Shown here: piece after piece, positions 1 to 64,000 of the stretch
Layout of the letters: the number at the start of each line of letters is the position of its first letter
How positions within the stretch are numbered: position 1 is the first letter of the stretch
From: Methyloversatilis universalis EHg5
GTDB taxonomy: Bacteria; Pseudomonadota; Gammaproteobacteria; Burkholderiales; Rhodocyclaceae
Reading direction: 5' to 3'
Length of the DNA stretch: 64,000 nucleotides
Assembly: GCF_000378945.1 (NCBI RefSeq)
Contig: NZ_KB900539.1
Location: 3,236,122 to 3,300,121, forward strand
The notes under the pieces: generated by a model
What the model saw: only the letters and a program-made list of their open reading frames with translations
Told to the model about the DNA's origin: nothing
The model's database searches: none
Program-made: the position numbers and the translations under genes

Positions 1-1
1 C

Positions 2-1306
2 CGGATGGCGCTCGGCGGCTACCTGCCGCAGCGCCGGATGAAGGCCGATCCGCTCGAAGTACCGCCGCTGTCCGCCTTCGACGCGCTGCTGAAGGCCTCA
101 GGCGACGGCCGCGAACTGTCCACCACAATGGCCTTCGTGCGCATCATGAACATCCTGCTGCGCGACCCGCACATCGGCAAGCGGGTGGTGCCCATCGTGC
201 CGGACGAATCGCGCACCTTCGGCATGGAAGGCATGTTCCGCCAGATCGGCATCTGGAACCAGGAAGGCCAGAAGTACGTGCCGCAGGACGCCGACCAGCT
301 CATGTTCTACAAGGAGTCGAAGACCGGCCAGATCCTGCAGGAAGGCATCAACGAAGCCGGCGCGATGAGCGACTGGATCGCCGCTGCCACCGCCTACTCG
401 GTGCACGGCGTGGCGACGATACCGATCTACATCTTCTATTCGATGTTCGGCTTCCAGCGCATCGGTGACCTGGCCTGGGCGGCCGGCGACCAGCGCGCCC
501 GCGGCTTCCTGGTCGGCGGCACCGCCGGTCGCACCACGCTGAATGGCGAAGGCCTGCAGCACGAGGACGGTCATTCCCACCTGTGGTCAGGCATGGTGCC
601 GAACTGCATCAGCTATGACCCGACCTTCTCGTACGAAGTGGCGGTCATCGTGCAGGACGGCCTGCGCCGCATGATGGCCAACCAAGAAGACATCTACTAC
701 TACCTGACTGTGATGAACGAGAACTACGAGCACCCGGCCATGCCGGACGGTGCCGAAGCCGACATCCTGAAGGGCATGTATCTGTTCCGCCGCGGCGCCG
801 CTTCGAACGGCCCGCGCGCCCAGCTGCTGGGCAGCGGCACCATCTTCCGCGAAGTGATCGCCGCCGCCGAACTGCTGAAGGCCGACTGGGGCGTGGAATC
901 GGATCTGTGGGCCTGCCCGAGCTTCACCGAACTGGCCCGCAACGGCGCCGACTGCACACGCTGGAACCTGCTGCACCCGGCCGACACGCCGCGGCTGTCG
1001 CATGTCGAACAGCAGCTGCGCGATACGCGCGGGCCGGTGATCGCGGCGACCGACTACGTGCGCCTGTTCGCCGAACAGATCCGCGCCTGGGTGCCGCGTC
1101 AGTACGTGGTGCTGGGCACCGACGGCTTCGGCCGCTCGGACACGCGCGAGGCGCTGCGCTCGCATTTCGAGGTGGACCGACACTGGGTGACGGTGGCCGC
1201 GCTGAAGGCGCTGGCCGACGACGGTGCGCTGGACCGCGCGAAGGTGGCGGAAGCCATCGCGCGCTACGGTCTGGACGTGACCAAGCCGAACCCGCTGTAC
1301 GTCTGA
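2..1306 (+). CDS. aceE: Pyruvate dehydrogenase E1 component, C-terminal half (partial at window edge)
   Basis: Thiamine-diphosphate-dependent E1 of the pyruvate dehydrogenase complex, which decarboxylates pyruvate and acetylates the lipoyl group of E2. The visible part (about 434 residues) is the C-terminal half of the homodimeric AceE type; full-length proteins run near 890 residues, so the N-terminal half with the ThDP-binding motif lies upstream of the window. Recognisable family stretches include PDESRTFGMEG, FYSMFGFQRIGDL, GGTAGRTTLNGEGLQHEDGHSH and the terminal NPLYV. The frame is already open at base 2, so the ATG at 5 is internal. aceF follows after 199 nt in which I see only a weak GAGG ribosome-binding site. 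Operon order aceE-aceF-lpdA supports the call. Confidence 0.97.
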   Translation, partial: RMALGGYLPQRRMKADPLEVPPLSAFDALLKASGDGRELSTTMAFVRIMNILLRDPHIGKRVVPIVPDESRTFGMEGMFRQIGIWNQEGQKYVPQDADQLMFYKESKTGQILQEGINEAGAMSDWIAAATAYSVHGVATIPIYIFYSMFGFQRIGDLAWAAGDQRARGFLVGGTAGRTTLNGEGLQHEDGHSHLWSGMVPNCISYDPTFSYEVAVIVQDGLRRMMANQEDIYYYLTVMNENYEHPAMPDGAEADILKGMYLFRRGAASNGPRAQLLGSGTIFREVIAAAELLKADWGVESDLWACPSFTELARNGADCTRWNLLHPADTPRLSHVEQQLRDTRGPVIAATDYVRLFAEQIRAWVPRQYVVLGTDGFGRSDTREALRSHFEVDRHWVTVAALKALADDGALDRAKVAEAIARYGLDVTKPNPLYV

Positions 1307-1505
1307 GCTGTGGCGGGCGCGCCGGGGGAGTGCGCGGAGGGGCCGGATGCACGCGGAGGCAGAACCGTCAGGTTCCGTCCGCGGCAGCCGGAACGCCCTT
1401 CGCACGCCCCGGGCGTGTCAGCCGGAACACATGCACCGGCCGCGTCGCCCGCGGCCGCACACCGCGGGCGCGCGCTGCGCGACCGCACCCGAATGCGAGG
1501 CTTGA

Positions 1506-2912
1506 ATGAGCACGATCAATATTGAAGTACCCGACATCGGCGATTTCTCCGATGTCCCCGTCATCGAAGTGATGGTCAAACCCGGCGACCGCGTCGAAGC
1601 CGACGCGCCGCTGGTATCACTCGAATCCGACAAGGCCACGATGGACATTCCGGCGCCGCACGCCGGCGTCATCGGCCAGATCACGGTCAAGGTCGGCGAC
1701 CGCGTGTCGCAGGGCAGCGTGATCGGCACGATGGAGGTGGGCGAGGCGCCCGCCGCTGCCCCCGCCGCCGCGCCAGCGCCCTCACCTGCACCCACTCCGG
1801 CGCCTGTTGCGGCAGCCGTGACCCCGGCTCCGTCAGCGGCTGTCGCCGCCGCACAGGTCGCCGCTCCAGTGGCAGCCGCCGGCGCTGCCCCCGCCGCAAC
1901 AACCCAGTCGGCCCGTGGCGACTACACGCCGGCCGCTGGCGCAGTCGCGCTGCCCAGCGCCGCCGACATCGCGGCCGAACTGGTGGGCGGCAAGAAGGCG
2001 CACGCCAGCCCGTCGATGCGCGCCTATGCGCGCGAACTGGGGGTCGATCTCGCCCGCGTCAAAGCCAGCGGCCCGAAAGGCCGCATCACGCGCGAAGATA
2101 TCAATGCCTTCGTCAAGGGCGCGCTGCAGGCGCCGGCCGCTGCGCCGGTGGCCACCGGCGGCGGCGGATTGGATCTGCTGCCGTGGCCCAAGGTCGATTT
2201 CACCAAGTTCGGCGACATCGAACGCAAGCCGCTGTCACGCATCCGCAAGCTGTCGGCCGCGAACCTGGCACGCAACTGGGCCATGATCCCGGCGGTCACC
2301 TATCACGAAGACGCCGACGTCACCGAGCTCGAAGCCTTCCGCCAGCAGATCAACGCGGAACAGGCCAAGGCCGGCGTCAAGCTCACCATGCTGGCCTTCA
2401 TCATCAGGGCGGTGTGCTCGGCGCTGAAGAAATTCCCCGAGTTCAACAGTTCGATCGACCTGCAGGCCGAAGAGCCGGCGCTGATCATGAAGCAGTACTG
2501 CCACATCGGTTTCGCCGCCGATACCCCGGGCGGGCTGGTGGTGCCGGTCATCCGTGACGCCGACAAAAAGGGCGTGGCGCAGCTGGCCGCCGAATGCGGC
2601 GAACTGGCGGCCAAGGCCCGTGACGGCAAGCTCAGCGCAGCGGAAATGCAGGGCGCCTGCTTCACGATTTCCAGCGTCGGCGGCCTCGGCGGCACCGGTT
2701 TCGCGCCCATCATCAATGCGCCGGAGGTCGCCATCCTCGGCGTCAGCCGCACCACGATGAAGCCGGTGTGGGACGGTTCGGCCTTCCAGCCGCGGCTCAT
2801 CCTGCCGCTGTCGCTGACCGCCGATCACCGCGTGATCGACGGCGCGGCCGCCACCCGTTTCAACGCCCATGTCGCCGCGCTGCTGGCCGACATGCGTCGC
2901 GTGCTGATGTAA
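1506..2912 (+). CDS. aceF: Pyruvate dehydrogenase E2, dihydrolipoamide acetyltransferase
   Basis: 468 aa. It transfers the acetyl group from lipoamide to CoA and forms the core of the complex. Domain order: one lipoyl domain (residues about 1-78) with the lipoylation lysine K43 in ESDKATMDI; a long Ala/Pro linker (about 79-133); a peripheral-subunit-binding domain (about 165-203, SPSMRAYARELGVD); and the catalytic domain (about 235-468) with the HxxxDG active-site motif (H441, D445). One lipoyl domain rather than the three of E. coli is common in betaproteobacteria, and the partner E3 brings a second one. Start chosen at the ATG that opens the lipoyl domain, with GAGG just upstream. It is 10 nt from lpdA, so co-transcription is near certain. 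Confidence 0.97.
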   Translation: MSTINIEVPDIGDFSDVPVIEVMVKPGDRVEADAPLVSLESDKATMDIPAPHAGVIGQITVKVGDRVSQGSVIGTMEVGEAPAAAPAAAPAPSPAPTPAPVAAAVTPAPSAAVAAAQVAAPVAAAGAAPAATTQSARGDYTPAAGAVALPSAADIAAELVGGKKAHASPSMRAYARELGVDLARVKASGPKGRITREDINAFVKGALQAPAAAPVATGGGGLDLLPWPKVDFTKFGDIERKPLSRIRKLSAANLARNWAMIPAVTYHEDADVTELEAFRQQINAEQAKAGVKLTMLAFIIRAVCSALKKFPEFNSSIDLQAEEPALIMKQYCHIGFAADTPGGLVVPVIRDADKKGVAQLAAECGELAAKARDGKLSAAEMQGACFTISSVGGLGGTGFAPIINAPEVAILGVSRTTMKPVWDGSAFQPRLILPLSLTADHRVIDGAAATRFNAHVAALLADMRRVLM

Positions 2913-2922
2913 GGGGACAGCC

Positions 2923-4689
2923 ATGAGCACACTGACTGTAAAAATTCCCGACATCGGCGACTTCAAGGACGTGCCCATCATCGAAATCATGGTGAAGTCG
3001 GGCGACACCGTGGCGGCCGACGCGCCGCTGATGTCGCTCGAGTCCGACAAGGCCACGATGGACATCCCCGCGCCGCAGGCCGGCCGCATCGTCGAACTGC
3101 AGGTGAAGGTCGGCGACCGCGTATCTGAAGGCAGCGTGGTGCTGACGATGGAAGCCGCCGACGCAGCCGAAGCAGCACCCGTGGGAGCGGCGCCCCCGCC
3201 GCGATCGGCCGTCGCCCCCGCGCCCACCCCGGCCACCGGCAGCGCACCGGCCAAGGTCGATGAAAGCTGCGCGGTGCTGGTGATCGGCGGCGGCCCTGGC
3301 GGCTATTCGGCCGCCTTCCGCGCCGCCGACCTCGGCCTGGACGTGGTCATCGTCGAGCGCTACGCCACGCTGGGCGGCGTCTGCCTGAACGTGGGCTGCA
3401 TTCCGTCCAAAGCGCTGCTGCATGTGGCGGCGGTGGCCGACGAGGCCGAGGCGCTGGCGGCGCACGGCATCAAGTTCGGCGCGCGCGAGGTGGACATCGG
3501 CGCACTGCGCGGCTGGAAGGACAAGGTGGTCGGCAAGCTGACCGGCGGTCTGGCCGGCATGGCCAAGGCGCGCAAGGTGAAGGTGGTACGCGGCACCGCC
3601 CGCTTCATCGATCCGAACCATGTCGAGATCGCCCTCACCTCCGGCGACGGTAAGGCGGAGACCGGCGAGAAGACCGTGCTGAAGTTCGGCCACTGCATCG
3701 TCGCCGCCGGCAGCCAGGCGGTGAAGCTGCCCTTCATGCCGGACGACCCGCGCGTCGTCGACTCGACCGGCGCACTGCTGCTGGCCGACATCCCGAAACG
3801 GATGCTGGTGATCGGCGGCGGCATCATCGGGCTGGAAATGGCCACTGTCTATTCCACGCTGGGTGCCCGCATCGACGTGGTCGAAATGACCGGCGGCCTG
3901 ATGCAGGGCGCCGACCGCGATCTGGCCAGGGTGTGGGAGAAGAAGAACACCCACCGCTTCGACGCCGTCATGCTGAACACACGGGTGACCGGTGCGGAAG
4001 CGACGGCCGAAGGCATCAGGGTGAGCTTCGAGGGCGCCAGTGCACCGGCCGAACCGCAGACCTACGACCGCGTGCTGGTGGCGGTCGGCCGATCGCCAAA
4101 CGGTCGCAAGCTGAACGCCGAAGCGGCCGGCCTGCGCGTGGACGAGCGCGGCTTCATCCCGGTCGACAGCCAGATGCGCAGCAATGTCGCGCACATCCAT
4201 GCCATCGGCGACATCGTCGGCCAGCCCATGCTGGCGCACAAGGCAGTGCATGAAGGCCATATCGCGGCGGAAGTGATCGCCGGCCACAAGCGCCACTTCG
4301 ACGCCACGGTGATTCCGTCGGTCGCCTATACCGACCCGGAAGTCGCCTGGGTCGGCCTGACCGAAGACGAGGCGAAAGCACAGGGCCGCACGGTGACCGT
4401 CGGCAAGTTTCCGTGGGCGGCCAGTGGACGAGCCATCGCCAACGGGCGCGATGAGGGCTTCACCAAACTCATCTTCGACGCGGAAACCCACCGCGTTGTC
4501 GGCGGCGGCATCGTCGGCACCTCGGCCGGCGACATGATCGGCGAGGTCGCTCTGGCGATCGAGATGGGCGCAGACGCGGTCGACATCGGCCACACCATCC
4601 ATCCGCACCCGACGCTGGGCGAGTCCATCTGCCTGGCAGCGGAAGTGGCCGAAGGCAGCTGCACCGACCTGCCGCCGGCCCGACGCTGA
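2923..4689 (+). CDS. lpdA: Dihydrolipoyl dehydrogenase (E3) with fused N-terminal lipoyl domain
   Basis: 588 aa flavoprotein that reoxidises dihydrolipoamide with NAD+. Residues 1-78 form a lipoyl domain (K43 in ESDKATMDI) very similar to that of the adjacent AceF, joined by a Pro/Ala linker (about 80-108) to a standard E3 of about 475 residues. The E3 part has the FAD fingerprint GGGPGGYSAA, the redox disulfide in GGVCLNVGCIPSK, the NAD-binding GGGIIGLEMA, and the C-terminal catalytic HTIHPHPTLGE. This fusion is known in some beta- and other proteobacteria. ATG preceded by AGGGGACAGCC. Oddity: codons 87-96 of the linker are encoded by DNA identical to half of the REP-like repeat at 56.6-58.3 kb (see the repeat entry). 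Confidence 0.96.
   Translation: MSTLTVKIPDIGDFKDVPIIEIMVKSGDTVAADAPLMSLESDKATMDIPAPQAGRIVELQVKVGDRVSEGSVVLTMEAADAAEAAPVGAAPPPRSAVAPAPTPATGSAPAKVDESCAVLVIGGGPGGYSAAFRAADLGLDVVIVERYATLGGVCLNVGCIPSKALLHVAAVADEAEALAAHGIKFGAREVDIGALRGWKDKVVGKLTGGLAGMAKARKVKVVRGTARFIDPNHVEIALTSGDGKAETGEKTVLKFGHCIVAAGSQAVKLPFMPDDPRVVDSTGALLLADIPKRMLVIGGGIIGLEMATVYSTLGARIDVVEMTGGLMQGADRDLARVWEKKNTHRFDAVMLNTRVTGAEATAEGIRVSFEGASAPAEPQTYDRVLVAVGRSPNGRKLNAEAAGLRVDERGFIPVDSQMRSNVAHIHAIGDIVGQPMLAHKAVHEGHIAAEVIAGHKRHFDATVIPSVAYTDPEVAWVGLTEDEAKAQGRTVTVGKFPWAASGRAIANGRDEGFTKLIFDAETHRVVGGGIVGTSAGDMIGEVALAIEMGADAVDIGHTIHPHPTLGESICLAAEVAEGSCTDLPPARR
3181..3210 (+). repeat. REP-like half-unit inside the lpdA linker
   Basis: Bases 3181-3205 are identical over 25 nt to the first arm of the 121-bp repeat unit at 58060-58084, and five more bases match after a 2-nt gap. 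The segment is read in frame by lpdA as VGAAPPPRSA, in the flexible linker between the lipoyl and FAD domains where extra Pro/Ala residues are harmless. Only one palindrome arm is present. The match is seen directly; a past insertion is inference, because GC-rich Ala/Pro codons could also converge on this sequence. Confidence 0.7.
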
Positions 4690-4994
4690 GCCACGACACC
4701 GAGCCAGAGGCTCCGCCGATCCGGCCGCTCCCCTGGGTGCAACCGGATCGGCGTCGGCGGAATTTACAGTGCTGCCCCGGCACCGCGGCCAATCGATTGA
4801 AAAAATGTGAAAACACACTTCCAATCATTGGCTTGCACGGAAAAACTCCCGACGGCCTGTTTTTTGCTTTATCGAACGCATCCATCCATACACCGCCTTG
4901 CCCCTGCCGCTTTCCTGCCGTCGTGAAACAGTCGGCGTATCAGTCCGGTCAGGCGCGATAACATCCGCGGCAACAGCCCTTCGGTGAAACGAAT
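4690..4994 (+). other. Intergenic region after lpdA with a terminator-like hairpin
   Basis: 305 nt without a convincing gene. Near its start a perfect 11-bp inverted repeat (4714-4724 with 4743-4753, 18-nt loop) follows the lpdA stop. No T-run comes after it, so it is at best a weak or Rho-assisted terminator or an mRNA-stabilising hairpin. The rest (4754-4994) is noticeably more AT-rich than the coding flanks and should hold the promoter of the downstream four-gene cassette, but I cannot point to a convincing -35/-10 pair. Confidence 0.5.
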
Positions 4995-5672
4995 ATGAAC
5001 GAGCGTGACCAGAACACTCCGACCGTCGAAAGCGACGCGCAGACCTCGGCGCCGGCGGTAGATGCCGGGCGCCGCAAGATCGCCACCGGCGGTGTCGCAG
5101 GCGCCGGCGTGCTGCTGTCGGTGACCAGCCGCTCGGCTTTCGGCACCAGCGTGTGGGGCACCTGCACCGGTTCGGAAATCGCGTCGGGCAATCTGTCGAA
5201 CGCCGGCACCCCGCGCCCCTGCGGCTGCAGCCCCGGCTACTGGAAGAGCAGCAACCAGAACGGCAGCGCGCTGTGGGACAACGTGAGCATTTTCAGTCCC
5301 TACCTGAAAACCGCGAAGTTCAACACCGTGTTCGGCTGCAGCTTCTACGTCTCCGGCAACGTGACGCTGCAGCAGGCCGTGGATCAGACCACGTCCGCAC
5401 TCGGCTCCTGGTGCCCGAGCAACAAGGTCAATTCGATGCGCAACGTCGCGTTCCATGCGGTTGCCGCGCTGCTGAACGCGCAGTTCTATGGTGACCGCTT
5501 CCCGTTTACGGACATGCAGACCGCCAGTGGCGTGATTTCGGTGTTCAAGACGGCTTTCATCAACGGCACCGGCTCGCTCACCACCGAATTCAGCGACCGC
5601 TTCAAGGCCTTCTATTCGTCCTATCCCAACCTGTGGTGCAACGGCAGCCAGGAATCCCCGATCCAGGTATGA
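4995..5672 (+). CDS. Exported six-cysteine protein with GYWK motif, first gene of the HprK-kinase cassette
   Basis: 225 aa, function unknown. An unusually long polar N-terminus (1-25) leads to a twin-arginine RRK (26-28) and a short hydrophobic Gly/Ala/Val stretch (about 29-43), which resembles a Tat-type signal lacking the full consensus. The mature part has six cysteines (C57, C76, C78, C115, C140, C215), an even number that would suit disulfides. It carries CGCSPGYWKSS (76-86), reminiscent of the GYWKN motif of secreted bacterial proteins, and the helical stretch VAFHAVAALLNAQFYG (151-166) fits that domain type. Its stop overlaps the start of the PqqD-like gene (ATGA at 5669-5672), so the two are translationally coupled. 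I infer it may be the substrate of the modification genes behind it; no sequence feature proves this. Confidence 0.75.
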   Translation: MNERDQNTPTVESDAQTSAPAVDAGRRKIATGGVAGAGVLLSVTSRSAFGTSVWGTCTGSEIASGNLSNAGTPRPCGCSPGYWKSSNQNGSALWDNVSIFSPYLKTAKFNTVFGCSFYVSGNVTLQQAVDQTTSALGSWCPSNKVNSMRNVAFHAVAALLNAQFYGDRFPFTDMQTASGVISVFKTAFINGTGSLTTEFSDRFKAFYSSYPNLWCNGSQESPIQV

Positions 5673-5932
5673 GCCTGGACAGCTGCTGGACACTGCCCCA
5701 CGCTCCGCTGGTATCCATCCTCCACTGGGAGGATGGCTGCGTGCTTTACGACGCACTCAAAACCTCCACCACCCTTCTGTCGCCGCTCGCCGGTCAGGTC
5801 ATCGAGCGCTTGCGTGACGGCGCGGCCGATACCGCCACGCTGGCGGCGCTGCCGGATGCGCCCGACACCGAATCGCTCGCTGCATTGCTCGACGATCTGG
5901 CAGAACACGGGCTGATCAGGCGCAAGGACTGA
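5669..5932 (+). CDS. PqqD-family small protein (peptide recognition/chaperone type) of the HprK-related cassette
   Basis: 87 aa from the ATG at 5669, which overlaps the upstream stop; an in-frame GTG at 5633 is less likely because coupling explains 5669 well. The pattern is that of a PqqD/RRE winged-helix fold: an N-terminal beta region, LYDALKTSTTLLSPLAGQVIERL, and C-terminal helices LAALLDDLAEHGLI. In RiPP systems such domains bind a leader peptide and present it to the modifying enzyme. I recall that a PqqD-like family is annotated alongside HprK-related kinases (an 'HPr-rel-A' type gene set), but its biochemical role is not known to me. The kinase gene follows after 3 nt. Confidence 0.8.
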   Translation: MSLDSCWTLPHAPLVSILHWEDGCVLYDALKTSTTLLSPLAGQVIERLRDGAADTATLAALPDAPDTESLAALLDDLAEHGLIRRKD

Positions 5933-5935
5933 GCG

Positions 5936-6862
5936 ATGTCCGGCGCCCCGCTTTCCTCCCTCTCCCGCAGCGCGCTGCACGATCGTCTGGTCAGCCCCGA
6001 CGGTCTGCGACTGCACATCGGCCGCTTCGTAACCAGTATCCGTTCCCGTCACGCTCAGGTGGCCGAAGGTCTGGCCACGCTGTACGCCGATTACCGGCTC
6101 GCCGACGATGACCGCTTCTGCGATTACGCGGTAGAAGTCGGGCGTGGAGACGGGCTGCGCAAGTTCGTGCGGCCGCAGTCGCTGTTCCGCTTCGAAGGCA
6201 TGCAGCCGTTCAAGCCTCTGCCCGGCGATCAGGCTTTCGCCATGCTGGAATGGGGGCTGAACTGGGTATTCACCAATCACGCCCAGCATTACCTCATCAT
6301 CCACGCCGCAGTGCTCGAACGCGACGGTCAGGGTCTCATCCTCGCCGCGCCGCCCGGATCGGGCAAAAGCACGCTGTGCGCCGGTCTGGCGCTGCGCGGC
6401 TGGCGCCTGCTGTCGGACGAACTGGCCATGGTCGGTCTGGAAGATGGCCTGCTGCTGCCGCTGCCGCGCCCGGTCAGCCTGAAGAACCGCTCGATAGACA
6501 TCGTGCGCGCGCTGCCCGGTGATCCGGTCATCGGCCCGATGGCCCACGATACCGCCAAGGGCACGGTGGCTCATCTGAAGCCGCCACGCACCAGCGTCGA
6601 AGAGGCGCTGACCCGGGTACAGCCGCGCTGGGTGGTGCTGCCCAAGTTCGAAGCCGGCAGCGAATGTGCGGTCCAGCCCATGGGGCGTGCGCGCATGTTC
6701 ATGTCACTGGTGAGCAATGCCTTCAATTACCCGCGCCTGGGCGTGACAGGCTTTCAGGCCATGGGGCGTCTGGTCGAGGCCTGCGACGGCTACACTGCGC
6801 GCTACGGCTCGCTGGACCAGATCGTACCGGCGCTGGAATCGATCTGCTCCCGCCCGGCATGA
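5936..6862 (+). CDS. HprK-related serine-kinase-like protein
   Basis: 308 aa, soluble. The core resembles the C-terminal kinase domain of HPr kinase/phosphorylase: HAAVLERDGQGLILAAPPGSGKSTL (123-147) gives a P-loop at 138-146, followed by LLSDELAMV (158-166) with the acidic pair at 161-162. The family HprK N-terminal domain is absent and replaced by about 115 residues of unknown fold. No ptsH, ptsI or EIIA gene lies nearby, so HPr is not an obvious substrate. Homologous HprK-like kinases phosphorylate the C-terminal residue of certain lasso peptides, which makes a secreted or peptide substrate plausible. It sits 3 nt behind the PqqD-like gene and 37 nt before the nucleotidyltransferase. Confidence 0.82.
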   Translation: MSGAPLSSLSRSALHDRLVSPDGLRLHIGRFVTSIRSRHAQVAEGLATLYADYRLADDDRFCDYAVEVGRGDGLRKFVRPQSLFRFEGMQPFKPLPGDQAFAMLEWGLNWVFTNHAQHYLIIHAAVLERDGQGLILAAPPGSGKSTLCAGLALRGWRLLSDELAMVGLEDGLLLPLPRPVSLKNRSIDIVRALPGDPVIGPMAHDTAKGTVAHLKPPRTSVEEALTRVQPRWVVLPKFEAGSECAVQPMGRARMFMSLVSNAFNYPRLGVTGFQAMGRLVEACDGYTARYGSLDQIVPALESICSRPA

Positions 6863-6899
6863 CACCGGGCGTACCGCCCCGCAATTCCCTTCCGCTGCG

Positions 6900-7994
6900 A
6901 TGAACAGACGAACAGACAGGCATCTGGCGAACACCCTTGCCCAGCCGGGCATCACCGCAGATTTCAACGCACGCGACTGGGAAGCGCTGATCGGCCAGGC
7001 ACGCACCAGCGACCTGCTCGGCCAGCTGGCGGAAGTGCTGCGCGACGCCGGCGACGCCGTGTCGGTGCCCGAGCCGGTACGCTTCCATCTCGACGCCGCG
7101 CTGCGCATCGCGGCGCTGCACCGGCAGTCACTGCAGCTCGAACTGGCGGTCATCGCCAGTGCCCTGGCCGTACTCGGCGAGCCGGTGGTGCTGCTGAAAG
7201 GCGGCGCCTATGCGGTGGCCGGCCTGCGCGCAGGGCGTTCGCGGCTGTTCGGCGACATCGACCTGATGGTGGCCAAGGCCAGCCTGGACCCGGCCGAAGG
7301 CGCGCTGTTCCGCCGCGGCTGGCGTCCGACCCACCTGAACGCCTACGACCAGCGCTACTACCGGCAATGGATGCACGAACTGCCGCCGATCGAGCACTTC
7401 ACCCGAGGCACGGTGATCGACCTGCACCACACCATCGTGCCGCCGACCTCGGGCCACATTCCCGATCCGGCACGGCTGATCGCCGATGCGCGACCGGTGC
7501 AGGTGGCGCACTGCCCGGACATCTTCCGCGTGCTGTCGCCGGTGGACATGGTCATGCATTCCGCCTGCCACCTGTTCTACGGCGAGCTGCAGAAAGGTCT
7601 GCGCGATCTGTACGACCTGCACTGCCTGATCGGCGAATTTTCGGTCGAAGAGGGTTTCTGGGCGCATCTGCTGCCGCAGGCTCGGGCACATCAGCTCGAA
7701 TACCCGGTGCTGCTTGCACTGCGCTTCGCGCGCCGGGTGTTCGGCACCGCGGTGCCGGAGGCGATCGCGGAGGAGTGCGACCGCCGCCTCGGCCGGCGCT
7801 GGACCGGTGCGCTGACCGATCACCTGATCGACGCTTCGATGTATGCGCTGCACCCGAGCAGCGACTCGACCTGGCGCCGCGCACGCCGGCACATTCTCTA
7901 CGCGCGCAGCCACTGGCTTAGAATGCCTCTGCACCTGCTGATCCCGCACCTCGCGTACAAGGCCTTCATCCACGACGAAGCCCGGGTCGGCTGA
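6900..7994 (+). CDS. Nucleotidyltransferase family protein (NTP_transf_5-like), last gene of the HprK-related cassette
   Basis: 364 aa. [30 protein letters not shown] (95-124) matches the uncharacterised nucleotidyltransferase family in which LKG is followed by R and the metal-binding D-x-D (D119, D121) of a polymerase-beta-like fold. A later [12 protein letters not shown] stretch and a helical C-terminus are also typical. Such proteins occur beside HprK-like kinases in some lasso-peptide loci, so nucleotidylation of a peptide or protein is a reasonable hypothesis; substrate and nucleotide cannot be read from the sequence. rpiA begins 17 nt downstream and may be read through, but its function looks unrelated. 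Confidence 0.8.
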
Positions 7995-8010
7995 ACCCAG
8001 GACTCCTTTC

Positions 8011-8682
8011 ATGACTGCAGACGAACTGAAGATCGCGGTGGCGCGCGCCGCCCTGCCCCATGTGGTGCCGGGCGAACTGCTCGGCGTCGGTACCGGCTCG
8101 ACCGCCAACCATTTCATCGACCTGCTGGCCGCCGAGAAGATTGCGGTCAGCGGAGCGATCGCAAGCTCCGAAGCGTCCGCGACGCGCCTGCGCAGCCACG
8201 GCATTCCGGTGTTGTCGCTGGACGAGGCCATCGCCTCCGGCCGGCGCATTCCGGTCTATGTCGACGGCGCCGACGAGATCGATCCCGGTCTCAACCTGAT
8301 CAAGGGCGGCGGCGGGGCGCTGACGCGCGAAAAGATCGTCGCGGCGGCGTCCGACTGTTTCGTCTGCATCGCCGACCACTCGAAGTGCGTCGAGGTGCTG
8401 GGCCGCTTCCCGCTGCCGGTCGAGGTGATTCCGATGGCGCTTGCTCTGGTCGCCCGCGAACTGACCCGCATGGGGGGCATTCCGAAGCTGCGCGAAGGTT
8501 TCGTGACCGACAACGGCAATCTCATCCTCGACGTGGCCGGCCTGAAGATCACCGACCCGGCCGCCTTCGAAACCGAACTGAACCACCTGACCGGCACCGT
8601 CACCAACGGTCTGTTCGCCCGCCGCCGCGCCGATGTTGCGCTCGTGTCGTCGCCGGACGGCGTCCGCACGTTGCATGCCTGA
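8011..8682 (+). CDS. rpiA: Ribose-5-phosphate isomerase A
   Basis: 223 aa, usual length. It interconverts ribose 5-phosphate and ribulose 5-phosphate; here it serves both the pentose phosphate pathway and Calvin-cycle regeneration. Family motifs: [15 protein letters not shown] near the N-terminus, [28 protein letters not shown], and the substrate-binding [18 protein letters not shown] region. ATG preceded by AGGACTCCTTTC. It lies about 10 kb upstream of the cbb operon and is not part of it. Confidence 0.96.
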
Positions 8683-8738
8683 CAGACCCGGCGCCCGCCC
8701 AGGGCGCGCCGCCCCTCATCGTTAGACGGACCACCGCC

Positions 8739-9440
8739 ATGAGCGAACACATTTCCAAGCGTTACGACCACGAACTCGAAGGCGTGCGCACCGGGCTGCT
8801 GCAGATGGGCGGCCTGATCGAGCAGCAGATCGAGCATGCGATGCGTGGCGTGATCGAGCGCAACCTGCCCATGCTCGAAGAGGTGATCGCCAACGACAAG
8901 AAGGTGAATGCGATGGAGGTCGAGCTGGACGACGCCTGCATCCACCTGATCGCCAAGCGCCAGCCGGCGGCCAGCGACCTGCGCGTCATCATGTCGGTGG
9001 TCAAGATCATCACCGACCTCGAACGCATCGGCGACGAGGTGAAGAAGATCGCCAAGATGGGGCGTCACATCCTGGAATCGGACGCGGTATTCGTACCGCG
9101 GGTCGAACTGCGCCACGCCGCCTCACTGGCAGTGGACATGCTGCGCCGCACGCTGGATTCGCTGGCGCGCATGGACGTGGGCAGCGCCACCGAGGTGGTG
9201 CGTCAGGACAAGGAGGTGGACGCCGAATTCAAGTCCATCATGCGCCAGCTCATCACCTTCATGATGGAAGACCCGCGCACCATTTCCTGTGGCCTGGACC
9301 TGCTGTTCATCGCCAAGGCGATCGAGCGCATCGGCGACCACTCGAAGAACATGGCGCAGTACGTGGTGTTCATGGTGAAGGGCACCGACGTGCGCCACGG
9401 CGGGCTGGCCGCGATGGAAGCGGCGGCGGCCAGCGACTGA
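8739..9440 (+). CDS. phoU: Phosphate-specific transport system accessory protein PhoU
   Basis: 233 aa. It is all-helical with two PhoU repeats: EHISKRYDHELEGVRTGLLQMGGLIEQQIEHA, the metal-binding LERIGDEVKKIAKM, and the second-repeat IERIGDHSKNMAQYVVFM. Family role: negative control of the Pst transporter and the PhoR/PhoB response. There are no pstSCAB or phoBR genes next to it, so this is an orphan copy or the pst operon lies elsewhere. Start chosen at the ATG that begins the conserved domain; the frame is open further upstream but overlaps rpiA. A good Rho-independent terminator follows. Confidence 0.95.
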   Translation: MSEHISKRYDHELEGVRTGLLQMGGLIEQQIEHAMRGVIERNLPMLEEVIANDKKVNAMEVELDDACIHLIAKRQPAASDLRVIMSVVKIITDLERIGDEVKKIAKMGRHILESDAVFVPRVELRHAASLAVDMLRRTLDSLARMDVGSATEVVRQDKEVDAEFKSIMRQLITFMMEDPRTISCGLDLLFIAKAIERIGDHSKNMAQYVVFMVKGTDVRHGGLAAMEAAAASD

Positions 9441-9450
9441 ACGGTTCGGT

Positions 9451-10341
9451 TCAGCGCAGCAAGGCCGGCTGGGCGCCGGCCTTTTTTTCGCCGGCGTCGA
9501 CCGGTGCTTCGGCCATACGCTCCGCCGCAGCCTTTTCCGCGCCCTTGCGTGCAGCCGGCGGCAGCGGCTGTTCCACATCAGGCATCGAACTGGCGCGCGA
9601 CAGTTCCTGCGCCTGCGCCAGCTGTTCCGGTTTCAGCGAAGCGGCGATCTCGTCGCGCGCACCGCGTGCCGCACCGTGGCCCTGGGCCGCAGCGCGGTTG
9701 AACCAGGCGTAGGCACGCACCAGATCGGCCGGCACCCCTTCGCCGATCCGATGCAGCCGCCCCATGTGGTACTGGGCGCCGACATGCCCATTGCGGGCCG
9801 CGCTGGTGAACCACTTGCCGGCTGCCGCATAGTCCTGCAGCGTGCCGCGCCCCAGCTTGTAAGCCAGCCCCAGTTCGTACTGCGCCCGGACATGCCCCTG
9901 TTCCGCGGCCCGCTCCAGCCAGCGTATCGATTCGGCCAGATCCTCGGCCTTGCCGGTGCCACCCTGCGACAGCATCATGCCGAAGCTGTACTGCGCCTCC
10001 GGATCACCGGTGTGCGCGCGGGCGCGCTCGGCTTCCATCGGCTCCAGTTCCGCGATCAGCTTTTCGTGTTCGGACTGACTGCGTGTATCGACGCCACGGA
10101 AGGTGACCACCACCGCGCTCGCCAGACCGGCCGCCAGCGCACCGCCCACCAGCGCCAGCGGCAGCCGGCGGAAACGGACGAAGCGCTTGTGGCAGTTCCG
10201 GCAGCGGACAGGCTTGAGCCAGAAGCGCCCCGCCTTCTCGTCGGAGCTCTTCCAGCTGGAATCCTTGGTGTTGGTGCTGAGGCAGTAAGGGCAGCTACGC
10301 GCTCCCTGCAGCAGGCTGGATCGACGGGTGGTCACAGTCAT
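9451..10341 (-). CDS. Membrane-anchored zinc-ribbon/Sel1-repeat protein
   Basis: 296 aa, function unknown. The N-terminal 60 residues form a zinc-ribbon-like module (CPYC at about 18-21 and CRNC at about 47-50), followed by a basic segment and a single transmembrane helix (LPLALVGGALAAGLASAVVVTF, about 60-81), so the ribbon should be cytoplasmic. The remainder has at least three Sel1/TPR-like repeats, for example AQYSFGMMLSQGG, AQYELGLAYKLGRG and AQYHMGRLHRIGEG, each ending in a WF/WL-type helix. It ends with a charged, low-complexity tail (KGAEKAAAERMAEA). Such repeats usually serve protein-protein interaction. It lies 51 nt downstream of yggX on the same strand. Confidence 0.7.
   Translation of the reverse strand: MTVTTRRSSLLQGARSCPYCLSTNTKDSSWKSSDEKAGRFWLKPVRCRNCHKRFVRFRRLPLALVGGALAAGLASAVVVTFRGVDTRSQSEHEKLIAELEPMEAERARAHTGDPEAQYSFGMMLSQGGTGKAEDLAESIRWLERAAEQGHVRAQYELGLAYKLGRGTLQDYAAAGKWFTSAARNGHVGAQYHMGRLHRIGEGVPADLVRAYAWFNRAAAQGHGAARGARDEIAASLKPEQLAQAQELSRASSMPDVEQPLPPAARKGAEKAAAERMAEAPVDAGEKKAGAQPALLR
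9463..9488 (+). terminator. Rho-independent terminator after phoU
   Basis: GGCCGGC (9463-9469), loop TGGGC, GCCGGCC (9475-9481), then seven T (9482-9488). It terminates rightward phoU transcription, yet it lies inside the last codons of the convergent reverse-strand gene at 9451-10341 and encodes part of its C-terminal EKKAGAQPALLR. Confidence 0.9.
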
Positions 10342-10392
10342 GGCGCGAAGCTATCACGGGGATTTTTTCCCGCCCGTGAAGAACTGTTTCGA

Positions 10393-10665
10393 TCAGGCTG
10401 ACGGGGGAACGAAGCCCGTGACCTGGTCCGCACCTTCACCGAAAAAGTGCTTTTCCATCTGTTCCGCCAGGTATTTCCGGGCGCGCGCATCCATCAGGCT
10501 GAGGCGGTTCTCGTTGATCAGCATGGTCTGGTACTTCACCCACTGCTGCCAGGCCTCCTTGGATACCGATTCATAGATGCGGGCGCCAAGCGGGCCGGGA
10601 ATGGGCGCGAAATCCAGCCCCTCGGCTTCGCGTCCGAGCTTGATGCAATTGACCATGCGTGCCAT
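10393..10665 (-). CDS. yggX: YggX-type Fe(2+)-trafficking / oxidative damage protection protein
   Basis: 90 aa, the normal family length. It starts with [21 protein letters not shown], containing the single conserved cysteine (C7), and continues with the family-typical [38 protein letters not shown]. The family supports iron-sulfur cluster integrity under oxidative stress. It is followed on the same strand by the Sel1 protein and preceded at 85 nt by the PAS-GGDEF gene. Confidence 0.97.
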
Positions 10666-10750
10666 CTGAAACTCCTGAAAAGCGTGTTCGTTGAAAGACG
10701 GATTCTAAGGCCGCGCCGAGCATCCGGCGTCACGCCGATGCAGGCGCCGC

Positions 10751-12814
10751 TCAGGTGCCGTGTTTGCGTTCATACATCCGGAAAGCGTTCTTGCCGCCGT
10801 TCTTGGCGGCGTACATGGCCGAATCGGCTGCCGTCAGCAGCGTTTCGCCACTGTGCGCGTGCAGCGGATAGATGCCGATGCCGGTACTGGTGGTGACCTG
10901 GGTACTGCGCCCGTTGAACTCGAACACCATGCCGGCCACCTTGTCGCCGACGCGCCGAGCCAGGCCGGTCAGCGCCTGTTCGTCGGTATCCGGCGCCAGC
11001 ACCGCGAATTCGTCGCCGCCCAGCCGGAAGAACATTTCATTGCGGCGGATGATGGCGCCGACGTCGCGCGCCAGCCGCACCAGCACCTCGTCGCCAGCCT
11101 GATGGCCGAACAGGTCGTTCACCGGCTTGAAGCCGTCCAGGTCGAACATGAGCAGGCCAAGCTGGGTCTTGCGACGACCGGCTTCGGCAATCATGCGCTC
11201 CAGTTCTTCGTGGAAGCGGCGGCGGTTGTACAGATTGGTCAACGGATCGCGCTCGGCCATGTTCACGAGCGCTTCGGCCGCCCGCCGCTCGGCGGTCACG
11301 TCCTCGTAGATCCACACCCGACCGAGGAAGCGGCCGGGCGAGGCCGAGGGCACCAGCGCTGACTGCTCCCGGATGATGCGGCCATCGCGCAGCGGAATGT
11401 CCTGCGGCTCGGTCGGTGTGCGGCAGGCGAGCACCTTCTTCACCTGTTCGCGGTAGCCCTCCTCGTCCGCCCGCATGCTCGCGGTGCGATCGATCAGCAC
11501 CGCATCCCGCATGCCCGACAGGTTCTCGTCGGCGGCGAAGCCCCAGATGGACTTCAGCATGCGGTTGGCGTGCTGCGCCCGGCCGTCGCGATCAACGAAG
11601 AGCACGCCGAGATTGATCAGGTCGAGCAGCGCCTCCAGCCGCGAACGTTCCTCTTCGCTGCGCGTCAGGTAATAGTCGCGCAGGCCCTGCTCCCGGCGCA
11701 GCGCAGTCACCGTGTCCAGCAGCTTCAGTTCCGCTTCCTTGCGGCTCTGGATATCGTCGGCGGACACCCGCACGCCGAGACAGATGCCACCTTCGTCGTA
11801 GATGGGCTGCCAGTTCAGCGCGACCCACACCACCGTCCCCTCCCGATGCAGCAGCCGCACCTCGAAATTCTCGCCACTGGCGCCAGCGAGCGCGTCGCTC
11901 GCCCGCGCGGCGAAAATGCGGCGGTCCTTCTCGTGGATGAGCATGGAAGACAGGTCTTCGGCCAGCAGACAGTCCAGCGGCGTGTAACCGGTCACCCGTT
12001 CGATCGAGCGATTCACCCAGATCAGCCGGCCCTGCGGGCTGAACCAGGCTTCGACGCCGAAAGTGAAATCGGCGATCGCGTGGAAACGCGATTCGCTCTT
12101 ACGCAGCGCGGTCACCCGCTCGTCGAGCGCCTGCACCATCTGGTTGAAGGCACGGGTGAGCCGGGCCAGCGCATCGTCACCCCGTACCGGCAGCGGCGCC
12201 ACGTCCTCGGCCCGGCGCAGGGCGACCGCGCGGTTCTCGATCGCACTCACGCCATCGAGCACGCCGCCAAGCACCCAGCGCATCAGCAGGGCATGCAGCA
12301 CCAGCACCAGTACGGCCAGTCCGGCAGCACCGCCGCGCAGCAGCTCGAGCGATGTTTCCAGACCCGACAGATCGGCGCTAGCCCTGAGCACACCCACCGG
12401 CGAACGACGGCCGGGCTGCAGCAGTTCGATCCGCATTTCGTAACGACCGCGCCCGGCGTCGAGTGCGGCCTGCAGGTCGGCGTGCGGCGAACCGAGCGCA
12501 GCCGGACCGCCGTCGGCCACCAGCACCCGCCCACCCTCATCCCTGACTTCGGCATAGACCAGCTGGCCCAGCCGGCGCAGCGTGCCCAGTTCGGAGGCCA
12601 GACGGGCGGGATCTCCGCCCACCAGGCCGCTCAGGCGCGACTGCATGTCGGCGCTCAGATAGTCCAGCCGCACCGCCTCGCGCGCCACCAGCTGCACGGT
12701 CAGCTGACTGCAGGCCCAGGCCAGCACGCCTCCGGACAGCAGCGCCAGCAGCAGGACCGACGCGATCAGCCGCCCCTGAAGCACGCCGATGCGGCGGTTC
12801 AGCAGGCGGAGCAT
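10751..12814 (-). CDS. PAS/HAMP-containing membrane diguanylate cyclase
   Basis: 687 aa sensor. Transmembrane helix 1 (about 12-33) and helix 2 (about 160-180) bound a periplasmic sensing region of about 125 residues. A HAMP segment follows (AIENRAVALRRAEDVAPLP), then one PAS domain (FHAIADFTFGVEAWFSPQGRLIWVNRSIERVTGY) with a PAC motif, a second PAS (LLDLINLGVLFVDRDGRAQHANRML), and a C-terminal GGDEF domain with an intact GGDEF at about 599-603, so cyclic-di-GMP synthesis is expected. The inhibitory-site position reads RRNE rather than RxxD, which may weaken product inhibition. No EAL domain. ATG has GGAG eight bases upstream. It lies 19 nt from argA, but a functional link is unlikely. Confidence 0.92.
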   Translation of the reverse strand: MLRLLNRRIGVLQGRLIASVLLLALLSGGVLAWACSQLTVQLVAREAVRLDYLSADMQSRLSGLVGGDPARLASELGTLRRLGQLVYAEVRDEGGRVLVADGGPAALGSPHADLQAALDAGRGRYEMRIELLQPGRRSPVGVLRASADLSGLETSLELLRGGAAGLAVLVLVLHALLMRWVLGGVLDGVSAIENRAVALRRAEDVAPLPVRGDDALARLTRAFNQMVQALDERVTALRKSESRFHAIADFTFGVEAWFSPQGRLIWVNRSIERVTGYTPLDCLLAEDLSSMLIHEKDRRIFAARASDALAGASGENFEVRLLHREGTVVWVALNWQPIYDEGGICLGVRVSADDIQSRKEAELKLLDTVTALRREQGLRDYYLTRSEEERSRLEALLDLINLGVLFVDRDGRAQHANRMLKSIWGFAADENLSGMRDAVLIDRTASMRADEEGYREQVKKVLACRTPTEPQDIPLRDGRIIREQSALVPSASPGRFLGRVWIYEDVTAERRAAEALVNMAERDPLTNLYNRRRFHEELERMIAEAGRRKTQLGLLMFDLDGFKPVNDLFGHQAGDEVLVRLARDVGAIIRRNEMFFRLGGDEFAVLAPDTDEQALTGLARRVGDKVAGMVFEFNGRSTQVTTSTGIGIYPLHAHSGETLLTAADSAMYAAKNGGKNAFRMYERKHGT

Positions 12815-12833
12815 GCGCGGGGCTCCATCGAGG

Positions 12834-14156
12834 TCACAGTCGCTTCACCAGCACCTTGCTGCGGCGCTGCGGGTTGTAGTTCTCCCGCCTGATCCGCGGC
12901 AGCGCATCGATGCCGGCCTCCTTGAAACCGCGCTCGACGAACCAGTGCGCGGTCACCGTGGTGAGCACGAACAGGTCACGTATCTTTTCCGCACGCGCGC
13001 GGGTTTCGACATAGCTCAGTATCTGTTCGCCGTAGCCATGCCGGCGATACTCGGACATGACGGCCAGACAGGCCAGTTCGGCCATTTCCTCTTCCGGATA
13101 CGGATAGAAGGCGGCGCAGCCCATGATGACTTCATCGTGTTCGAGCACGCTGAAACGCTCGATCTCGCGCTCCAGCCGCTCACGGCCGCGGCTCACCAGC
13201 GTGCCGTCGGCCTCCAGCGGCGCGATCAGGCCGGCAATTGCCGGCACGTCCTCGACACCGGCGTGACGCATGCGCGCCAGTCGTTCGCGCGAAATGACGG
13301 TACCCACGCCCTGGGTGGTAAAGAATTCCAGCAGCAGCGCACCGTCCAGGTCACGGTCGATCATGTGGGCGCGCGCCACGCCCAGCTTCACCGCGCGTAT
13401 CGCGCGCGGCAGGTAGAGACCGAGATCTTCGGTGATGCCACGACCGGCCTTCAGCCATTGCGTGGCTTCGTCGGCAGTCAGTTCAGGCACCAGCTCGCCG
13501 GCTTCATCGACGATGCCCGGCGCGTCGCACAGGTAGATGAGCTTGGTCGCCTGCAGCGCAACCGCGACCGATTCGGCCACCTCTTCCATGCTGAGGTTGA
13601 ACACCTCGCCGGTGAGCGAATAGCCATAGGGCTGGATCAGCACGATGTCGCTGTCGGCCAGCGCGTCGTTCAGCGCTTCGACGTCGACCTTGCGCACGGT
13701 GCCGGTGTAGCCGTGGTCGATGCCATCGACCACGCCCACCGGGCGCGCGGTCAGGAAGTTGCCCGACGCCACTTCGATCGTGCTGCCGGCCATCGGCGTA
13801 TTGGGCAGCCCCTGCGAGAACAGCGCCTCGACGTCGATGCGGATGGCGCCGTTGGCGCGTTTGACGCATTCCATCGCCTGCGCGTCGGTCACCCGCAAAC
13901 CCTTGTGGTAGCGGGCTTCCAGGCTGCGGGCCGCCAGTTCTTCCTCGATCTGCGGGCGAGCGCCCACCACCAGCACCAGCTTGATGCCGAGTGCAGCGAG
14001 CAGGTTGCAGTCCTGCACCAGCGAATTGGCCAGCGGGCCCTGCAGCACCTCGCCGCCGACGGCGATGACGAAGGTGCGGCCGCCGAAGGCGTGGATATAG
14101 GGTGCGGCGCTGCGCACCCAGGCGACGAAGCGCCGCGAATCGGGGTCGGCGTGCAT
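12834..14156 (-). CDS. argA: Amino-acid N-acetyltransferase (N-acetylglutamate synthase)
   Basis: 440 aa, first step of arginine biosynthesis (acetyl-CoA + glutamate). The N-terminal two thirds is an amino-acid-kinase fold that binds arginine for feedback inhibition (FVIAVGGEVLQG, LVLVVGARPQIEEEL). The C-terminal third is a GNAT acetyltransferase (ELACLAVMSEYRRHGYGEQIL). Size and domain order match classical ArgA rather than the short ArgA/ArgO forms. Upstream on the same strand, 70 nt away, is the PPK2-type phosphotransferase. Confidence 0.95.
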   Translation of the reverse strand: MHADPDSRRFVAWVRSAAPYIHAFGGRTFVIAVGGEVLQGPLANSLVQDCNLLAALGIKLVLVVGARPQIEEELAARSLEARYHKGLRVTDAQAMECVKRANGAIRIDVEALFSQGLPNTPMAGSTIEVASGNFLTARPVGVVDGIDHGYTGTVRKVDVEALNDALADSDIVLIQPYGYSLTGEVFNLSMEEVAESVAVALQATKLIYLCDAPGIVDEAGELVPELTADEATQWLKAGRGITEDLGLYLPRAIRAVKLGVARAHMIDRDLDGALLLEFFTTQGVGTVISRERLARMRHAGVEDVPAIAGLIAPLEADGTLVSRGRERLEREIERFSVLEHDEVIMGCAAFYPYPEEEMAELACLAVMSEYRRHGYGEQILSYVETRARAEKIRDLFVLTTVTAHWFVERGFKEAGIDALPRIRRENYNPQRRSKVLVKRL

Positions 14157-14226
14157 GCGGTGTCCGGTCAGAGATGTGCCACGATTTTAGCCGGAGCAGG
14201 TGTCCTGACGTTGACCCATGTGCAAG

Positions 14227-15705
14227 TCACTGCAATTCGGATTCCAGCCGGTCACACAGCGCTTCCAGTATGGTGAGCCGGGCGCGGTACTTGTCGTCGG
14301 CCACCACCACCGACCACGGCGCCCGCTCGGTGTGGGTGCGCGCCAGCATGTCCTGCACTGCCGGCAGGTAGTCGCCCCAGCGCTCGCGGTTGCGCCAGTC
14401 CTCCGGCGTGATCTTGAAACGCTTGAAACGGCGACGACCGCGCTCGTTGAAGCGGCGCAGCTGCTCGTCGGCACTCACCTGCAGCCAGAATTTGCAGACG
14501 ATGATGCCGTGCTCTGACCATTCCTGCTCGAAAGCGTTGATCTCTTCATAGGCGCGCGACCAGTCAGGTTCGGCTGCAAAGCCTTCGACCCGCTCGACCA
14601 GCACCCGGCCATACCAGGAACGGTCGAACAGAGCGACCCGGCCGTCACGCGGCACGTCGCGCCAGAAGCGCCACAGCCAGGGGTAGAGCCGTTCGTGCTC
14701 GGTTGGCGCCGCCACCGGATGCACCCGGTAGTTGCGGGCATCCAGCGCATGGGTGATGCGGCGTATCGCGCCCCCCTTGCCGGCGGCGTCCATGCCTTCG
14801 AACGCCACCGCCAGCGAACGGCGCGCGAAAGCGGGATGGCGCAACAGCAGATTGAGCCGGCCCTGCAGACGCTCCAGTTCCGGCTCGTAATCGTGCTTGT
14901 TCATGGGTTTGCCCGCCGCGTGCGCAGACTGCGCCGGCTGTTCGCTCGGCACCACAAGTGGCGGCAGCGCGGGCGCGGCGTTACGGCGCTGTCCGGCCAG
15001 CGCCGCCTTCAGCGCTTTCAGGATGACCTTGCCAACCGCCAGTTCCGCCTGCCCGAGGTCGCTCGCATCGACCAGATTCCAGGGTGCATGCACCGTGTCC
15101 GACATCCGGATCGCCTCCTCCGCCACCTTGCAGATGCGCTTGTGCTGGCGGTGCGCCCGCCAGTCCTCGGCGGTCACCCGCCAGCGGGTGGCCTTGTCGC
15201 GCTCCAGTTCACGGAAGTGCGCATGCTGGCGATCGGCGTCCAGATGCAGCCAGAACTTGAGCACCACCGCACCTTCCATCGCCAGCATGCGCTCGAAACG
15301 CTGGATTTCGTGCAGCGTGTGCCAGAAGGCGTGGCGCTTGATGCGGCGATTCACCCGGGCGTCGATCGCCTCGGTGTACCAGCCTTCGAAAATGATGGCG
15401 GTGCGTCCGCGCGAGGGCAGCGCCTGCCAGTAGCGCCACATGTGCGGGCGCTGCCGCTCGGCTTCGTCGCGCGGGCCGAAGGCGCTGGTGCGGATGTGGC
15501 GCGGGTCCATCCACTCATTCAGCGTGTTGACCAGCCGGCCCCGTCCGGCGCCGGCAATGCCCGCGATCAGCACCACCACCGGTGTGCGTCCCTGTTCCAG
15601 CACCGAATACTGTGCGTCGAGCAGATCGGCACGCAGACGCGATACCGCGCGCTCCAGCCTTTCCTCGTCCATCGGTTCGACCTGCTGCGACAGCGACGCG
15701 AACAT
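14227..15705 (-). CDS. pap: Polyphosphate:AMP phosphotransferase (double PPK2 domain)
   Basis: 492 aa. It carries two tandem PPK2 domains, the layout of class II PPK2 / Pap enzymes that use polyphosphate to convert AMP to ADP. The N-terminal copy has the loop GIAGAGRG (residues about 49-56) in which the P-loop lysine is replaced by Arg. The C-terminal copy has the intact GMDAAGKGG P-loop, the lid-type TEHERLYPWLWRFW and the Walker-B-like FDRSWYGR. The C-terminal domain is therefore the likely catalytic one, as known for the family. The start codon shares one base with the rsmE stop (TGATG at 15703-15707), indicating translational coupling. Confidence 0.93.
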   Translation of the reverse strand: MFASLSQQVEPMDEERLERAVSRLRADLLDAQYSVLEQGRTPVVVLIAGIAGAGRGRLVNTLNEWMDPRHIRTSAFGPRDEAERQRPHMWRYWQALPSRGRTAIIFEGWYTEAIDARVNRRIKRHAFWHTLHEIQRFERMLAMEGAVVLKFWLHLDADRQHAHFRELERDKATRWRVTAEDWRAHRQHKRICKVAEEAIRMSDTVHAPWNLVDASDLGQAELAVGKVILKALKAALAGQRRNAAPALPPLVVPSEQPAQSAHAAGKPMNKHDYEPELERLQGRLNLLLRHPAFARRSLAVAFEGMDAAGKGGAIRRITHALDARNYRVHPVAAPTEHERLYPWLWRFWRDVPRDGRVALFDRSWYGRVLVERVEGFAAEPDWSRAYEEINAFEQEWSEHGIIVCKFWLQVSADEQLRRFNERGRRRFKRFKITPEDWRNRERWGDYLPAVQDMLARTHTERAPWSVVVADDKYRARLTILEALCDRLESELQ

Positions 15706-16427
15706 CAGAAATCTCCGATCAGGGTATTGAGTGCGGCCAGCACCGCCGCGCCGGCGGTTTCGGTGCGCAGCACCCGCGGCCCCAGCGTGAGCGGCTGGAA
15801 GCCGGCCGCCCGGGCGGCTGCCAGCTCTTCGTCGTCAAAGCCGCCTTCCGGGCCGATCAGCACGGTGAGCGCTTCATCGGCACGCAGCCCGGCGGACTTC
15901 AGCGGAATGCCACCTTCGGGATGCAGCACGAAACGCCGGCCGGACGCGCTTGCCAGTGCCTGCGGCAGATTCAGCAGCGGCGCCACTTCGGGCACGACGT
16001 TGCGGCCGCACTGTTCGCAGGCCGACACCGCGATCTGCTGCCAGTGCTCGACCCGCCGCTGAGCGCGGTCGCCACTCAGTTTCACCACCGCGCGCCGGCT
16101 GGCCACCGGCTGCACCCGGACCGCCCCCAGCTCGACCGCCTTCTGCACGATCCAGTCCATCTTGTCGGAGGCCGCCAGGCATTGCATCAGCGTGACCGAC
16201 AGCGGCGACTCGCGCTGCGGCCGCGCCTCGCCGCCGATGTCGGCCTGCAGCGTCTTGCCGCTGCGCAGCAGGCGAGCGGAAAACTCGCTGCCGCACCCGT
16301 CAAACAGCGTGACCGGATCGCCGGCAGACAGGCGCAGCACGCGCTCGATGTGGTGCGCCACCGGCGCGGGCAGGTCGATCACGCCGGAGGGCTGATCGGG
16401 CAGGGAGCAAAAGAAGCGTGGAATCAT
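15705..16427 (-). CDS. rsmE: 16S rRNA (uracil-1498-N3)-methyltransferase RsmE
   Basis: 240 aa from the ATG at 16427 (MIPRFFCSL, the usual N-terminus); an in-frame upstream ATG at 16469 would add 14 atypical residues. SPOUT-type methyltransferase: an N-terminal PUA-like domain (about 1-70), then the trefoil-knot SAM site with LIGPEGGFDDEELAAARAAGF and LGPRVLRTETAGAAVLAAL near the C-terminus. It methylates U1498 in the 30S decoding region. Coupled to the downstream pap gene, and divergent from the inositol-phosphatase gene across about 194 nt. Confidence 0.95.
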   Translation of the reverse strand: MIPRFFCSLPDQPSGVIDLPAPVAHHIERVLRLSAGDPVTLFDGCGSEFSARLLRSGKTLQADIGGEARPQRESPLSVTLMQCLAASDKMDWIVQKAVELGAVRVQPVASRRAVVKLSGDRAQRRVEHWQQIAVSACEQCGRNVVPEVAPLLNLPQALASASGRRFVLHPEGGIPLKSAGLRADEALTVLIGPEGGFDDEELAAARAAGFQPLTLGPRVLRTETAGAAVLAALNTLIGDF

Positions 16428-16621
16428 CGTGTTATTATTTGTGCACTGCAAGAACACCCACTGCGACACGACAAGCCTGCCAACCCCTCCTCAGGCGATG
16501 GCGGCCGCCGCCGTAATCAGTCGGGACAGCCCGGATCACCGGTCACTGCCGCGAACGATACTGCCACGCCGAGCCGCCGGGGTGCATCCGGATCAAAAGC
16601 ACGGCACACTGACGGACGACC

Positions 16622-17422
16622 ATGAGCTCATCCACCCTGCAACAGATCGTCGACACCGCGCGCAGCGTCGCCCGCGAGGTGATCATGCCGCACTTCCTGA
16701 CTGCCCAGCGCAATCAGAAGGACGACGGCAGCCTGTTTACCGTGGTCGATCTGGCCGCCCAGGAAGCGCTGATCGAACGCCTGCCGCGCATCATCGACCG
16801 TCCGGTGCTGGGCGAGGAAATGCCCGAGTCGGTGCAGTTGAGGCTGTGGCACGAAGGCGAAGACGGCATCTGGTGCATCGACCCGATCGACGGCACCACC
16901 AATTTCGTCAACGGCATTCCCTTCTTCGGTGTCGCCATCGCCTACATCCAGGGCGGACGTACTCGTTACGGCGTCGTGTACAACCCGATGACCGACGAAG
17001 CCTTCTACGCGGAAGAAGGCGGCGGTGCCTTCCTGAACGGCAATCCGCTGCCGCTGCGCACGCCGGCCCGCCACCTGCTGGATGCGGTGGCAGGCGTAGA
17101 TTTCAAACGCATCCCGAAGGCGCTGGGCGATGCACTCGCCACCCAGTCTCCCTTCTACTCGCAGCGCAACTTCGGCTCCAGCGCGCTGGAATGGTGTTTC
17201 ATCGCCGCCGCCCGGCTGGATGTCTATCTGCACGGCGGCCAGATGATGTGGGATTTCGCCGCCGGCAGCCTGATCGCCGCCGAAGCCGGCGCGCGCTGCT
17301 CGATGCTGGACGGCGAACCGCTGGACATGGCACCCGGCCGCAAGACACCGGTGGTGGTCGGCGCCAATGCCGACCTCTACCGCGAATGGATGGACTGGCT
17401 GTCCGCCCACGGCGGCCGCTGA
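16622..17422 (+). CDS. Inositol-monophosphatase family phosphatase
   Basis: 266 aa. Li+-sensitive, Mg2+-dependent phosphatase fold. Metal-site motifs are all present: GEEMPES, DPIDGTTNF (family consensus DPIDGT) and WDFAAGSLIAAEAG. Substrate cannot be fixed: candidates within the family are inositol-1-phosphate, histidinol phosphate, or a sugar bisphosphate. It is divergent from rsmE and convergent with cbbR; the location next to cbbR may be chance. Confidence 0.9.
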   Translation: MSSSTLQQIVDTARSVAREVIMPHFLTAQRNQKDDGSLFTVVDLAAQEALIERLPRIIDRPVLGEEMPESVQLRLWHEGEDGIWCIDPIDGTTNFVNGIPFFGVAIAYIQGGRTRYGVVYNPMTDEAFYAEEGGGAFLNGNPLPLRTPARHLLDAVAGVDFKRIPKALGDALATQSPFYSQRNFGSSALEWCFIAAARLDVYLHGGQMMWDFAAGSLIAAEAGARCSMLDGEPLDMAPGRKTPVVVGANADLYREWMDWLSAHGGR

Positions 17423-17443
17423 ATCACGCGCGCCCGTCCGTCC

Positions 17444-18406
17444 TCACGGCTGGGGGAAATGCACCGGCAGGTGCACCGGCGCCACCTGCGAATTCACCAG
17501 CCGCCCGCCCTCGTGCATCAGGAAATCACGCAGCGCGAGCGCGGCCGGCAGCAGGTTCTTGCGATCGCGATACACCACATGCCAGTTGCGCACGATGGGC
17601 GTGCCCGGCGCGGCGATCCGGCACAGCACGCCGGTGCGCAGCTCGAGCTGGCAGGTGTGTTCGGACAGGAAGGCCAGACCCATGCCGGCGATGGCCGCCT
17701 GCTTGATGATTTCGTTGCTCGGCAGTTCGATGATTTCCGCCGGCCGTATGCCCTGTTCGACCAGGTAGCTTTCCTGGGTCACCCGGGTACCGGATCCACG
17801 CTCGCGAATCAGGAATGCTTCCTTGCCCAGGTCTTCGGCGGTGACGGTGCGGCCACCGGCCAGCGGATGGCCCTCGCAGGCCAGCACCGACAGCGGGTGT
17901 TCGGCGAACACATGCGCTTCACAGCCAAGCGCCGCCGGCGGCCTGCCCATGATGGCCACGTCGATCAGATTGTCTTCGAGCTGACGGAAGATGTCGTCGC
18001 GGTTGTGCAGCGAAATGCGCACCTGCACGTCGGGATAGCGCTCGCGGAACGCCATCAGCAGGCGCGGCGCAACATATTTGGCGGTGCTGACCACACCGAC
18101 CGACACCAGGCCGGAATGACCGGTGGCCATCTGCGCCAGCGCCGCTTCGGCTTCGGCCAGCTGATGCTCGATCGAGCGCGCGTGGCGGGCGATTTCCATG
18201 CCCACCTCGGTCACCCGCAGCTTCTTGCCCAGCGTTTCGATCAGCGGCAGCCCGATCAGGCCGTCGAGCGCCTTCACCTGCATCGACACCGCCGGCTGGG
18301 TCAGGTGGAGTTCCTCGGCCGCCCGTGAAATGGACCCCAGCCGCGCGACCGCTTCAAAAATCCTGAGCTGTCGAAGTGATACACCCCGGGTCCACTGCGT
18401 TGCCAT
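17444..18406 (-). CDS. cbbR: LysR-type regulator of the cbb operon, CbbR
   Basis: 320 aa. N-terminal LysR winged helix (SLRQLRIFEAVARLGSISRAAEELHLTQPAVSMQVKALD, residues about 10-48) and a C-terminal effector domain with the CbbR-typical ELPSNEIIKQAAIAGMGLAFLSEHT. Divergent orientation to fbp-prk-tkt-gap-pgk is the classical CbbR arrangement. It should activate the Calvin-cycle genes in response to metabolites and repress its own gene. A dyad-symmetric candidate operator starts 11 nt upstream of its start codon. Confidence 0.93.
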   Translation of the reverse strand: MATQWTRGVSLRQLRIFEAVARLGSISRAAEELHLTQPAVSMQVKALDGLIGLPLIETLGKKLRVTEVGMEIARHARSIEHQLAEAEAALAQMATGHSGLVSVGVVSTAKYVAPRLLMAFRERYPDVQVRISLHNRDDIFRQLEDNLIDVAIMGRPPAALGCEAHVFAEHPLSVLACEGHPLAGGRTVTAEDLGKEAFLIRERGSGTRVTQESYLVEQGIRPAEIIELPSNEIIKQAAIAGMGLAFLSEHTCQLELRTGVLCRIAAPGTPIVRNWHVVYRDRKNLLPAALALRDFLMHEGGRLVNSQVAPVHLPVHFPQP

Positions 18407-18416
18407 ATCAGTCCAG

Positions 18417-18453
18417 ATAAGAATGTTTGATTGATCCTATCAAAACATCTTAT
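18417..18453. promoter_or_regulatory. Candidate CbbR operator (dyad centred at 18435)
   Basis: An AT-rich imperfect palindrome in a GC-rich genome. ATAAGA (18417-18422) is mirrored by TCTTAT (18448-18453), and TTTGAT (18426-18431) by ATCAAA (18439-18444), both around the same centre. It lies 11 nt upstream of the cbbR start, where LysR-type autoregulatory and activation sites normally sit. Assignment to CbbR is inference. Confidence 0.6.
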
Positions 18454-18539
18454 TTTCAACAAAGACTGAATCCAGATATATTGCACCGCAACAGCAGACG
18501 AAACGCAGCGGAACCGAAGCAGACCCCGCGTTGTCCGAA

Positions 18540-18662
18540 GCGAACAGATCATCGTCAAACCCTGTCAGCTCAACGAAAACGGACAGGTGACACAGGCTCC
18601 TCCTCCACAACCTTGTTTGTGGATTCATACCCCGGACTCGCAAGAGTCCGGGGTATTTTTTT
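18540..18662 (+). ncRNA. Structured leader or small RNA ending in a strong terminator, between cbbR and fbp
   Basis: The 415-nt gap between the divergent cbbR and fbp genes contains successive hairpins on the + strand. They are a CCTGTC/GACAGG pair near 18570-18597, a perfect 7-bp stem TCCACAA/TTGTGGA (18604-18610 with 18617-18623), then a 13-bp terminator ending in seven T. No coding frame explains a terminator here, since neither neighbour ends in this gap. It must stop a transcript that starts inside the gap, either a small RNA or an attenuated fbp leader. The 5' end is a guess. Confidence 0.5.
18627..18662 (+). terminator. Rho-independent terminator upstream of fbp
   Basis: A perfect 13-bp stem (18627-18639 with 18644-18656), GCAA tetraloop, and a run of seven T counting the last stem base (18656-18662). 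Only the + strand has the T-run. It lies 160 nt ahead of the fbp start, so it must act on a transcript begun between cbbR and fbp. Confidence 0.9.
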
Positions 18663-18821
18663 GCATTGCACACTCTGTTGCATACAGCGGAACACATCGC
18701 TCCGCACGCGCAGCAATCGCGGTCCGACCGGGCCCGCCCCGCCTTCTGCAGGCAAGCCATGTGACAGCCGGCCCATGCTCCGGCTAGGATGGAATCGACA
18801 CCGGGACCGGAGGAGGCTGTC

Positions 18822-19916
18822 ATGAGTGAAGGGCGCAAGACCCTGACGCGTTACACCATCGAAGCCCAGCAGCGCCACCCGCAAGCCAGCGGGATCTTTT
18901 CGAGCCTGCTGAACGCGGTGGCCACCGCAGTCAAGATCATTTCCAATCATGTAAACAAGGGCGCACTGGTCGGCTCGCTCGGCAGTTTTGAGGCGGTCGG
19001 CAGCGGTGCAGCCATCAATCTGTCGGGCCGCGTCGTCCAGAAGCTCGACGCCATCGCCAACGAGGCGATGCAGCGCGAATGCGAATGGGGCGGCCATCTG
19101 GCCGCGCTGGCGCCGGAGGGGCTGGACGGCTTCATCCCGACACCGGACGAGCCGCCGCGCGGCAAGTACCTGCTGCTGTTCGACGCGCTGGACTGCAGCA
19201 ACAATATCGACGTGAATCTGACGGTGGGCAGCCTGTTTTCGGTGCTGCACACGCCCAATCCGGGCGCCGAGCCGCAGCTGTCGGACTTCCTGCAGCCGGG
19301 CACCGAACAGGTGTGCGCCGGCTTCGCGCTGTACGGCCCGTCCACCATGCTGGTGCTCACCACCGGCGAAGGGGTGGATGGCTTCACGCTGGACCGCGAC
19401 ATCGGTGCCTTCATACTGACCCATCCGCAGATGAAGATTCCGGCCCACACCAGCGAATTCGCGATCAATGCGTCGAAATCGCGCTTCTGGGAGCCGCCGG
19501 TCAAACGCTATGTCGAAGAATGTCTGGCCGGCCAGACCGGCCCGCGCGGCGAAGACTTCAACATGCGCTGGATCGCCTCACTGGTGGCGGAAACCTTCCG
19601 CGTGCTCACCCGCGGCGGCGTCATCATGTACCCGGAAGACACCATGCAGCCGCCCTCGCCCGGCCGCATTTCGCTGATGTACGAAGCCAATCCGATCGCC
19701 TTCCTGATCGAACAGGCGGGCGGCGAGGCCACCACCGGCCGGCAGCGCATCCTGGAACTGGCGCCGCGCAGCCTGCAGGGCCGCACGCCGCTCATTTTCG
19801 GCTCGCGCGAAGAGGTGCGCCGCATCGTGCGGTACCACAACGAAAGCGACCAGGGGCTCGATCGCGAATACACTTCGCCGCTGTTCAATTCGCGCGGCCT
19901 GTTCTCGGCCTTCTGA
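18822..19916 (+). CDS. cbbF: Class 1 fructose-1,6-bisphosphatase (Calvin-cycle type)
   Basis: 364 aa from the ATG at 18822, which has GGAGGAGG at good spacing; an in-frame start at 18789 lacks a site. It hydrolyses fructose 1,6-bisphosphate (and possibly sedoheptulose 1,7-bisphosphate) for ribulose-bisphosphate regeneration. Class 1 landmarks: GALVGSLGSFEAVGSG, GGVIMYPEDTMQPPSPGRISLMYEANPIAFLIEQAGGEATTGRQRILEL. Oddity: the metal-binding motif normally DPLDGSSNID reads DALDCSNNID; both metal-ligand Asp are kept but Pro, Gly and Ser are replaced. First gene of the operon, 34 nt before prk. Confidence 0.95.
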   Translation: MSEGRKTLTRYTIEAQQRHPQASGIFSSLLNAVATAVKIISNHVNKGALVGSLGSFEAVGSGAAINLSGRVVQKLDAIANEAMQRECEWGGHLAALAPEGLDGFIPTPDEPPRGKYLLLFDALDCSNNIDVNLTVGSLFSVLHTPNPGAEPQLSDFLQPGTEQVCAGFALYGPSTMLVLTTGEGVDGFTLDRDIGAFILTHPQMKIPAHTSEFAINASKSRFWEPPVKRYVEECLAGQTGPRGEDFNMRWIASLVAETFRVLTRGGVIMYPEDTMQPPSPGRISLMYEANPIAFLIEQAGGEATTGRQRILELAPRSLQGRTPLIFGSREEVRRIVRYHNESDQGLDREYTSPLFNSRGLFSAF

Positions 19917-19950
19917 GCCACCGCGCCCCGGCCACAGGAAACAACCCCGG

Positions 19951-20835
19951 ATGTCAGCCCGCCACCCCGTCATCGCGATCACCGGCTCTTCGGGTGCCGG
20001 CACGAGCACGGTCACCCGTACCTTCCAGCACATCTTCCGGCGGGAAGGGGTGAATCCGGTCATCGTCGAGGGCGACGCCTTCCACCGCTACGACCGGGAG
20101 GAAATGAAGGAGGCCATGGCGCGGGAGGCGGCTGACGGCAACGACCACTTCAGCCATTTCGGATCCGACGCCAATCTGTTCGAGGAACTGGAAACGCTGT
20201 TCTGCCAGTACGGCAACGAAGGCAGCGGGCGCGTGCGCAAATATCTGCACAACGATGCGGAAGCCGCGCCCTACGGTCAGCCAGCCGGCACCTTCACCCC
20301 CTGGGAAGACATTCCGCCCGGCACCGACATCCTGTTCTACGAAGGCCTGCACGGCGCGGTGAAAACCGACAAGGTGGACATCGCCCAGCACGTGGACCTG
20401 CGCATCGGCGTGGTGCCCATCATCAATCTTGAGTGGATACAGAAGCTGCACCGCGACCGCGAACAGCGCGGCTACACCACCGACGCAGTGACCGACACCA
20501 TCCTGCGCCGCATGCCGGAGTACGTGCACTACATCTGTTCTCAGTTCGAGAACACGCACATCAACTTCCAGCGCGTGCCCATGGTGGACACCTCCAACCC
20601 CTTCATCGCGCGCTCGATTCCGACGCCGGAAGAGTCGATGGTGGTGATCCGCTTCGCCAACCCGCGCGGGATCGACTTCCAGTACCTGCTCGCCATGATG
20701 GGCGGCGCCTTCATGTCGCGCGCCAACACCATCGTGATTCCGGGCGGCAAGATCGATCTGGCGATGCAGCTCATCTTCACGCCGCTCATCCTGCGGCTGG
20801 TCGAGAACGGCCGCAAGGCGCGCGCGCGCTACTGA
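19951..20835 (+). CDS. cbbP: Phosphoribulokinase
   Basis: 294 aa, the size of the octameric bacterial (class I) enzyme. It phosphorylates ribulose 5-phosphate to ribulose 1,5-bisphosphate, the CO2 acceptor of RuBisCO, and is a hallmark of the Calvin cycle. P-loop variant TGSSGAGTSTV at 11-21 is family-typical; VVEGDAFHRYDREEMKEAM-like and ILFYEGLHGAV regions are conserved. No RuBisCO gene is in the window, so the carboxylase must be elsewhere. Confidence 0.96.
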   Translation: MSARHPVIAITGSSGAGTSTVTRTFQHIFRREGVNPVIVEGDAFHRYDREEMKEAMAREAADGNDHFSHFGSDANLFEELETLFCQYGNEGSGRVRKYLHNDAEAAPYGQPAGTFTPWEDIPPGTDILFYEGLHGAVKTDKVDIAQHVDLRIGVVPIINLEWIQKLHRDREQRGYTTDAVTDTILRRMPEYVHYICSQFENTHINFQRVPMVDTSNPFIARSIPTPEESMVVIRFANPRGIDFQYLLAMMGGAFMSRANTIVIPGGKIDLAMQLIFTPLILRLVENGRKARARY

Positions 20836-20989
20836 TCGCGCTGGCCGCCGCCACGGCCACCGCCCCTGCCAGCGTCCTTTCCGGGCACTTTCCGCCGCAA
20901 ATCCGCGCTGCTCTTGCGCCGCAACACGGCTGGCGTGAGTCCTTGTTTTCGCGGATAATTGCAGGTTTTTCCGGCCGGAACCCCGTTTG

Positions 20990-23011
20990 ATGAACGCCCC
21001 CTCCGTCACTCCGAAAGCAGGCTTCAATCCGATCACCGGCGCCATCCGCGCCCTCGCGATGGACGCCGTCCAGAAAGCCAATTCCGGCCATCCCGGTGCC
21101 CCGATGGGCATGGCCGAAATCGCCGAAGTGCTGTGGCGTCATCACCTGAAGCACAATCCGGCCAACCCGAACTGGGCCGACCGCGACCGCTTCGTGCTGT
21201 CGAACGGACACGGTTCGATGCTGCTGTACGCGCTGCTCCACCTGTCTGGCTACGATCTGTCGATCGACGACCTGAAGTCCTTCCGCCAGCTGCATTCCAA
21301 GACACCGGGCCACCCGGAACACGGTTACGCACCGGGCGTGGAAACCACCACCGGCCCGCTGGGTCAGGGCATCGCCAACGCAGTCGGCATGGCACTGGCC
21401 GAACGCGCGCTGGCCGCCCAGTTCAACCGCCCGGGTCATACCGTGGTCGATCACCACACCTGGTGTTTCGTCGGTGACGGCTGCCTGATGGAAGGCATTT
21501 CGCACGAAGCCAGTTCGCTGGCCGGCACCCAGGGTCTGGGCAAGCTGATCGTGTTCTATGACGACAACGGCATTTCGATCGACGGCCACGTCAAGGGCTG
21601 GTTCGCCGACGACACGCCGAAGCGCTTCGAAGCCTACGGCTGGCAGGTCATTCCGAATGTCGACGGCCATGACGCCGCTGCCATCGACGCCGCCATCCGC
21701 GCCGCCAAGGCCGATACCGCACGCCCGACGCTGATCTGCTGCCGCACCGTGATCGGTCTCGGCTCGCCGAACAAGGCAGGCGGCCACGACGTGCACGGCG
21801 CGCCGCTGGGTGCCGCGGAAATCGAAGCTGCCCGCGCCCACATCGGCTGGACCCACGCACCGTTCGAAATCCCGGCCGACGTGTACGCCGCCTGGGACGG
21901 CCGCCCGGCCGGCAAGAAGGCAGAAGAGGAATGGAGCGCTCGCTTCACCGCCTACAGCGCCGAACACCCTGAACTGGCCGCCGAATTCACCCGCCGCATG
22001 CGCGGTGCGCTGCCCGGCAACTTCGATCAGGCGGTGACTGACACGATCGCGAAGTTCGACGGCAAGGCCGAGAACATCGCCAGCCGCAAGGCGAGCCAGA
22101 ACTGCATCGAAGCTTTCGCGCCGGCGCTGCCGGAACTGCTGGGCGGTTCGGCCGACCTGGCCGGTTCCAACCTGACGCTGTGGTCCGGGTCCAAGGGCAT
22201 TTCCGCGGACAATCCGGGCGGCAACTACCTGTACTACGGCGTGCGCGAATTCGGCATGGCCGCGCTGGCCAACGGCATCGCGCTGCACGGCGGCTTCATC
22301 CCCTACACCGCCACCTTCCTGATGTTCTCGGAGTACGCACGCAACGCGCTGCGCATGGCCGCGCTGATGAAGGTGCGCCAGATCTTCGTGTTCACCCACG
22401 ATTCGATCGGTCTGGGCGAAGACGGCCCGACCCATCAGCCGGTGGAACAGACCGCCACGCTGCGCCTGATGCCGAACATGGATGTCTGGCGTCCGTGCGA
22501 CACGGTGGAGTCGGCGACTGCCTGGGCATCGGCCATCAAGCGTGCCGACGGCCCGACCTCGATGATGTTCTCACGCCAGAACCTGCCGCACGTTCCGCGC
22601 GACGCCGCGACCACTGCCGCCATCGCGCGAGGTGGTTACGTGCTGTCCGAAGCGGCTGGCAAGGTGGAAGCGGTGCTGATTGCCACCGGTTCCGAAGTGT
22701 CGCTGGCGCTGGCCGCACAGAAATCGCTGGAAGCCGAAGGCATCACCGTGCGCGTGGTGTCGATGCCGTCGACCAGCGTATTCGACCGTCAGGACGCCGC
22801 ATGGCGTGAAACCGTGCTGCCGCACGGCGTTCCGCGCGTCGCGGTGGAAGCGGGCGTGACCGATCTGTGGCGCAAGTACGTGGGTCTCGAAGGCGCCGTG
22901 GTGGGTCTGGACCACTTCGGCGAATCGGCACCGGCGGGCGAACTGTACAAGGCTTTCGGCATCACTGCGGACGCGGTGGCGAAGGCGGCACGACAAGTGC
23001 TTGGCAGGTAA
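20990..23011 (+). CDS. cbbT: Transketolase
   Basis: 673 aa from the ATG at 20990 (a TTG three bases earlier is less likely). ThDP enzyme moving two-carbon units in the Calvin and pentose phosphate pathways. Motifs: [20 protein letters not shown] at the N-terminus, ThDP-binding [20 protein letters not shown] with DDNGISIDG, pyrimidine-domain [10 protein letters not shown] and [17 protein letters not shown]. Third gene of the cbb operon; 151 nt separate it from prk. Confidence 0.97.
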
Positions 23012-23017
23012 GCGCCG

Positions 23018-23049
23018 ACGCGGCGGGATTGTTCTGCAATCCGCCGCGT
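23018..23049 (+). terminator. Hairpin between tkt and gap (partial terminator or processing site)
   Basis: A long GC-rich stem (23018-23031 with 23037-23049, one bulged G, 5-nt loop) directly after the tkt stop, followed by only TT then TGCGTTT. Inside a same-direction gene series it may attenuate read-through or protect the tkt 3' end. Confidence 0.55.
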
Positions 23050-23152
23050 TTGCGTTTCCAAATGCCAATTTAGGCGCAGCGCAGCCACAAGCTGCGCCGC
23101 ACAATCCAAGACTTTTCTTGAATCCACACCCAACGGAGAGGGAGTTGCTGAA

Positions 23153-24169
23153 ATGACGATCAAGGTTGCGATCAATGGTTACGGACGTATCGGCCGCAAT
23201 GTGCTGCGTGCCCACTACGAAGGCGGCAAGCGCCACGACATCGAAATCGTCGCGATCAACGACCTCGGCGACCCGAAGACCAACGCACACCTGACCCAGT
23301 ACGACACCGCGCACGGCAAGTTCCCGGGCACGGTCAGCGTCGACGGCGACTACATGGTGGTCAATGGCGACAAGATCCGCGTGCTGGCCAACCGCAACCC
23401 GGCCGAACTGCCGTGGGGCGAACTGGGCGTCGACGTGGTGATGGAATGCACCGGCTTCTTCACCACCAAGGAAAAGGCTTCGGCCCACCTGAAGGGCGGC
23501 GCCAAGAAGGTGATCATTTCCGCTCCGGGCGGCAAGGACGTGGACGCCACCGTCGTCTATGGCGTGAACCACGGCGTGCTGAAGGCCACCGACACCGTCA
23601 TTTCGAACGCCAGCTGCACCACCAACTGTCTGGCCCCGCTGGCCAAGCCGCTGCACGAAAAGATCGGCATCGAAACCGGCCTGATGACCACCATCCACGC
23701 CTTCACCAACGACCAGGTGCTGACCGACGTCTATCACGAAGACCTGCGTCGCGCCCGCAGCGCCACCCAGTCGATGATCCCGACCAAGACCGGCGCCGCT
23801 GCCGCGGTCGGCCTGGTGCTGCCGGAACTGAATGGCAAGCTGGACGGCTTCGCGATGCGCGTGCCGACCATCAACGTGTCGGTGGTCGACCTGACCTTCA
23901 CCGCCAAGCGCGCCACCACGGTGGATGAAGTGAACGCCATCCTGAAGGCCGCCTCGGAAGGCGAACTGGCCGGCATCCTCGGCTACAACACGCTGCCGCT
24001 GGTGAGCATCGACTTCAACCACGATCCGCGTTCGAGCGTGTTCGACTCGACCCAGACCCGCGTGTCGGCCGACGGCAAGCTAGTCAAGGTGCTGTCGTGG
24101 TACGACAACGAGTGGGGCTTCTCGAACCGCATGCTGGACACCACCGTTGCGCTGATGAGCGCCAAGTAA
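23153..24169 (+). CDS. cbbG: Glyceraldehyde-3-phosphate dehydrogenase, type I
   Basis: 338 aa. NAD(P)-binding [12 protein letters not shown] at the N-terminus; catalytic cysteine C155 in [13 protein letters not shown]; catalytic-domain [12 protein letters not shown] at the C-terminus. It works in the Calvin cycle, glycolysis and gluconeogenesis. Asp is not at the usual NAD-specific position in a way I can assign with confidence, so coenzyme preference is left open. Good AGAGGGAG ribosome-binding site. It lies between tkt and pgk. Confidence 0.97.
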
Positions 24170-24186
24170 GGATCCGGTGCCAACGA

Positions 24187-24227
24187 GCGGGGTGCGGGCG
24201 CGTGCGCCCCTGCCCCGCTTCGTTTTT
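24187..24227 (+). terminator. Terminator-like hairpin between gap and pgk
   Basis: An imperfect 15-bp GC-rich stem (24187-24201 with about 24204-24218) followed by TTCG and five T (24223-24227). Its position in the middle of the operon suggests partial termination that would lower pgk relative to gap. Confidence 0.6.
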
Positions 24228-24284
24228 CCCCGTCCCGAAATTCCGTTCGATCACGCTCATCACGCACAGCGCGGAGGATTACTC

Positions 24285-25451
24285 ATGCAGTTCAAGCGAC
24301 TTTCCGATCTCGATCTCAAGGGCAAGCGGGTGTTCATCCGCTCCGACCTCAACGTGCCGCAGGACGACGCCGGCAACATTACCGAAGACACGCGCATCCG
24401 CGCTTCGCTGCCGGCCATACTCGCCGCCCGCGACGCCGGTGCCGCGGTCATGGTCACCTCCCACCTCGGTCGCCCGACCGAAGGCGAACTGAAGCCGGAA
24501 GACTCGCTGGCGCCGATCGCGCGCCGCATGTCGGAACTGCTGGGCTTCGAAGTGAAGCTGGTGGCGAACTGGGTCGATGGCGTGCAGGTCGCGCCGGGCG
24601 AAGTGGTGCTGCTGGAAAACTGCCGCGCCAACAAGGGCGAGAAGAAGTGCGACGACGCGCTGTCGAAGAAGCTCGCCGCGCTGTGCGACGTGTGGGTAAA
24701 CGACGCCTTCGGTACCGCCCACCGCGCCGAAGCGACCACCTTCGGCATGGGCCAGTACGCCCCGGTCGCCTGCGCCGGCCCGCTGATGGCCAGCGAACTG
24801 GACGCACTGGGCAAGGCGCTGGGCCAGCCGGCCCGCCCGCTGGCGGCCATCGTCGCCGGCTCCAAGGTGTCGACCAAGCTCACGCTGCTGGAAAACCTGG
24901 CCGACAAGGTCGATCAGCTCATCGTCGGCGGCGGCATCGCCAACACCTTCCTGCTGGCTGCCGGCAAGAAGATCGGCAAGTCGCTGGCCGAAGCCGATCT
25001 GGTCGACGCCGCCAAGCGCGTGATGGCGAAAACGAACGTGCCGCTGCCGGAAGATGTCGTATGCGCGAAGGCCTTCGCTGCCGACGCAGAAGCCACCGTC
25101 AAGGCGGTCGATGACGTGGCCGACGACGACATGATTCTGGACATCGGCCCCAAGGCCGCTGCGAAGCTGGCGGAAACGCTGAAGGTTGCCGGCACCGTGG
25201 TGTGGAACGGTCCGGTCGGTGTGTTCGAGTTCGACGCATTCGGTCACGGCACCGAAACGGTGGCACGCGCCATCGCCGCATCGAAGGCCTATTCGATCGC
25301 CGGTGGTGGCGACACGCTCGCCGCCATCGCAAAATACGGAATTGCCGACCAGGTGAGCTATATCTCAACCGGCGGCGGCGCCTTCCTCGAATTCCTCGAG
25401 GGCAAGACGCTGCCTGCGGTCGACATCCTGCTCAAGCGCGCCAACGGCTGA
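24285..25451 (+). CDS. cbbK: Phosphoglycerate kinase
   Basis: 388 aa from the ATG at 24285 (GGAGG at 24272-24276); the frame is open upstream but without family homology. Family motifs: [52 protein letters not shown], and the C-terminal nucleotide-binding [21 protein letters not shown] with GGGDTLAAI. It makes 1,3-bisphosphoglycerate for CO2 fixation or ATP in glycolysis. Followed after 45 nt by pyk. Confidence 0.97.
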
Positions 25452-25496
25452 CCATTACAGAACGCGCATACAAAACAACGAGGAGACTGCCCAGCC

Positions 25497-26945
25497 ATGC
25501 ACCGTTTCACCAAAATCGTCGCCACACTCGGCCCCGCATCCAGCGATCTGGCCACCCTCACCCGCCTGGTCGAAGCGGGGGTCGATGTCGTGCGGCTCAA
25601 TTTTTCGCATGGCAAGGCGGACGACCATCGTGCGCGCGTTGAAACCCTGCACGCGGCCTGCGCCAAGGTGGGCCGCACGGTCGGCATCATGGCCGACCTG
25701 CAGGGGCCGAAGATCCGGGTCGGCAAGTTCGCCGGCAGCAAGGTGCTGCTGAAGGGCGGCCAGCCCTTCATCTTCGACATCGAATGCCAGCTGGGCGACA
25801 CCGAACGGGTGGGCCTGGACTATCCGGAACTGGTGAATGACGTCGAGCCGGGCGCGGTGCTGCTGCTCGACGACGGCCGCATCGTGATGGACGTGAAGGC
25901 GGTCACCGACACCCAGATCCATTGCATCGTGCGCCACGGCGGCGAGCTGTCGAACAACAAGGGCATCAACCGCCAGGGCGGCGGTCTGTCGGCGCCGGCG
26001 CTGACGCCCAAGGACATGGAAGACATCAAGATCGCGGCGTCGCTGAATGTCGACTACGTGGCGGTGAGCTTCCCGAAGAACGGCGCCGACATGAAGCAGG
26101 CGCGCGACCTGCTGCGCGCGGCTGGTTCCAACGCGCTGCTGATCGCCAAGATCGAGCGGGTAGAAGCGATTCCGGCGCTGGAGGAAATCCTCGACGCATC
26201 GGACGGCGCCATGGTGGCACGCGGCGACCTCGCGGTCGAAGTGGGCGACGCCGCGGTACCGGCGATGCAGAAGCGCATCATTCGCGTGTCGCGCGAAATG
26301 AACAAGCTGGTGATCACCGCGACCCAGATGATGGAGTCCATGATCAGCAGCCCGGTGCCCACCCGCGCCGAAGTGTCCGACGTGGCCAACGCGGTGCTGG
26401 ACGGCACCGACGCGGTCATGCTGTCGGCCGAAACCGCGTCCGGCCAGTACCCGGTGGAAACGGTTGAGGCCATGGGCCGCATCTGCGTCGAGGCCGAGAA
26501 GTCGGCCGAGGTGAAGCTGGACCAGGAATTCCTGCAGCGCGTGTTCACCCGCATCGACCAGTCGATCGCGATGGCGGCGCTGTTCTCGGCTTTCCACCTG
26601 AAGGTGAAGGCGATCGCCACGCTGACCCAGTCCGGCTCCACCTCGCTGTGGATGTCGCGCCTGAACAGCGGCGTGCCGATCTACGCGCTGACGCCGGAAG
26701 TGCGTACCCGCTACAAGCTGTCGATGTACCGCGGCGTGACGCCGCTGATGATCAAGCTCGATCCGGAGGCCGACCGGGACCGCATGCTGATCGACGCCGA
26801 AGCCGAACTGCTGCGCAGCGGTGCCGTAAAGGTCGGCGACCTCATCGTGCTGTCCTTCGGCGAGCCTATTGGCGTTCCGGGCGGAACCAATACACTGAAA
26901 ATCGTCAAGGTCGGGGAGTATCGTCAACTCTCCACCGTAATCTGA
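25497..26945 (+). CDS. pyk: Pyruvate kinase
   Basis: 482 aa. TIM-barrel enzyme making pyruvate and ATP from phosphoenolpyruvate. Motifs: [34 protein letters not shown], the signature [10 protein letters not shown], and [20 protein letters not shown]-terminal allosteric domain is present ([12 protein letters not shown]). Its place between pgk and fba within the cbb series follows a betaproteobacterial pattern in which lower glycolysis is co-transcribed with Calvin genes. Confidence 0.97.
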
Positions 26946-26962
26946 ACTCGCAGGAGAAATTC

Positions 26963-28027
26963 ATGCCTCTGGTATCCATGCGCCAACTGCTCGACCACGC
27001 CGCCGAGAATGGCTACGGCCTTCCGGCTTTCAACGTGAACAACCTCGAGCAGGTTCAGGCGGTCATGAGCGCCGCTGACGAAGTCGGCGCTCCGGTCATC
27101 CTGCAGGCCAGCGCCGGTGCCCGCAAGTACGCCGGCGAGTCCTTCATCAAGCACCTGATCCAGGCCGCCACCGAAGCGTTTCCGCATATCCCGCTGGTGA
27201 TGCACCAGGACCACGGCACCAGCCCCAAGGTGTGTCAGGGCGCGCTCGACCTGGGCTTCGGCTCGGTCATGATGGACGGCTCGCTGATGGAAGACGGCAA
27301 GACCCCGGCCTCGTTCGACTACAACGTCGACGTGACCCGCAAGGTGGTCGAGATGGCCCACCGCATCGGCGCCACGGTCGAAGGCGAGCTGGGCTGCCTG
27401 GGCAATCTTGAAACCGGCGAAGCCGGCGAGGAAGACGGCATCGGCGCCGAAGGCAAGCTGGACCACAGCCAGATGCTGACCGACCCGGAAGAGGCCGCGG
27501 TGTTCGTCAAGGCCACCCAGCTGGACGCGCTGGCGATTGCCATCGGTACCAGCCACGGCGCCTACAAGTTCTCGCGCAAGCCCACCGGCGACATCCTGGC
27601 GATTTCCCGCGTCAAGGAAATCCACGCCCGCATTCCGAACACCCATCTGGTGATGCACGGCTCGTCCAGCGTGCCGCAGGACCTGCTGGACATCATCAAC
27701 CAGTACGGCGGCAAGATGAAGCAGACCTACGGCGTGCCGGTTCCGGAAATCCAGGAAGCGATCAAGTACGGCGTGCGCAAGATCAACATCGACACCGACA
27801 TCCGCATGGCGATGACCGGCGCGGTGCGCAAGTTCCTGGCTGAAAACCCGGAAAAGTTCGACATGCGCGAATGGATGAAGCCGGCCCGCGAAGCCGCCAA
27901 GGCAGTGTGCAAGCAGCGCTACCTGGAATTCGGCTGCGAAGGTCAGGCGCCCAGGATCAAGGCGATCGCACTGGACGAAATGGCCCGCCGCTACACCGCC
28001 GGCCAGCTCGCGCAGACCGTGAACTGA
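26963..28027 (+). CDS. cbbA: Class II fructose-bisphosphate aldolase
   Basis: 354 aa from the ATG at 26963 (AGGAG six bases upstream), 17 nt behind pyk. Zinc-dependent aldolase of the CbbA subtype: [27 protein letters not shown], zinc-site MHQDHGTSP and [21 protein letters not shown], then HGSSSVP and [10 protein letters not shown]. It condenses triose phosphates to fructose bisphosphate and probably erythrose 4-phosphate to sedoheptulose bisphosphate in the Calvin cycle. Confidence 0.97.
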
Positions 28028-28068
28028 AACCGAAACGCCGAACCGAAGAACGCGATACCCGAAAAGAA

Positions 28069-28950
28069 ATGGCCGACGCACTGTTCGAATCCAGCATCAA
28101 GAGCCTGCCGCTGATTGCCCGTGGCAAGGTCCGTGACATCTACGCGATCGACGACGAGAAGATGCTCATCGTCACCACCGATCGTCTGTCGGCGTTCGAC
28201 GTCATCCTGCCCGACCCCATCCCGGGCAAGGGCAAGGTGCTGACGGCCGTTTCGAACTTCTGGTTCGGCAAGCTCGCGTCCGTATCGCCCAACCACCTGA
28301 CCGGCATCGCGCCGGAAACGGTGGTGACCGCGGACGAGCGCGATCAGGTCGAAGGCCGTTCCATCGTGGTGCGCCGGCTGAAGCCGCTGCCGATCGAAGC
28401 CGTCGTACGCGGCTACCTGATCGGCTCCGGCTGGGGCGACTATTCGCGTACCGGTGCAGTGTGCGGCGTGCAGCTGCCGCACGGCCTGCGCATGGCGTCG
28501 AAACTGCCCTCCCCCATCTTCACGCCGGCCACCAAGGCGGCGGTGGGCGACCACGACGAGAACATCAGCTACGCGCAGACCGAAGCGCTGATCGGCGCCG
28601 CCATGGCGGCACAGGTGCGCGACACCGCGATTGCGCTGTACAGCGCGGCCGCCGACTACGCACGCAGCCGCGGCATCATCATCGCCGACACCAAGTTCGA
28701 GTTCGGTCTGGACGCGGAGGGCAAGCTCATCCTGATCGACGAAGCGCTGACACCGGATTCGTCGCGCTTCTGGCCGGCCGACCAGTATCAGGAAGGCAGC
28801 AATCCGCCGTCCTTCGACAAGCAGTTCGTGCGTGATTATCTGGAAACGCTGGACTGGAACAAGACCGCGCCGGGCCCGACCCTGCCGGCCGATATCATCC
28901 AGCGCACCGGTGACAAGTACCGTGAGGCCCTGACCCGGCTGATCGGCTGA
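28069..28950 (+). CDS. purC: Phosphoribosylaminoimidazole-succinocarboxamide synthase
   Basis: 293 aa from the ATG at 28069 ([27 protein letters not shown]), 41 nt after fba with AGAA-type weak ribosome-binding site. ATP-grasp-like enzyme of purine synthesis that joins aspartate to CAIR. Motifs: [76 protein letters not shown]. No other pur gene is adjacent; it is the last gene before a good terminator. Confidence 0.96.
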
Positions 28951-28973
28951 AGCGGCATACCGCCCCTTCACGG

Positions 28974-29010
28974 ACGGAGCGTCCCGCCTCGCGCGGCACG
29001 CTCCGTTTTT
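28974..29010 (+). terminator. Rho-independent terminator after purC
   Basis: ACGGAGCGT (28974-28982) pairs perfectly with ACGCTCCGT (28998-29006), followed by further T to 29010. It closes the fbp-to-purC gene series. Confidence 0.9.
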
Positions 29011-29018
29011 CATGGTGC

Positions 29019-31724
29019 TCAGGTGCCGGTGCGCGGCACCGAGCGGGCACCGGGTCGGGTGCTGGCGGTTGTCATCGCGCTATCGGCCTGATCCACGGTT
29101 TTCATGCTGTCCAGCGTGAAGCGGAAAGTGGCTCCGCGGCCAGGCGCCGACTCGGCGCGTATCTGCCCGCCGTGGCGCTCGACGATGCGCTTCACGATCG
29201 CCAGGCCAACCCCGGTACCCGGAAACTCCTCGGCGCCGTGCATGCGCTGGAACACGCCGAACAACCGGTCGGCATAGGCCGGATCGAAACCAACGCCGTT
29301 GTCGCGCACGCAAAGCGCCGTCGGCACCGACGTGCGATCGACGAAGATATCGACCACCGGCTGGGTGTTGCGCGACGAGAACTTCAGCGCGTTGCCGATC
29401 AGATTGACGAACATCTGGCGCAACATGGCCGGGTCACCGCTGACCCGGCCGAGCGGTGACAACTGTATGCAGGAAGCCGGATACTGCTCCGCAAGATCGT
29501 GCACCACCGCCTGCACCAGCGCGTCCAGATCGACATCGGTACACAGCATGTCCACCCTCGACACGCGCGAAAAATGCAGGATGTCGTCGATCAGCAGACC
29601 CATGCGCGATGCACCGCGCTGGATGCGCTCCAGCATGTCGCGGCCTTCGTCGTCCAGCACCGGGGCGGCCTGTTCGGCCAGCAGATGGGCGAACCCGTTG
29701 ATCGCCCGTAGCGGACTGCGCAGATCGTGCGACACCGAGTAGGAAAAGGCCTCCAGTTCGCCATTCGCCTGTTCCAGCATCGCGGTGCGCTCGGCCACCC
29801 GCCGTTCCAGCGTTTCGTTCAGTTCACGCACCTGCCGCTCCGCGCGCGCCCGCTCGAGCGCGAACTGGGCGATCTCGACCAGTCGTTCCACCGTGTTCTC
29901 GTCTGCCCGCCCGGGCCGCCACGGCCGGTCGTGCAGGATGGCGAGACAGCCGAGCACGGTACCGTCCTGCGCCACCAGCGGTTGCGCCCACAGCGCGCGC
30001 AGGCCATCGGCCAGCAGCGGTTCGCGGCAATTCTCCAGCTCGGGCTCGGACAGAAGGTCTTCGTACAGCAGCGTGTTCCGGTTGCGCAGACGGTCGATCA
30101 CCGGGCCGCGACAGGGCTCTTCCGGCAGACGACGCAACCGGGCATGCAGAGCCTGCGGCAGTGCATGCCCGGTCACGCCGACGCCCAGTCCGCCGGCCGG
30201 TTCAAAGGTCAGCACCGCGCAGCGTGCGTCCTCGTTGATCAGGCCGGCCACCAGCACCGCGAGCCGTGACATGACATCGGCCAGCGGCGCGGCGGCGGCG
30301 ATCAGCGCCAGCAGTTCGCGCTCGGCCACATCGATCTGTTCCAGCCGCTTGCGCACCGACACGTCGGCCACGGTGCCCACCACCCGGGTGCTGCGGCCGG
30401 CCGCATCGCGCTGCGCCACGCCGCGCAGCAGGAACCAGCGGTAGCCGCCGTCGGCATGCCGCATGCGCAGCTCCTGCTGGAAGTGGTCGGTGCGGCCACG
30501 CAGGTGGCTGGCCACCAGCGCCGACCAGGCCCTGCGGTCCGCCGGATGGATGCCGGCCACGAAATCGCGCACCCGCATGCGCCGTCCGCCGGCGTCATGG
30601 CCCATGATCTGCGACATCCTGGGCGAAACGTACATGCGATCACTGCCGGTAATCCACTCGGCCAACCCCTCGTTCATGCCGCGCAGCGCCAGCGCGTAGC
30701 GCTGTTCGCTGGCACGCAGCGCCCGTTCGGCGCGGATGCGCGCGGTCAGATCCAGATAGGACGCCACCACCGCATACGGACGGGCGGCGCCGGCATGAAA
30801 CAGCGGCTGGGTATTCACGTTGAGCCAGCGCAGCTGGGCACCGGCGTCCTCGACGCCGATGACCACGTCGCGCGCCGGCAGGCCGTCGGCCAGCGAACGG
30901 GTGACCGGATGCATGGCGCGCGCCAGTGCATGCCCGTGCTCGTCATACAGTCTGGCCTCGGTCTGCCCATCCCGCAGGCAGGCGTGGGCAGCGTCCAGCC
31001 AGCTGCAGTCCTCACTGGTGCGGTTGCTGGTCAGCATGCCGCCCTTGGCGTCGTACAGCACCACCGCTTCGGACAGCGCGCCCAGCAGCACGCGGAAGCG
31101 TTCTTCGCTGGCGGTCAGCGAGCGCTGGACCTGCATCTGCGCGGTGATGTCGTGCGCGATCAGCAACATCTGGCGCGGCGCGTCCGGATCGACCGGCCGT
31201 GCCGCAGCGGACACCCAGCGCACCGAGCCGTCGCGCCGGCGCAGCGGCAGCTCCAGACCATCGGCACCGCGGCCGTCAGCCAGCAGCTGAGAAATGCGAA
31301 GCTTGTCCTGCGGCGTCAGACAGAAGCCGACGAAGCTGCGATCGGCAAGCGTTCCGGCGGATTCGTCCAGCAAGCGGGCAAAGGAATCATTGACCTCGCA
31401 CATCGTGCCCTCGGGCAGATCGATGATGCAGGCAGGCATGGGCAGGGGCTGGACGAGGGAGGGCCTGAGCGGCGCGGCGGAATCCGGCAGCGTTTCGGCC
31501 ACGGACGGTGCCGCCACTGCGGCAGGCCGGCGCCGGTACAGCCAGAAGCCGCACGCAACGCACCAGACGAACCAGCCGGTCTGTACCCAGACGCCCTGCG
31601 GCATGGCCAGCACGGCACCCGGCAGCCAGAGCGCGGCAACGCCCGTCACGAAGGCCGCCAGACGGCGACCGCCATGACATGACAGACCGGAAAGACGGAA
31701 CAGGCGGCCTTGCGGCAAGGTCAT
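29019..31724 (-). CDS. Multi-PAS/GAF sensor histidine kinase
   Basis: 901 aa from the ATG at 31724, which is preceded by GGAGGAG at ideal spacing; an upstream ATG at 31814 lacks a site. The N-terminus has two hydrophobic helices (about 18-70), followed by three PAS-type domains (starting near PACIIDLPEGTMCEVNDSF, FRVLLGALSEAVVLYDAKGG and LALRGMNEGLAEWI), a GAF domain (CAVLTFEPAGG through LGCLAILHD), a coiled coil, HisKA (SYSVSHDLRSPLRAINGF, phospho-accepting His) and HATPase (NLIGNALKFSS, DNGVGFDPAYADRLFGVFQ, GTGVGLAIVKRIVERHGG). The HisKA form resembles bacteriophytochrome-like kinases, but there is no PHY domain. No response regulator is adjacent on its strand; it is divergent from narX, so its partner and signal are unknown. 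Confidence 0.9.
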   Translation of the reverse strand: MTLPQGRLFRLSGLSCHGGRRLAAFVTGVAALWLPGAVLAMPQGVWVQTGWFVWCVACGFWLYRRRPAAVAAPSVAETLPDSAAPLRPSLVQPLPMPACIIDLPEGTMCEVNDSFARLLDESAGTLADRSFVGFCLTPQDKLRISQLLADGRGADGLELPLRRRDGSVRWVSAAARPVDPDAPRQMLLIAHDITAQMQVQRSLTASEERFRVLLGALSEAVVLYDAKGGMLTSNRTSEDCSWLDAAHACLRDGQTEARLYDEHGHALARAMHPVTRSLADGLPARDVVIGVEDAGAQLRWLNVNTQPLFHAGAARPYAVVASYLDLTARIRAERALRASEQRYALALRGMNEGLAEWITGSDRMYVSPRMSQIMGHDAGGRRMRVRDFVAGIHPADRRAWSALVASHLRGRTDHFQQELRMRHADGGYRWFLLRGVAQRDAAGRSTRVVGTVADVSVRKRLEQIDVAERELLALIAAAAPLADVMSRLAVLVAGLINEDARCAVLTFEPAGGLGVGVTGHALPQALHARLRRLPEEPCRGPVIDRLRNRNTLLYEDLLSEPELENCREPLLADGLRALWAQPLVAQDGTVLGCLAILHDRPWRPGRADENTVERLVEIAQFALERARAERQVRELNETLERRVAERTAMLEQANGELEAFSYSVSHDLRSPLRAINGFAHLLAEQAAPVLDDEGRDMLERIQRGASRMGLLIDDILHFSRVSRVDMLCTDVDLDALVQAVVHDLAEQYPASCIQLSPLGRVSGDPAMLRQMFVNLIGNALKFSSRNTQPVVDIFVDRTSVPTALCVRDNGVGFDPAYADRLFGVFQRMHGAEEFPGTGVGLAIVKRIVERHGGQIRAESAPGRGATFRFTLDSMKTVDQADSAMTTASTRPGARSVPRTGT

Positions 31725-31976
31725 CCACTCCTCCAGGGCGATGCGCGAGCAGATTTCGGGCTCGGGACAACCGCTGCGGAAGAACGGCACTGACTTCCGG
31801 AACGGCCTGTGCACAGATGGGCACGCCGGGCAGAGAATAGTCCAAAGCCATACTGTGACAAAGCACCTCGTCGTTCTCCACCGTGCCGGGTGGCACGGCT
31901 GGCCACTGACACGCGGTCTGTCGCTGCCGCATAGGACTGCTCGATATTCGGTGCGTCAACTCCTACACTCGACACC

Positions 31977-33884
31977 ATGCAGAAACAGAAACACTGGAAT
32001 CTCGGTGCCAAGCTTGCCGTCGCGGCCGCACCCTTTGCACTGCTTGCGCTGCTGTCGATCTCGCTCACGCTCTGGGTGTCCTGGCAGCTGGACGGCGGTG
32101 CGGCGGCAGTCAACGAGGCGGGCCGCATGCGCATGCAGGCCTACCGCATGTCGCTGCTGGTGGCGGCCGGCGAACGCAATCTGCTGCCGGACGCCAGCGC
32201 CGAATTCGAGCGCAGTCTGGCCCTGCTGAACCGGGGTGATGCCGAGCGCCCGCTGTTCATGCCGCGCGACGAGGACATCCGCGCCCGCTTCGAGGCGGTC
32301 GGACAGCACTGGCAGGAATACCGCCACCACTGGCTGGACGTGCAGCCGGCCGACAGCCACGGCCTGCGCGAGGAAACCGCCCGCTTCACCGGTCGCATCG
32401 ACGCGCTGGTGGCCGGCATCGAAGCCCACATGTCGCGCTGGACCGCGCTGCTCAACCTGCTGCAGCTGGCCACCATGGCGCTCGCCGTGATCGGTGCCAC
32501 CGTGCTGCTCTACATCGGCTACCTGTTCGTGCTGGAGCCAGTGGGCCAGCTCAAGCAGGCGCTCGAACGCATACAGCAGGGCGACCTGGGCACCCGGGTC
32601 GAACGCAACAGCAGCGACGAGTTCGGCACGCTGGCCGACGGCTTCAACGACATGGCCGACCAGATCCAGGCGATGTACCGCAACCTCGAAGCCAAGGTGT
32701 CGGCCAAGACCGCTGAACTGCAGGACAAACGCGAGCGGCTGGAAGCGCTGTACGAAGTGACCTCGCTGATCGCGACCGCCCGCTCGCTGGAAGAACTGGC
32801 CCGCGGCTTCGTCGGTTACGTGGCGCGGGCGGTGCGGGCCGACGGCGTGGCGCTGCGCTGGTCGGACGAAGCCAACCGCCGATACGTGCTGCTCGCGTCA
32901 CAGGGCCTGCCGGCCTACATGGTCGATGGCGAACGCTGCCTGCGCGCGGAGGAATGCCATTGCGGCTCGCCCAAGGCACCGCCGTTCGCGCGTGTCATTC
33001 CCATTCAGGCGCTGGAAAACGAGGGGTTGCAGTATTGCAGCGAAGCCGGCTTTGAAACCCTGGTTTCGGTACCGGTCCGGCTGAAGGACAGGCTGATGGG
33101 CGAAGTTGACCTGTTTTTCCACGCCGAGGTCGATCTGTCGCCCTCGGCCCGTTCTCTGCTCGAAGCGCTGGCCACCCATCTGGCGAGCGGCATGGAAAAC
33201 CTGCGACTGAACGCGCTTCAGCACGAGGCTGCGGTGTCTCAGGAGCGCAACTTCCTCGCCAACGAACTGCACGACTCGATCGCGCAGTCGCTGGCCTTCA
33301 TGAAAATGCAGGTTGAAATGATGCGCACCAGCCTGTCAGCGCACGACGAAACAGGCACCCGGGCCATGCTGGACGAACTGGATGCCGGCCTGCGCGAAAG
33401 TACCGGCGACGTACGCGAACTGCTGCTGCACTTCCGCACCCGCACCAATTCCGAGGACATCGAGGCGGCGCTGCAGGCCACGCTGCGCAAGTTCGAGCAC
33501 CAGAGCGGCGTGCGTACCACGCTGACGCTGAACGAGCACGGCATGCCTCTGCCCCCTGACCTGCAGATCCAGGTGCTGCACATCGTGCAGGAAGCGCTGT
33601 CGAACGTGCGCAAGCATGCCCGGGCCGGTCACGTGTGGCTGGATGTTCAGCAACAGCCCCAGTGGCGCATCGAAGTACGCGACGACGGTCGCGGCTTCGA
33701 GGTGGGCGACGGCCCGCCGGACGAAACCCATGTCGGCCTGCGCATCATGCAGGAGCGGGCTACGCGCATCGGGGCACGGATCGAAGTATTCTCCACCTCC
33801 GGAAAAGGGACGTCGGTGGTGCTCACGCTGCCGGCCAGTGACCCCACGCTGCTCGATCTGCCGCCGATGCAGGCCGTTTCATGA
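31977..33884 (+). CDS. narX: Nitrate/nitrite sensor histidine kinase NarX
   Basis: 635 aa. TM1 (about 12-34), a periplasmic sensor with the P-box-like NEAGRMRMQAYRM (46-58), TM2 (about 160-184), HAMP (about 185-240), a GAF-like central module containing a cysteine cluster (C321, C327, C329, C354) as in NarX proteins, and a HisKA_3 transmitter with the phospho-accepting H432 in NELHDSIAQSL followed by an HATPase (DDGRGFEVG). It senses nitrate/nitrite and phosphorylates NarL. Its stop overlaps the narL start by four bases (ATGA). Confidence 0.95.
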   Translation: MQKQKHWNLGAKLAVAAAPFALLALLSISLTLWVSWQLDGGAAAVNEAGRMRMQAYRMSLLVAAGERNLLPDASAEFERSLALLNRGDAERPLFMPRDEDIRARFEAVGQHWQEYRHHWLDVQPADSHGLREETARFTGRIDALVAGIEAHMSRWTALLNLLQLATMALAVIGATVLLYIGYLFVLEPVGQLKQALERIQQGDLGTRVERNSSDEFGTLADGFNDMADQIQAMYRNLEAKVSAKTAELQDKRERLEALYEVTSLIATARSLEELARGFVGYVARAVRADGVALRWSDEANRRYVLLASQGLPAYMVDGERCLRAEECHCGSPKAPPFARVIPIQALENEGLQYCSEAGFETLVSVPVRLKDRLMGEVDLFFHAEVDLSPSARSLLEALATHLASGMENLRLNALQHEAAVSQERNFLANELHDSIAQSLAFMKMQVEMMRTSLSAHDETGTRAMLDELDAGLRESTGDVRELLLHFRTRTNSEDIEAALQATLRKFEHQSGVRTTLTLNEHGMPLPPDLQIQVLHIVQEALSNVRKHARAGHVWLDVQQQPQWRIEVRDDGRGFEVGDGPPDETHVGLRIMQERATRIGARIEVFSTSGKGTSVVLTLPASDPTLLDLPPMQAVS

Positions 33885-34561
33885 ATACTGCTGCCGACCA
33901 CACGCCGATCCGCATCCTGCTGGTCGATGACCACACGCTGTTCAGGCGCGGCCTGTCCGCGCTGCTTTCGCGCGACCCCGGCCTGCAGATCGTGGGCGAC
34001 GCGGCCGACGCCGGCGAGGCACAGCGACGGGCGCAGCAGCTCAACCCTGACGTCATCCTGCTGGACAACCACCTGCCGGGCGTCAATGGCGTGGATGCAC
34101 TGCCTGCGCTGCGCGAGGCCGCCCCCGGTGCCCGCATCCTGATGCTCACCATCAGCGAGGACGGCGAAGACCTTGCCACCGCGTTGCGCGGCGGTGCCAG
34201 CGGCTATCTGCTGAAGACCATGGAAGGCGAGGCGCTGGCACGCGCCATCCACCGTGCCATGGCCGGCGAAGCGGTAGTGGCCGACGAAATGACCGGCAAG
34301 CTGGTCGAGGTGTTCCGTCAGGCGGCGACGCCACCGGCTGCAGTGGTCGATGCGGCCGTGCCGGCAGCCGGCGCGCTGTCACCGCGAGAAACCGACATCC
34401 TGCGCGGCATCTCGCGCGGCGACAGCAACAAGGTGATTGCCCGCGATCTGGGCATCGCGGAAACCACGGTCAAGATCCACGTGCAGCACATCCTGCGCAA
34501 GCTGGGCGTCAGTTCGCGCGTGCAGGTGGCGGTGATCGCGGTGGAACGCGGACTGGTGTAG
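33881..34561 (+). CDS. narL: Nitrate/nitrite response regulator NarL
   Basis: 226 aa. Receiver domain (ILLVDDHTLFRRGL, phospho-acceptor Asp in DVILLDNHLPGVNG, conserved Lys in GYLLKTMEG) and a C-terminal LuxR/FixJ helix-turn-helix (LSPRETDILRGISRGDSNKVIARDLGIAETTVKIHVQHILRKLGVSSR). Coupled to narX. Expected target: the nar operon 2.7 kb downstream. Confidence 0.95.
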   Translation: MNTAADHTPIRILLVDDHTLFRRGLSALLSRDPGLQIVGDAADAGEAQRRAQQLNPDVILLDNHLPGVNGVDALPALREAAPGARILMLTISEDGEDLATALRGGASGYLLKTMEGEALARAIHRAMAGEAVVADEMTGKLVEVFRQAATPPAAVVDAAVPAAGALSPRETDILRGISRGDSNKVIARDLGIAETTVKIHVQHILRKLGVSSRVQVAVIAVERGLV

Positions 34562-34585
34562 CCGCGGTAAGCCGGCGCCCGCGCC

Positions 34586-36115
<1,530 letters not shown>

Positions 36116-36126
36116 GTCCTCAATGA

Positions 36127-36182
36127 GGTCATTTCCACCATTCACGGTTAAATAAACCCTGACTGAAAGGGTCGATATTACC
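36127..36182. promoter_or_regulatory. Three NorR-binding boxes GGT-N7-ACC
   Basis: Three exact copies of GGT-N7-ACC stand at 36127-36139, 36146-36158 and 36170-36182; the last extends to GGGT-N7-ACCC. This is the enhancer arrangement described for NorR in Ralstonia and E. coli, where three sites load a hexamer. They lie just upstream of norR (36115) and about 70-120 bp upstream of the predicted ytfE transcription start. Confidence 0.88.
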
Positions 36183-36223
36183 CCTCTCGTACGCAAGTGA
36201 CTGAACTGTAAGCACCCGCAGGC

Positions 36224-36238
36224 TGGCCCCGATCTTGC
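36224..36238 (+). promoter_or_regulatory. Sigma-54 (-24/-12) promoter of ytfE
   Basis: TGGCCCCGATCTTGC: the GG (36225-36226) and GC (36237-36238) elements have exactly the 10-bp spacing of sigma-54 promoters. Predicted start near 36250, with the NorR boxes upstream and ytfE 70 nt downstream. Confidence 0.8.
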
Positions 36239-36319
36239 GAAACAGGGTCATGTGCCCGCCGGCCACCTACCGTGACCGGCACCGGGCGACGACAGACACG
36301 ACCACGGAGACCGACCACC

Positions 36320-36991
36320 ATGAACATGACCGAACAATCGCTGGGAGAACTGGCCCGTACCATTCCCGGCGCCACCCGCATCTTCCACACCCATCGTCTG
36401 GACTTCTGCTGCGGCGGCAAGAAAACGCTGGGCGAAGCGGCCGAGCGCCGCGGTCTGGACGCACACCGCATCGCGGACGAACTGCAGGCGCTGCGTGCCT
36501 CCGCCGAAGCCGGCGGGCAGGACTGGTCGGCGGTGGACAACGAAACGCTGATCGCCCACATCCTGAGCCGCTTCCACGACCGTCACCGCGAACAGCTGCC
36601 GGAACTGATCCGGCTGGCGCGCCGGGTGGAACAGGTGCATGGCGACCGTCCGGACTGCCCGCTCGGGCTGGCGAACCATCTCGAATCCATGCTGCAGGAA
36701 CTGGCCACCCACATGCTGAAGGAAGAACAGATCCTGTTCCCGATGCTGATGCACACCTCGCCCGCCACCGCAGGCAGCCCGATCGCGGTGATGCGGCACG
36801 AACATGACCAGCACGGCGAAACGCTGCGCACGCTGGAAGCACTGACCGACGACATCACGCCGCCGGCCGATGCCTGCAACACATGGCGCGCGCTCTACAC
36901 CGGCCTGCGCCAGCTGCGTGACGACCTGATGGAACACATCCATCTGGAAAACAACATCCTGTTCGAGGTGCGCACGCCCGTCGCCGCCTGA
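36320..36991 (+). CDS. ytfE: Di-iron RIC protein YtfE/NorA (repair of iron centres, NO response)
   Basis: 223 aa from the ATG at 36320. N-terminal ScdA-type domain with LDFCCGGKKTLGEAA (about 27-41), then a haemerythrin-like four-helix bundle with metal-ligand motifs FHDRHREQLPEL, HMLKEEQILFP, MRHEHDQHGE and EHIHLENNILF. The family repairs iron-sulfur clusters damaged by nitric oxide and binds NO at its di-iron site; in Ralstonia the homologue (NorA) is under NorR control, and the operators here show the same wiring. No norB (NO reductase) follows; instead there is a terminator. Confidence 0.94.
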   Translation: MNMTEQSLGELARTIPGATRIFHTHRLDFCCGGKKTLGEAAERRGLDAHRIADELQALRASAEAGGQDWSAVDNETLIAHILSRFHDRHREQLPELIRLARRVEQVHGDRPDCPLGLANHLESMLQELATHMLKEEQILFPMLMHTSPATAGSPIAVMRHEHDQHGETLRTLEALTDDITPPADACNTWRALYTGLRQLRDDLMEHIHLENNILFEVRTPVAA

Positions 36992-37022
36992 CCGCTTTTC
37001 CGCTCTCTCCCTGCCCCACCCT

Positions 37023-37047
37023 GGCGCCCCTTGCGGGCGCCTTTTTT
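37023..37047 (+). terminator. Rho-independent terminator after ytfE
   Basis: GGCGCCC (37023-37029), loop CTTGC, GGGCGCC (37035-37041), then six T (37042-37047). It isolates ytfE from the nar operon. Confidence 0.92.
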
Positions 37048-37115
37048 CATTCCGGTCCGCCTTTTCCGGCAAGTCGCCACCGCGCCGTTTCCAGCATGCC
37101 GGCGGACTTGCGCGC

Positions 37116-37129
37116 TTGACCTCGATCAA
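37116..37129. promoter_or_regulatory. FNR/DNR-type box ahead of the nar operon
   Basis: TTGAC-CTCG-ATCAA, one mismatch from TTGAT-N4-ATCAA, embedded in a perfect 9-bp palindrome (37111-37119 with 37126-37134). If it acts at -41.5, transcription would begin near 37164. Two tandem NarL-like heptamers in reverse orientation (CGGGGTA 37149-37155, CGGAGTA 37163-37169; 6 of 7 to consensus) lie beside the expected start. Anaerobic control by an FNR/DNR-type factor is expected. Confidence 0.82.
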
Positions 37130-37197
37130 GCGCGGCACAGCTTCCGACCGGGGTAGTTCTTCCGGAGTATGTCCATGCCGTCGCCATCGTTCTTCCG

Positions 37198-37236
37198 CAG
37201 GGGCCGGACGATACCGTTGAAGGATTCCGGCCCCTG
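37198..37236 (+). promoter_or_regulatory. Hairpin in the predicted narK1 5' leader
   Basis: A perfect 11-bp inverted repeat (37198-37208 with 37226-37236) around a 17-nt loop, with no T-run after it. It sits between the expected nar transcription start and the narK1 start codon (37284), so it may influence mRNA stability or translation. Role unknown. Confidence 0.55.
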
Positions 37237-37283
37237 CCGCCGCTCCCTACCATCGCCGCAGGTAAAAAAGGGAGGACCGAATC

Positions 37284-38531
37284 ATGACCAGGAAGGGACA
37301 GGCGCTGTCGGTGCTGATCGTCAGCACCCTGGCGTTCACCGTGTGCTTCATGGTGTGGATGATGTTTGGCGTGATCGGCATACCGATCAAGAAGGCGCTG
37401 GACCTCAACGCCACCCAGTTCGGACTGCTCACCGCCACGCCGGTGCTCACCGGCTCGCTGGTGCGCGTGCCGCTGGGCATCTGGACCGACAAATACGGCG
37501 GCCGCATCGTGATGACGCTGCTGATGGCCTCTACCGTGCCGGCGATCTGGCTGATGGGCTACGCCACCGAATACTGGCACTTCCTCACCATCGGCCTGTT
37601 CGTCGGCCTGGCAGGCGGCTCGTTCTCGGTCGGCACGCCCTATGTCGCGCGCTGGTTCCCGAAGGAGAAGCAGGGCTTCGCGATGGGTGTGTATGGCGCC
37701 GGCAACTCGGGGGCTGCGGTGAACAAGTTCGTCGCCCCGGCGCTGGTGGTCGCCTTCGGCTGGACCATGGTGCCGCACGTCTACGCCGCCATCATGCTGG
37801 GCACCGTCATCGTGTTCTGGCTGTTCAGCCACAGCGATCCGGCCCATCTGGTGGCATCGAACACGAAGTTCAGTGACCAGCTGAAGGCGCTGAAGGACCC
37901 GCGCGTACTGAAGTACTGCCAGTACTACAGCATCGTGTTCGGCGGCTATGTCGCACTCAGCCTGTGGATGGTGCAGTACTACGTCGGCGAGTACGGGCTG
38001 GACATCCGCGCCGCCGCGCTGCTGGCCGCCTGTTTCTCGCTTCCCGGCGGCGTGCTGCGCGCGATCGGTGGCTGGCTGTCGGACAAGTACGGCGCGCACA
38101 GCGTCACCTGGTGGGTGCTGTGGGTGAGCTGGATCTGCCTCTTCGTGCTGTCCTACCCGCAGACGCAATTCACCGTTGTCACCCTCACCGGCGAACAGAC
38201 CTTCCACATCGGCCTGAACGTCTATGCCTTCACCGGCCTGATGTTCATCCTCGGCATCGCCTGGGCCTTCGGCAAGGCCAGCGTGTTCAAGTACATCAGC
38301 AACGACTACCCGGCCAACATCGGCACCATCAGCGGCATCGTCGGTCTGGCCGGCGGCCTCGGCGGCTTCGTGCTGCCCATCCTGTTCGGTGTGCTGCTCG
38401 ACCTCACCGGCATACGCTCCAGCGCCTTCATGCTCATGTACGGCGTGGTGTGGGTATCCCTCATCTGGATGTACTTCACCGAAGTCCGCCGCACCCCGCT
38501 GGTGGATGACGTCACGGCCCCCCGGCCCTGA
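37284..38531 (+). CDS. narK1: Nitrate/nitrite MFS transporter NarK1-type
   Basis: 415 aa, about 12 transmembrane helices, major facilitator fold. Conserved GIPIKKALDLNATQFGLLTATPVLTGSLVRVPLGIWTDKYGGR and the nitrate-signature-like GAGNSGAAVNKFVAPALV. Type I NarK proteins are thought to bring nitrate in with protons to start respiration. AGGGAGGA precedes the ATG. First gene of the nar operon, 22 nt before narK2; the pair is fused into one protein in Paracoccus. Confidence 0.93.
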   Translation: MTRKGQALSVLIVSTLAFTVCFMVWMMFGVIGIPIKKALDLNATQFGLLTATPVLTGSLVRVPLGIWTDKYGGRIVMTLLMASTVPAIWLMGYATEYWHFLTIGLFVGLAGGSFSVGTPYVARWFPKEKQGFAMGVYGAGNSGAAVNKFVAPALVVAFGWTMVPHVYAAIMLGTVIVFWLFSHSDPAHLVASNTKFSDQLKALKDPRVLKYCQYYSIVFGGYVALSLWMVQYYVGEYGLDIRAAALLAACFSLPGGVLRAIGGWLSDKYGAHSVTWWVLWVSWICLFVLSYPQTQFTVVTLTGEQTFHIGLNVYAFTGLMFILGIAWAFGKASVFKYISNDYPANIGTISGIVGLAGGLGGFVLPILFGVLLDLTGIRSSAFMLMYGVVWVSLIWMYFTEVRRTPLVDDVTAPRP

Positions 38532-38553
38532 CCCGGCTCTTACGGAGATCGAC

Positions 38554-40212
38554 ATGAATCCGACCCTGCACGCCGGCAAACAGCCGGTACAGACCGCCCC
38601 CACCGGTCCTGACGTCGAAGACTGGCGCCCTGAGGACGAAACCTTCTGGGAAACGACCGGCAAGAAAGTCGCCTACCGCAACCTCTGGCTGTCGATTCCC
38701 GCCCTGCTGTGCGGATTCGCGGTCTGGGGCATGTGGGGCATCATCACCGTGCAGATGCTCAACCTGGGCTTCCCCTTCACCCAGGACCAGCTGTTCACGC
38801 TGACCGCCATCGCCGGCATCTCCGGTGCCACGATGCGCATTCCGGCCTCCTTCCTGATCCGGCTCGCCGGCGGCCGCAACACCATCTTCCTGACCACCGC
38901 CATGCTGCTGGCGCCGGCCATCGGCACCGGCATCGCGCTGCAGCACACCGACTGGCCGCTGTGGGTGTTCCAGCTGATGGCGCTGTGGTGCGGCGTCGGC
39001 GGCGGCAATTTCGCCAGCTCGATGTCCAACATCAGCACCTTCTTCCCGAAGCGGCTGCAGGGCACCGCACTGGGTCTGAATGCAGGCCTCGGCAACTTCG
39101 GCGTCACCACGATGCAGATCGTCATTCCGCTGGTGATGACCGTGCCGCTGCTCGGCGCCTTCGGCGGAGAGCCGATGACGCTGGTGAAAGACAGCGGCTG
39201 GATCTTCGGCAAGATCGCCGCCGGCACGCCGACCTGGATACAGAACGCCGGCTTCGCCTGGGTGCTGTCGCTGGTGCCGCTCGCCATCCTGTGCTGGTTC
39301 GGCATGAACAACATGAAGGCGGTGTCGCCGGCCACCGGCAACCCGCTCGTCGCCTTCTCGAAGATCACCTACCTGTACACGCTGGCCTTCATCCCGGCCA
39401 TCTTCATGCTCTACCTCTACCTGCCCGCGCCGACCGGCCTCGGTCTGCTGAACATGTGGGTGGCGATTCCGCTTGACATCATCATGGCACTCACCGTCAT
39501 GAAGCTGGCGGCGTTCGGGCCGATGCGCGAAGGCGTGTCGAAGCAGTTCCGCATCTTCAGCGACAAGCACACCTGGTCGATGACCGTGCTCTACATCGTG
39601 ACCTTCGGCTCCTTCATCGGCTTCTCGATGGCGCTGCCGCTGGCGATGAAGGTCATTTTCGGCGTCAGCCACGTACCCGATGCCAGTGGCGTGATGCAGC
39701 ACACCGCACCCAACCCGAACGCGCCGACCGTGCTGGCCTTTGCCTGGATCGGTCCTTTCGTCGGCGCCGCGGTGCGTCCGGTCGGCGGCTGGATTTCCGA
39801 CAAGTGGGGCGGCTCCATCGTCACCCAGATCATTTCGCTGGTGATGGTGGCGGCATCGGTCGCGGTCGGCTACGTGATGAAGCTGGCCTACAGCTCGGCC
39901 ACGCCGGAACAGTATTTCCCGCTCTTCCTCGGCCTGTTCATCGTGCTGTTCTTCGCCAGCGGCATCGGCAACGGCTCCACCTTCCGCACCATCGGCGTCA
40001 TTTTCGACCGTCAGCAGGCGGGCCCGGTACTGGGCTGGACCTCCGCAGTCGCGGCCTACGGCGCCTTCATCGCACCGGTCGTCATCGGCGCCCAGATCAA
40101 GGCGGGCACGCCGGAACTGGCGATGTACGGCTTCGCCATCTTCTACGCGGTGTGCCTGGTCATCAACTGGTGGTTCTACCTGCGGCCGAACGCCTACGTG
40201 AAGAACCCCTGA
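38554..40212 (+). CDS. narK2: Nitrate/nitrite antiporter NarK2-type
   Basis: 552 aa from the ATG at 38554 (ACGGAGATCGAC). It starts with about 45 cytoplasmic residues ending in ETTGKKVAYRNLWLSIPALLCGFAVWGMWG, typical of type II NarK, then about 12 helices with the nitrate signature GGGNFASSMSNISTFFPKRLQG and the second-half GPFVGAAVRPVGGWISDKWGG. It is expected to exchange nitrate for nitrite so that toxic nitrite leaves the cell. 99 nt separate it from narG. Confidence 0.93.
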   Translation: MNPTLHAGKQPVQTAPTGPDVEDWRPEDETFWETTGKKVAYRNLWLSIPALLCGFAVWGMWGIITVQMLNLGFPFTQDQLFTLTAIAGISGATMRIPASFLIRLAGGRNTIFLTTAMLLAPAIGTGIALQHTDWPLWVFQLMALWCGVGGGNFASSMSNISTFFPKRLQGTALGLNAGLGNFGVTTMQIVIPLVMTVPLLGAFGGEPMTLVKDSGWIFGKIAAGTPTWIQNAGFAWVLSLVPLAILCWFGMNNMKAVSPATGNPLVAFSKITYLYTLAFIPAIFMLYLYLPAPTGLGLLNMWVAIPLDIIMALTVMKLAAFGPMREGVSKQFRIFSDKHTWSMTVLYIVTFGSFIGFSMALPLAMKVIFGVSHVPDASGVMQHTAPNPNAPTVLAFAWIGPFVGAAVRPVGGWISDKWGGSIVTQIISLVMVAASVAVGYVMKLAYSSATPEQYFPLFLGLFIVLFFASGIGNGSTFRTIGVIFDRQQAGPVLGWTSAVAAYGAFIAPVVIGAQIKAGTPELAMYGFAIFYAVCLVINWWFYLRPNAYVKNP

Positions 40213-40311
40213 CCGCCGCAGCCCGCTGACCGGCACCGCAGGCGGTACCGGTCCGGGCCCTGGACACGCACACCGACACATCCATCGAAAGACTCATCCC
40301 GGAGAGTACAT

Positions 40312-43300
40312 ATGAGCCACTTTCTCGACCGACTGACCCACTTCTCAGCCCCGAAGGAAAGCTTCTCGGGCGAGCACGGCATCGCCACCGGCGAAGACCG
40401 CAGCTGGGAAGACGCCTACCGCGACCGCTGGGCGCACGACAAGATCGTGCGCTCCACCCACGGCGTGAACTGCACGGGCTCATGCTCGTGGAAGATCTAC
40501 GTCAAGGGCGGCATCGTCACCTGGGAAACCCAGCAGACCGACTACCCGCGCACCCGCTGGGACATGCCCAACCACGAGCCGCGCGGCTGTGCGCGCGGTG
40601 CCAGCTACAGCTGGTACCTGTACAGCGCCAACCGCGTGAAGTACCCGATGGTGCGCGGCCGCCTGCTCAAGACCTGGCGCGAAGCACGGCTGAAGCACGG
40701 CCCGGTCGAGGCCTGGGCGTCCATCGTCGAGAACGACGCCAAGCGCCGCGACTACCAGCAGGTGCGCGGCCTCGGCGGCTTCGTGCGTTCGAGCTGGGAC
40801 GAAGTGAACGAGCTGGTCGCTGCGGCCAACGTCTACACCATCAAGAAGCACGGCCCGGACCGCATCATCGGCTTCTCGCCGATTCCCGCCATGTCCATGG
40901 TGAGCTATGCCGCAGGCAGCCGTTACCTCAGCCTGATCGGCGGCGTATGCATGAGCTTCTACGACTGGTACTGCGACCTGCCGCCGGCCAGCCCGCAGAT
41001 CTGGGGCGAACAGACCGACGTGCCGGAATCGGCCGACTGGTACAACTCGACCTACCTCATCGCCTGGGGCTCCAACGTGCCGCAGACGCGCACGCCGGAC
41101 GCGCACTTCTTCACCGAGGTCCGCTACAAGGGCGCGAAGACGGTCGCGGTCACGCCGGACTACGCCGAAATCAGCAAGCTGGCCGACCTCTGGCTGCACC
41201 CCAAGCAGGGCACTGACGCGGCGCTGGCCATGGCCATGGGCCACGTCATCCTCAACGAGTTCTACTTCAAGCACCGCAGCGAGTACTTCGACGACTACGC
41301 GCGCCGCTACACCGATCTGCCGATGCTGGTGCAGCTGAAGGAACACACGCTGCCGGACGGCCGCACCGTGCTGGTACCCGACCGCTATGTGCGCGCCAGC
41401 GACTTCAACGGCAAGCTGGGCCAGGCCAACAATCCGGAATGGAAGACGGTCGCCTACGACGAAGGTGGCCGCGTGGTGCTGCCGAATGGCGCCATCGGCT
41501 TCCGCTGGGGCCCGGACGGCCGCGCCGACGCCGGCCAGTGGAATCTGGAAGCGAAGGAAGCGCGCCACGGCGGCGAGGTGAAGCTCAAGCTGTCGGCGCT
41601 GGAAGGCGACAACGCACCGGTCGAGTACGTGCAGGTGGCCTTCCCCTACTTCGGCGGCACCGAACACGAACATTTCCCGAACAGCCCGCAGGCCGGCGGC
41701 GACGTGCTGCTGCGCACGGTGCCGGTGCAGCGCATCGCGCTCGGCAAGGCCGGCGACAAGCGCGACACCCTGGTCGCCACCGTGTTCGACCTGCAGGTGG
41801 CCAACTACGGTGTCAGCCGCAACCTGCCTGATGACAGCGGCGCGACCGGCTACGACGACGACACGCCCTACACGCCCGCCTGGCAGGAGCGCATCACCGG
41901 CGTGCCGCGCGACCAGGTGATCACGGTCGCCCGCCAGTTCGCCGACAACGCCGACAAGACCCGTGGCAAGTCCATGGTCATCATCGGCGCGGCGATGAAC
42001 CACTGGTACCACTGCGACATGAACTACCGCGGCATCATCAACATGCTGATGATGTGCGGCTGCATCGGCCAGAGCGGCGGCGGCTGGGCGCACTACGTGG
42101 GTCAGGAGAAGCTGCGTCCGCAGACCGGCTGGACCGCGCTCGCCTTCGCGCTCGACTGGATACGCCCGCCGCGCCAGCAGAACTCGACCAGCTTCTTCTA
42201 CGCGCACACCGACCAGTGGCGCTACGAGAAACTGGGCGTCGAGGAAGTGCTGTCGCCGCTGGCCGACCCCGCGCAGTGGCAGGGCAGCATGATCGACTAC
42301 AACGTGCGCGCCGAGCGCATGGGCTGGCTGCCCAGCGCGCCGCAGCTGAAGACCAATCCGCTGCAGGTGGTCCGTGACGCCAGCGCCGCCGGTGTCGATC
42401 CGAAGGACTATGCGGTCGGCGCCCTCAAGAACGGTACGCTCGAACTGAGCTGCGAAGACCCGGACGCGCCGCAGAACTGGCCGCGCAACATGTTCGTGTG
42501 GCGCTCCAACATCCTCGGTTCCAGCGGCAAGGGCCACGAGTACTTCCTGAAGCACCTGCTGGGCACCAGCAACGGCGTGCAGGGCAAGGATCTGGGCGTG
42601 GATGACGCGAAGCCGGCCGAAGTGCGCTGGCACGAGCACGCGCCGGAAGGCAAGCTCGACCTGCTGGTGACGCTCGACTTCCGCATGAGCACCACCTGCC
42701 TGTATTCCGACATCGTGCTGCCGACCGCCACCTGGTACGAGAAGAACGATCTCAACACCAGCGACATGCACCCCTTCATCCATCCGCTGTCGACCGCGGT
42801 CGACCCGGCCTGGCAGTCGCGCAGCGACTGGGACATCTACAAGGGCTTCGCGAAGAAGTTCAGCGAGGTGTGCGTCGGCCATCTCGGCGTGGAACGCGAG
42901 CTGGTGCTGACCCCGCTGATGCACGACAGCCCGGCCGAACTGGCCCAGCCCTTCGGCGTCGCCGACTGGAAGCGCGGCGAGTGCGACCTCATCCCGGGCA
43001 AGACCGCGCCACAGATGACGGTGGTCGAACGCGACTACCCGAATGTCTACAAGCGTTTCACCGCGGTCGGACCGCTGATGAGCAAGGTGGGTAACGGTGG
43101 CAAGGGCATCGCCTGGAACACCCAGGACGAGGTGCGCCAGCTCGGCGAACTGAACGGCCTGGTGACCGAAGAGGGCGTGACCAAGGGCATGCCGCGCATC
43201 GACAGCGACATCGACGCCTGCGAAGTGGTGATGATGCTGGCGCCGGAAACCAACGGTCAGGTCGCGGTCAAGGCGTGGAAGGCGCTGGGCAAGCAGACCG

Positions 43301-44100
43301 GCCGCGAACACGAGCATCTGGCCATCTACCGCGAAGACGAGAAGATCCGCTTCCGCGACATCCAGGCGCAGCCGCGCAAGATCATTTCGTCGCCGACCTG
43401 GTCCGGTCTGGAAAGCGAGAAGGTGTCGTACAACGCCGGTTACACCAACGTGCATGAACTGATCCCATGGCGCACGCTGACCGGCCGCCAGCAGTTCTAT
43501 CAGGACCACCCGTGGATGCGCGCCTTCGGTGAAGGCTTCGTGAGCTACCGGCCGCCGGTCGACCTGAAGACCACCGGCGAGATCGCCGGCATCAAGCCGA
43601 ACGGCAATCCGGAGATCCAGCTCAACTTCATCACGCCGCACCAGAAGTGGGGCATCCACTCCACCTACAGCGACAACCTGCACATGCTGACGCTGAACCG
43701 CGGCGGCCCGGTGATCTGGCTGTCGGAGGACGACGCGAAGAAGGCGGGCATCGTCGATAACGACTGGGTGGAACTGTTCAACGTGAATGGCGCGATCACC
43801 GCCCGCGCGGTGGTGAGCCAGCGGGTGAACCCGGGCATGGTGCTCATGTACCACGCACAGGAAAAGATCATCAACACACCGGGCTCGGAAATCACCGGCG
43901 CACGCGGCGGCATCCACAACTCGGTCACCCGCATCGTGCTCAAGCCCACCCACATGATCGGCGGCTACGCGCAGCTTTCGTACGGCTTCAACTACTACGG
44001 AACCATCGGCACCAATCGCGACGAATTCGTGGTGGTGCGCAAGATGAAGCGGGTCGACTGGCTCGACGGCGAAGCTGCCACCGACACCGCCCACGCGTAA
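40312..44100 (+). CDS. narG: Respiratory nitrate reductase alpha subunit NarG
   Basis: 1262 aa molybdoenzyme that reduces nitrate on the cytoplasmic face of the membrane. The FS0 [4Fe-4S] ligands H50, C54, C58 and C93 are all present (HGVNCTGSCSW and RGCARG). Mo-bisMGD-binding regions include DWYCDLPPASPQIWGEQTDVPESADWYN and WGSNVPQTRTPDAHFFTE. The C-terminal domain has IHSTYSDNLHMLTLNRGGPVIWLS. The residual N-terminal twin-arginine-like motif typical of NarG is not obvious. Followed after 11 nt by narH. Confidence 0.98.
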   Translation: MSHFLDRLTHFSAPKESFSGEHGIATGEDRSWEDAYRDRWAHDKIVRSTHGVNCTGSCSWKIYVKGGIVTWETQQTDYPRTRWDMPNHEPRGCARGASYSWYLYSANRVKYPMVRGRLLKTWREARLKHGPVEAWASIVENDAKRRDYQQVRGLGGFVRSSWDEVNELVAAANVYTIKKHGPDRIIGFSPIPAMSMVSYAAGSRYLSLIGGVCMSFYDWYCDLPPASPQIWGEQTDVPESADWYNSTYLIAWGSNVPQTRTPDAHFFTEVRYKGAKTVAVTPDYAEISKLADLWLHPKQGTDAALAMAMGHVILNEFYFKHRSEYFDDYARRYTDLPMLVQLKEHTLPDGRTVLVPDRYVRASDFNGKLGQANNPEWKTVAYDEGGRVVLPNGAIGFRWGPDGRADAGQWNLEAKEARHGGEVKLKLSALEGDNAPVEYVQVAFPYFGGTEHEHFPNSPQAGGDVLLRTVPVQRIALGKAGDKRDTLVATVFDLQVANYGVSRNLPDDSGATGYDDDTPYTPAWQERITGVPRDQVITVARQFADNADKTRGKSMVIIGAAMNHWYHCDMNYRGIINMLMMCGCIGQSGGGWAHYVGQEKLRPQTGWTALAFALDWIRPPRQQNSTSFFYAHTDQWRYEKLGVEEVLSPLADPAQWQGSMIDYNVRAERMGWLPSAPQLKTNPLQVVRDASAAGVDPKDYAVGALKNGTLELSCEDPDAPQNWPRNMFVWRSNILGSSGKGHEYFLKHLLGTSNGVQGKDLGVDDAKPAEVRWHEHAPEGKLDLLVTLDFRMSTTCLYSDIVLPTATWYEKNDLNTSDMHPFIHPLSTAVDPAWQSRSDWDIYKGFAKKFSEVCVGHLGVERELVLTPLMHDSPAELAQPFGVADWKRGECDLIPGKTAPQMTVVERDYPNVYKRFTAVGPLMSKVGNGGKGIAWNTQDEVRQLGELNGLVTEEGVTKGMPRIDSDIDACEVVMMLAPETNGQVAVKAWKALGKQTGREHEHLAIYREDEKIRFRDIQAQPRKIISSPTWSGLESEKVSYNAGYTNVHELIPWRTLTGRQQFYQDHPWMRAFGEGFVSYRPPVDLKTTGEIAGIKPNGNPEIQLNFITPHQKWGIHSTYSDNLHMLTLNRGGPVIWLSEDDAKKAGIVDNDWVELFNVNGAITARAVVSQRVNPGMVLMYHAQEKIINTPGSEITGARGGIHNSVTRIVLKPTHMIGGYAQLSYGFNYYGTIGTNRDEFVVVRKMKRVDWLDGEAATDTAHA

Positions 44101-44111
44101 GGAGAGATGAC

Positions 44112-45635
44112 ATGAAAATACGCGCACAGATCGGCATGGTGCTCAATCTCGACAAGTGCATCGGCTGCCACACCTGCTCGGTCACCTGCAAGAACGTGTG
44201 GACCAGCCGCCCGGGCATGGAATACGCCTGGTTCAACAACGTCGAAACCAAGCCCGGCATCGGCTACCCGAAGGAATGGGAAAACCAGGACAAGTGGCAG
44301 GGCGGCTGGATGCGCCGTGCCGACGGCTCCATCGTGCCGCGCCAGGGCGGCAAGTGGCAGCTGCTGATGAAAATCTTCGCCAACCCGCACCTGCCGGAAA
44401 TCGACGACTACTACGAACCCTTCACCTTCGACTACGACCACCTGCAGTCGGCGCCGGAAATGAAGGCGACGCCGACCGCACGGCCGCGCAGCCTGATCAC
44501 CGGTCAGCGCATGGAAAAGATCGAGTGGGGTCCGAACTGGGAAGAGATTCTCGGCGGCGAATTCTCGAAGCGCTCGAAGGACAAGAACTTCGACGAGGTG
44601 CAGAAGGACATCTACGGCCAGTTCGAGAACACCTTCATGATGTACCTGCCGCGGCTGTGCGAACACTGCCTGAACCCGGCCTGCGTCGCCAGCTGCCCGT
44701 CCGGCTCGATCTACAAGCGCGAGGAAGACGGCATCGTGCTGATCGACCAGGACAAGTGCCGCGGCTGGCGCATGTGCGTGTCCGGCTGCCCGTACAAGAA
44801 GATCTACTACAACTGGCAGAGCGGCAAGGCAGAGAAGTGCATTTTCTGCTATCCGCGCATCGAGGCCGGTCAGCCCACCGTGTGCTCGGAAACCTGCGTC
44901 GGCCGCATCCGCTACCTCGGCGTGCTGCTGTATGACGCCGACCGCATCCAGGAAGCGGCTTCGGTCGAACACGACCGCGACCTCTACCAGGCGCAGCTCG
45001 ACATCTTCCTCGACCCGAACGATCCGGACGTGATCGAACAGGCGCGCGCCGACGGCATCCCCGATTCGTGGATGGAAGCCGCCCGCCGCAGCCCGGTGTA
45101 CAAGATGGCGGTGGAGTGGAAGGTGGCACTGCCGCTGCACCCGGAATACCGCACGCTGCCGATGGTGTGGTACGTGCCGCCGCTGTCGCCGATCACCGCC
45201 GCCGCCAACGCCGGCCAGATCGGCAGCAATGGCGAAATTCCGGACGTGAACCAGCTGCGCATCCCGGTGAAGTACCTGGCCAATCTGCTCACCGCCGGCG
45301 ACACCCAGCCGGTGGTGCGGTCGCTCGAACGCATGCTGGCCATGCGCGCCTACCAGCGCACCAAGCATGTCGATAACCGCATCGATGTGGCCGCGCTGAA
45401 GCAGGTCGGTCTCAGCCAGGCCGAGGTGGAAGACATGTACCACGTGATGGCCATCGCCAATTACGAGGACCGCTTCGTCATTCCGACCACCCACCGCGAA
45501 TACGCCGAGAACGCCTTCGACGTGCGCGGCGGCTGCGGCTTCTCCTTCGGCAACGGCTGTTCGGAAGGCAGTTCGGACACCAGCCTGTTCGGTGGCAGCA
45601 AGCGCCGCACCATTCCCATCAAGGCGGTGGTCTGA
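44112..45635 (+). CDS. narH: Respiratory nitrate reductase beta subunit NarH
   Basis: 507 aa electron-transfer subunit with four iron-sulfur clusters. Cys motifs: CIGCHTCSVTC at the N-terminus; CEHCLNPACVASC; CRGWRMCVSGC, where Trp replaces the fourth-cluster Cys and defines the [3Fe-4S] centre as in E. coli NarH; and CIFC...CSETC. It links NarI haem to the NarG FS0 cluster. The stop at 45633-45635 is followed by an intergenic repeat instead of the usual tight junction with narJ. Confidence 0.98.
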   Translation: MKIRAQIGMVLNLDKCIGCHTCSVTCKNVWTSRPGMEYAWFNNVETKPGIGYPKEWENQDKWQGGWMRRADGSIVPRQGGKWQLLMKIFANPHLPEIDDYYEPFTFDYDHLQSAPEMKATPTARPRSLITGQRMEKIEWGPNWEEILGGEFSKRSKDKNFDEVQKDIYGQFENTFMMYLPRLCEHCLNPACVASCPSGSIYKREEDGIVLIDQDKCRGWRMCVSGCPYKKIYYNWQSGKAEKCIFCYPRIEAGQPTVCSETCVGRIRYLGVLLYDADRIQEAASVEHDRDLYQAQLDIFLDPNDPDVIEQARADGIPDSWMEAARRSPVYKMAVEWKVALPLHPEYRTLPMVWYVPPLSPITAAANAGQIGSNGEIPDVNQLRIPVKYLANLLTAGDTQPVVRSLERMLAMRAYQRTKHVDNRIDVAALKQVGLSQAEVEDMYHVMAIANYEDRFVIPTTHREYAENAFDVRGGCGFSFGNGCSEGSSDTSLFGGSKRRTIPIKAVV

Positions 45636-45636
45636 G

Positions 45637-45784
45637 ATGAGAACCCCCACGCTCACTGCGTTCGCTGCCCCCCAAGGGGGCTGCGCTCGCCCTTGGGGCG
45701 GCCCGGCGGGCAGCGCGTTCCCATCTGCAGGCGCCGATTGCCCTTCGCTTGGCGGACCGTGCGCATGTCCTCCCCAACTCGTTC
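45637..45784. repeat. Intergenic repeat with hairpin between narH and narJ
   Basis: About 150 nt between narH and narJ are strongly unlike coding sequence. They contain GCTCACTGCGTTCGCTGCCC, then a perfect inverted repeat CCCCAAGGG/CCCTTGGGG (45670-45678 with 45690-45698), then a GC-rich GGGCGGCCCGGCGGGCAGCG-type tail. I recall similar dispersed intergenic repeats from betaproteobacterial genomes; no second copy is present in this window. The hairpin lies in the middle of the nar operon and may reduce narJI expression or mark mRNA processing. Confidence 0.65.
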
Positions 45785-45817
45785 ATGAGGACCCTCTCAG
45801 TGTTTAGTCCACCGAAG

Positions 45818-46498
45818 ATGACCCACACGCTGCGCGCCTGCGCGCTGCTGATCGGCTATCCGGACGCCGGCCTGCGCGGGCTGCTGCCGCAGATCGCGCA
45901 GGCGGTGCGCGACGAGGCGGCGCTGTCGGCGTCACGGCTGGCGGAACTGGATGCGCTGATCGATCTGCTGCAGCGGCAGGACGCCATCGAGGCCGAGGCG
46001 GCCTATGTCGAACTGTTCGACCGCGGCCGCTCGACCTCGCTGCACCTGTTCGAGCATGTGCATGGCGATTCGCGCGACCGCGGCCCGGCCATGATCGATC
46101 TGGCGCAGACCTACGAAAAGGCGGGTCTGCACCTGGGCCCGGCCGAACTGCCGGACTACCTGCCGGTGGTGCTGGAATTCGCCTCCACCCAGCCGCCGAA
46201 GGAGGCGCGCGCCTTCCTGGCGGAAATGACCCACATCCTGAACGCGCTGTTCACCGCGCTGGTCAAGCGTGAAAGCCGCTACGCCAGCGTGATCGGCGCA
46301 CTGATCGAACTGGCCGGCGAGCGCGCACAGGCGGTGAAGATCGCCGACGACGAGGCGCTGGACGACAGCTGGGCCGAGCCGGAAGCCTTCGGCGGCTGTT
46401 CGACCCAGGGCCAGGCGCGCCCGGGCACGCCCCAGCCGGTCACCCGCCCCGTCCACATCGTTCGCAAGACCCCGGTCACCCAAGGAGCGCAATCATGA
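45818..46498 (+). CDS. narJ: Nitrate reductase assembly chaperone NarJ
   Basis: 226 aa from the ATG at 45818 (MTHTLRACALLIGYPDAGL), which aligns with usual NarJ N-termini; an in-frame ATG at 45785 would add 11 residues and cannot be excluded, and neither has a strong ribosome-binding site. All-helical TorD-like chaperone with YVELFDRGRSTSLHLFEHVHGDSRDRGPAM, the family hallmark. It loads molybdenum cofactor into NarG and guides membrane attachment. Stop overlaps the narI start (ATGA at 46495). Confidence 0.93.
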   Translation: MTHTLRACALLIGYPDAGLRGLLPQIAQAVRDEAALSASRLAELDALIDLLQRQDAIEAEAAYVELFDRGRSTSLHLFEHVHGDSRDRGPAMIDLAQTYEKAGLHLGPAELPDYLPVVLEFASTQPPKEARAFLAEMTHILNALFTALVKRESRYASVIGALIELAGERAQAVKIADDEALDDSWAEPEAFGGCSTQGQARPGTPQPVTRPVHIVRKTPVTQGAQS

Positions 46499-47232
46499 CG
46501 TCCTGGCTCGACAACCTGCTGTTCGGCTACTACCCCTACATCTGCCTCGCGGTGTTCTTCATCGGCAGCCTGCTGCGCTTCGATCGCGACCAGTACACCT
46601 GGAAGAGCGACTCGTCGCAGCTGCTGCGCCGCGGCCAGCTGCGCCTGGGCAGCAACCTGTTCCACATCGGCGTGCTCTTCCTGTTCTTCGGGCACTTCTT
46701 CGGCATGCTGACGCCGCACTTCGTCTATGAGCACTTCATCGGCGCCGGTGCCAAGCAGCTGGTGGCCATGGTGAGCGGCGGCATCGCGGGCACGCTGGGC
46801 TTCATCGGCCTCACGCTGCTGCTGCATCGCCGGCTGACCGAGCCGCGCATCCGCGCCACCTCGAAAACCAGCGACATCGTGATCGCGCTGCTGCTGTGGG
46901 TGCAGCTGCTGCTGGGTCTGGCCACCATCCCGCTGTCGGCACAGCATCTGGACGGCGGCATGATGCTGCGGCTGGCCGAATGGGCGCAGCGCATCGTCAC
47001 TTTCCGCGCCGGCGCACCGGAACTGCTGGCCGAAGCCGGCTGGGTGTTCAAGACCCACATGTTCCTCGGCATGAGCATTTTCCTGGTGTTCCCATTCACC
47101 CGTCTGGTGCATGTATGGAGCGGCTTCGCGTCGGTGTTCTACGTGTTCCGGCCGTATCAGGTGGTGCGCGCACGCCGGCTCAACCTGCCGGCCGGCCACA
47201 ACCAGCCGCGCCAGCCGGGCGCCGGCATCTGA
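46495..47232 (+). CDS. narI: Respiratory nitrate reductase gamma subunit NarI (cytochrome b)
   Basis: 245 aa with five membrane helices. It binds two haems b and oxidises quinol. Conserved features: YYPYICLAVFFIGSLLRFDRDQYTWKSDSSQLL, the haem-ligand helix GSNLFHIGVLFLFFGHFFGML, and the C-terminal THMFLGMSIFLVFPFTRLVHVWS. Translationally coupled to narJ. Confidence 0.97.
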   Translation: MTSWLDNLLFGYYPYICLAVFFIGSLLRFDRDQYTWKSDSSQLLRRGQLRLGSNLFHIGVLFLFFGHFFGMLTPHFVYEHFIGAGAKQLVAMVSGGIAGTLGFIGLTLLLHRRLTEPRIRATSKTSDIVIALLLWVQLLLGLATIPLSAQHLDGGMMLRLAEWAQRIVTFRAGAPELLAEAGWVFKTHMFLGMSIFLVFPFTRLVHVWSGFASVFYVFRPYQVVRARRLNLPAGHNQPRQPGAGI

Positions 47233-47327
47233 CCACGCGCATGCCGCGGGCACGGCATATCTGGTAGACAGTCGTGCAGCGGCCCGTGCGGCCGCCCACG
47301 ACAGAACGGACACCACGAGGAGACACC

Positions 47328-48107
47328 ATGCAGTCCACGCAAGACAGCCGCATCGCCCGGGTCAACGGCATCGCGATCAGCGGCGCCGACGAAGACCTGC
47401 CGCCGGACGAGCTGCGCAACCGCGCCTGCACCGAACTGCTGCGCCAGGCCGCCCAGAAGGCCGGCCTGCTGTCGGCGGACGACACCCAGTCGGCCGACGG
47501 TCTGATTTCGGAAGAGGCCGCGGTCGCCATCGACACGCTGATCGGCCAGGCGGTGCAGGTGCCGGAGCCGTCGGAAGAGGCCTGCCGACGCCATCATGCC
47601 GCCCATATCGGCCGCTACACCGTGGGCCAGCGCGCGCGCATGCGCCACATCCTGTTCGCGGTCACCCAGGGCGTTGACGTGAACGCGCTGCGCAGCCGCG
47701 CCGAAGCGGTGCTGATCGAGGTGCGCGCGCACGCCGACGGCGAAGACCCCTTCCCTGAAGCCGCCCGCCAGTGCTCCAACTGCCCGAGCAGCGAACGCGG
47801 TGGCGACCTCGGCTGGCTGGCGCCGGAAGAGGTGGTGCCGGAATTCGCCCGCGCCATCTTCGGCCAGCCGGACATCGGCGTGCTGCCGCGTCTGGTGCAC
47901 AGCCGCTTCGGCTTCCACGTGATCGACGTGCAGGAGCGCGAAGCCGGCACGGTGCAGCCTTTCGACGAGGTGCGGGGCACGGTGGCCGCATCGCTGCGCC
48001 AGCAGAGCTTCGCCACCGCGCTGCGCCAGTACGTGGCGCTGCTGGCCGGTCAGGCCCGGCTTGAAGGCGTGGATATGGACATGGCCGACACGCCGCTGGT
48101 GCAGTGA
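47328..48107 (+). CDS. PpiC-type peptidyl-prolyl isomerase of the nar operon
   Basis: 259 aa from the ATG at 47328 (GAGGAGACACC upstream). Parvulin/rotamase domain in the C-terminal half: RARMRHILFAV, CSNCPSSERGGDLGWLAPEEVVPEFARAIFGQPDIG, SRFGFHVIDVQERE. No signal peptide, so cytoplasmic. A homologous gene follows narGHJI in Pseudomonas and other denitrifiers (NifM-like), where a role in enzyme maturation is suspected. 95 nt behind narI on the same strand. Confidence 0.9.
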   Translation: MQSTQDSRIARVNGIAISGADEDLPPDELRNRACTELLRQAAQKAGLLSADDTQSADGLISEEAAVAIDTLIGQAVQVPEPSEEACRRHHAAHIGRYTVGQRARMRHILFAVTQGVDVNALRSRAEAVLIEVRAHADGEDPFPEAARQCSNCPSSERGGDLGWLAPEEVVPEFARAIFGQPDIGVLPRLVHSRFGFHVIDVQEREAGTVQPFDEVRGTVAASLRQQSFATALRQYVALLAGQARLEGVDMDMADTPLVQ

Positions 48108-48192
48108 GCACGCGATGAGTCATGCAGCGCGCCCCTTCAGTCCCCGTGCGGGCGCCGCTGCGCTGACCTGCCCCGCCTGAGCGGAATTCACC

Positions 48193-48888
48193 ATGCCCGA
48201 CGAACTGCTGACCCGGCTGCGCCGCTTCCACGACCACACGTTTCCCGGCGTACAGGACCGCTTCCAGCACCTGGTGCGCGACGGCCAGCACCCGACCATC
48301 CTGTTCATCGGCTGTTCCGACTCCCGGCTGGTGCCCTATCTGCTGACCGGCACCGGCCCGGGCGAGCTGTTCATCGTGCGCAATGTCGGTGCCTTCGTGC
48401 CGCCCTATGACGGCAGCACCCGGCAGGGCCAGCTGGCAGGCTTTCACGGCACCTCGGCCGCCATCGAGTACGCGGTGCTGAATCTGAAAGTGGCTCACAT
48501 CGTGGTGTGCGGCCACAGCCACTGCGGCGGCGTGCGCGCGCTGTACGAAGGCGTGAGCGCGGAGGCGCCCAATCTGAATGCCTGGCTGGACCTCGGCCGC
48601 GAGGCGGTGCTGCCGGTGCAGCTCACCGACGAGGCACTGCGCCGCACCGAACAGCGCGCAGTCGTGCTGCAGCTGGAGCGGCTGATGGATTACCCGATGG
48701 TGCGCACCGGCGTGGACGCCGGCCGCATCGCGCTGCACGGCTGGCACTACGTGATCGAGGACGGCGAAGTGCACGTGTTCGACGTACATCGCGGCGCCTT
48801 CGTGCCCGCCTCCAGCGCCGAACACAGCGGCACCGGCCCCTTCCTGCCCTTTGCCGGCGACGAACCGAGCCCGATCGACGCATGGTGA
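48193..48888 (+). CDS. Beta-class carbonic anhydrase
   Basis: 231 aa. Zinc ligands are visible in CSDSRLVP (Cys, with the Asp-Arg dyad) and HSHCGGVRALYEG (His, Cys); also IVRNVGAFVPPY and GTSAAIEYAVLNLKVAHIVVCGH. It interconverts CO2 and bicarbonate. It could serve carboxylases or pH balance during nitrate respiration; it follows the nar operon in the same direction (85 nt after ppiC). Its stop overlaps the next start. Confidence 0.95.
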   Translation: MPDELLTRLRRFHDHTFPGVQDRFQHLVRDGQHPTILFIGCSDSRLVPYLLTGTGPGELFIVRNVGAFVPPYDGSTRQGQLAGFHGTSAAIEYAVLNLKVAHIVVCGHSHCGGVRALYEGVSAEAPNLNAWLDLGREAVLPVQLTDEALRRTEQRAVVLQLERLMDYPMVRTGVDAGRIALHGWHYVIEDGEVHVFDVHRGAFVPASSAEHSGTGPFLPFAGDEPSPIDAW

Positions 48889-49322
48889 GCCATACTGCAG
48901 CGATGCACGCGCACGACCGGCACGCCTCCACCCTCGACACCTCGCCCAACCGCCGCGATTTCCGCGGCCGGCGCTGGGCCATGGTCACGCTGCGCTCGCT
49001 GCATCTGGTGGGCGTGGTACTGGTGGGCAGCGCACTGCTGACCGGTCACGACGAATACCGGCGCGCGGCCGCGCTGCTCATGCTGGCCACCGGTCTGGGC
49101 ATGTACGGGCTGGAGGTATGGAGCAAGCCGCGCCACGCGGTTGAACTGGCCGGCCTGTTCATCCCGCTCAAGCTGGTCGGCGTTGCCGCCATGATCGTGC
49201 TGCCGCAGTCGTCGGCCGGCCTGTTCTGGCTGCTGCTGATCGCCTCTTCGGTGGTGTCGCACGCGCCAGCGGGCTTCCGCCACATCCGCCCTTTCTCCGC
49301 ACAGGCGGACGACCGTCACTGA
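48882..49322 (+). CDS. Small four-helix membrane protein of unknown function
   Basis: 146 aa from the ATG at 48882, which overlaps the carbonic anhydrase stop; an ATG at 48903 (139 aa) is equally possible, and neither has a clear ribosome-binding site. Four predicted membrane helices: WAMVTLRSLHLVGVVLVGSALL, AAALLMLATGLGMYGLEVW, AVELAGLFIPLKLVGVAAMIVL and SAGLFWLLLIASSVVSHAP. The N-terminus is polar and basic. I do not recognise a characterised family; the overlap suggests co-expression with the carbonic anhydrase. Confidence 0.75.
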   Translation: MVSHTAAMHAHDRHASTLDTSPNRRDFRGRRWAMVTLRSLHLVGVVLVGSALLTGHDEYRRAAALLMLATGLGMYGLEVWSKPRHAVELAGLFIPLKLVGVAAMIVLPQSSAGLFWLLLIASSVVSHAPAGFRHIRPFSAQADDRH

Positions 49323-49353
49323 TACACCGCCTCTCGGCTTTCTTCCGCCTCCG

Positions 49354-49776
49354 ATGTCCCTGCTGCAGATCATCTACACCAGCACGCTGGTGACCGACGG
49401 CGCCGCCGTGCTGTCCGCCATCCTGGAAACCAGCGTGCGCAACAATGCTCGCGATGACATCACCGGCATGCTGCTGCACTCGGCAGGCAACGTGCTGCAG
49501 GTGATCGAGGGCGAAGCCGGCGTGCTGCAGGCGCGCTACGCGCGCATCTGCGAAGACCCCCGCCACAAGGGGTTGATCGAACTGTCGCAGGAAACGGTGA
49601 GCAGCCGGGAATTCGGCCGGTGGAGCATGGGCGTGCGCGGCCTGCGGCCGGAAGACATGTCGCCACCTGGTGCTTCGCATGCGCTTTTCCGGGGCGGATT
49701 CGACCAGCACATACTGAGCGCGCGCCCTGGGCTGGCGCGCGAAATGCTGGCACTGTTCAGCCGCAACATGCGCTGA
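49354..49776 (+). CDS. BLUF-domain blue-light photoreceptor
   Basis: 140 aa, a single BLUF domain (about 1-95) plus a short helical tail, with no output domain. Flavin-site residues are all present at family spacing: Tyr8 (IIYTS), Asn31 (RNNARDDITGMLL), Gln49 (VLQVIEG), Trp90 and Met92 (GRWSMG). Short BLUF proteins act through partner proteins, for example on cyclic-di-GMP or transcription factors. It is 31 nt downstream of the membrane-protein gene and convergent with the PEP-CTERM gene. Confidence 0.94.
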   Translation: MSLLQIIYTSTLVTDGAAVLSAILETSVRNNARDDITGMLLHSAGNVLQVIEGEAGVLQARYARICEDPRHKGLIELSQETVSSREFGRWSMGVRGLRPEDMSPPGASHALFRGGFDQHILSARPGLAREMLALFSRNMR

Positions 49777-49788
49777 ACGCAAGCAGCC

Positions 49789-50565
49789 TCAGGCGCGCGC
49801 CAGACGTCGGCGCGACATCACCGCCAGCACGCCCAGACCCACCAGCAGCATGGCCCGGCCATCGGCCTCGGGCACGGTAGGCATCACCGCGGGCGGTCCC
49901 GCCTGCAGCGTGGCTTCGAACCAGGCCGGTCCCCAGCCCGCGGTCCAGTTGCCGGTCAGCAAGGTATTGAAGTCGTTCGGCGAGGTGTACATCCACAGAT
50001 TGGGCGAGGTGGTGACCGCCGGATTGCCGTCATACGAAACCGGCATTTCATAGGTACGCAGCGGCTGCAGCGGCAGGCCTTCCGGGCTGATGAAGGCGAA
50101 ATACCACTGGTTGGCCGCGAGCTGCAGGCCCGGCTCGAAGGTGAATTTCTGGATGTCACCGTTGTGTGCGGTGGTGGTGACCGCACTGCTCCACAGCAGC
50201 TCGATCAGATCGCCGGACGAGCCTGCGGGCAGGCCGGCCCGGTAGCCCCAGGTGCCGATGAAGGCGCGGAAGTTCATCGTGCCGCCGCTGTTGGTATAGC
50301 CACTCAGCTGGCCGGTGATGTCGGTGCGCTGGCGCAGGAAGAGGCTGAAGTCCTCCAGCCACAGGTCACCGCCTGAAGGCCTGAAGGTCACGCCCATGCT
50401 GCCCGAGATCGGCGGCGTGAAATCCGGGCGGTCCGACACCACGCAGCACTGCGCGCGATAGCGCACGTGATTCGGCGCAGTGACGCCCTCCGGCGTCAGG
50501 TCGATCAGGGTTTCCGCGTGAACCGGCAGGGCTGCCAGCAGACCGGTCAGGACAAGAGCGCGCAT
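49789..50565 (-). CDS. PEP-CTERM sorting-domain protein, unknown function
   Basis: 258 aa from the ATG at 50565, where GGAGG is five bases upstream; an earlier ATG at 50577 contains that ribosome-binding site and is rejected. Signal peptide MRALVLTGLLAALPVHA; a beta-rich middle of unknown fold; and a C-terminal sorting signal made of VPEADG, a hydrophobic helix (RAMLLVGLGVLAVM) and SRRRLARA. The motif is PEADG rather than canonical PEP, a tolerated variant. Processing by exosortase/EpsH is expected; no exosortase gene lies in this window. Confidence 0.85.
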   Translation of the reverse strand: MRALVLTGLLAALPVHAETLIDLTPEGVTAPNHVRYRAQCCVVSDRPDFTPPISGSMGVTFRPSGGDLWLEDFSLFLRQRTDITGQLSGYTNSGGTMNFRAFIGTWGYRAGLPAGSSGDLIELLWSSAVTTTAHNGDIQKFTFEPGLQLAANQWYFAFISPEGLPLQPLRTYEMPVSYDGNPAVTTSPNLWMYTSPNDFNTLLTGNWTAGWGPAWFEATLQAGPPAVMPTVPEADGRAMLLVGLGVLAVMSRRRLARA

Positions 50566-50650
50566 CGGAACCTCCATCGGTGAGTGATGACCCGAAGGTA
50601 AGTCCCGGCGCGCCGCCCTTGTACCCCGCGGACAGGGGTGTCGACGCCGC

Positions 50651-51463
50651 TTACAGGCGACGGCGGCGTGCGGCCCCGGCCACCACGGCCGCGCCGGCCA
50701 GCATCATCAGCGCGGATGCCGGCTCCGGCACCGCGGGCAGCGGCGGCAGACCGCCGACCTGATCCGCATTCAGCTCGACGTCGTACAGGCGTATCGACGC
50801 CACCGCGCCATCGGCGAATTCGCCCTGGCCGCCGCCCACCACATTGTCGGCAAAGAAATGGATGAGGCGCTGCGGGTTGGCAGACGCATAGGCACTGAAG
50901 TTCAGCGAGGTGGTGGTGAGGTCGAACTGGAAGATGCCGTCCATATAGGCGGTCACCGTACTGTTGCCGCGATTGGTCAGCGTCACGCGGTGATATTCGC
51001 CGACCGTGAAGCGGGTCGGCCCATCGCCGCTCGGCCACACTTCCAGCCGGTTGTCCGGGTCGATGTACAGCGCGTTGTCGCTCTGCCGGTTCGACACACC
51101 GAATATGTTCTCCCAGCTCGAAGTGTTCGGTTCGAACTTGAACACGATGTCGATCGAATAGGCGTCGTCATCGTTCAGCAGCCCGCTGCTGTTCACCAGC
51201 AGACCGGCCTGCTGGCTGGGCGTGCTGTTGCCGTCAAAACGCCACACCCAGCGGGTTTCGCCGAACACCGTGTCCTGCACGAAACCGCTCAGGCCCAGCG
51301 GATCGATCACGCCCAGTGCGGGCACGCCCGCCTGATCGGCGGCCAGCGTCTGGTCAAAGCGCCAGGTCGCGACCGGCAGCGGATCGGCCGCGACCGCGGC
51401 GGACGCCACGCCCAGCGAGGCGACGGACAGGACGGACAGCACACTTCTGCGGAAGCTCATCAT
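50651..51463 (-). CDS. PEP-CTERM protein with LamG/concanavalin-like domain
   Basis: 270 aa from the ATG at 51463 (an adjacent ATG at 51460 is equivalent; the frame upstream is non-homologous). Signal peptide (FRRSVLSVLSVASLGVASAAVAA), a laminin-G/pentraxin-like beta sandwich (YSIDIVFKFEPNTSSWENIFGVSNRQSDNALYI, YHRVTLTNRGNSTVTAYMDG), and a canonical C-terminal VPEPASALMMLAGAAVVAGAARRRRL. Likely cell-surface or exopolysaccharide-associated. Same strand as the other PEP-CTERM gene, 85 nt apart. Confidence 0.88.
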   Translation of the reverse strand: MMSFRRSVLSVLSVASLGVASAAVAADPLPVATWRFDQTLAADQAGVPALGVIDPLGLSGFVQDTVFGETRWVWRFDGNSTPSQQAGLLVNSSGLLNDDDAYSIDIVFKFEPNTSSWENIFGVSNRQSDNALYIDPDNRLEVWPSGDGPTRFTVGEYHRVTLTNRGNSTVTAYMDGIFQFDLTTTSLNFSAYASANPQRLIHFFADNVVGGGQGEFADGAVASIRLYDVELNADQVGGLPPLPAVPEPASALMMLAGAAVVAGAARRRRL

Positions 51464-51616
51464 CCAGATCTTTCTGTGAATATCGACGACAGCGGCCACA
51501 GCAAGATCGGTACCACAGTGACATGACACTGATTATTCGGGGGAATGCGTGCGCGCATCGCAGGCAGTGTCAGAAAGATCGACATGCAGAGGCGGCCACT
51601 GTCCGGCCCGCATGCG

Positions 51617-53068
51617 TCAGACGCCGCGTCGCGGCGGCCTGGGCATGCCACCGAACAGCGGCTCCAGCTGCCCGCAGCAGGCCAGCAGCGCCTCGTCCTG
51701 CCAGCGCCTGCCAACCAGCTGGACGCCGACCGGCAGGCCGTCCTCGACGCCGGCCGGCAGCACCACCACCGGATGCCCGGTCAGCGAGAACGGCGTCACC
51801 AGCCCGATGGCCCCTTCGACAAAGGGCAGGCGCGCGTCATCGACCGCAATGTCAGGCGGCCGCTTCCACCACACCAGCCGGGTCTGCGGATAGGCGACCG
51901 ACGGGGCGACCGGGCACAGCCACACATCCCATTCGCCCAGAAAGCGCTCGAGCGCGCGGATGAGGCGGTCACGCATGTTCAGCGCACGGTTGTAGCGCTG
52001 CGCATCCAGCGCCAGCCCCTGCACGAAGGCATGCGCAAGCGGCTGGTCCCGGCTGATGAAGCGCCCGGTCACCGAGAGCAGCCTGCGCGCCAGCGCCGGC
52101 ATGCCGAGACCGATCTCGGTGCCCGCCAGCCAGCCGTAGGCCTGCCACGCCTTGAGCGTGTCGAAACCCTCCGGCTGCCGCCGTTCCACCACGCAGCCAG
52201 CGGCCTCCAGCGCGGCCACGGTGCGGGTCAAGCCGGCCTTCGTGCGCCGGCACAGCGGCAGACCGCCGAAGTCGTCCCACCAGGCCACGCGCAGCGGCCG
52301 CGCAGGCAGCACCACCGGCTGCACCGGCACCCGCGGCACTTCGGTGTCCAGATCGTCCGGGCCGGCCATCAGACCGAGCGCGCACTGCAGATCGGCCACC
52401 GAAGGAGCGAGTGCGCCGAAGGACAGCATGTGGCGCACGCTGCGCCGGCCGCCCGGCAGATGCGGAATATGGCCGCTGCGCGGAATGCGGTTCTCGGTCG
52501 CCTTCAGCCCGGCCACGCCGCAGTAGGCGGCCGGAATGCGGATGGAACCGCCGATGTCACTGCCCGGATCGAGATACGAGAAACCCATCGCCACCGCCGC
52601 TGCACTGCCGCCGGAACTGCCGCCGGGCGTGAGCGCCAGGTCCCAGGGATTGCGCGTCGGCCCGAACAGCGGGCTCCAGCATTGCGGCGTACCGGCCAGT
52701 TCCGGCAGATTGGTCTTGCCCACGATGACCGCGCCGGCCGCCCGCAGCCGCGCCACCACTGCCGCGTCGCGCGCCGGCACATGCCGCGCCAGCGGCGGAT
52801 GGCTGCTGGTGGTGAGCAGGCCGGCGGTTTCGAACGAATCCTTCACCGTGACCGGCACGCCCAGCAGTGGCGGCAGTACGCCACCCTCGGCGCGCCGCCG
52901 GTCGGCTGCGTCCGCCGCGGCCCGCGCGCCGGCCTCGTCCAGCGTCACCACGGCGTTGATGTCCGGGTTGTGGTCGCGGATGCGCGCCAGACAGCGCTCC
53001 AGTTCGTCGGAAGCCGACGTTTCACCGCGCGCGATGCGGGCGGCGACATCAAGGGCGGTATCGGTCAT
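51617..53068 (-). CDS. Amidase signature family hydrolase
   Basis: 483 aa. The Ser-cisSer-Lys triad is recognisable: Lys in VPVTVKDS, the amidase signature GGSSGGSAAAVAMGFSYLDPGSDIGGSIRIPAAYCGVAGLK with both serines. No GatB or GatC neighbour, and the C-terminal half (IPHLPGGRRSVRHML, DVWLCPVAPSVAYP) suits a stand-alone amidase rather than GatA. Substrate unknown. Divergent from trxC. Confidence 0.9.
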   Translation of the reverse strand: MTDTALDVAARIARGETSASDELERCLARIRDHNPDINAVVTLDEAGARAAADAADRRRAEGGVLPPLLGVPVTVKDSFETAGLLTTSSHPPLARHVPARDAAVVARLRAAGAVIVGKTNLPELAGTPQCWSPLFGPTRNPWDLALTPGGSSGGSAAAVAMGFSYLDPGSDIGGSIRIPAAYCGVAGLKATENRIPRSGHIPHLPGGRRSVRHMLSFGALAPSVADLQCALGLMAGPDDLDTEVPRVPVQPVVLPARPLRVAWWDDFGGLPLCRRTKAGLTRTVAALEAAGCVVERRQPEGFDTLKAWQAYGWLAGTEIGLGMPALARRLLSVTGRFISRDQPLAHAFVQGLALDAQRYNRALNMRDRLIRALERFLGEWDVWLCPVAPSVAYPQTRLVWWKRPPDIAVDDARLPFVEGAIGLVTPFSLTGHPVVVLPAGVEDGLPVGVQLVGRRWQDEALLACCGQLEPLFGGMPRPPRRGV

Positions 53069-53211
53069 CGGGTACGGACGTGAAAGACGACGGAATGCAT
53101 TCTAGATGGCGCGCCCGGCAGGCCGCGCACGTGCAGGCGCCGTGGGTCTGGATTTCGCCGCCCCCACCCTCATATGGGTGACAGGCCGTCACCCCGGATA
53201 CGGACACCTCC

Positions 53212-53637
53212 ATGCACATCGCCTGCCCCCGCTGTTCTGCCACCAATCGCGTTCCGGACGACCGTCTGGACGACGCCCCGGTGTGCGCCCGCTGCAAGAC
53301 GCCGCTGCTGGCGGCCGAACCCTTTGCGCTCGACGACGTGCAGTTCGACACCTACGTCGGTCGCACCGAACTGCCGGTGCTGGTGGATTTCTGGGCGGCC
53401 TGGTGCGGCCCCTGCCGCGCGATGGCGCCACAGTTCGAAGCCGCTGCCCGCCAGTTGCCGCGGGTACGCCTGGCCAAGGTCGACACCGAGGCGGCACGAC
53501 AGACCGCCGCCCGCTTCGGCATCCGCAGCATTCCGACGCTGATGCTGTTCAAGGGCGGCGCGGAAGTGGCCCGCCAGGCCGGCGCAATGAGCACGGCCGA
53601 CATCGTGCGCTGGGTGCGGTCGCACCTGCGCAACTGA
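53212..53637 (+). CDS. trxC: Thioredoxin 2 (zinc-containing)
   Basis: 141 aa. An N-terminal zinc finger (CPRC at 5-8 and CARC at about 26-29) precedes a thioredoxin domain with the active site WAAWCGPCR and cis-Pro [13 protein letters not shown]. TrxC-type proteins reduce disulfides and respond to oxidative stress. It is 92 nt upstream of uvrA in the same direction. Confidence 0.95.
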
Positions 53638-53729
53638 AACAGCCGCGCACGCCCCGGGCGCTCCGGGCCGCTCGCCTTTCCCGTCGAAATGGGTTCTCAT
53701 ACCCGGTTTGCCCTGCCCCCGGCCGGAAC

Positions 53730-56570
<2,841 letters not shown>

Positions 56571-56616
56571 GGCGCCGCGCCCACAGATCCCGGGCCACGG
56601 ACAGCGCGCGTATTTC

Positions 56617-56744
56617 GTGGGAGCGGCGCCCTCGCCGCGATTGCGGCCCAGGCATGGAGAAGGCGTCTGATCGGAGGCCCCATCGCGGCGAGGCGCCGCT
56701 CCAACGGGTCTCGGGCTACCGACTGTGCGAGGTTCTTGTGGGAG
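56617..56744. repeat. REP-like tandem array, left part (unit 1 and start of unit 2)
   Basis: Unit 1 occupies 56617-56737 (121 bp); unit 2 begins GTGGGAG at 56738 and is cut at 56744 by the IS110-family element. Each unit has two arms that are near-perfect reverse complements (about 24 nt, starting GTGGGAGCGGCGCC and ending in the complementary GGCGCCGCTCC-type arm), separated by about 40 nt, so a cruciform or RNA hairpin is possible. Confidence 0.9.
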
Positions 56745-56747
56745 ATT

Positions 56748-57713
56748 CTATGTTTGAGCGCAAGCGTTTTCGTGTTGTTGAGGGACGTAGTCGGAGGCGT
56801 TCTTCATTAGCGAGAAGGCGATGCGTGCGAGCTTTCTGGCCAGCGCGACCAGCGCTTGCGTGCGGCTGAATCCGCGCTGGAGCATGCGCTGGTAGAAGGG
56901 CTGCCAGGTACTGGATCGGCTGGCGGCCATGGCGGCGTTGTAGAGGAGTCGGCGCATCTCGGCATCGCCCTTCTTGCTGAGCACCCCGCGTGCGCGCTGG
57001 GTGCCCGACTGACGCACGGTCACATCCAGGCCGAGGAAGGCGATGAAGGCATCGGCCCGGCCGAATGGGGCGCGGTGGAAGGTGGCGCACAGACCGGCGG
57101 CGGTGAGTGTGCCGATGCCTTCAACTTTCAGGATGCGTCGATACGGGTCGCCCCAGCCGCTGGTGCCGATCAGCGCGGCGATGCGCTGCTCCAGTCGTTT
57201 GATCAGCGCCTGGATCCGCTCGGTGACGGCCCGCACCTGGCGGGCGAAGCCGGGCAGCTCCTCCATGCTCTGACGCATGCGGCCCAGGCAACGCACCAGG
57301 GTGGCGCGACGGCGCAACAGGGCGCGCAGTTCGGTCACCGCACGGGGCGGCAGCGAGAACGGGCGCAGACGCGCCCCTTCGTGGGCGAGATAGCGGGCGA
57401 TCAGCCCCGCGTCGTGCCGATCGGTCTTGGCGCGCTGGCCCAGCGTGTCGCGGTATCTGGACAGCGTGTAGCCGTCGATCAGATAGACCTGATGACCGGC
57501 GCCGATGAGCAGCTCGACCAGCACGCGGTGGTAGGTGCCGGTGGATTCGCAGGCGATGTGGCAGACGCCCGGGGGCAAGGTGCGCAGCCAGCCGCGGATG
57601 GCCTGGGCGGTGTTGTCGATGTGCAGCACCGGCGAGCGGCCGTACTCGGCGATGTCCAGCCAGCGCTTGGAGACGTCGATGCCAAAGCGGGGGGATTCGG
57701 TCTGACTTGTCAC
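56748..57713 (-). CDS. IS110-family transposase (DEDD recombinase)
   Basis: 321 aa from the GTG at 57713, which has GGAGG eight bases upstream; a GTG at 57722 would leave only one base after that site. N-terminal RuvC-like DEDD domain: FGIDVSKRWLDIAEYG, HIACESTGTYHRVLVELL, KTDRHDAGLIARYLAHEGA. C-terminal Tnp_20 domain: KVEGIGTLTAAGLCATFHRAPFGRADAFIAFLGLDVTVRQSG, with the serine thought to form the covalent DNA link. Intact, so the element may be active. IS110 recombinases use a bridge RNA made from the element's own non-coding end. Confidence 0.93.
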   Translation of the reverse strand: MTSQTESPRFGIDVSKRWLDIAEYGRSPVLHIDNTAQAIRGWLRTLPPGVCHIACESTGTYHRVLVELLIGAGHQVYLIDGYTLSRYRDTLGQRAKTDRHDAGLIARYLAHEGARLRPFSLPPRAVTELRALLRRRATLVRCLGRMRQSMEELPGFARQVRAVTERIQALIKRLEQRIAALIGTSGWGDPYRRILKVEGIGTLTAAGLCATFHRAPFGRADAFIAFLGLDVTVRQSGTQRARGVLSKKGDAEMRRLLYNAAMAASRSSTWQPFYQRMLQRGFSRTQALVALARKLARIAFSLMKNASDYVPQQHENACAQT

Positions 57714-57759
57714 GATGAGCACCTCCGGACTATGGTTGAAGGGCTTGTCGGGGTCACCT

Positions 57760-57935
57760 GGGCACAGGCTTGCAGGATATGGTCGGTACCGGGTCAGACG
57801 CGGTCCGAAGGATTCCTCATCAGTGCTCGGGGGTGAAGGCGGGACATCTCTCCCACTGTCTGTACGTGCTTGCCGTCAGATGCGGCGCTCGTCCCTCCGC
57901 CCGACAAGCGTCCACTACTACGCTTGCCGTAGATG
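57760..57935 (-). ncRNA. Predicted IS110 bridge RNA
   Basis: Read on the transposase strand, the region opens with a perfect 7-bp hairpin (57905-57911 with 57920-57926). Next comes a target loop closed by GGGAC/GTCCC (57895-57891 with 57845-57841) around an inner hairpin (57860-57879). The left strand of the loop holds GCGCCGC (57888-57882), identical to the transposase strand of the occupied REP target up to the first core base. The right strand holds GTGGGAG (57856-57850), the exact complement of the other target half including the CT core. A second, donor-type loop further on has a weaker match: GATTC on the + strand at 57811-57815 resembles the element's own end (core G plus ATTC). Order hairpin, target loop, donor loop matches IS621. 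Exact RNA ends are not known. Confidence 0.75.
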
Positions 57936-57945
57936 AACATACAAG

Positions 57946-58316
57946 CGGCGCCCTCGCCGCGATTGCGGCCCGGGCATGAAGACAGCGTCTGATCGGACGC
58001 CCTATCGCGGCGAGGCGCCGCTCCCACGGGTCTCGACCCACCGACTGCGCGAAGTTCTTGTGGGAGCGGCGCCCCCGCCGCGATTGCGGCCCGTGCATGA
58101 AGACAGTGTCTGATCGGACGCCCCATCGCGGCGAGGCGCCGCTTCCACGGGCCTCGGGCCACCGTCTGCGCGAAGTTCTTGTGGGAGCGGCGCCCTCGCC
58201 GCGATTGCGGCCCGTGCATGAAGACAGTGTCTGATCGGACGCCCTATCGCGGCGAGGCGCCGCTCCAACGGGTCTCGGGCTACCGACTGTGCGAGGTTCT
58301 TGTGGGAGCAGCGCCC
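57946..58316. repeat. REP-like tandem array, right part (rest of unit 2, units 3-4, partial 5)
   Basis: The rest of unit 2 runs to 58059; unit 3 is 58060-58180, unit 4 is 58181-58301, and a fragment with one mismatch (GTGGGAGCAGCGCCC) runs from 58302 to 58316 before dissolving into the response-regulator 3' end. The period is exactly 121 bp throughout. In unit 3 the palindrome arms are 58060-58084 and 58125-58148. Units differ by scattered substitutions. The 382 nt from the IS end to the next gene hold nothing else. Confidence 0.92.
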
Positions 58317-58327
58317 CGCAGACGCGC

Positions 58328-58993
58328 TCAGTCGATCAGCCCGAGCTGCCGCGCCGCGTGCATGAGTTCGATATCGGTCGACACACCGAGCTTGGACTTG
58401 ATCTGGTAGTGGATGTTGAGCACGGTCTTCAGGCTGAGGTGCAGCGTGTCCGCGATGTCCTCACGCGACTTGGCGGCGACCAGCATGCGCAGGATTTCGA
58501 ATTCGCGTGCGCTCAGCGCGGCCAGTGCATTGCGACCCGAAACGCCGGCACGGCGCAGCGCCGCCAGTTCTTCCTGCACGTCCGGACTCAGCGTCTGCCG
58601 GCGCGCGTGCACTGCGCGTATCGCCTGCACCAGCAGATCCGGCGGCGAACTTTTGGTGACATAGCCGAGCGCGCCGGATTCCAGCGCTTTTTCGACGAAG
58701 GTGGCGTCGCGGTGCATGGTGAACACCAGCACCCGCGCATCACGGTCGCGCGCCAGGATGCGTTGCAGCGTCTGTATGCCGCTGGCACCGGGCAGCGTGA
58801 TGTCCATCACCACCAGATCCGGTGCGAGTTCGGTGTACAGGCGGTAGGCCTCCTCGCCGGACCCGGCTTCGGCCACGATGTGCAGCGGCGGGTGACGTTC
58901 GATCAGCCGGCGGTAGCCTTCGCGTACCACCGCGTGGTCATCCACCAGCAGGATGCCGACCGGCGCGTCAACCAGCGGTGCAAACCCGTTCAT
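58328..58993 (-). CDS. LuxR/FixJ-type response regulator
   Basis: 221 aa from the ATG at 58993, which overlaps the kinase stop (ATGA at 58990-58993). Receiver: LLVDDHAVVREGYRRL, phospho-acceptor Asp in DLVVMDITLPGASG, Lys in GYVTKSSPPDLL. C-terminal helix-turn-helix: LSAREFEILRMLVAAKSREDIADTLHLSLKTVLNIHYQIKSKLGVS. It pairs with the upstream kinase; target genes are unknown. Confidence 0.93.
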   Translation of the reverse strand: MNGFAPLVDAPVGILLVDDHAVVREGYRRLIERHPPLHIVAEAGSGEEAYRLYTELAPDLVVMDITLPGASGIQTLQRILARDRDARVLVFTMHRDATFVEKALESGALGYVTKSSPPDLLVQAIRAVHARRQTLSPDVQEELAALRRAGVSGRNALAALSAREFEILRMLVAAKSREDIADTLHLSLKTVLNIHYQIKSKLGVSTDIELMHAARQLGLID

Positions 58994-60483
58994 GCCGCCT
59001 CCACCTGCGTGCCCAGTCGCCACGGCACTTCGATATCCACCACAAGCCCCTGCGGTTCGCGCACCGACAGCAGCACGCGGCCGCCCAGCGCCACCACGCG
59101 TTCATTCACGCCGATCAGGCCGAAGCCGCCGGACTCGGTCTGCGTCACCGCCAGCACCGGGCCGCGCACCACACCGTCATCGATCACCCGCAGCCGGATG
59201 TCGTCGCGCGCCGGCCGCCGCTCCAGCCTCACCTCGACCGCGGTGGCCCCCGAGTGTTTGGCCGCGTTGGTCAGACATTCCTGCACGATGCGGTAGAGGT
59301 TGATCGCGATGTCGTCCGGCAGATCGGCGAAATCGCCATCGACCTCCAGCGTGTAGCGGCAGCGGCCACGCGCCTGCGCGTCCCACATGCGCACCATGCG
59401 GTCCAGCCCGGCGATCAGGCCGTACTCGTCCAGACCGACCGGGCGCAGCTGGCGCAGGATGCCGTGCAGCGATTCCATCATGCGGCTCACCGTGCGCATC
59501 ACCGTTTCACCGCTGTCGCGCAGCGCCTCCGGCTGCGGCGCAGGCCGGTCGGCTTCGTTCACGACGCAGGCCGCTTCGGCGCTGATGGACGCCAGACTCT
59601 GCCCGAATTCGTCGTGCAGTTCGCGCGCCAGCCGGCGCCGCTCGCCCTCCTGCACCGTGAGCAGCATCTGCGCCAGACGCTGCTGGTCGCGCGTCTTCTG
59701 CTGCAGGTTTTCCGCCATCGTGTTGAACACCGAGCCGATGCGGTCGAACTCCGCCAGTTCGAAAGCCGGCAGGCGCGCATCGAGATCGCCGCGTTCAAGC
59801 TTGCCGAGGCCGTCCAGCACCGCCGACGCCGGCCGCAGCGCACGGCTGATCGACAGGTAAATGAGCAGGTTGAACGCCAGTACCGCTACCGCAGCACCGG
59901 CCAGCAGACGCAGGATTTCCTGCCACACCGCGCCGCTCTCGCGGTCGGCATCGACCCGGATCAGCACTTCGCCCATCTTGAGGCCGGGCGCGCGGCCCAC
60001 GTCCAGACCGACGCCGTAGGGCTGGTACCACAGCACGCGCCGGCCGACGCGCACGCCCGGTTCGCCTGCCACATCCTGTTCGATGGCGGCACCGCGCTCG
60101 ATGCGCCGGTTCAGCATGTAGCGGATCAGTTCGCGGAACCACTCGGGCGCGTAGGCGTGATGCCGCGTGCTGTCCGCGGTACAGCTGTTGGCCGACAGCC
60201 GGCCTTCGAGATCGAAGTACTGCACGCACAGCCGGGTCACTTCGGAAAACTCGGCAAAGCGCGACAGGTCGGGCTTGCCGATGTTCAGTTCGAGGCCGCT
60301 CAACTGGCGCGACATCTGGTCGGTGATGAGCCGCGACACCAGATCGGCATTGCGCACCGCCTCCGCCTGCAGCCGCGTGGTGGTGCGCCAGATCAGCGCA
60401 GCCGACGCCAGCACGCCGATCACCACCGCGAGCAGCGTGATGCGCACCATGAGGGTCAGTTTGAGATTGGTGCCGCGCTTCAT
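58990..60483 (-). CDS. Membrane sensor histidine kinase (HAMP, HisKA_3)
   Basis: 497 aa. TM1 (about 12-34), a periplasmic sensor of about 150 residues with two cysteines (RLCVQYF and NSCTADS), TM2 (about 195-215), HAMP (ALRPASAVLDGLGKLERGDLDARLP), coiled coil, and a NarX/DegS-type transmitter with the phospho-accepting His in ELHDEFGQSLASI and an HATPase domain (QECLTNAAKHSGA, GGFGLIGVNERV). In the HATPase the G1 box reads VIDDGVVRG, weaker than the usual DNGxG. Signal unknown. Confidence 0.92.
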   Translation of the reverse strand: MKRGTNLKLTLMVRITLLAVVIGVLASAALIWRTTTRLQAEAVRNADLVSRLITDQMSRQLSGLELNIGKPDLSRFAEFSEVTRLCVQYFDLEGRLSANSCTADSTRHHAYAPEWFRELIRYMLNRRIERGAAIEQDVAGEPGVRVGRRVLWYQPYGVGLDVGRAPGLKMGEVLIRVDADRESGAVWQEILRLLAGAAVAVLAFNLLIYLSISRALRPASAVLDGLGKLERGDLDARLPAFELAEFDRIGSVFNTMAENLQQKTRDQQRLAQMLLTVQEGERRRLARELHDEFGQSLASISAEAACVVNEADRPAPQPEALRDSGETVMRTVSRMMESLHGILRQLRPVGLDEYGLIAGLDRMVRMWDAQARGRCRYTLEVDGDFADLPDDIAINLYRIVQECLTNAAKHSGATAVEVRLERRPARDDIRLRVIDDGVVRGPVLAVTQTESGGFGLIGVNERVVALGGRVLLSVREPQGLVVDIEVPWRLGTQVEAA

Positions 60484-60612
60484 GTGCCCGATTCTATCCG
60501 CGCACGCGGGGCAACTTGCCCGATCTGTGCCGGTCGGACGGAATGCCGTCTGTCACTGTGCCGGCAGCCGGCGCTGCGCTACGGTGTATCCATGCTGAAG
60601 GAGGACTGCACC

Positions 60613-60822
60613 ATGACCCACACCCACCCCGACCCGGCTCGCCCGACCCCCTGGCGCATCGCCACCACCGTGTTCTGGAGTTTCTTCGGCGTGCGCAAGC
60701 GCAGTGGCCACGACCAGGACACGGTGCAGCTCACGCCGCTGCAGATCGCCTGCGGTGCGGTGATCGGCGCCGCGCTGTTCGTGGGCACGCTGCTCACCGC
60801 GGTGCACTTCATCACCCGCTGA
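60613..60822 (+). CDS. DUF2970-family small membrane protein
   Basis: 69 aa from the ATG at 60613 with GAAGGAGG eight bases upstream. A conserved WSFFGVRKRSGHDQD motif precedes a single C-terminal membrane helix (PLQIACGAVIGAALFVGTLLTAVHFI). Members of this family are short, mostly betaproteobacterial and of unknown function. Divergent from the sensor kinase; its last 11 bases overlap the convergent iclR-type gene. Confidence 0.88.
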   Translation: MTHTHPDPARPTPWRIATTVFWSFFGVRKRSGHDQDTVQLTPLQIACGAVIGAALFVGTLLTAVHFITR

Positions 60823-61645
60823 GCGGCAGGTCGAACAGGCGCGCCGCAATACGGGCAGCCGCCCGCTCCATGCGTGCGCGGCAGTCGGCACGGCCCGCCT
60901 CGTCCAGCCAGGCACTGATGAAGGTGGTGCCGATGCCGGCCACCGGGTAGCCGGCGGCGTCGCACACCGGCACGCCCATGCCGCCGGTGCTGCGGTCCAG
61001 CACCATGCCGTCGAAACAGCTCCAGCCCTCGCGCAATGCGCGGGCGATGGCTTCGCGGTGCCGCAGTTCGTCATAGCGTTCGACCCGGTGGTAGCGCGGC
61101 AGGTTGATGCGCACCACCTCCCACACCTCGTCCTCGGGCAGCCGCGACATCATGGCGATGCAGCTCTGGGTGACGCCAAAGGCGGTGCGCAGGCCGGCAT
61201 CGCCGCGACCGATCTGTATGTCGGAGCGCGGGTCGTAGCGACCGATGCACACGCTGTCCAGCCCGCTGCGCAGGTTCAGGAACACCACCTGACCCAGTTC
61301 CTCCGCCAGCGCGCTCAGTTCGGTCGCCGCCGCCCGTTCCACTGGCTGCCGGCTGATCGCCGAATAGCCGAGCGCCGCAAGGTCGCGGCCGAGGTTGAAG
61401 CGCTGGGTCAGCGGATCGCGTTCGACCCAGCCCATGTCCATCAGCATGTCGAGCACGCGATGGATGGTCGCCCGCGGCAGGCCGGTGCGCGCCACCAGTT
61501 CGGTCAGCGCGCTGCCCCGGCGCGAACCGCGCGCGAGCGTGGTGAGCAGCAGGCGCGCGCGGTGCAGGCTGCCGGCCGGCACCTCGCCCGCATCCGCATG
61601 CTGCGCGCTGCGTCCCTGCTTCGTCCGGCTGTCCGCCTCCGCCAT
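60812..61645 (-). CDS. IclR-family transcriptional regulator
   Basis: 277 aa from the ATG at 61645 (ACGGAGC upstream); an in-frame ATG at 61675 adds 10 Arg-rich residues and is less likely. N-terminal winged helix (ARLLLTTLARGSRRGSALTELVARTGLPRATIHRVLDMLMDMGWVERD) and a C-terminal ligand-binding GAF-like domain (HREAIARALREGWSCFDGM, GVPVCDAAGYPVAGI). Divergent from the FMN-binding-fold gene. Two identical operators in the shared promoter region suggest autoregulation plus control of that gene. Confidence 0.93.
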   Translation of the reverse strand: MAEADSRTKQGRSAQHADAGEVPAGSLHRARLLLTTLARGSRRGSALTELVARTGLPRATIHRVLDMLMDMGWVERDPLTQRFNLGRDLAALGYSAISRQPVERAAATELSALAEELGQVVFLNLRSGLDSVCIGRYDPRSDIQIGRGDAGLRTAFGVTQSCIAMMSRLPEDEVWEVVRINLPRYHRVERYDELRHREAIARALREGWSCFDGMVLDRSTGGMGVPVCDAAGYPVAGIGTTFISAWLDEAGRADCRARMERAAARIAARLFDLPLSG

Positions 61646-61680
61646 GCTCCGTGCTCCGTGCGCTCTGCGTCGCAAGCGGG

Positions 61681-61697
61681 TGTCCGCTATCCGGACA
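61681..61697. promoter_or_regulatory. Operator 1 for the IclR-family regulator
   Basis: TGTCCG-N5-CGGACA, a perfect palindrome (7-bp arms when one more pair is counted), 36 nt upstream of the regulator's start codon. Confidence 0.72.
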
Positions 61698-61779
61698 CCT
61701 ATGTACCCACGGCCTGTTGCCGCTCACAGACATGAACACTAGCATCCGCTTCAAACAACAAGAGCCTGAACAAACCGCT

Positions 61780-61796
61780 TGTCCGACCATCGGACA
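61780..61796. promoter_or_regulatory. Operator 2 for the IclR-family regulator
   Basis: A second TGTCCG-N5-CGGACA with a different spacer sequence, 99 bp centre to centre from operator 1 and ending 23 nt before the start of the divergent gene. Confidence 0.72.
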
Positions 61797-61819
61797 GCTT
61801 TCGTGACTCAGGAGGAGAC

Positions 61820-62485
61820 ATGAGCCAGCTCTACGGGGCGCAGCATCGCGCACTGCAGGATGAACACGGCATGCAGCCGCTGGCTGACCGGGTGGCCGAA
61901 TTCATCGTGCATCCGGCAATACAGCCGGAACACCGCGCCTTCATCGAATCGCGCGACTTCTTCTTCCTCACCACGGTCGACCACCGCGGCTACCCTACGG
62001 TGTCGCACAAGGGTGGCGCGCCCGGCTTCGTGCGGGTGATCGACGACCGCACGCTCGCATTCCCGAGCTTCGACGGCAACGGCATGTTCCTGTCCATCGG
62101 CAACATCACCGCCCACCCGAAGATCGGCCTGCTGTTCATCGATTTCGAAACGCCGCACCGGGTGCGGGTGCATGGCGACGCCACGGTGAGCCGCGACGAT
62201 CCGCTGCTGCAGGAGCAGCTGCCCGCCTTTCACGGCGCCGAATGCGTGGTGCGGGTGAAGCTGGCGGAAATCTTCATCAACTGCCCGCGCTACATCCACC
62301 GCTACCGCCGCGTCGAGGACGCGAAGCACGTGCCGCAGCCGGGCTGCCCGACGCCGCCGGCGCAGTGGAAGCGCATCGACGGGCTGCAGGACGTGCTGCC
62401 CGAACGCGACCGCCACATCGCGGACGAACTGGGCGTCATTTCGCCGGACGCCTACGCCGAACTGGTGCAGCAGGGCCGCACCTGA
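61820..62485 (+). CDS. Pyridoxamine 5'-phosphate oxidase-fold (FMN-binding) protein
   Basis: 221 aa. Split-barrel flavin-binding fold: ESRDFFFLTTVDHRGYPTVSHKGGAPGFVRVID, GNGMFLSIGNITAHPKIGLLFIDF, RVRVHGDATV. It belongs to the broad family that includes PdxH but is not PdxH itself; substrate is unknown. AGGAGGAGAC precedes the ATG. Transcribed away from the IclR-type regulator, which probably controls it. Confidence 0.88.
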   Translation: MSQLYGAQHRALQDEHGMQPLADRVAEFIVHPAIQPEHRAFIESRDFFFLTTVDHRGYPTVSHKGGAPGFVRVIDDRTLAFPSFDGNGMFLSIGNITAHPKIGLLFIDFETPHRVRVHGDATVSRDDPLLQEQLPAFHGAECVVRVKLAEIFINCPRYIHRYRRVEDAKHVPQPGCPTPPAQWKRIDGLQDVLPERDRHIADELGVISPDAYAELVQQGRT

Positions 62486-62584
62486 ACCGCGGCGGCCCCT
62501 CGCCGCCGCCCTTTCCGCACGCCATCGCATGCAGCCCGCTCAGGGCCGCAGGGGCCGGCGCGCGCCCACCGAAGGAGTCCGCAC

Positions 62585-63121
62585 ATGAAACCCCTTTCCG
62601 CACTGGTCTGCGCCAACGTGATGCTGGCGATCGCGATGACCTTCTCGATGCAGTCCGCACCGCTGCCGATGTGGTCCATGGTGATCGCCTGGGCGGCCTT
62701 CTTCCATCTGGGCGGCATGCAGCATGCGCCGTCGGCGCTGCTGGCGGTGCTGGCTCACGCGGTATTCGGCGTGCTCGCCGGCTGGCTGGCCGCGCTCGCC
62801 ATCCTGGCCAATCCGACCGCGCTGCCCGGCACCGTCTGGGTGCCGCTGGTGGTGGGCGCCGCGGTCGGCCTGATGAGCGCAGCGTCCGGCTGGTCGCGGC
62901 TGGCGGTGCTGCCGGTGTGCGTCTACGGCTTCGCCGCGAACTGGGCCTTCCTCGACGTGCCCGGCCGCTTCGACCCGGCGGTGCTGACCGCGCTGCGCGC
63001 CGACAACGTGCTGGTCGCGCTGCCGCCGGCGCTGCTGATCGGCGGCCTGTTCGGCTGGGCCAACGCACGGCTGATCGTGCGGCTGTCCGCGCCCGCCGCC
63101 GACAGCGGACGGACCGCGTGA
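62585..63121 (+). CDS. DUF1097-like inner-membrane protein
   Basis: 178 aa, about five to six hydrophobic helices (LSALVCANVMLAIAMTFS, VIAWAAFFHLGG, ALLAVLAHAVFGVLAGWLAAL, VPLVVGAAVGLMSAAS, VLPVCVYGFAANWAFL, ALLIGGLFGWANARLIV). Composition and the AWAAFFHLGG-type motif recall the DUF1097 (YcdZ) family, whose role is unknown. AAGGAG lies upstream. It may be co-transcribed with the FMN-binding gene 99 nt before it. Confidence 0.7.
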   Translation: MKPLSALVCANVMLAIAMTFSMQSAPLPMWSMVIAWAAFFHLGGMQHAPSALLAVLAHAVFGVLAGWLAALAILANPTALPGTVWVPLVVGAAVGLMSAASGWSRLAVLPVCVYGFAANWAFLDVPGRFDPAVLTALRADNVLVALPPALLIGGLFGWANARLIVRLSAPAADSGRTA

Positions 63122-63233
63122 CCGCGCGCATGCAGGGCAACTTGCCCGTGCGCGACTGCCTAGACTGCGCGACAGCCCGCAGCCGGCCGGTCAGCGCCGG
63201 ACACGCACATCGATTCCACACCGGGGAGACAGC

Positions 63234-64000
63234 ATGAGCAGTCAGGAGCAACTGCAGGACTGGCGCGACGCCGCGCTGCGCATCGAGAACGAGATCCGCA
63301 AGGCCGTGATTGGCCAGGACGGCATCGTGCGGCTGATCAATGTCGCGCTGTTCGCACGCGGCCACGTGCTGCTCGAAGGCGATGTCGGCGTTGGCAAGAC
63401 CACGGTGCTGCGCGCCTTCGCGCGCGCCATCGGCGGTGATTTCGAGCGCGTCGAGGGCACGGTGGACCTGATGCCGAACGACCTCGTCTATCACACCTAT
63501 GTCGATGCCGACGGCAAGCCGCGCATCGAGCCCGGTCCGCTGCTGCGCCATGGCGAACGGCTCACCACCTTCTTCTTCAACGAAATCAACCGCGCCCGGC
63601 CGCAGGTGCAGTCGCTGCTGCTGCGCGCGATGGCCGAACGCACGGTGTCGGCCTTCAACCGCGACTACAGTTTTCCGCACATGACGGTGTTCGCCGACCG
63701 CAACAAGGTCGAGAAGGAAGAAACCTTCGAACTCGCCTCGGCCGCGCGCGACCGCTTCATGTTCGAACTGCGCATGGAAACGCCGCGCGATCCGTCGGTG
63801 CGCCGCGCGCTGGTGTTCGACACCGCCTATCACGACGTGGACGCGCTGATCGACACCGTGTCGCCCGGCCTGATCGACGCCTTCCAGCTCAATGCCATCG
63901 CCGCCCACATCCAGCGCAGCGTGAGCGCCAGCGAGGCGATGGAGCGCTACGTGATGGACCTGTGGGACGCGAGCCAGAACCCGGCCGCCTTCGACATCCG
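63234..64000 (+). CDS. MoxR-type AAA+ ATPase, N-terminal part (truncated by window end)
   Basis: About 255 residues are visible from the ATG at 63234 (GGGGAGACAGC upstream), and the frame is still open at 64000. Walker A GDVGVGKTT (about 49-57) and LLRAMAERTVSAFNRDY follow the MoxR plan, but two motifs depart from it: the Walker-B region reads TTFFFNEINRARPQ, with Asn where MoxR has Asp before the catalytic Glu, and the sensor-1 ATQNP reads ADRNK. MoxR proteins act as chaperones with VWA-domain partners, for example in methanol dehydrogenase clusters; the partner should be beyond the window. Confidence 0.85.
   Translation, partial: MSSQEQLQDWRDAALRIENEIRKAVIGQDGIVRLINVALFARGHVLLEGDVGVGKTTVLRAFARAIGGDFERVEGTVDLMPNDLVYHTYVDADGKPRIEPGPLLRHGERLTTFFFNEINRARPQVQSLLLRAMAERTVSAFNRDYSFPHMTVFADRNKVEKEETFELASAARDRFMFELRMETPRDPSVRRALVFDTAYHDVDALIDTVSPGLIDAFQLNAIAAHIQRSVSASEAMERYVMDLWDASQNPAAFDI

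Follow-up and report, generated by a model that had tools for sequence, protein, structure and literature searches.

The window, a 64,000-nucleotide stretch of the Methyloversatilis universalis EHg5 genome, carries four adjacent genes that we favor, by a modest lean, as a RiPP-like cassette. In such a cassette, a leader would be read by an RRE, serines would be modified by an HprK-like kinase and extended by a nucleotidyltransferase, and the full-length protein would be exported by Tat. From the conserved linkage, the leader carried by different cargoes, the invariant serines, the RRE-like fold, and the kinase residues, all of which are supported by sequence, we infer leader binding, phosphorylation, decoration of the phosphate, the export route, and whatever role the product may have.

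In the proposed mechanism, the RRE of gene 2 would bind the gene 1 leader, a Tat-like export signal that would double as a RiPP leader. The leader-held protein would be presented to the HprK-related kinase, which may phosphorylate one or more of Ser60, Ser64, and Ser68, located 10 to 18 residues past the predicted cleavage point. The PF14907 nucleotidyltransferase may then add a nucleotide or a sugar to the phosphate; PsmN of pseudomycoidin is reported to attach a sugar to phosphate. Export through the cell's general Tat translocon, with leader removal by its signal peptidase, would spare the cassette a peptidase or pump.

A more elaborate version is possible but distinctly more tentative. Here, a Tat signal would have turned RiPP leader, and the RRE would delay export for as long as the two enzymes, kinase and nucleotidyltransferase, need to add a phospho-nucleotidyl or phospho-sugar group to adjacent serines, much as Tat proofreading chaperones retain cofactor enzymes. 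Since the leader alone would be read, one type of machine could serve unrelated cargoes, namely GYWK proteins, a second secreted family with a terminal CWxS, and 56–105-residue peptides.

The kinase and the PqqD-like gene already bear the HPr-rel-A family names. The present analysis adds a candidate substrate family, a recognition segment, and candidate serines for these genes. No description of a likely target, recognition signal, or candidate serines was found in the literature, nor was a paper using the HPr-rel-A names or stating what those genes act on. If the proposal is true, RiPP-type chemistry decorates whole secreted proteins by way of their export signal, and the leader might direct phosphorylation of chosen exported proteins.

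Organization of the locus

Four open reading frames were called where they had first been noted (Table 1), and their coordinates bear out the gene order and spacing of the original prediction. The stop of gene 1 overlaps the start of gene 2 in an ATGA (5669–5672), followed by gaps of 3 nt between genes 2 and 3 and 37 nt between genes 3 and 4. A sigma-70 scan returned 0 promoters, with 0.4 expected. The description of gene 1 was equally sound: besides its six cysteines, the protein has GYWK at residues 81–84 and a twin-arginine, signal-like segment running from R26-R27 to A48-F49-G50. The kinase and PqqD-like genes are real but already named, as the “HPr-rel-A system” of NCBIfam (TIGR04352 with TIGR04353, PqqD family peptide chaperone). 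Each scores above the cut-off of its model, while gene 1 matches no family in NCBIfam or Pfam.

Table 1. Coordinates of genes and of gene 1 segments, in window numbering.
Feature	Position	Strand	Description
Gene 1	4995..5672	+	Candidate substrate of 225 aa with six Cys, predicted exported GYWK protein
Gene 2	5669..5932	+	PqqD-like RRE, TIGR04353, 87 aa
Gene 3	5936..6862	+	HprK-related kinase A, TIGR04352, 308 aa
Gene 4	6900..7994	+	PF14907 nucleotidyltransferase, 364 aa
Gene 1 leader, residues 25-50	5067..5144	+	R26-R27, then a hydrophobic stretch; residue 50 is A/G
Gene 1 residues 57-68	5163..5198	+	Candidate modification site, C-x2-S60-x3-S64-G-N-x-S68
Candidate Ser codons	5172-5174, 5184-5186, 5196-5198	+	S60, S64, S68
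Gene 1 folded GYWK domain, ~residues 75-213	5217..5633	+	Cargo, modeled by AlphaFold2

Conservation of the four-gene set

A gene 1 relative and a PqqD gene lie beside the kinase in 116/117 loci, and the nucleotidyltransferase accompanies the kinase in all 117. The complete set is present in 116/117 loci, on one strand and in identical order in 112 of these 116; recurrence at this frequency means that the set is not a chance assembly. The gene 1 relative remains with the kinase in 74/74 loci below 70% kinase identity. One collection of relatives consisted of the best 80 of 582. Loss of gene 1 from this position in relatives would have counted against the original prediction; instead it is conserved, which, together with the RRE-like fold modeled for gene 2, accords with the proposal that it is the substrate.

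The kinase exceeds the TIGR04352 cut-off in 41 of the 369 genomes sampled from the class and in 51 of 299 in a sample of the phylum. In other classes (26 loci, after 2 of 28 were left out as belonging to the window’s own class), a leader-bearing first gene stands beside PqqD in 23/26 kinase loci and both are missing from 3/26; the nucleotidyltransferase falls inside the fetched 1.5 kb in just 13/26. Within the genus, PqqD scores at or below about 5 bits in 5/13 genomes, which keep the kinase, the nucleotidyltransferase, and, where read, the serines. No recurrent fifth gene emerged among 59 loci of 12 kb each. The next most common neighbor cluster reaches 18/59 loci, and its example resembles a response regulator by eye. 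Two further clusters, in 7 loci each, are polysaccharide-export types according to Pfam matches of one example each.

A constant leader on different cargoes

The leader is retained on cargoes that are unrelated to the GYWK protein in profile comparison. A profile of 14 other-class proteins and the GYWK profile aligned in the leader and nowhere else (36 columns, prob 95.6, E 1.3e-8), and short peptides near sister kinases carry a similar leader. On a leader profile trained on GYWK proteins, medians were 18.1 bits for the other cargoes (n = 32) and 22.0 bits for the short peptides (n = 15), a likeness that is partly selection because both sets were chosen from matches to the 65-protein gene 1 profile; matches to generic Tat profiles had a median of 4.6 bits (n = 42). 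At least 8 bits were reached by 30/32 other cargoes, 14/15 short peptides, and 12/42 Tat controls, several of whose 42 segments look out of frame and were all retained. The reverse test was weak, with a profile trained on short peptides giving 6.7 for GYWK leaders versus 5.7 for controls.

Searching 369 genomes with a pooled leader profile, partly built from the same genomes, gave 53 matches at E ≤ 1e-5. With kinase matches taken down to E ~1e-8, 45 of these lie within 5 kb of an HprK-related match, 8 have one elsewhere in the genome, and 0 occur in a genome without one. The leader is kept while the cargo differs, so not every first gene encodes a GYWK protein. The co-occurrence of four families that the original prediction proposed to check stands as linkage, but not with a GYWK protein always in first place; other classes and sister systems change the cargo, and the constant element is the N-terminal leader rather than the GYWK domain.

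These results bear on an unlikely, though not negligible, alternative in which gene 1 has a partner or regulatory role, the enzymes have some other protein or a small molecule as their substrate, and the leader serves export alone. Modification of the gene 1 protein is predicted from sequence, kinases lacking genes 1 and 2 occur (L077, L257, L258, and L264), and, in a study of linear polyphosphorylated peptides (LPP) of Bacillota, deleting the NTP transferase changed nothing detectable (PMC13381572). A leader for export alone would not be expected to track the enzymes across unrelated cargoes, to score apart from generic Tat signals, or to precede invariant serines as this one does.

Candidate serines of the gene 1 protein

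The favored cassette reading places the candidate modification site at S60, S64, or S68, singly or in combination. Among 65 aligned gene 1 proteins, sharing 19–55% identity with that of the window, Met1, Ser60, and Ser64 alone are invariant. This alignment was thinned at 72% identity from 116 gene 1 proteins, with L082 and L122 excluded as overlong reading frames and L056 put back. Ser60 and Ser64 closely follow the twin-arginine, signal-like leader, and S68 is present in 96 of the 108 distinct sequences among the 116. Leaderless GYWK proteins exist, and the four inspected all lack the serine motif.

The AlphaFold2 model of gene 1 is confident over most of residues 71–210, and S60 and S64 fall outside the confidently modeled fold. 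A known fold for the GYWK domain is unsupported: Foldseek gave zero PDB matches at E ≤ 0.001, VIA Z was at most 2.8, and solved structures searched by sequence reached E 0.05 at best; novelty of the fold does not follow.

It is improbable that the kinase instead targets another residue, either T42 of the leader (S42 in the window), gating export, or the serine of a C-terminal C-x-x-S in other-class cargoes. Position 42 is Thr or Ser in 101/108 gene 1 proteins, yet S60 and S64 are more conserved, and the LPP kinase LppK does not take an S3T substitution (PMC13381572). The C-x-x-S occurs in the last 45 residues of 30/33 other-class cargoes, including one 74- and one 82-residue protein, with its Ser invariant in 14/14, which leaves the modification site in these cargoes ambiguous. 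Lasso peptide kinases do act on a C-terminal Ser (PMC9266682), but the C-terminal residue varies in the window’s family (Ser in 11/116).

Export features of the leader

Gene 1 leaders have the hallmarks of a Tat substrate, comprising twin arginines (105–106 of 108), a hydrophobic stretch, and a small end residue (residue 50 is A or G in 101/108). Curated Tat models nevertheless miss them. TIGR01409 has 15 matches at E ≤ 0.1 in the window’s own genome, gene 1 not among them, and none at E ≤ 5 among the 65 members; curated Tat profiles gave a single weak formate_TAT match among these, and PF10518 gave weak sub-threshold matches in 3/10 other-cargo proteins. A cytoplasmic RiPP-like protein, whose RRE-read leader is no Tat signal and which leaves by another route or not at all, would account for the missed models. 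The hallmarks above, the cysteine-rich cargo, and a TatC in the genome (PF00902, 239.4 bits) make this quite improbable.

Enzymes of the cassette

Gene 2 scores 48.4 bits against TIGR04353 (cut-off 35), and its model (pLDDT 92) resembles the RRE fold, in keeping with its initial assignment as PqqD-like. The top four Foldseek rows are lasso B1–leader complexes (prob 1.00), with E values of just 0.002–0.01. VIA aligned the model with TbiB1 (5v1v_A) at Z 9.1 and rmsd 2.6 over 79 residues, below the Z of 9.4 for 2xdv, a non-RRE.

Gene 3 scores 417.5 bits against TIGR04352 (cut-off 200) and aligns with HprK at E 0.005. Residues H123, K144, D161, and E162 are each present in 117/117 kinases, so that Glu stands in for the final Asp of the catalytic set His-Lys-Asp-Asp.

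Gene 4 scores 181.7 bits against PF14907 (cut-off 31.2), with LKG and D119-x-D121 invariant in 16 aligned relatives and no solved relative below E 0.8. A phage-defense or toxin–antitoxin unit centered on this nucleotidyltransferase deserves almost no credence. A weak AbiEii likeness of gene 4 (E 0.071) speaks for it, but none of the four proteins matches a PADLOC model at E ≤ 0.01, on which a defense system was rejected, and the linked leader protein would go unexplained.

Relation to known systems

The LPP system is the source of several parallels (PMC13381572). Both have a discrete RRE, an HprK-like kinase, and an NTP transferase, together with a conserved N-terminal leader, a variable C-terminal part, and Ser behind the leader. 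The LPP consensus places Ser 15 behind Pro, and Ser3 is phosphorylated by the HprK-like kinase (PMC13381572). The other-cargo leaders have the same spacing of 15, with Pro in 31/31 and Ser at Pro+15 in 27/31; Ser spacing was no selection criterion for these or the short peptides. The YxxPxV motif of LPP leaders is present in the short sister peptides (15/15), with the aromatic at Pro−3 and Ser at Pro+16 or +17, but is absent from the window leader, which has G at the RRE proline position and no preceding aromatic. Of the GYWK leaders, 31/87 have the Pro and 0/87 the aromatic, and their serines lie further back than LPP Ser3. These spacings cover 87/111 GYWK, 31/33 other-cargo, and 15/15 short leaders, duplicates and unanchored sequences having been dropped. 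LPP clusters also encode their own SpI-like peptidase along with an MsbA-like pump, neither of which is recurrent in the 59 loci here. Unlike LPP, the present leader is Tat-signal-like and its cargo is mostly a full protein.

Loci for the lasso peptides paeninodin and pseudomycoidin share an HprK-like kinase and a nucleotidyltransferase homologue, the latter adding a hexose after phosphorylation (PMC9266682). A lasso locus was rejected for these four genes, since the lasso leader peptidase PF13471 has zero matches in their own genome; the lack of a protease gene here had been remarked from the outset.

RREs associated with DUF2063 go with DUF2282 precursors bearing Sec signals, and this pairing of an RRE with a precursor that bears an export signal is shared here (PMC12710340). 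Leader regions of that system are described as variable and without a specific RRE motif, whereas the signal-like segment of the present family is itself conserved along with the cassette.

The four genes and their families

Reading of the open reading frames places the four genes on one strand, with the spacing that the original prediction gave. The kinase of gene 3 belongs to NCBIfam TIGR04352, "HprK-related kinase A" (417.5 bits; cut-off, 200); the small protein of gene 2 to NCBIfam TIGR04353, "HPr-rel-A system PqqD family peptide chaperone" (48.4 bits; cut-off, 35); and gene 4 to Pfam PF14907, an uncharacterised nucleotidyltransferase (181.7 bits; cut-off, 31.2). No paper using the names "HprK-related kinase", "HPr-rel-A", TIGR04352, or TIGR04353 was found in the literature searched. 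The GYWK protein of gene 1 matched no Pfam or NCBIfam family, and its relatives gave isolated weak matches only. Of the His-Lys-Asp-Asp residues that a review (PMC9266682) gives for lasso kinases, H123, K144, and D161 are present in the gene 3 kinase, and the fourth position is Glu. The predicted structure of the gene 2 PqqD-like protein is similar to RiPP recognition elements (RREs) solved with leaders. The sole PF05402 PqqD match of the genome at E ≤ 0.001 lies more than 1.2 Mb from the window.

Locations of the cassette, its flanks, and selected loci
Feature	Sequence	Position	Strand
Four-gene cassette	window	4995-7994	+
Upstream flank, presumably pyruvate dehydrogenase complex genes	window	5-4689	
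Downstream flank, presumably ribose-5-phosphate isomerase	window	8011-8682	
PF05402 match, same genome	L001	G000:C1:2000429-2000614	
Short leader peptides, example	L170	5775-8178	
Leader protein with SGMMSGNVS	L191	4905-6101	-

Linkage of gene 1 to the cassette

The cassette is real, and comparison of loci indicates that gene 1 is part of it. The sample of 117 kinase loci comprised the 30 best of a class sample, 7 from relatives, and 80 named loci from public genomes. A profile search found a gene 1 relative in 116, which bears out the original prediction that gene 1 belongs with the other three; the match is strong (E < 1e-18) in 112 and weak in four (L030, L032, L043, and L045). PqqD profile matches occur in 116 of the 117 loci and the nucleotidyltransferase in all. 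The order substrate, PqqD, kinase, nucleotidyltransferase on one strand holds in 112 of the 116 complete sets, with gene 1 placed last in L108 and L120 and the nucleotidyltransferase on the opposite strand in L043 and L045. One genome may stand under two names for some loci; among kinases thinned to less than 70% identity, linkage is 74/74. Genes 1 and 2 are both missing from the fetched stretch at L077 and at three loci from other classes (L257, L258, and L264), and from this joint absence the two seem to go together. PqqD and kinase are fused in one reading frame at L180, L181, L182, and L215, and the kinase domain lies inside frames of 802 and 642 residues at L184 and L193.

One leader on exchangeable cargoes

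The leader, residues 25-50 of gene 1, is retained where the protein behind it differs. Outside the class of the window, 26 kinase loci of the phylum were fetched, and all but the three lacking both genes carry a first gene with the same type of leader adjoining a PqqD gene (23/26). This leader has the twin arginine, a hydrophobic stretch with P..(I/V/M)TL, and mostly A.A followed by Ser. When 14 of these first proteins were compared with the GYWK family by profile, the leader alone aligned (36 columns, prob 95.6, E 1.3e-8); their cargo has conserved features of its own, namely C71, C90, G151, and a C-terminal (S/T)CWxS. At L242-L255, L259-L263, and L265-L268 the leader is joined to this other family, whose C-terminus reads (S/T)C-x-x-S, in most cases CWxS. 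Leaders on other cargoes also occur within the class of the window (L195, L196, L200, L201, and L202), and minimal versions of 74-82 residues (L195 and L265) have little beyond leader and C-x-x-S tail. A nucleotidyltransferase lies within the fetched 1.5 kb at 13 of the 26 other-class loci, two of the remainder running off a short contig, which makes it their least constant part; at L261 nucleotidyltransferase and kinase form one fusion.

A leader profile trained on GYWK proteins alone gave medians of 18.1 bits for other cargoes and 22.0 for short peptides of sister systems, against 4.6 for 42 matches of curated Tat models. The reverse tests were weaker, with GYWK leaders at 9.1 versus 4.5 for controls when trained on other cargoes, and 6.7 versus 5.7 when trained on short peptides. 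A pooled profile, partly built from the genomes searched so that its counts are not independent, gave 53 matches in 43 of 369 genomes at E ≤ 1e-5. An HprK-related match lies no more than 5 kb away for 45 of them and elsewhere in the genome for 8, and none fell in kinase-less genomes. At E ≤ 0.001 there were 65, of which 8 fell in genomes without a listed kinase. Of 41 above-cut-off kinases, 35 have a leader match at E ≤ 1e-5 within 5 kb, and gene 1 is the sole match in the genome of the window.

Candidate modification sites

Across 65 gene 1 relatives, whose identity to the window protein is 19-55%, only Met1, Ser60, and Ser64 are invariant; R26, R27, C57, C76, W94, and N161 are each at least 90% conserved. 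In a fuller set of 108, R26 is kept in 105, R27 in 106, S60 in 103, S64 in 105, and S68 in 96. Structure prediction gives high confidence for most of residues 71-210 and low confidence for 1-70, so the serines lie in a flexible stretch before the folded domain, as would be so for a modification site. The serines of the GYWK family are spaced every four residues, farther from the leader, and Cys57-Ser60 forms a C-x(2-3)-S. Other-class cargoes offer a second candidate, the Ser of a C-terminal C-x-x-S, which is present in 30 of 33, among them the minimal proteins of 74 and 82 residues, and is absent from the short peptides. Judged from these motifs, C-x-x-S could be a target common to other-class cargoes and the GYWK family.

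Proposed mechanism and known systems

Comparative evidence lends good support to the idea that the gene 1 protein is the substrate; the chemistry is a prediction. The gene 2 RRE would hold the leader, the gene 3 kinase would phosphorylate serines near it, and the gene 4 nucleotidyltransferase might then act on the phosphate, in line with PsmN of pseudomycoidin, which the review cited (PMC9266682) links to hexose on phosphoserine. Export and leader cleavage would fall to general machinery, in keeping with neighbouring genes that include neither a peptidase nor a pump on a regular basis. TatC is present in the genome. Several points fit this scheme poorly: curated Tat profiles did not call the leader, the GYWK serines stand farther from it, other-class cargoes have the second candidate serine at the C-terminus, and some genomes of the genus have no recognisable full PqqD.

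The combination of RRE, HprK-like kinase, and nucleotidyltransferase is already known. The cassette differs from lasso systems and from the linear polyphosphorylated peptides (LPPs) of Bacillota in its export-signal-like leader, and its protein-sized exchangeable cargo, and it has neither a peptidase nor a pump as a regular neighbour. In the LPP report (PMC13381572), the consensus YxxPxVLxHQxIxFETxxS sets Ser 15 residues behind Pro; the phosphates sit on this serine, which is Ser3 of the core, and S3A, S3T, and S3Y are not phosphorylated. Leaders on other cargoes have the Pro in 31/31 and Ser at Pro+15 in 27/31. A further point that fits poorly is that, in contrast to the LPP motif, most leaders in the subfamily of the window have no Pro at this place, and none has the aromatic residue.

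Sister systems and variants

Eleven fetched loci (L166-L175 and L204) encode 15 peptides of 56-105 residues with a leader of approximately SRR.F(L/I)KK.AY.AP..LTL.A.P..A..GS, an aromatic residue at Pro-3 in 15/15, and Ser at Pro+16 (11) or Pro+17 (4). Six of the fetched stretches (L166, L169, L170, L171, L173, and L204) also hold an HprK-like kinase that scores far under the HPr-rel-A cut-off, and three of these six have a PqqD gene as well. With aromatic-x-x-P inside a Tat-like signal, the peptides look like a separate proteobacterial RiPP family. Four exported-looking proteins (L186, L187, L188, and L190; signal peptides judged by eye) have a GYWK domain without leader or serine motif, covered in these four by no Pfam family.

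Five of 13 genomes of the genus (L209, L222, L225, L016, and L018) have no PqqD above about 5 bits, although four still contain a frame of fewer than 50 residues resembling the first half of PqqD. The kinase is present in all five, as is the nucleotidyltransferase where the stretch covers its place. The four gene 1 proteins read from them have lost the T-L and A-x-A leader pattern and kept SG..SGN.S. These genomes amount to a natural experiment on how far the system depends on its RRE. This one case is suggestive of RRE and leader decaying together; it may equally be a sign that the RRE is dispensable.

The leader protein with SGMMSGNVS at L191 and the kinase locus of the same genome lie on separate contigs, and the protein is a candidate substrate in trans.
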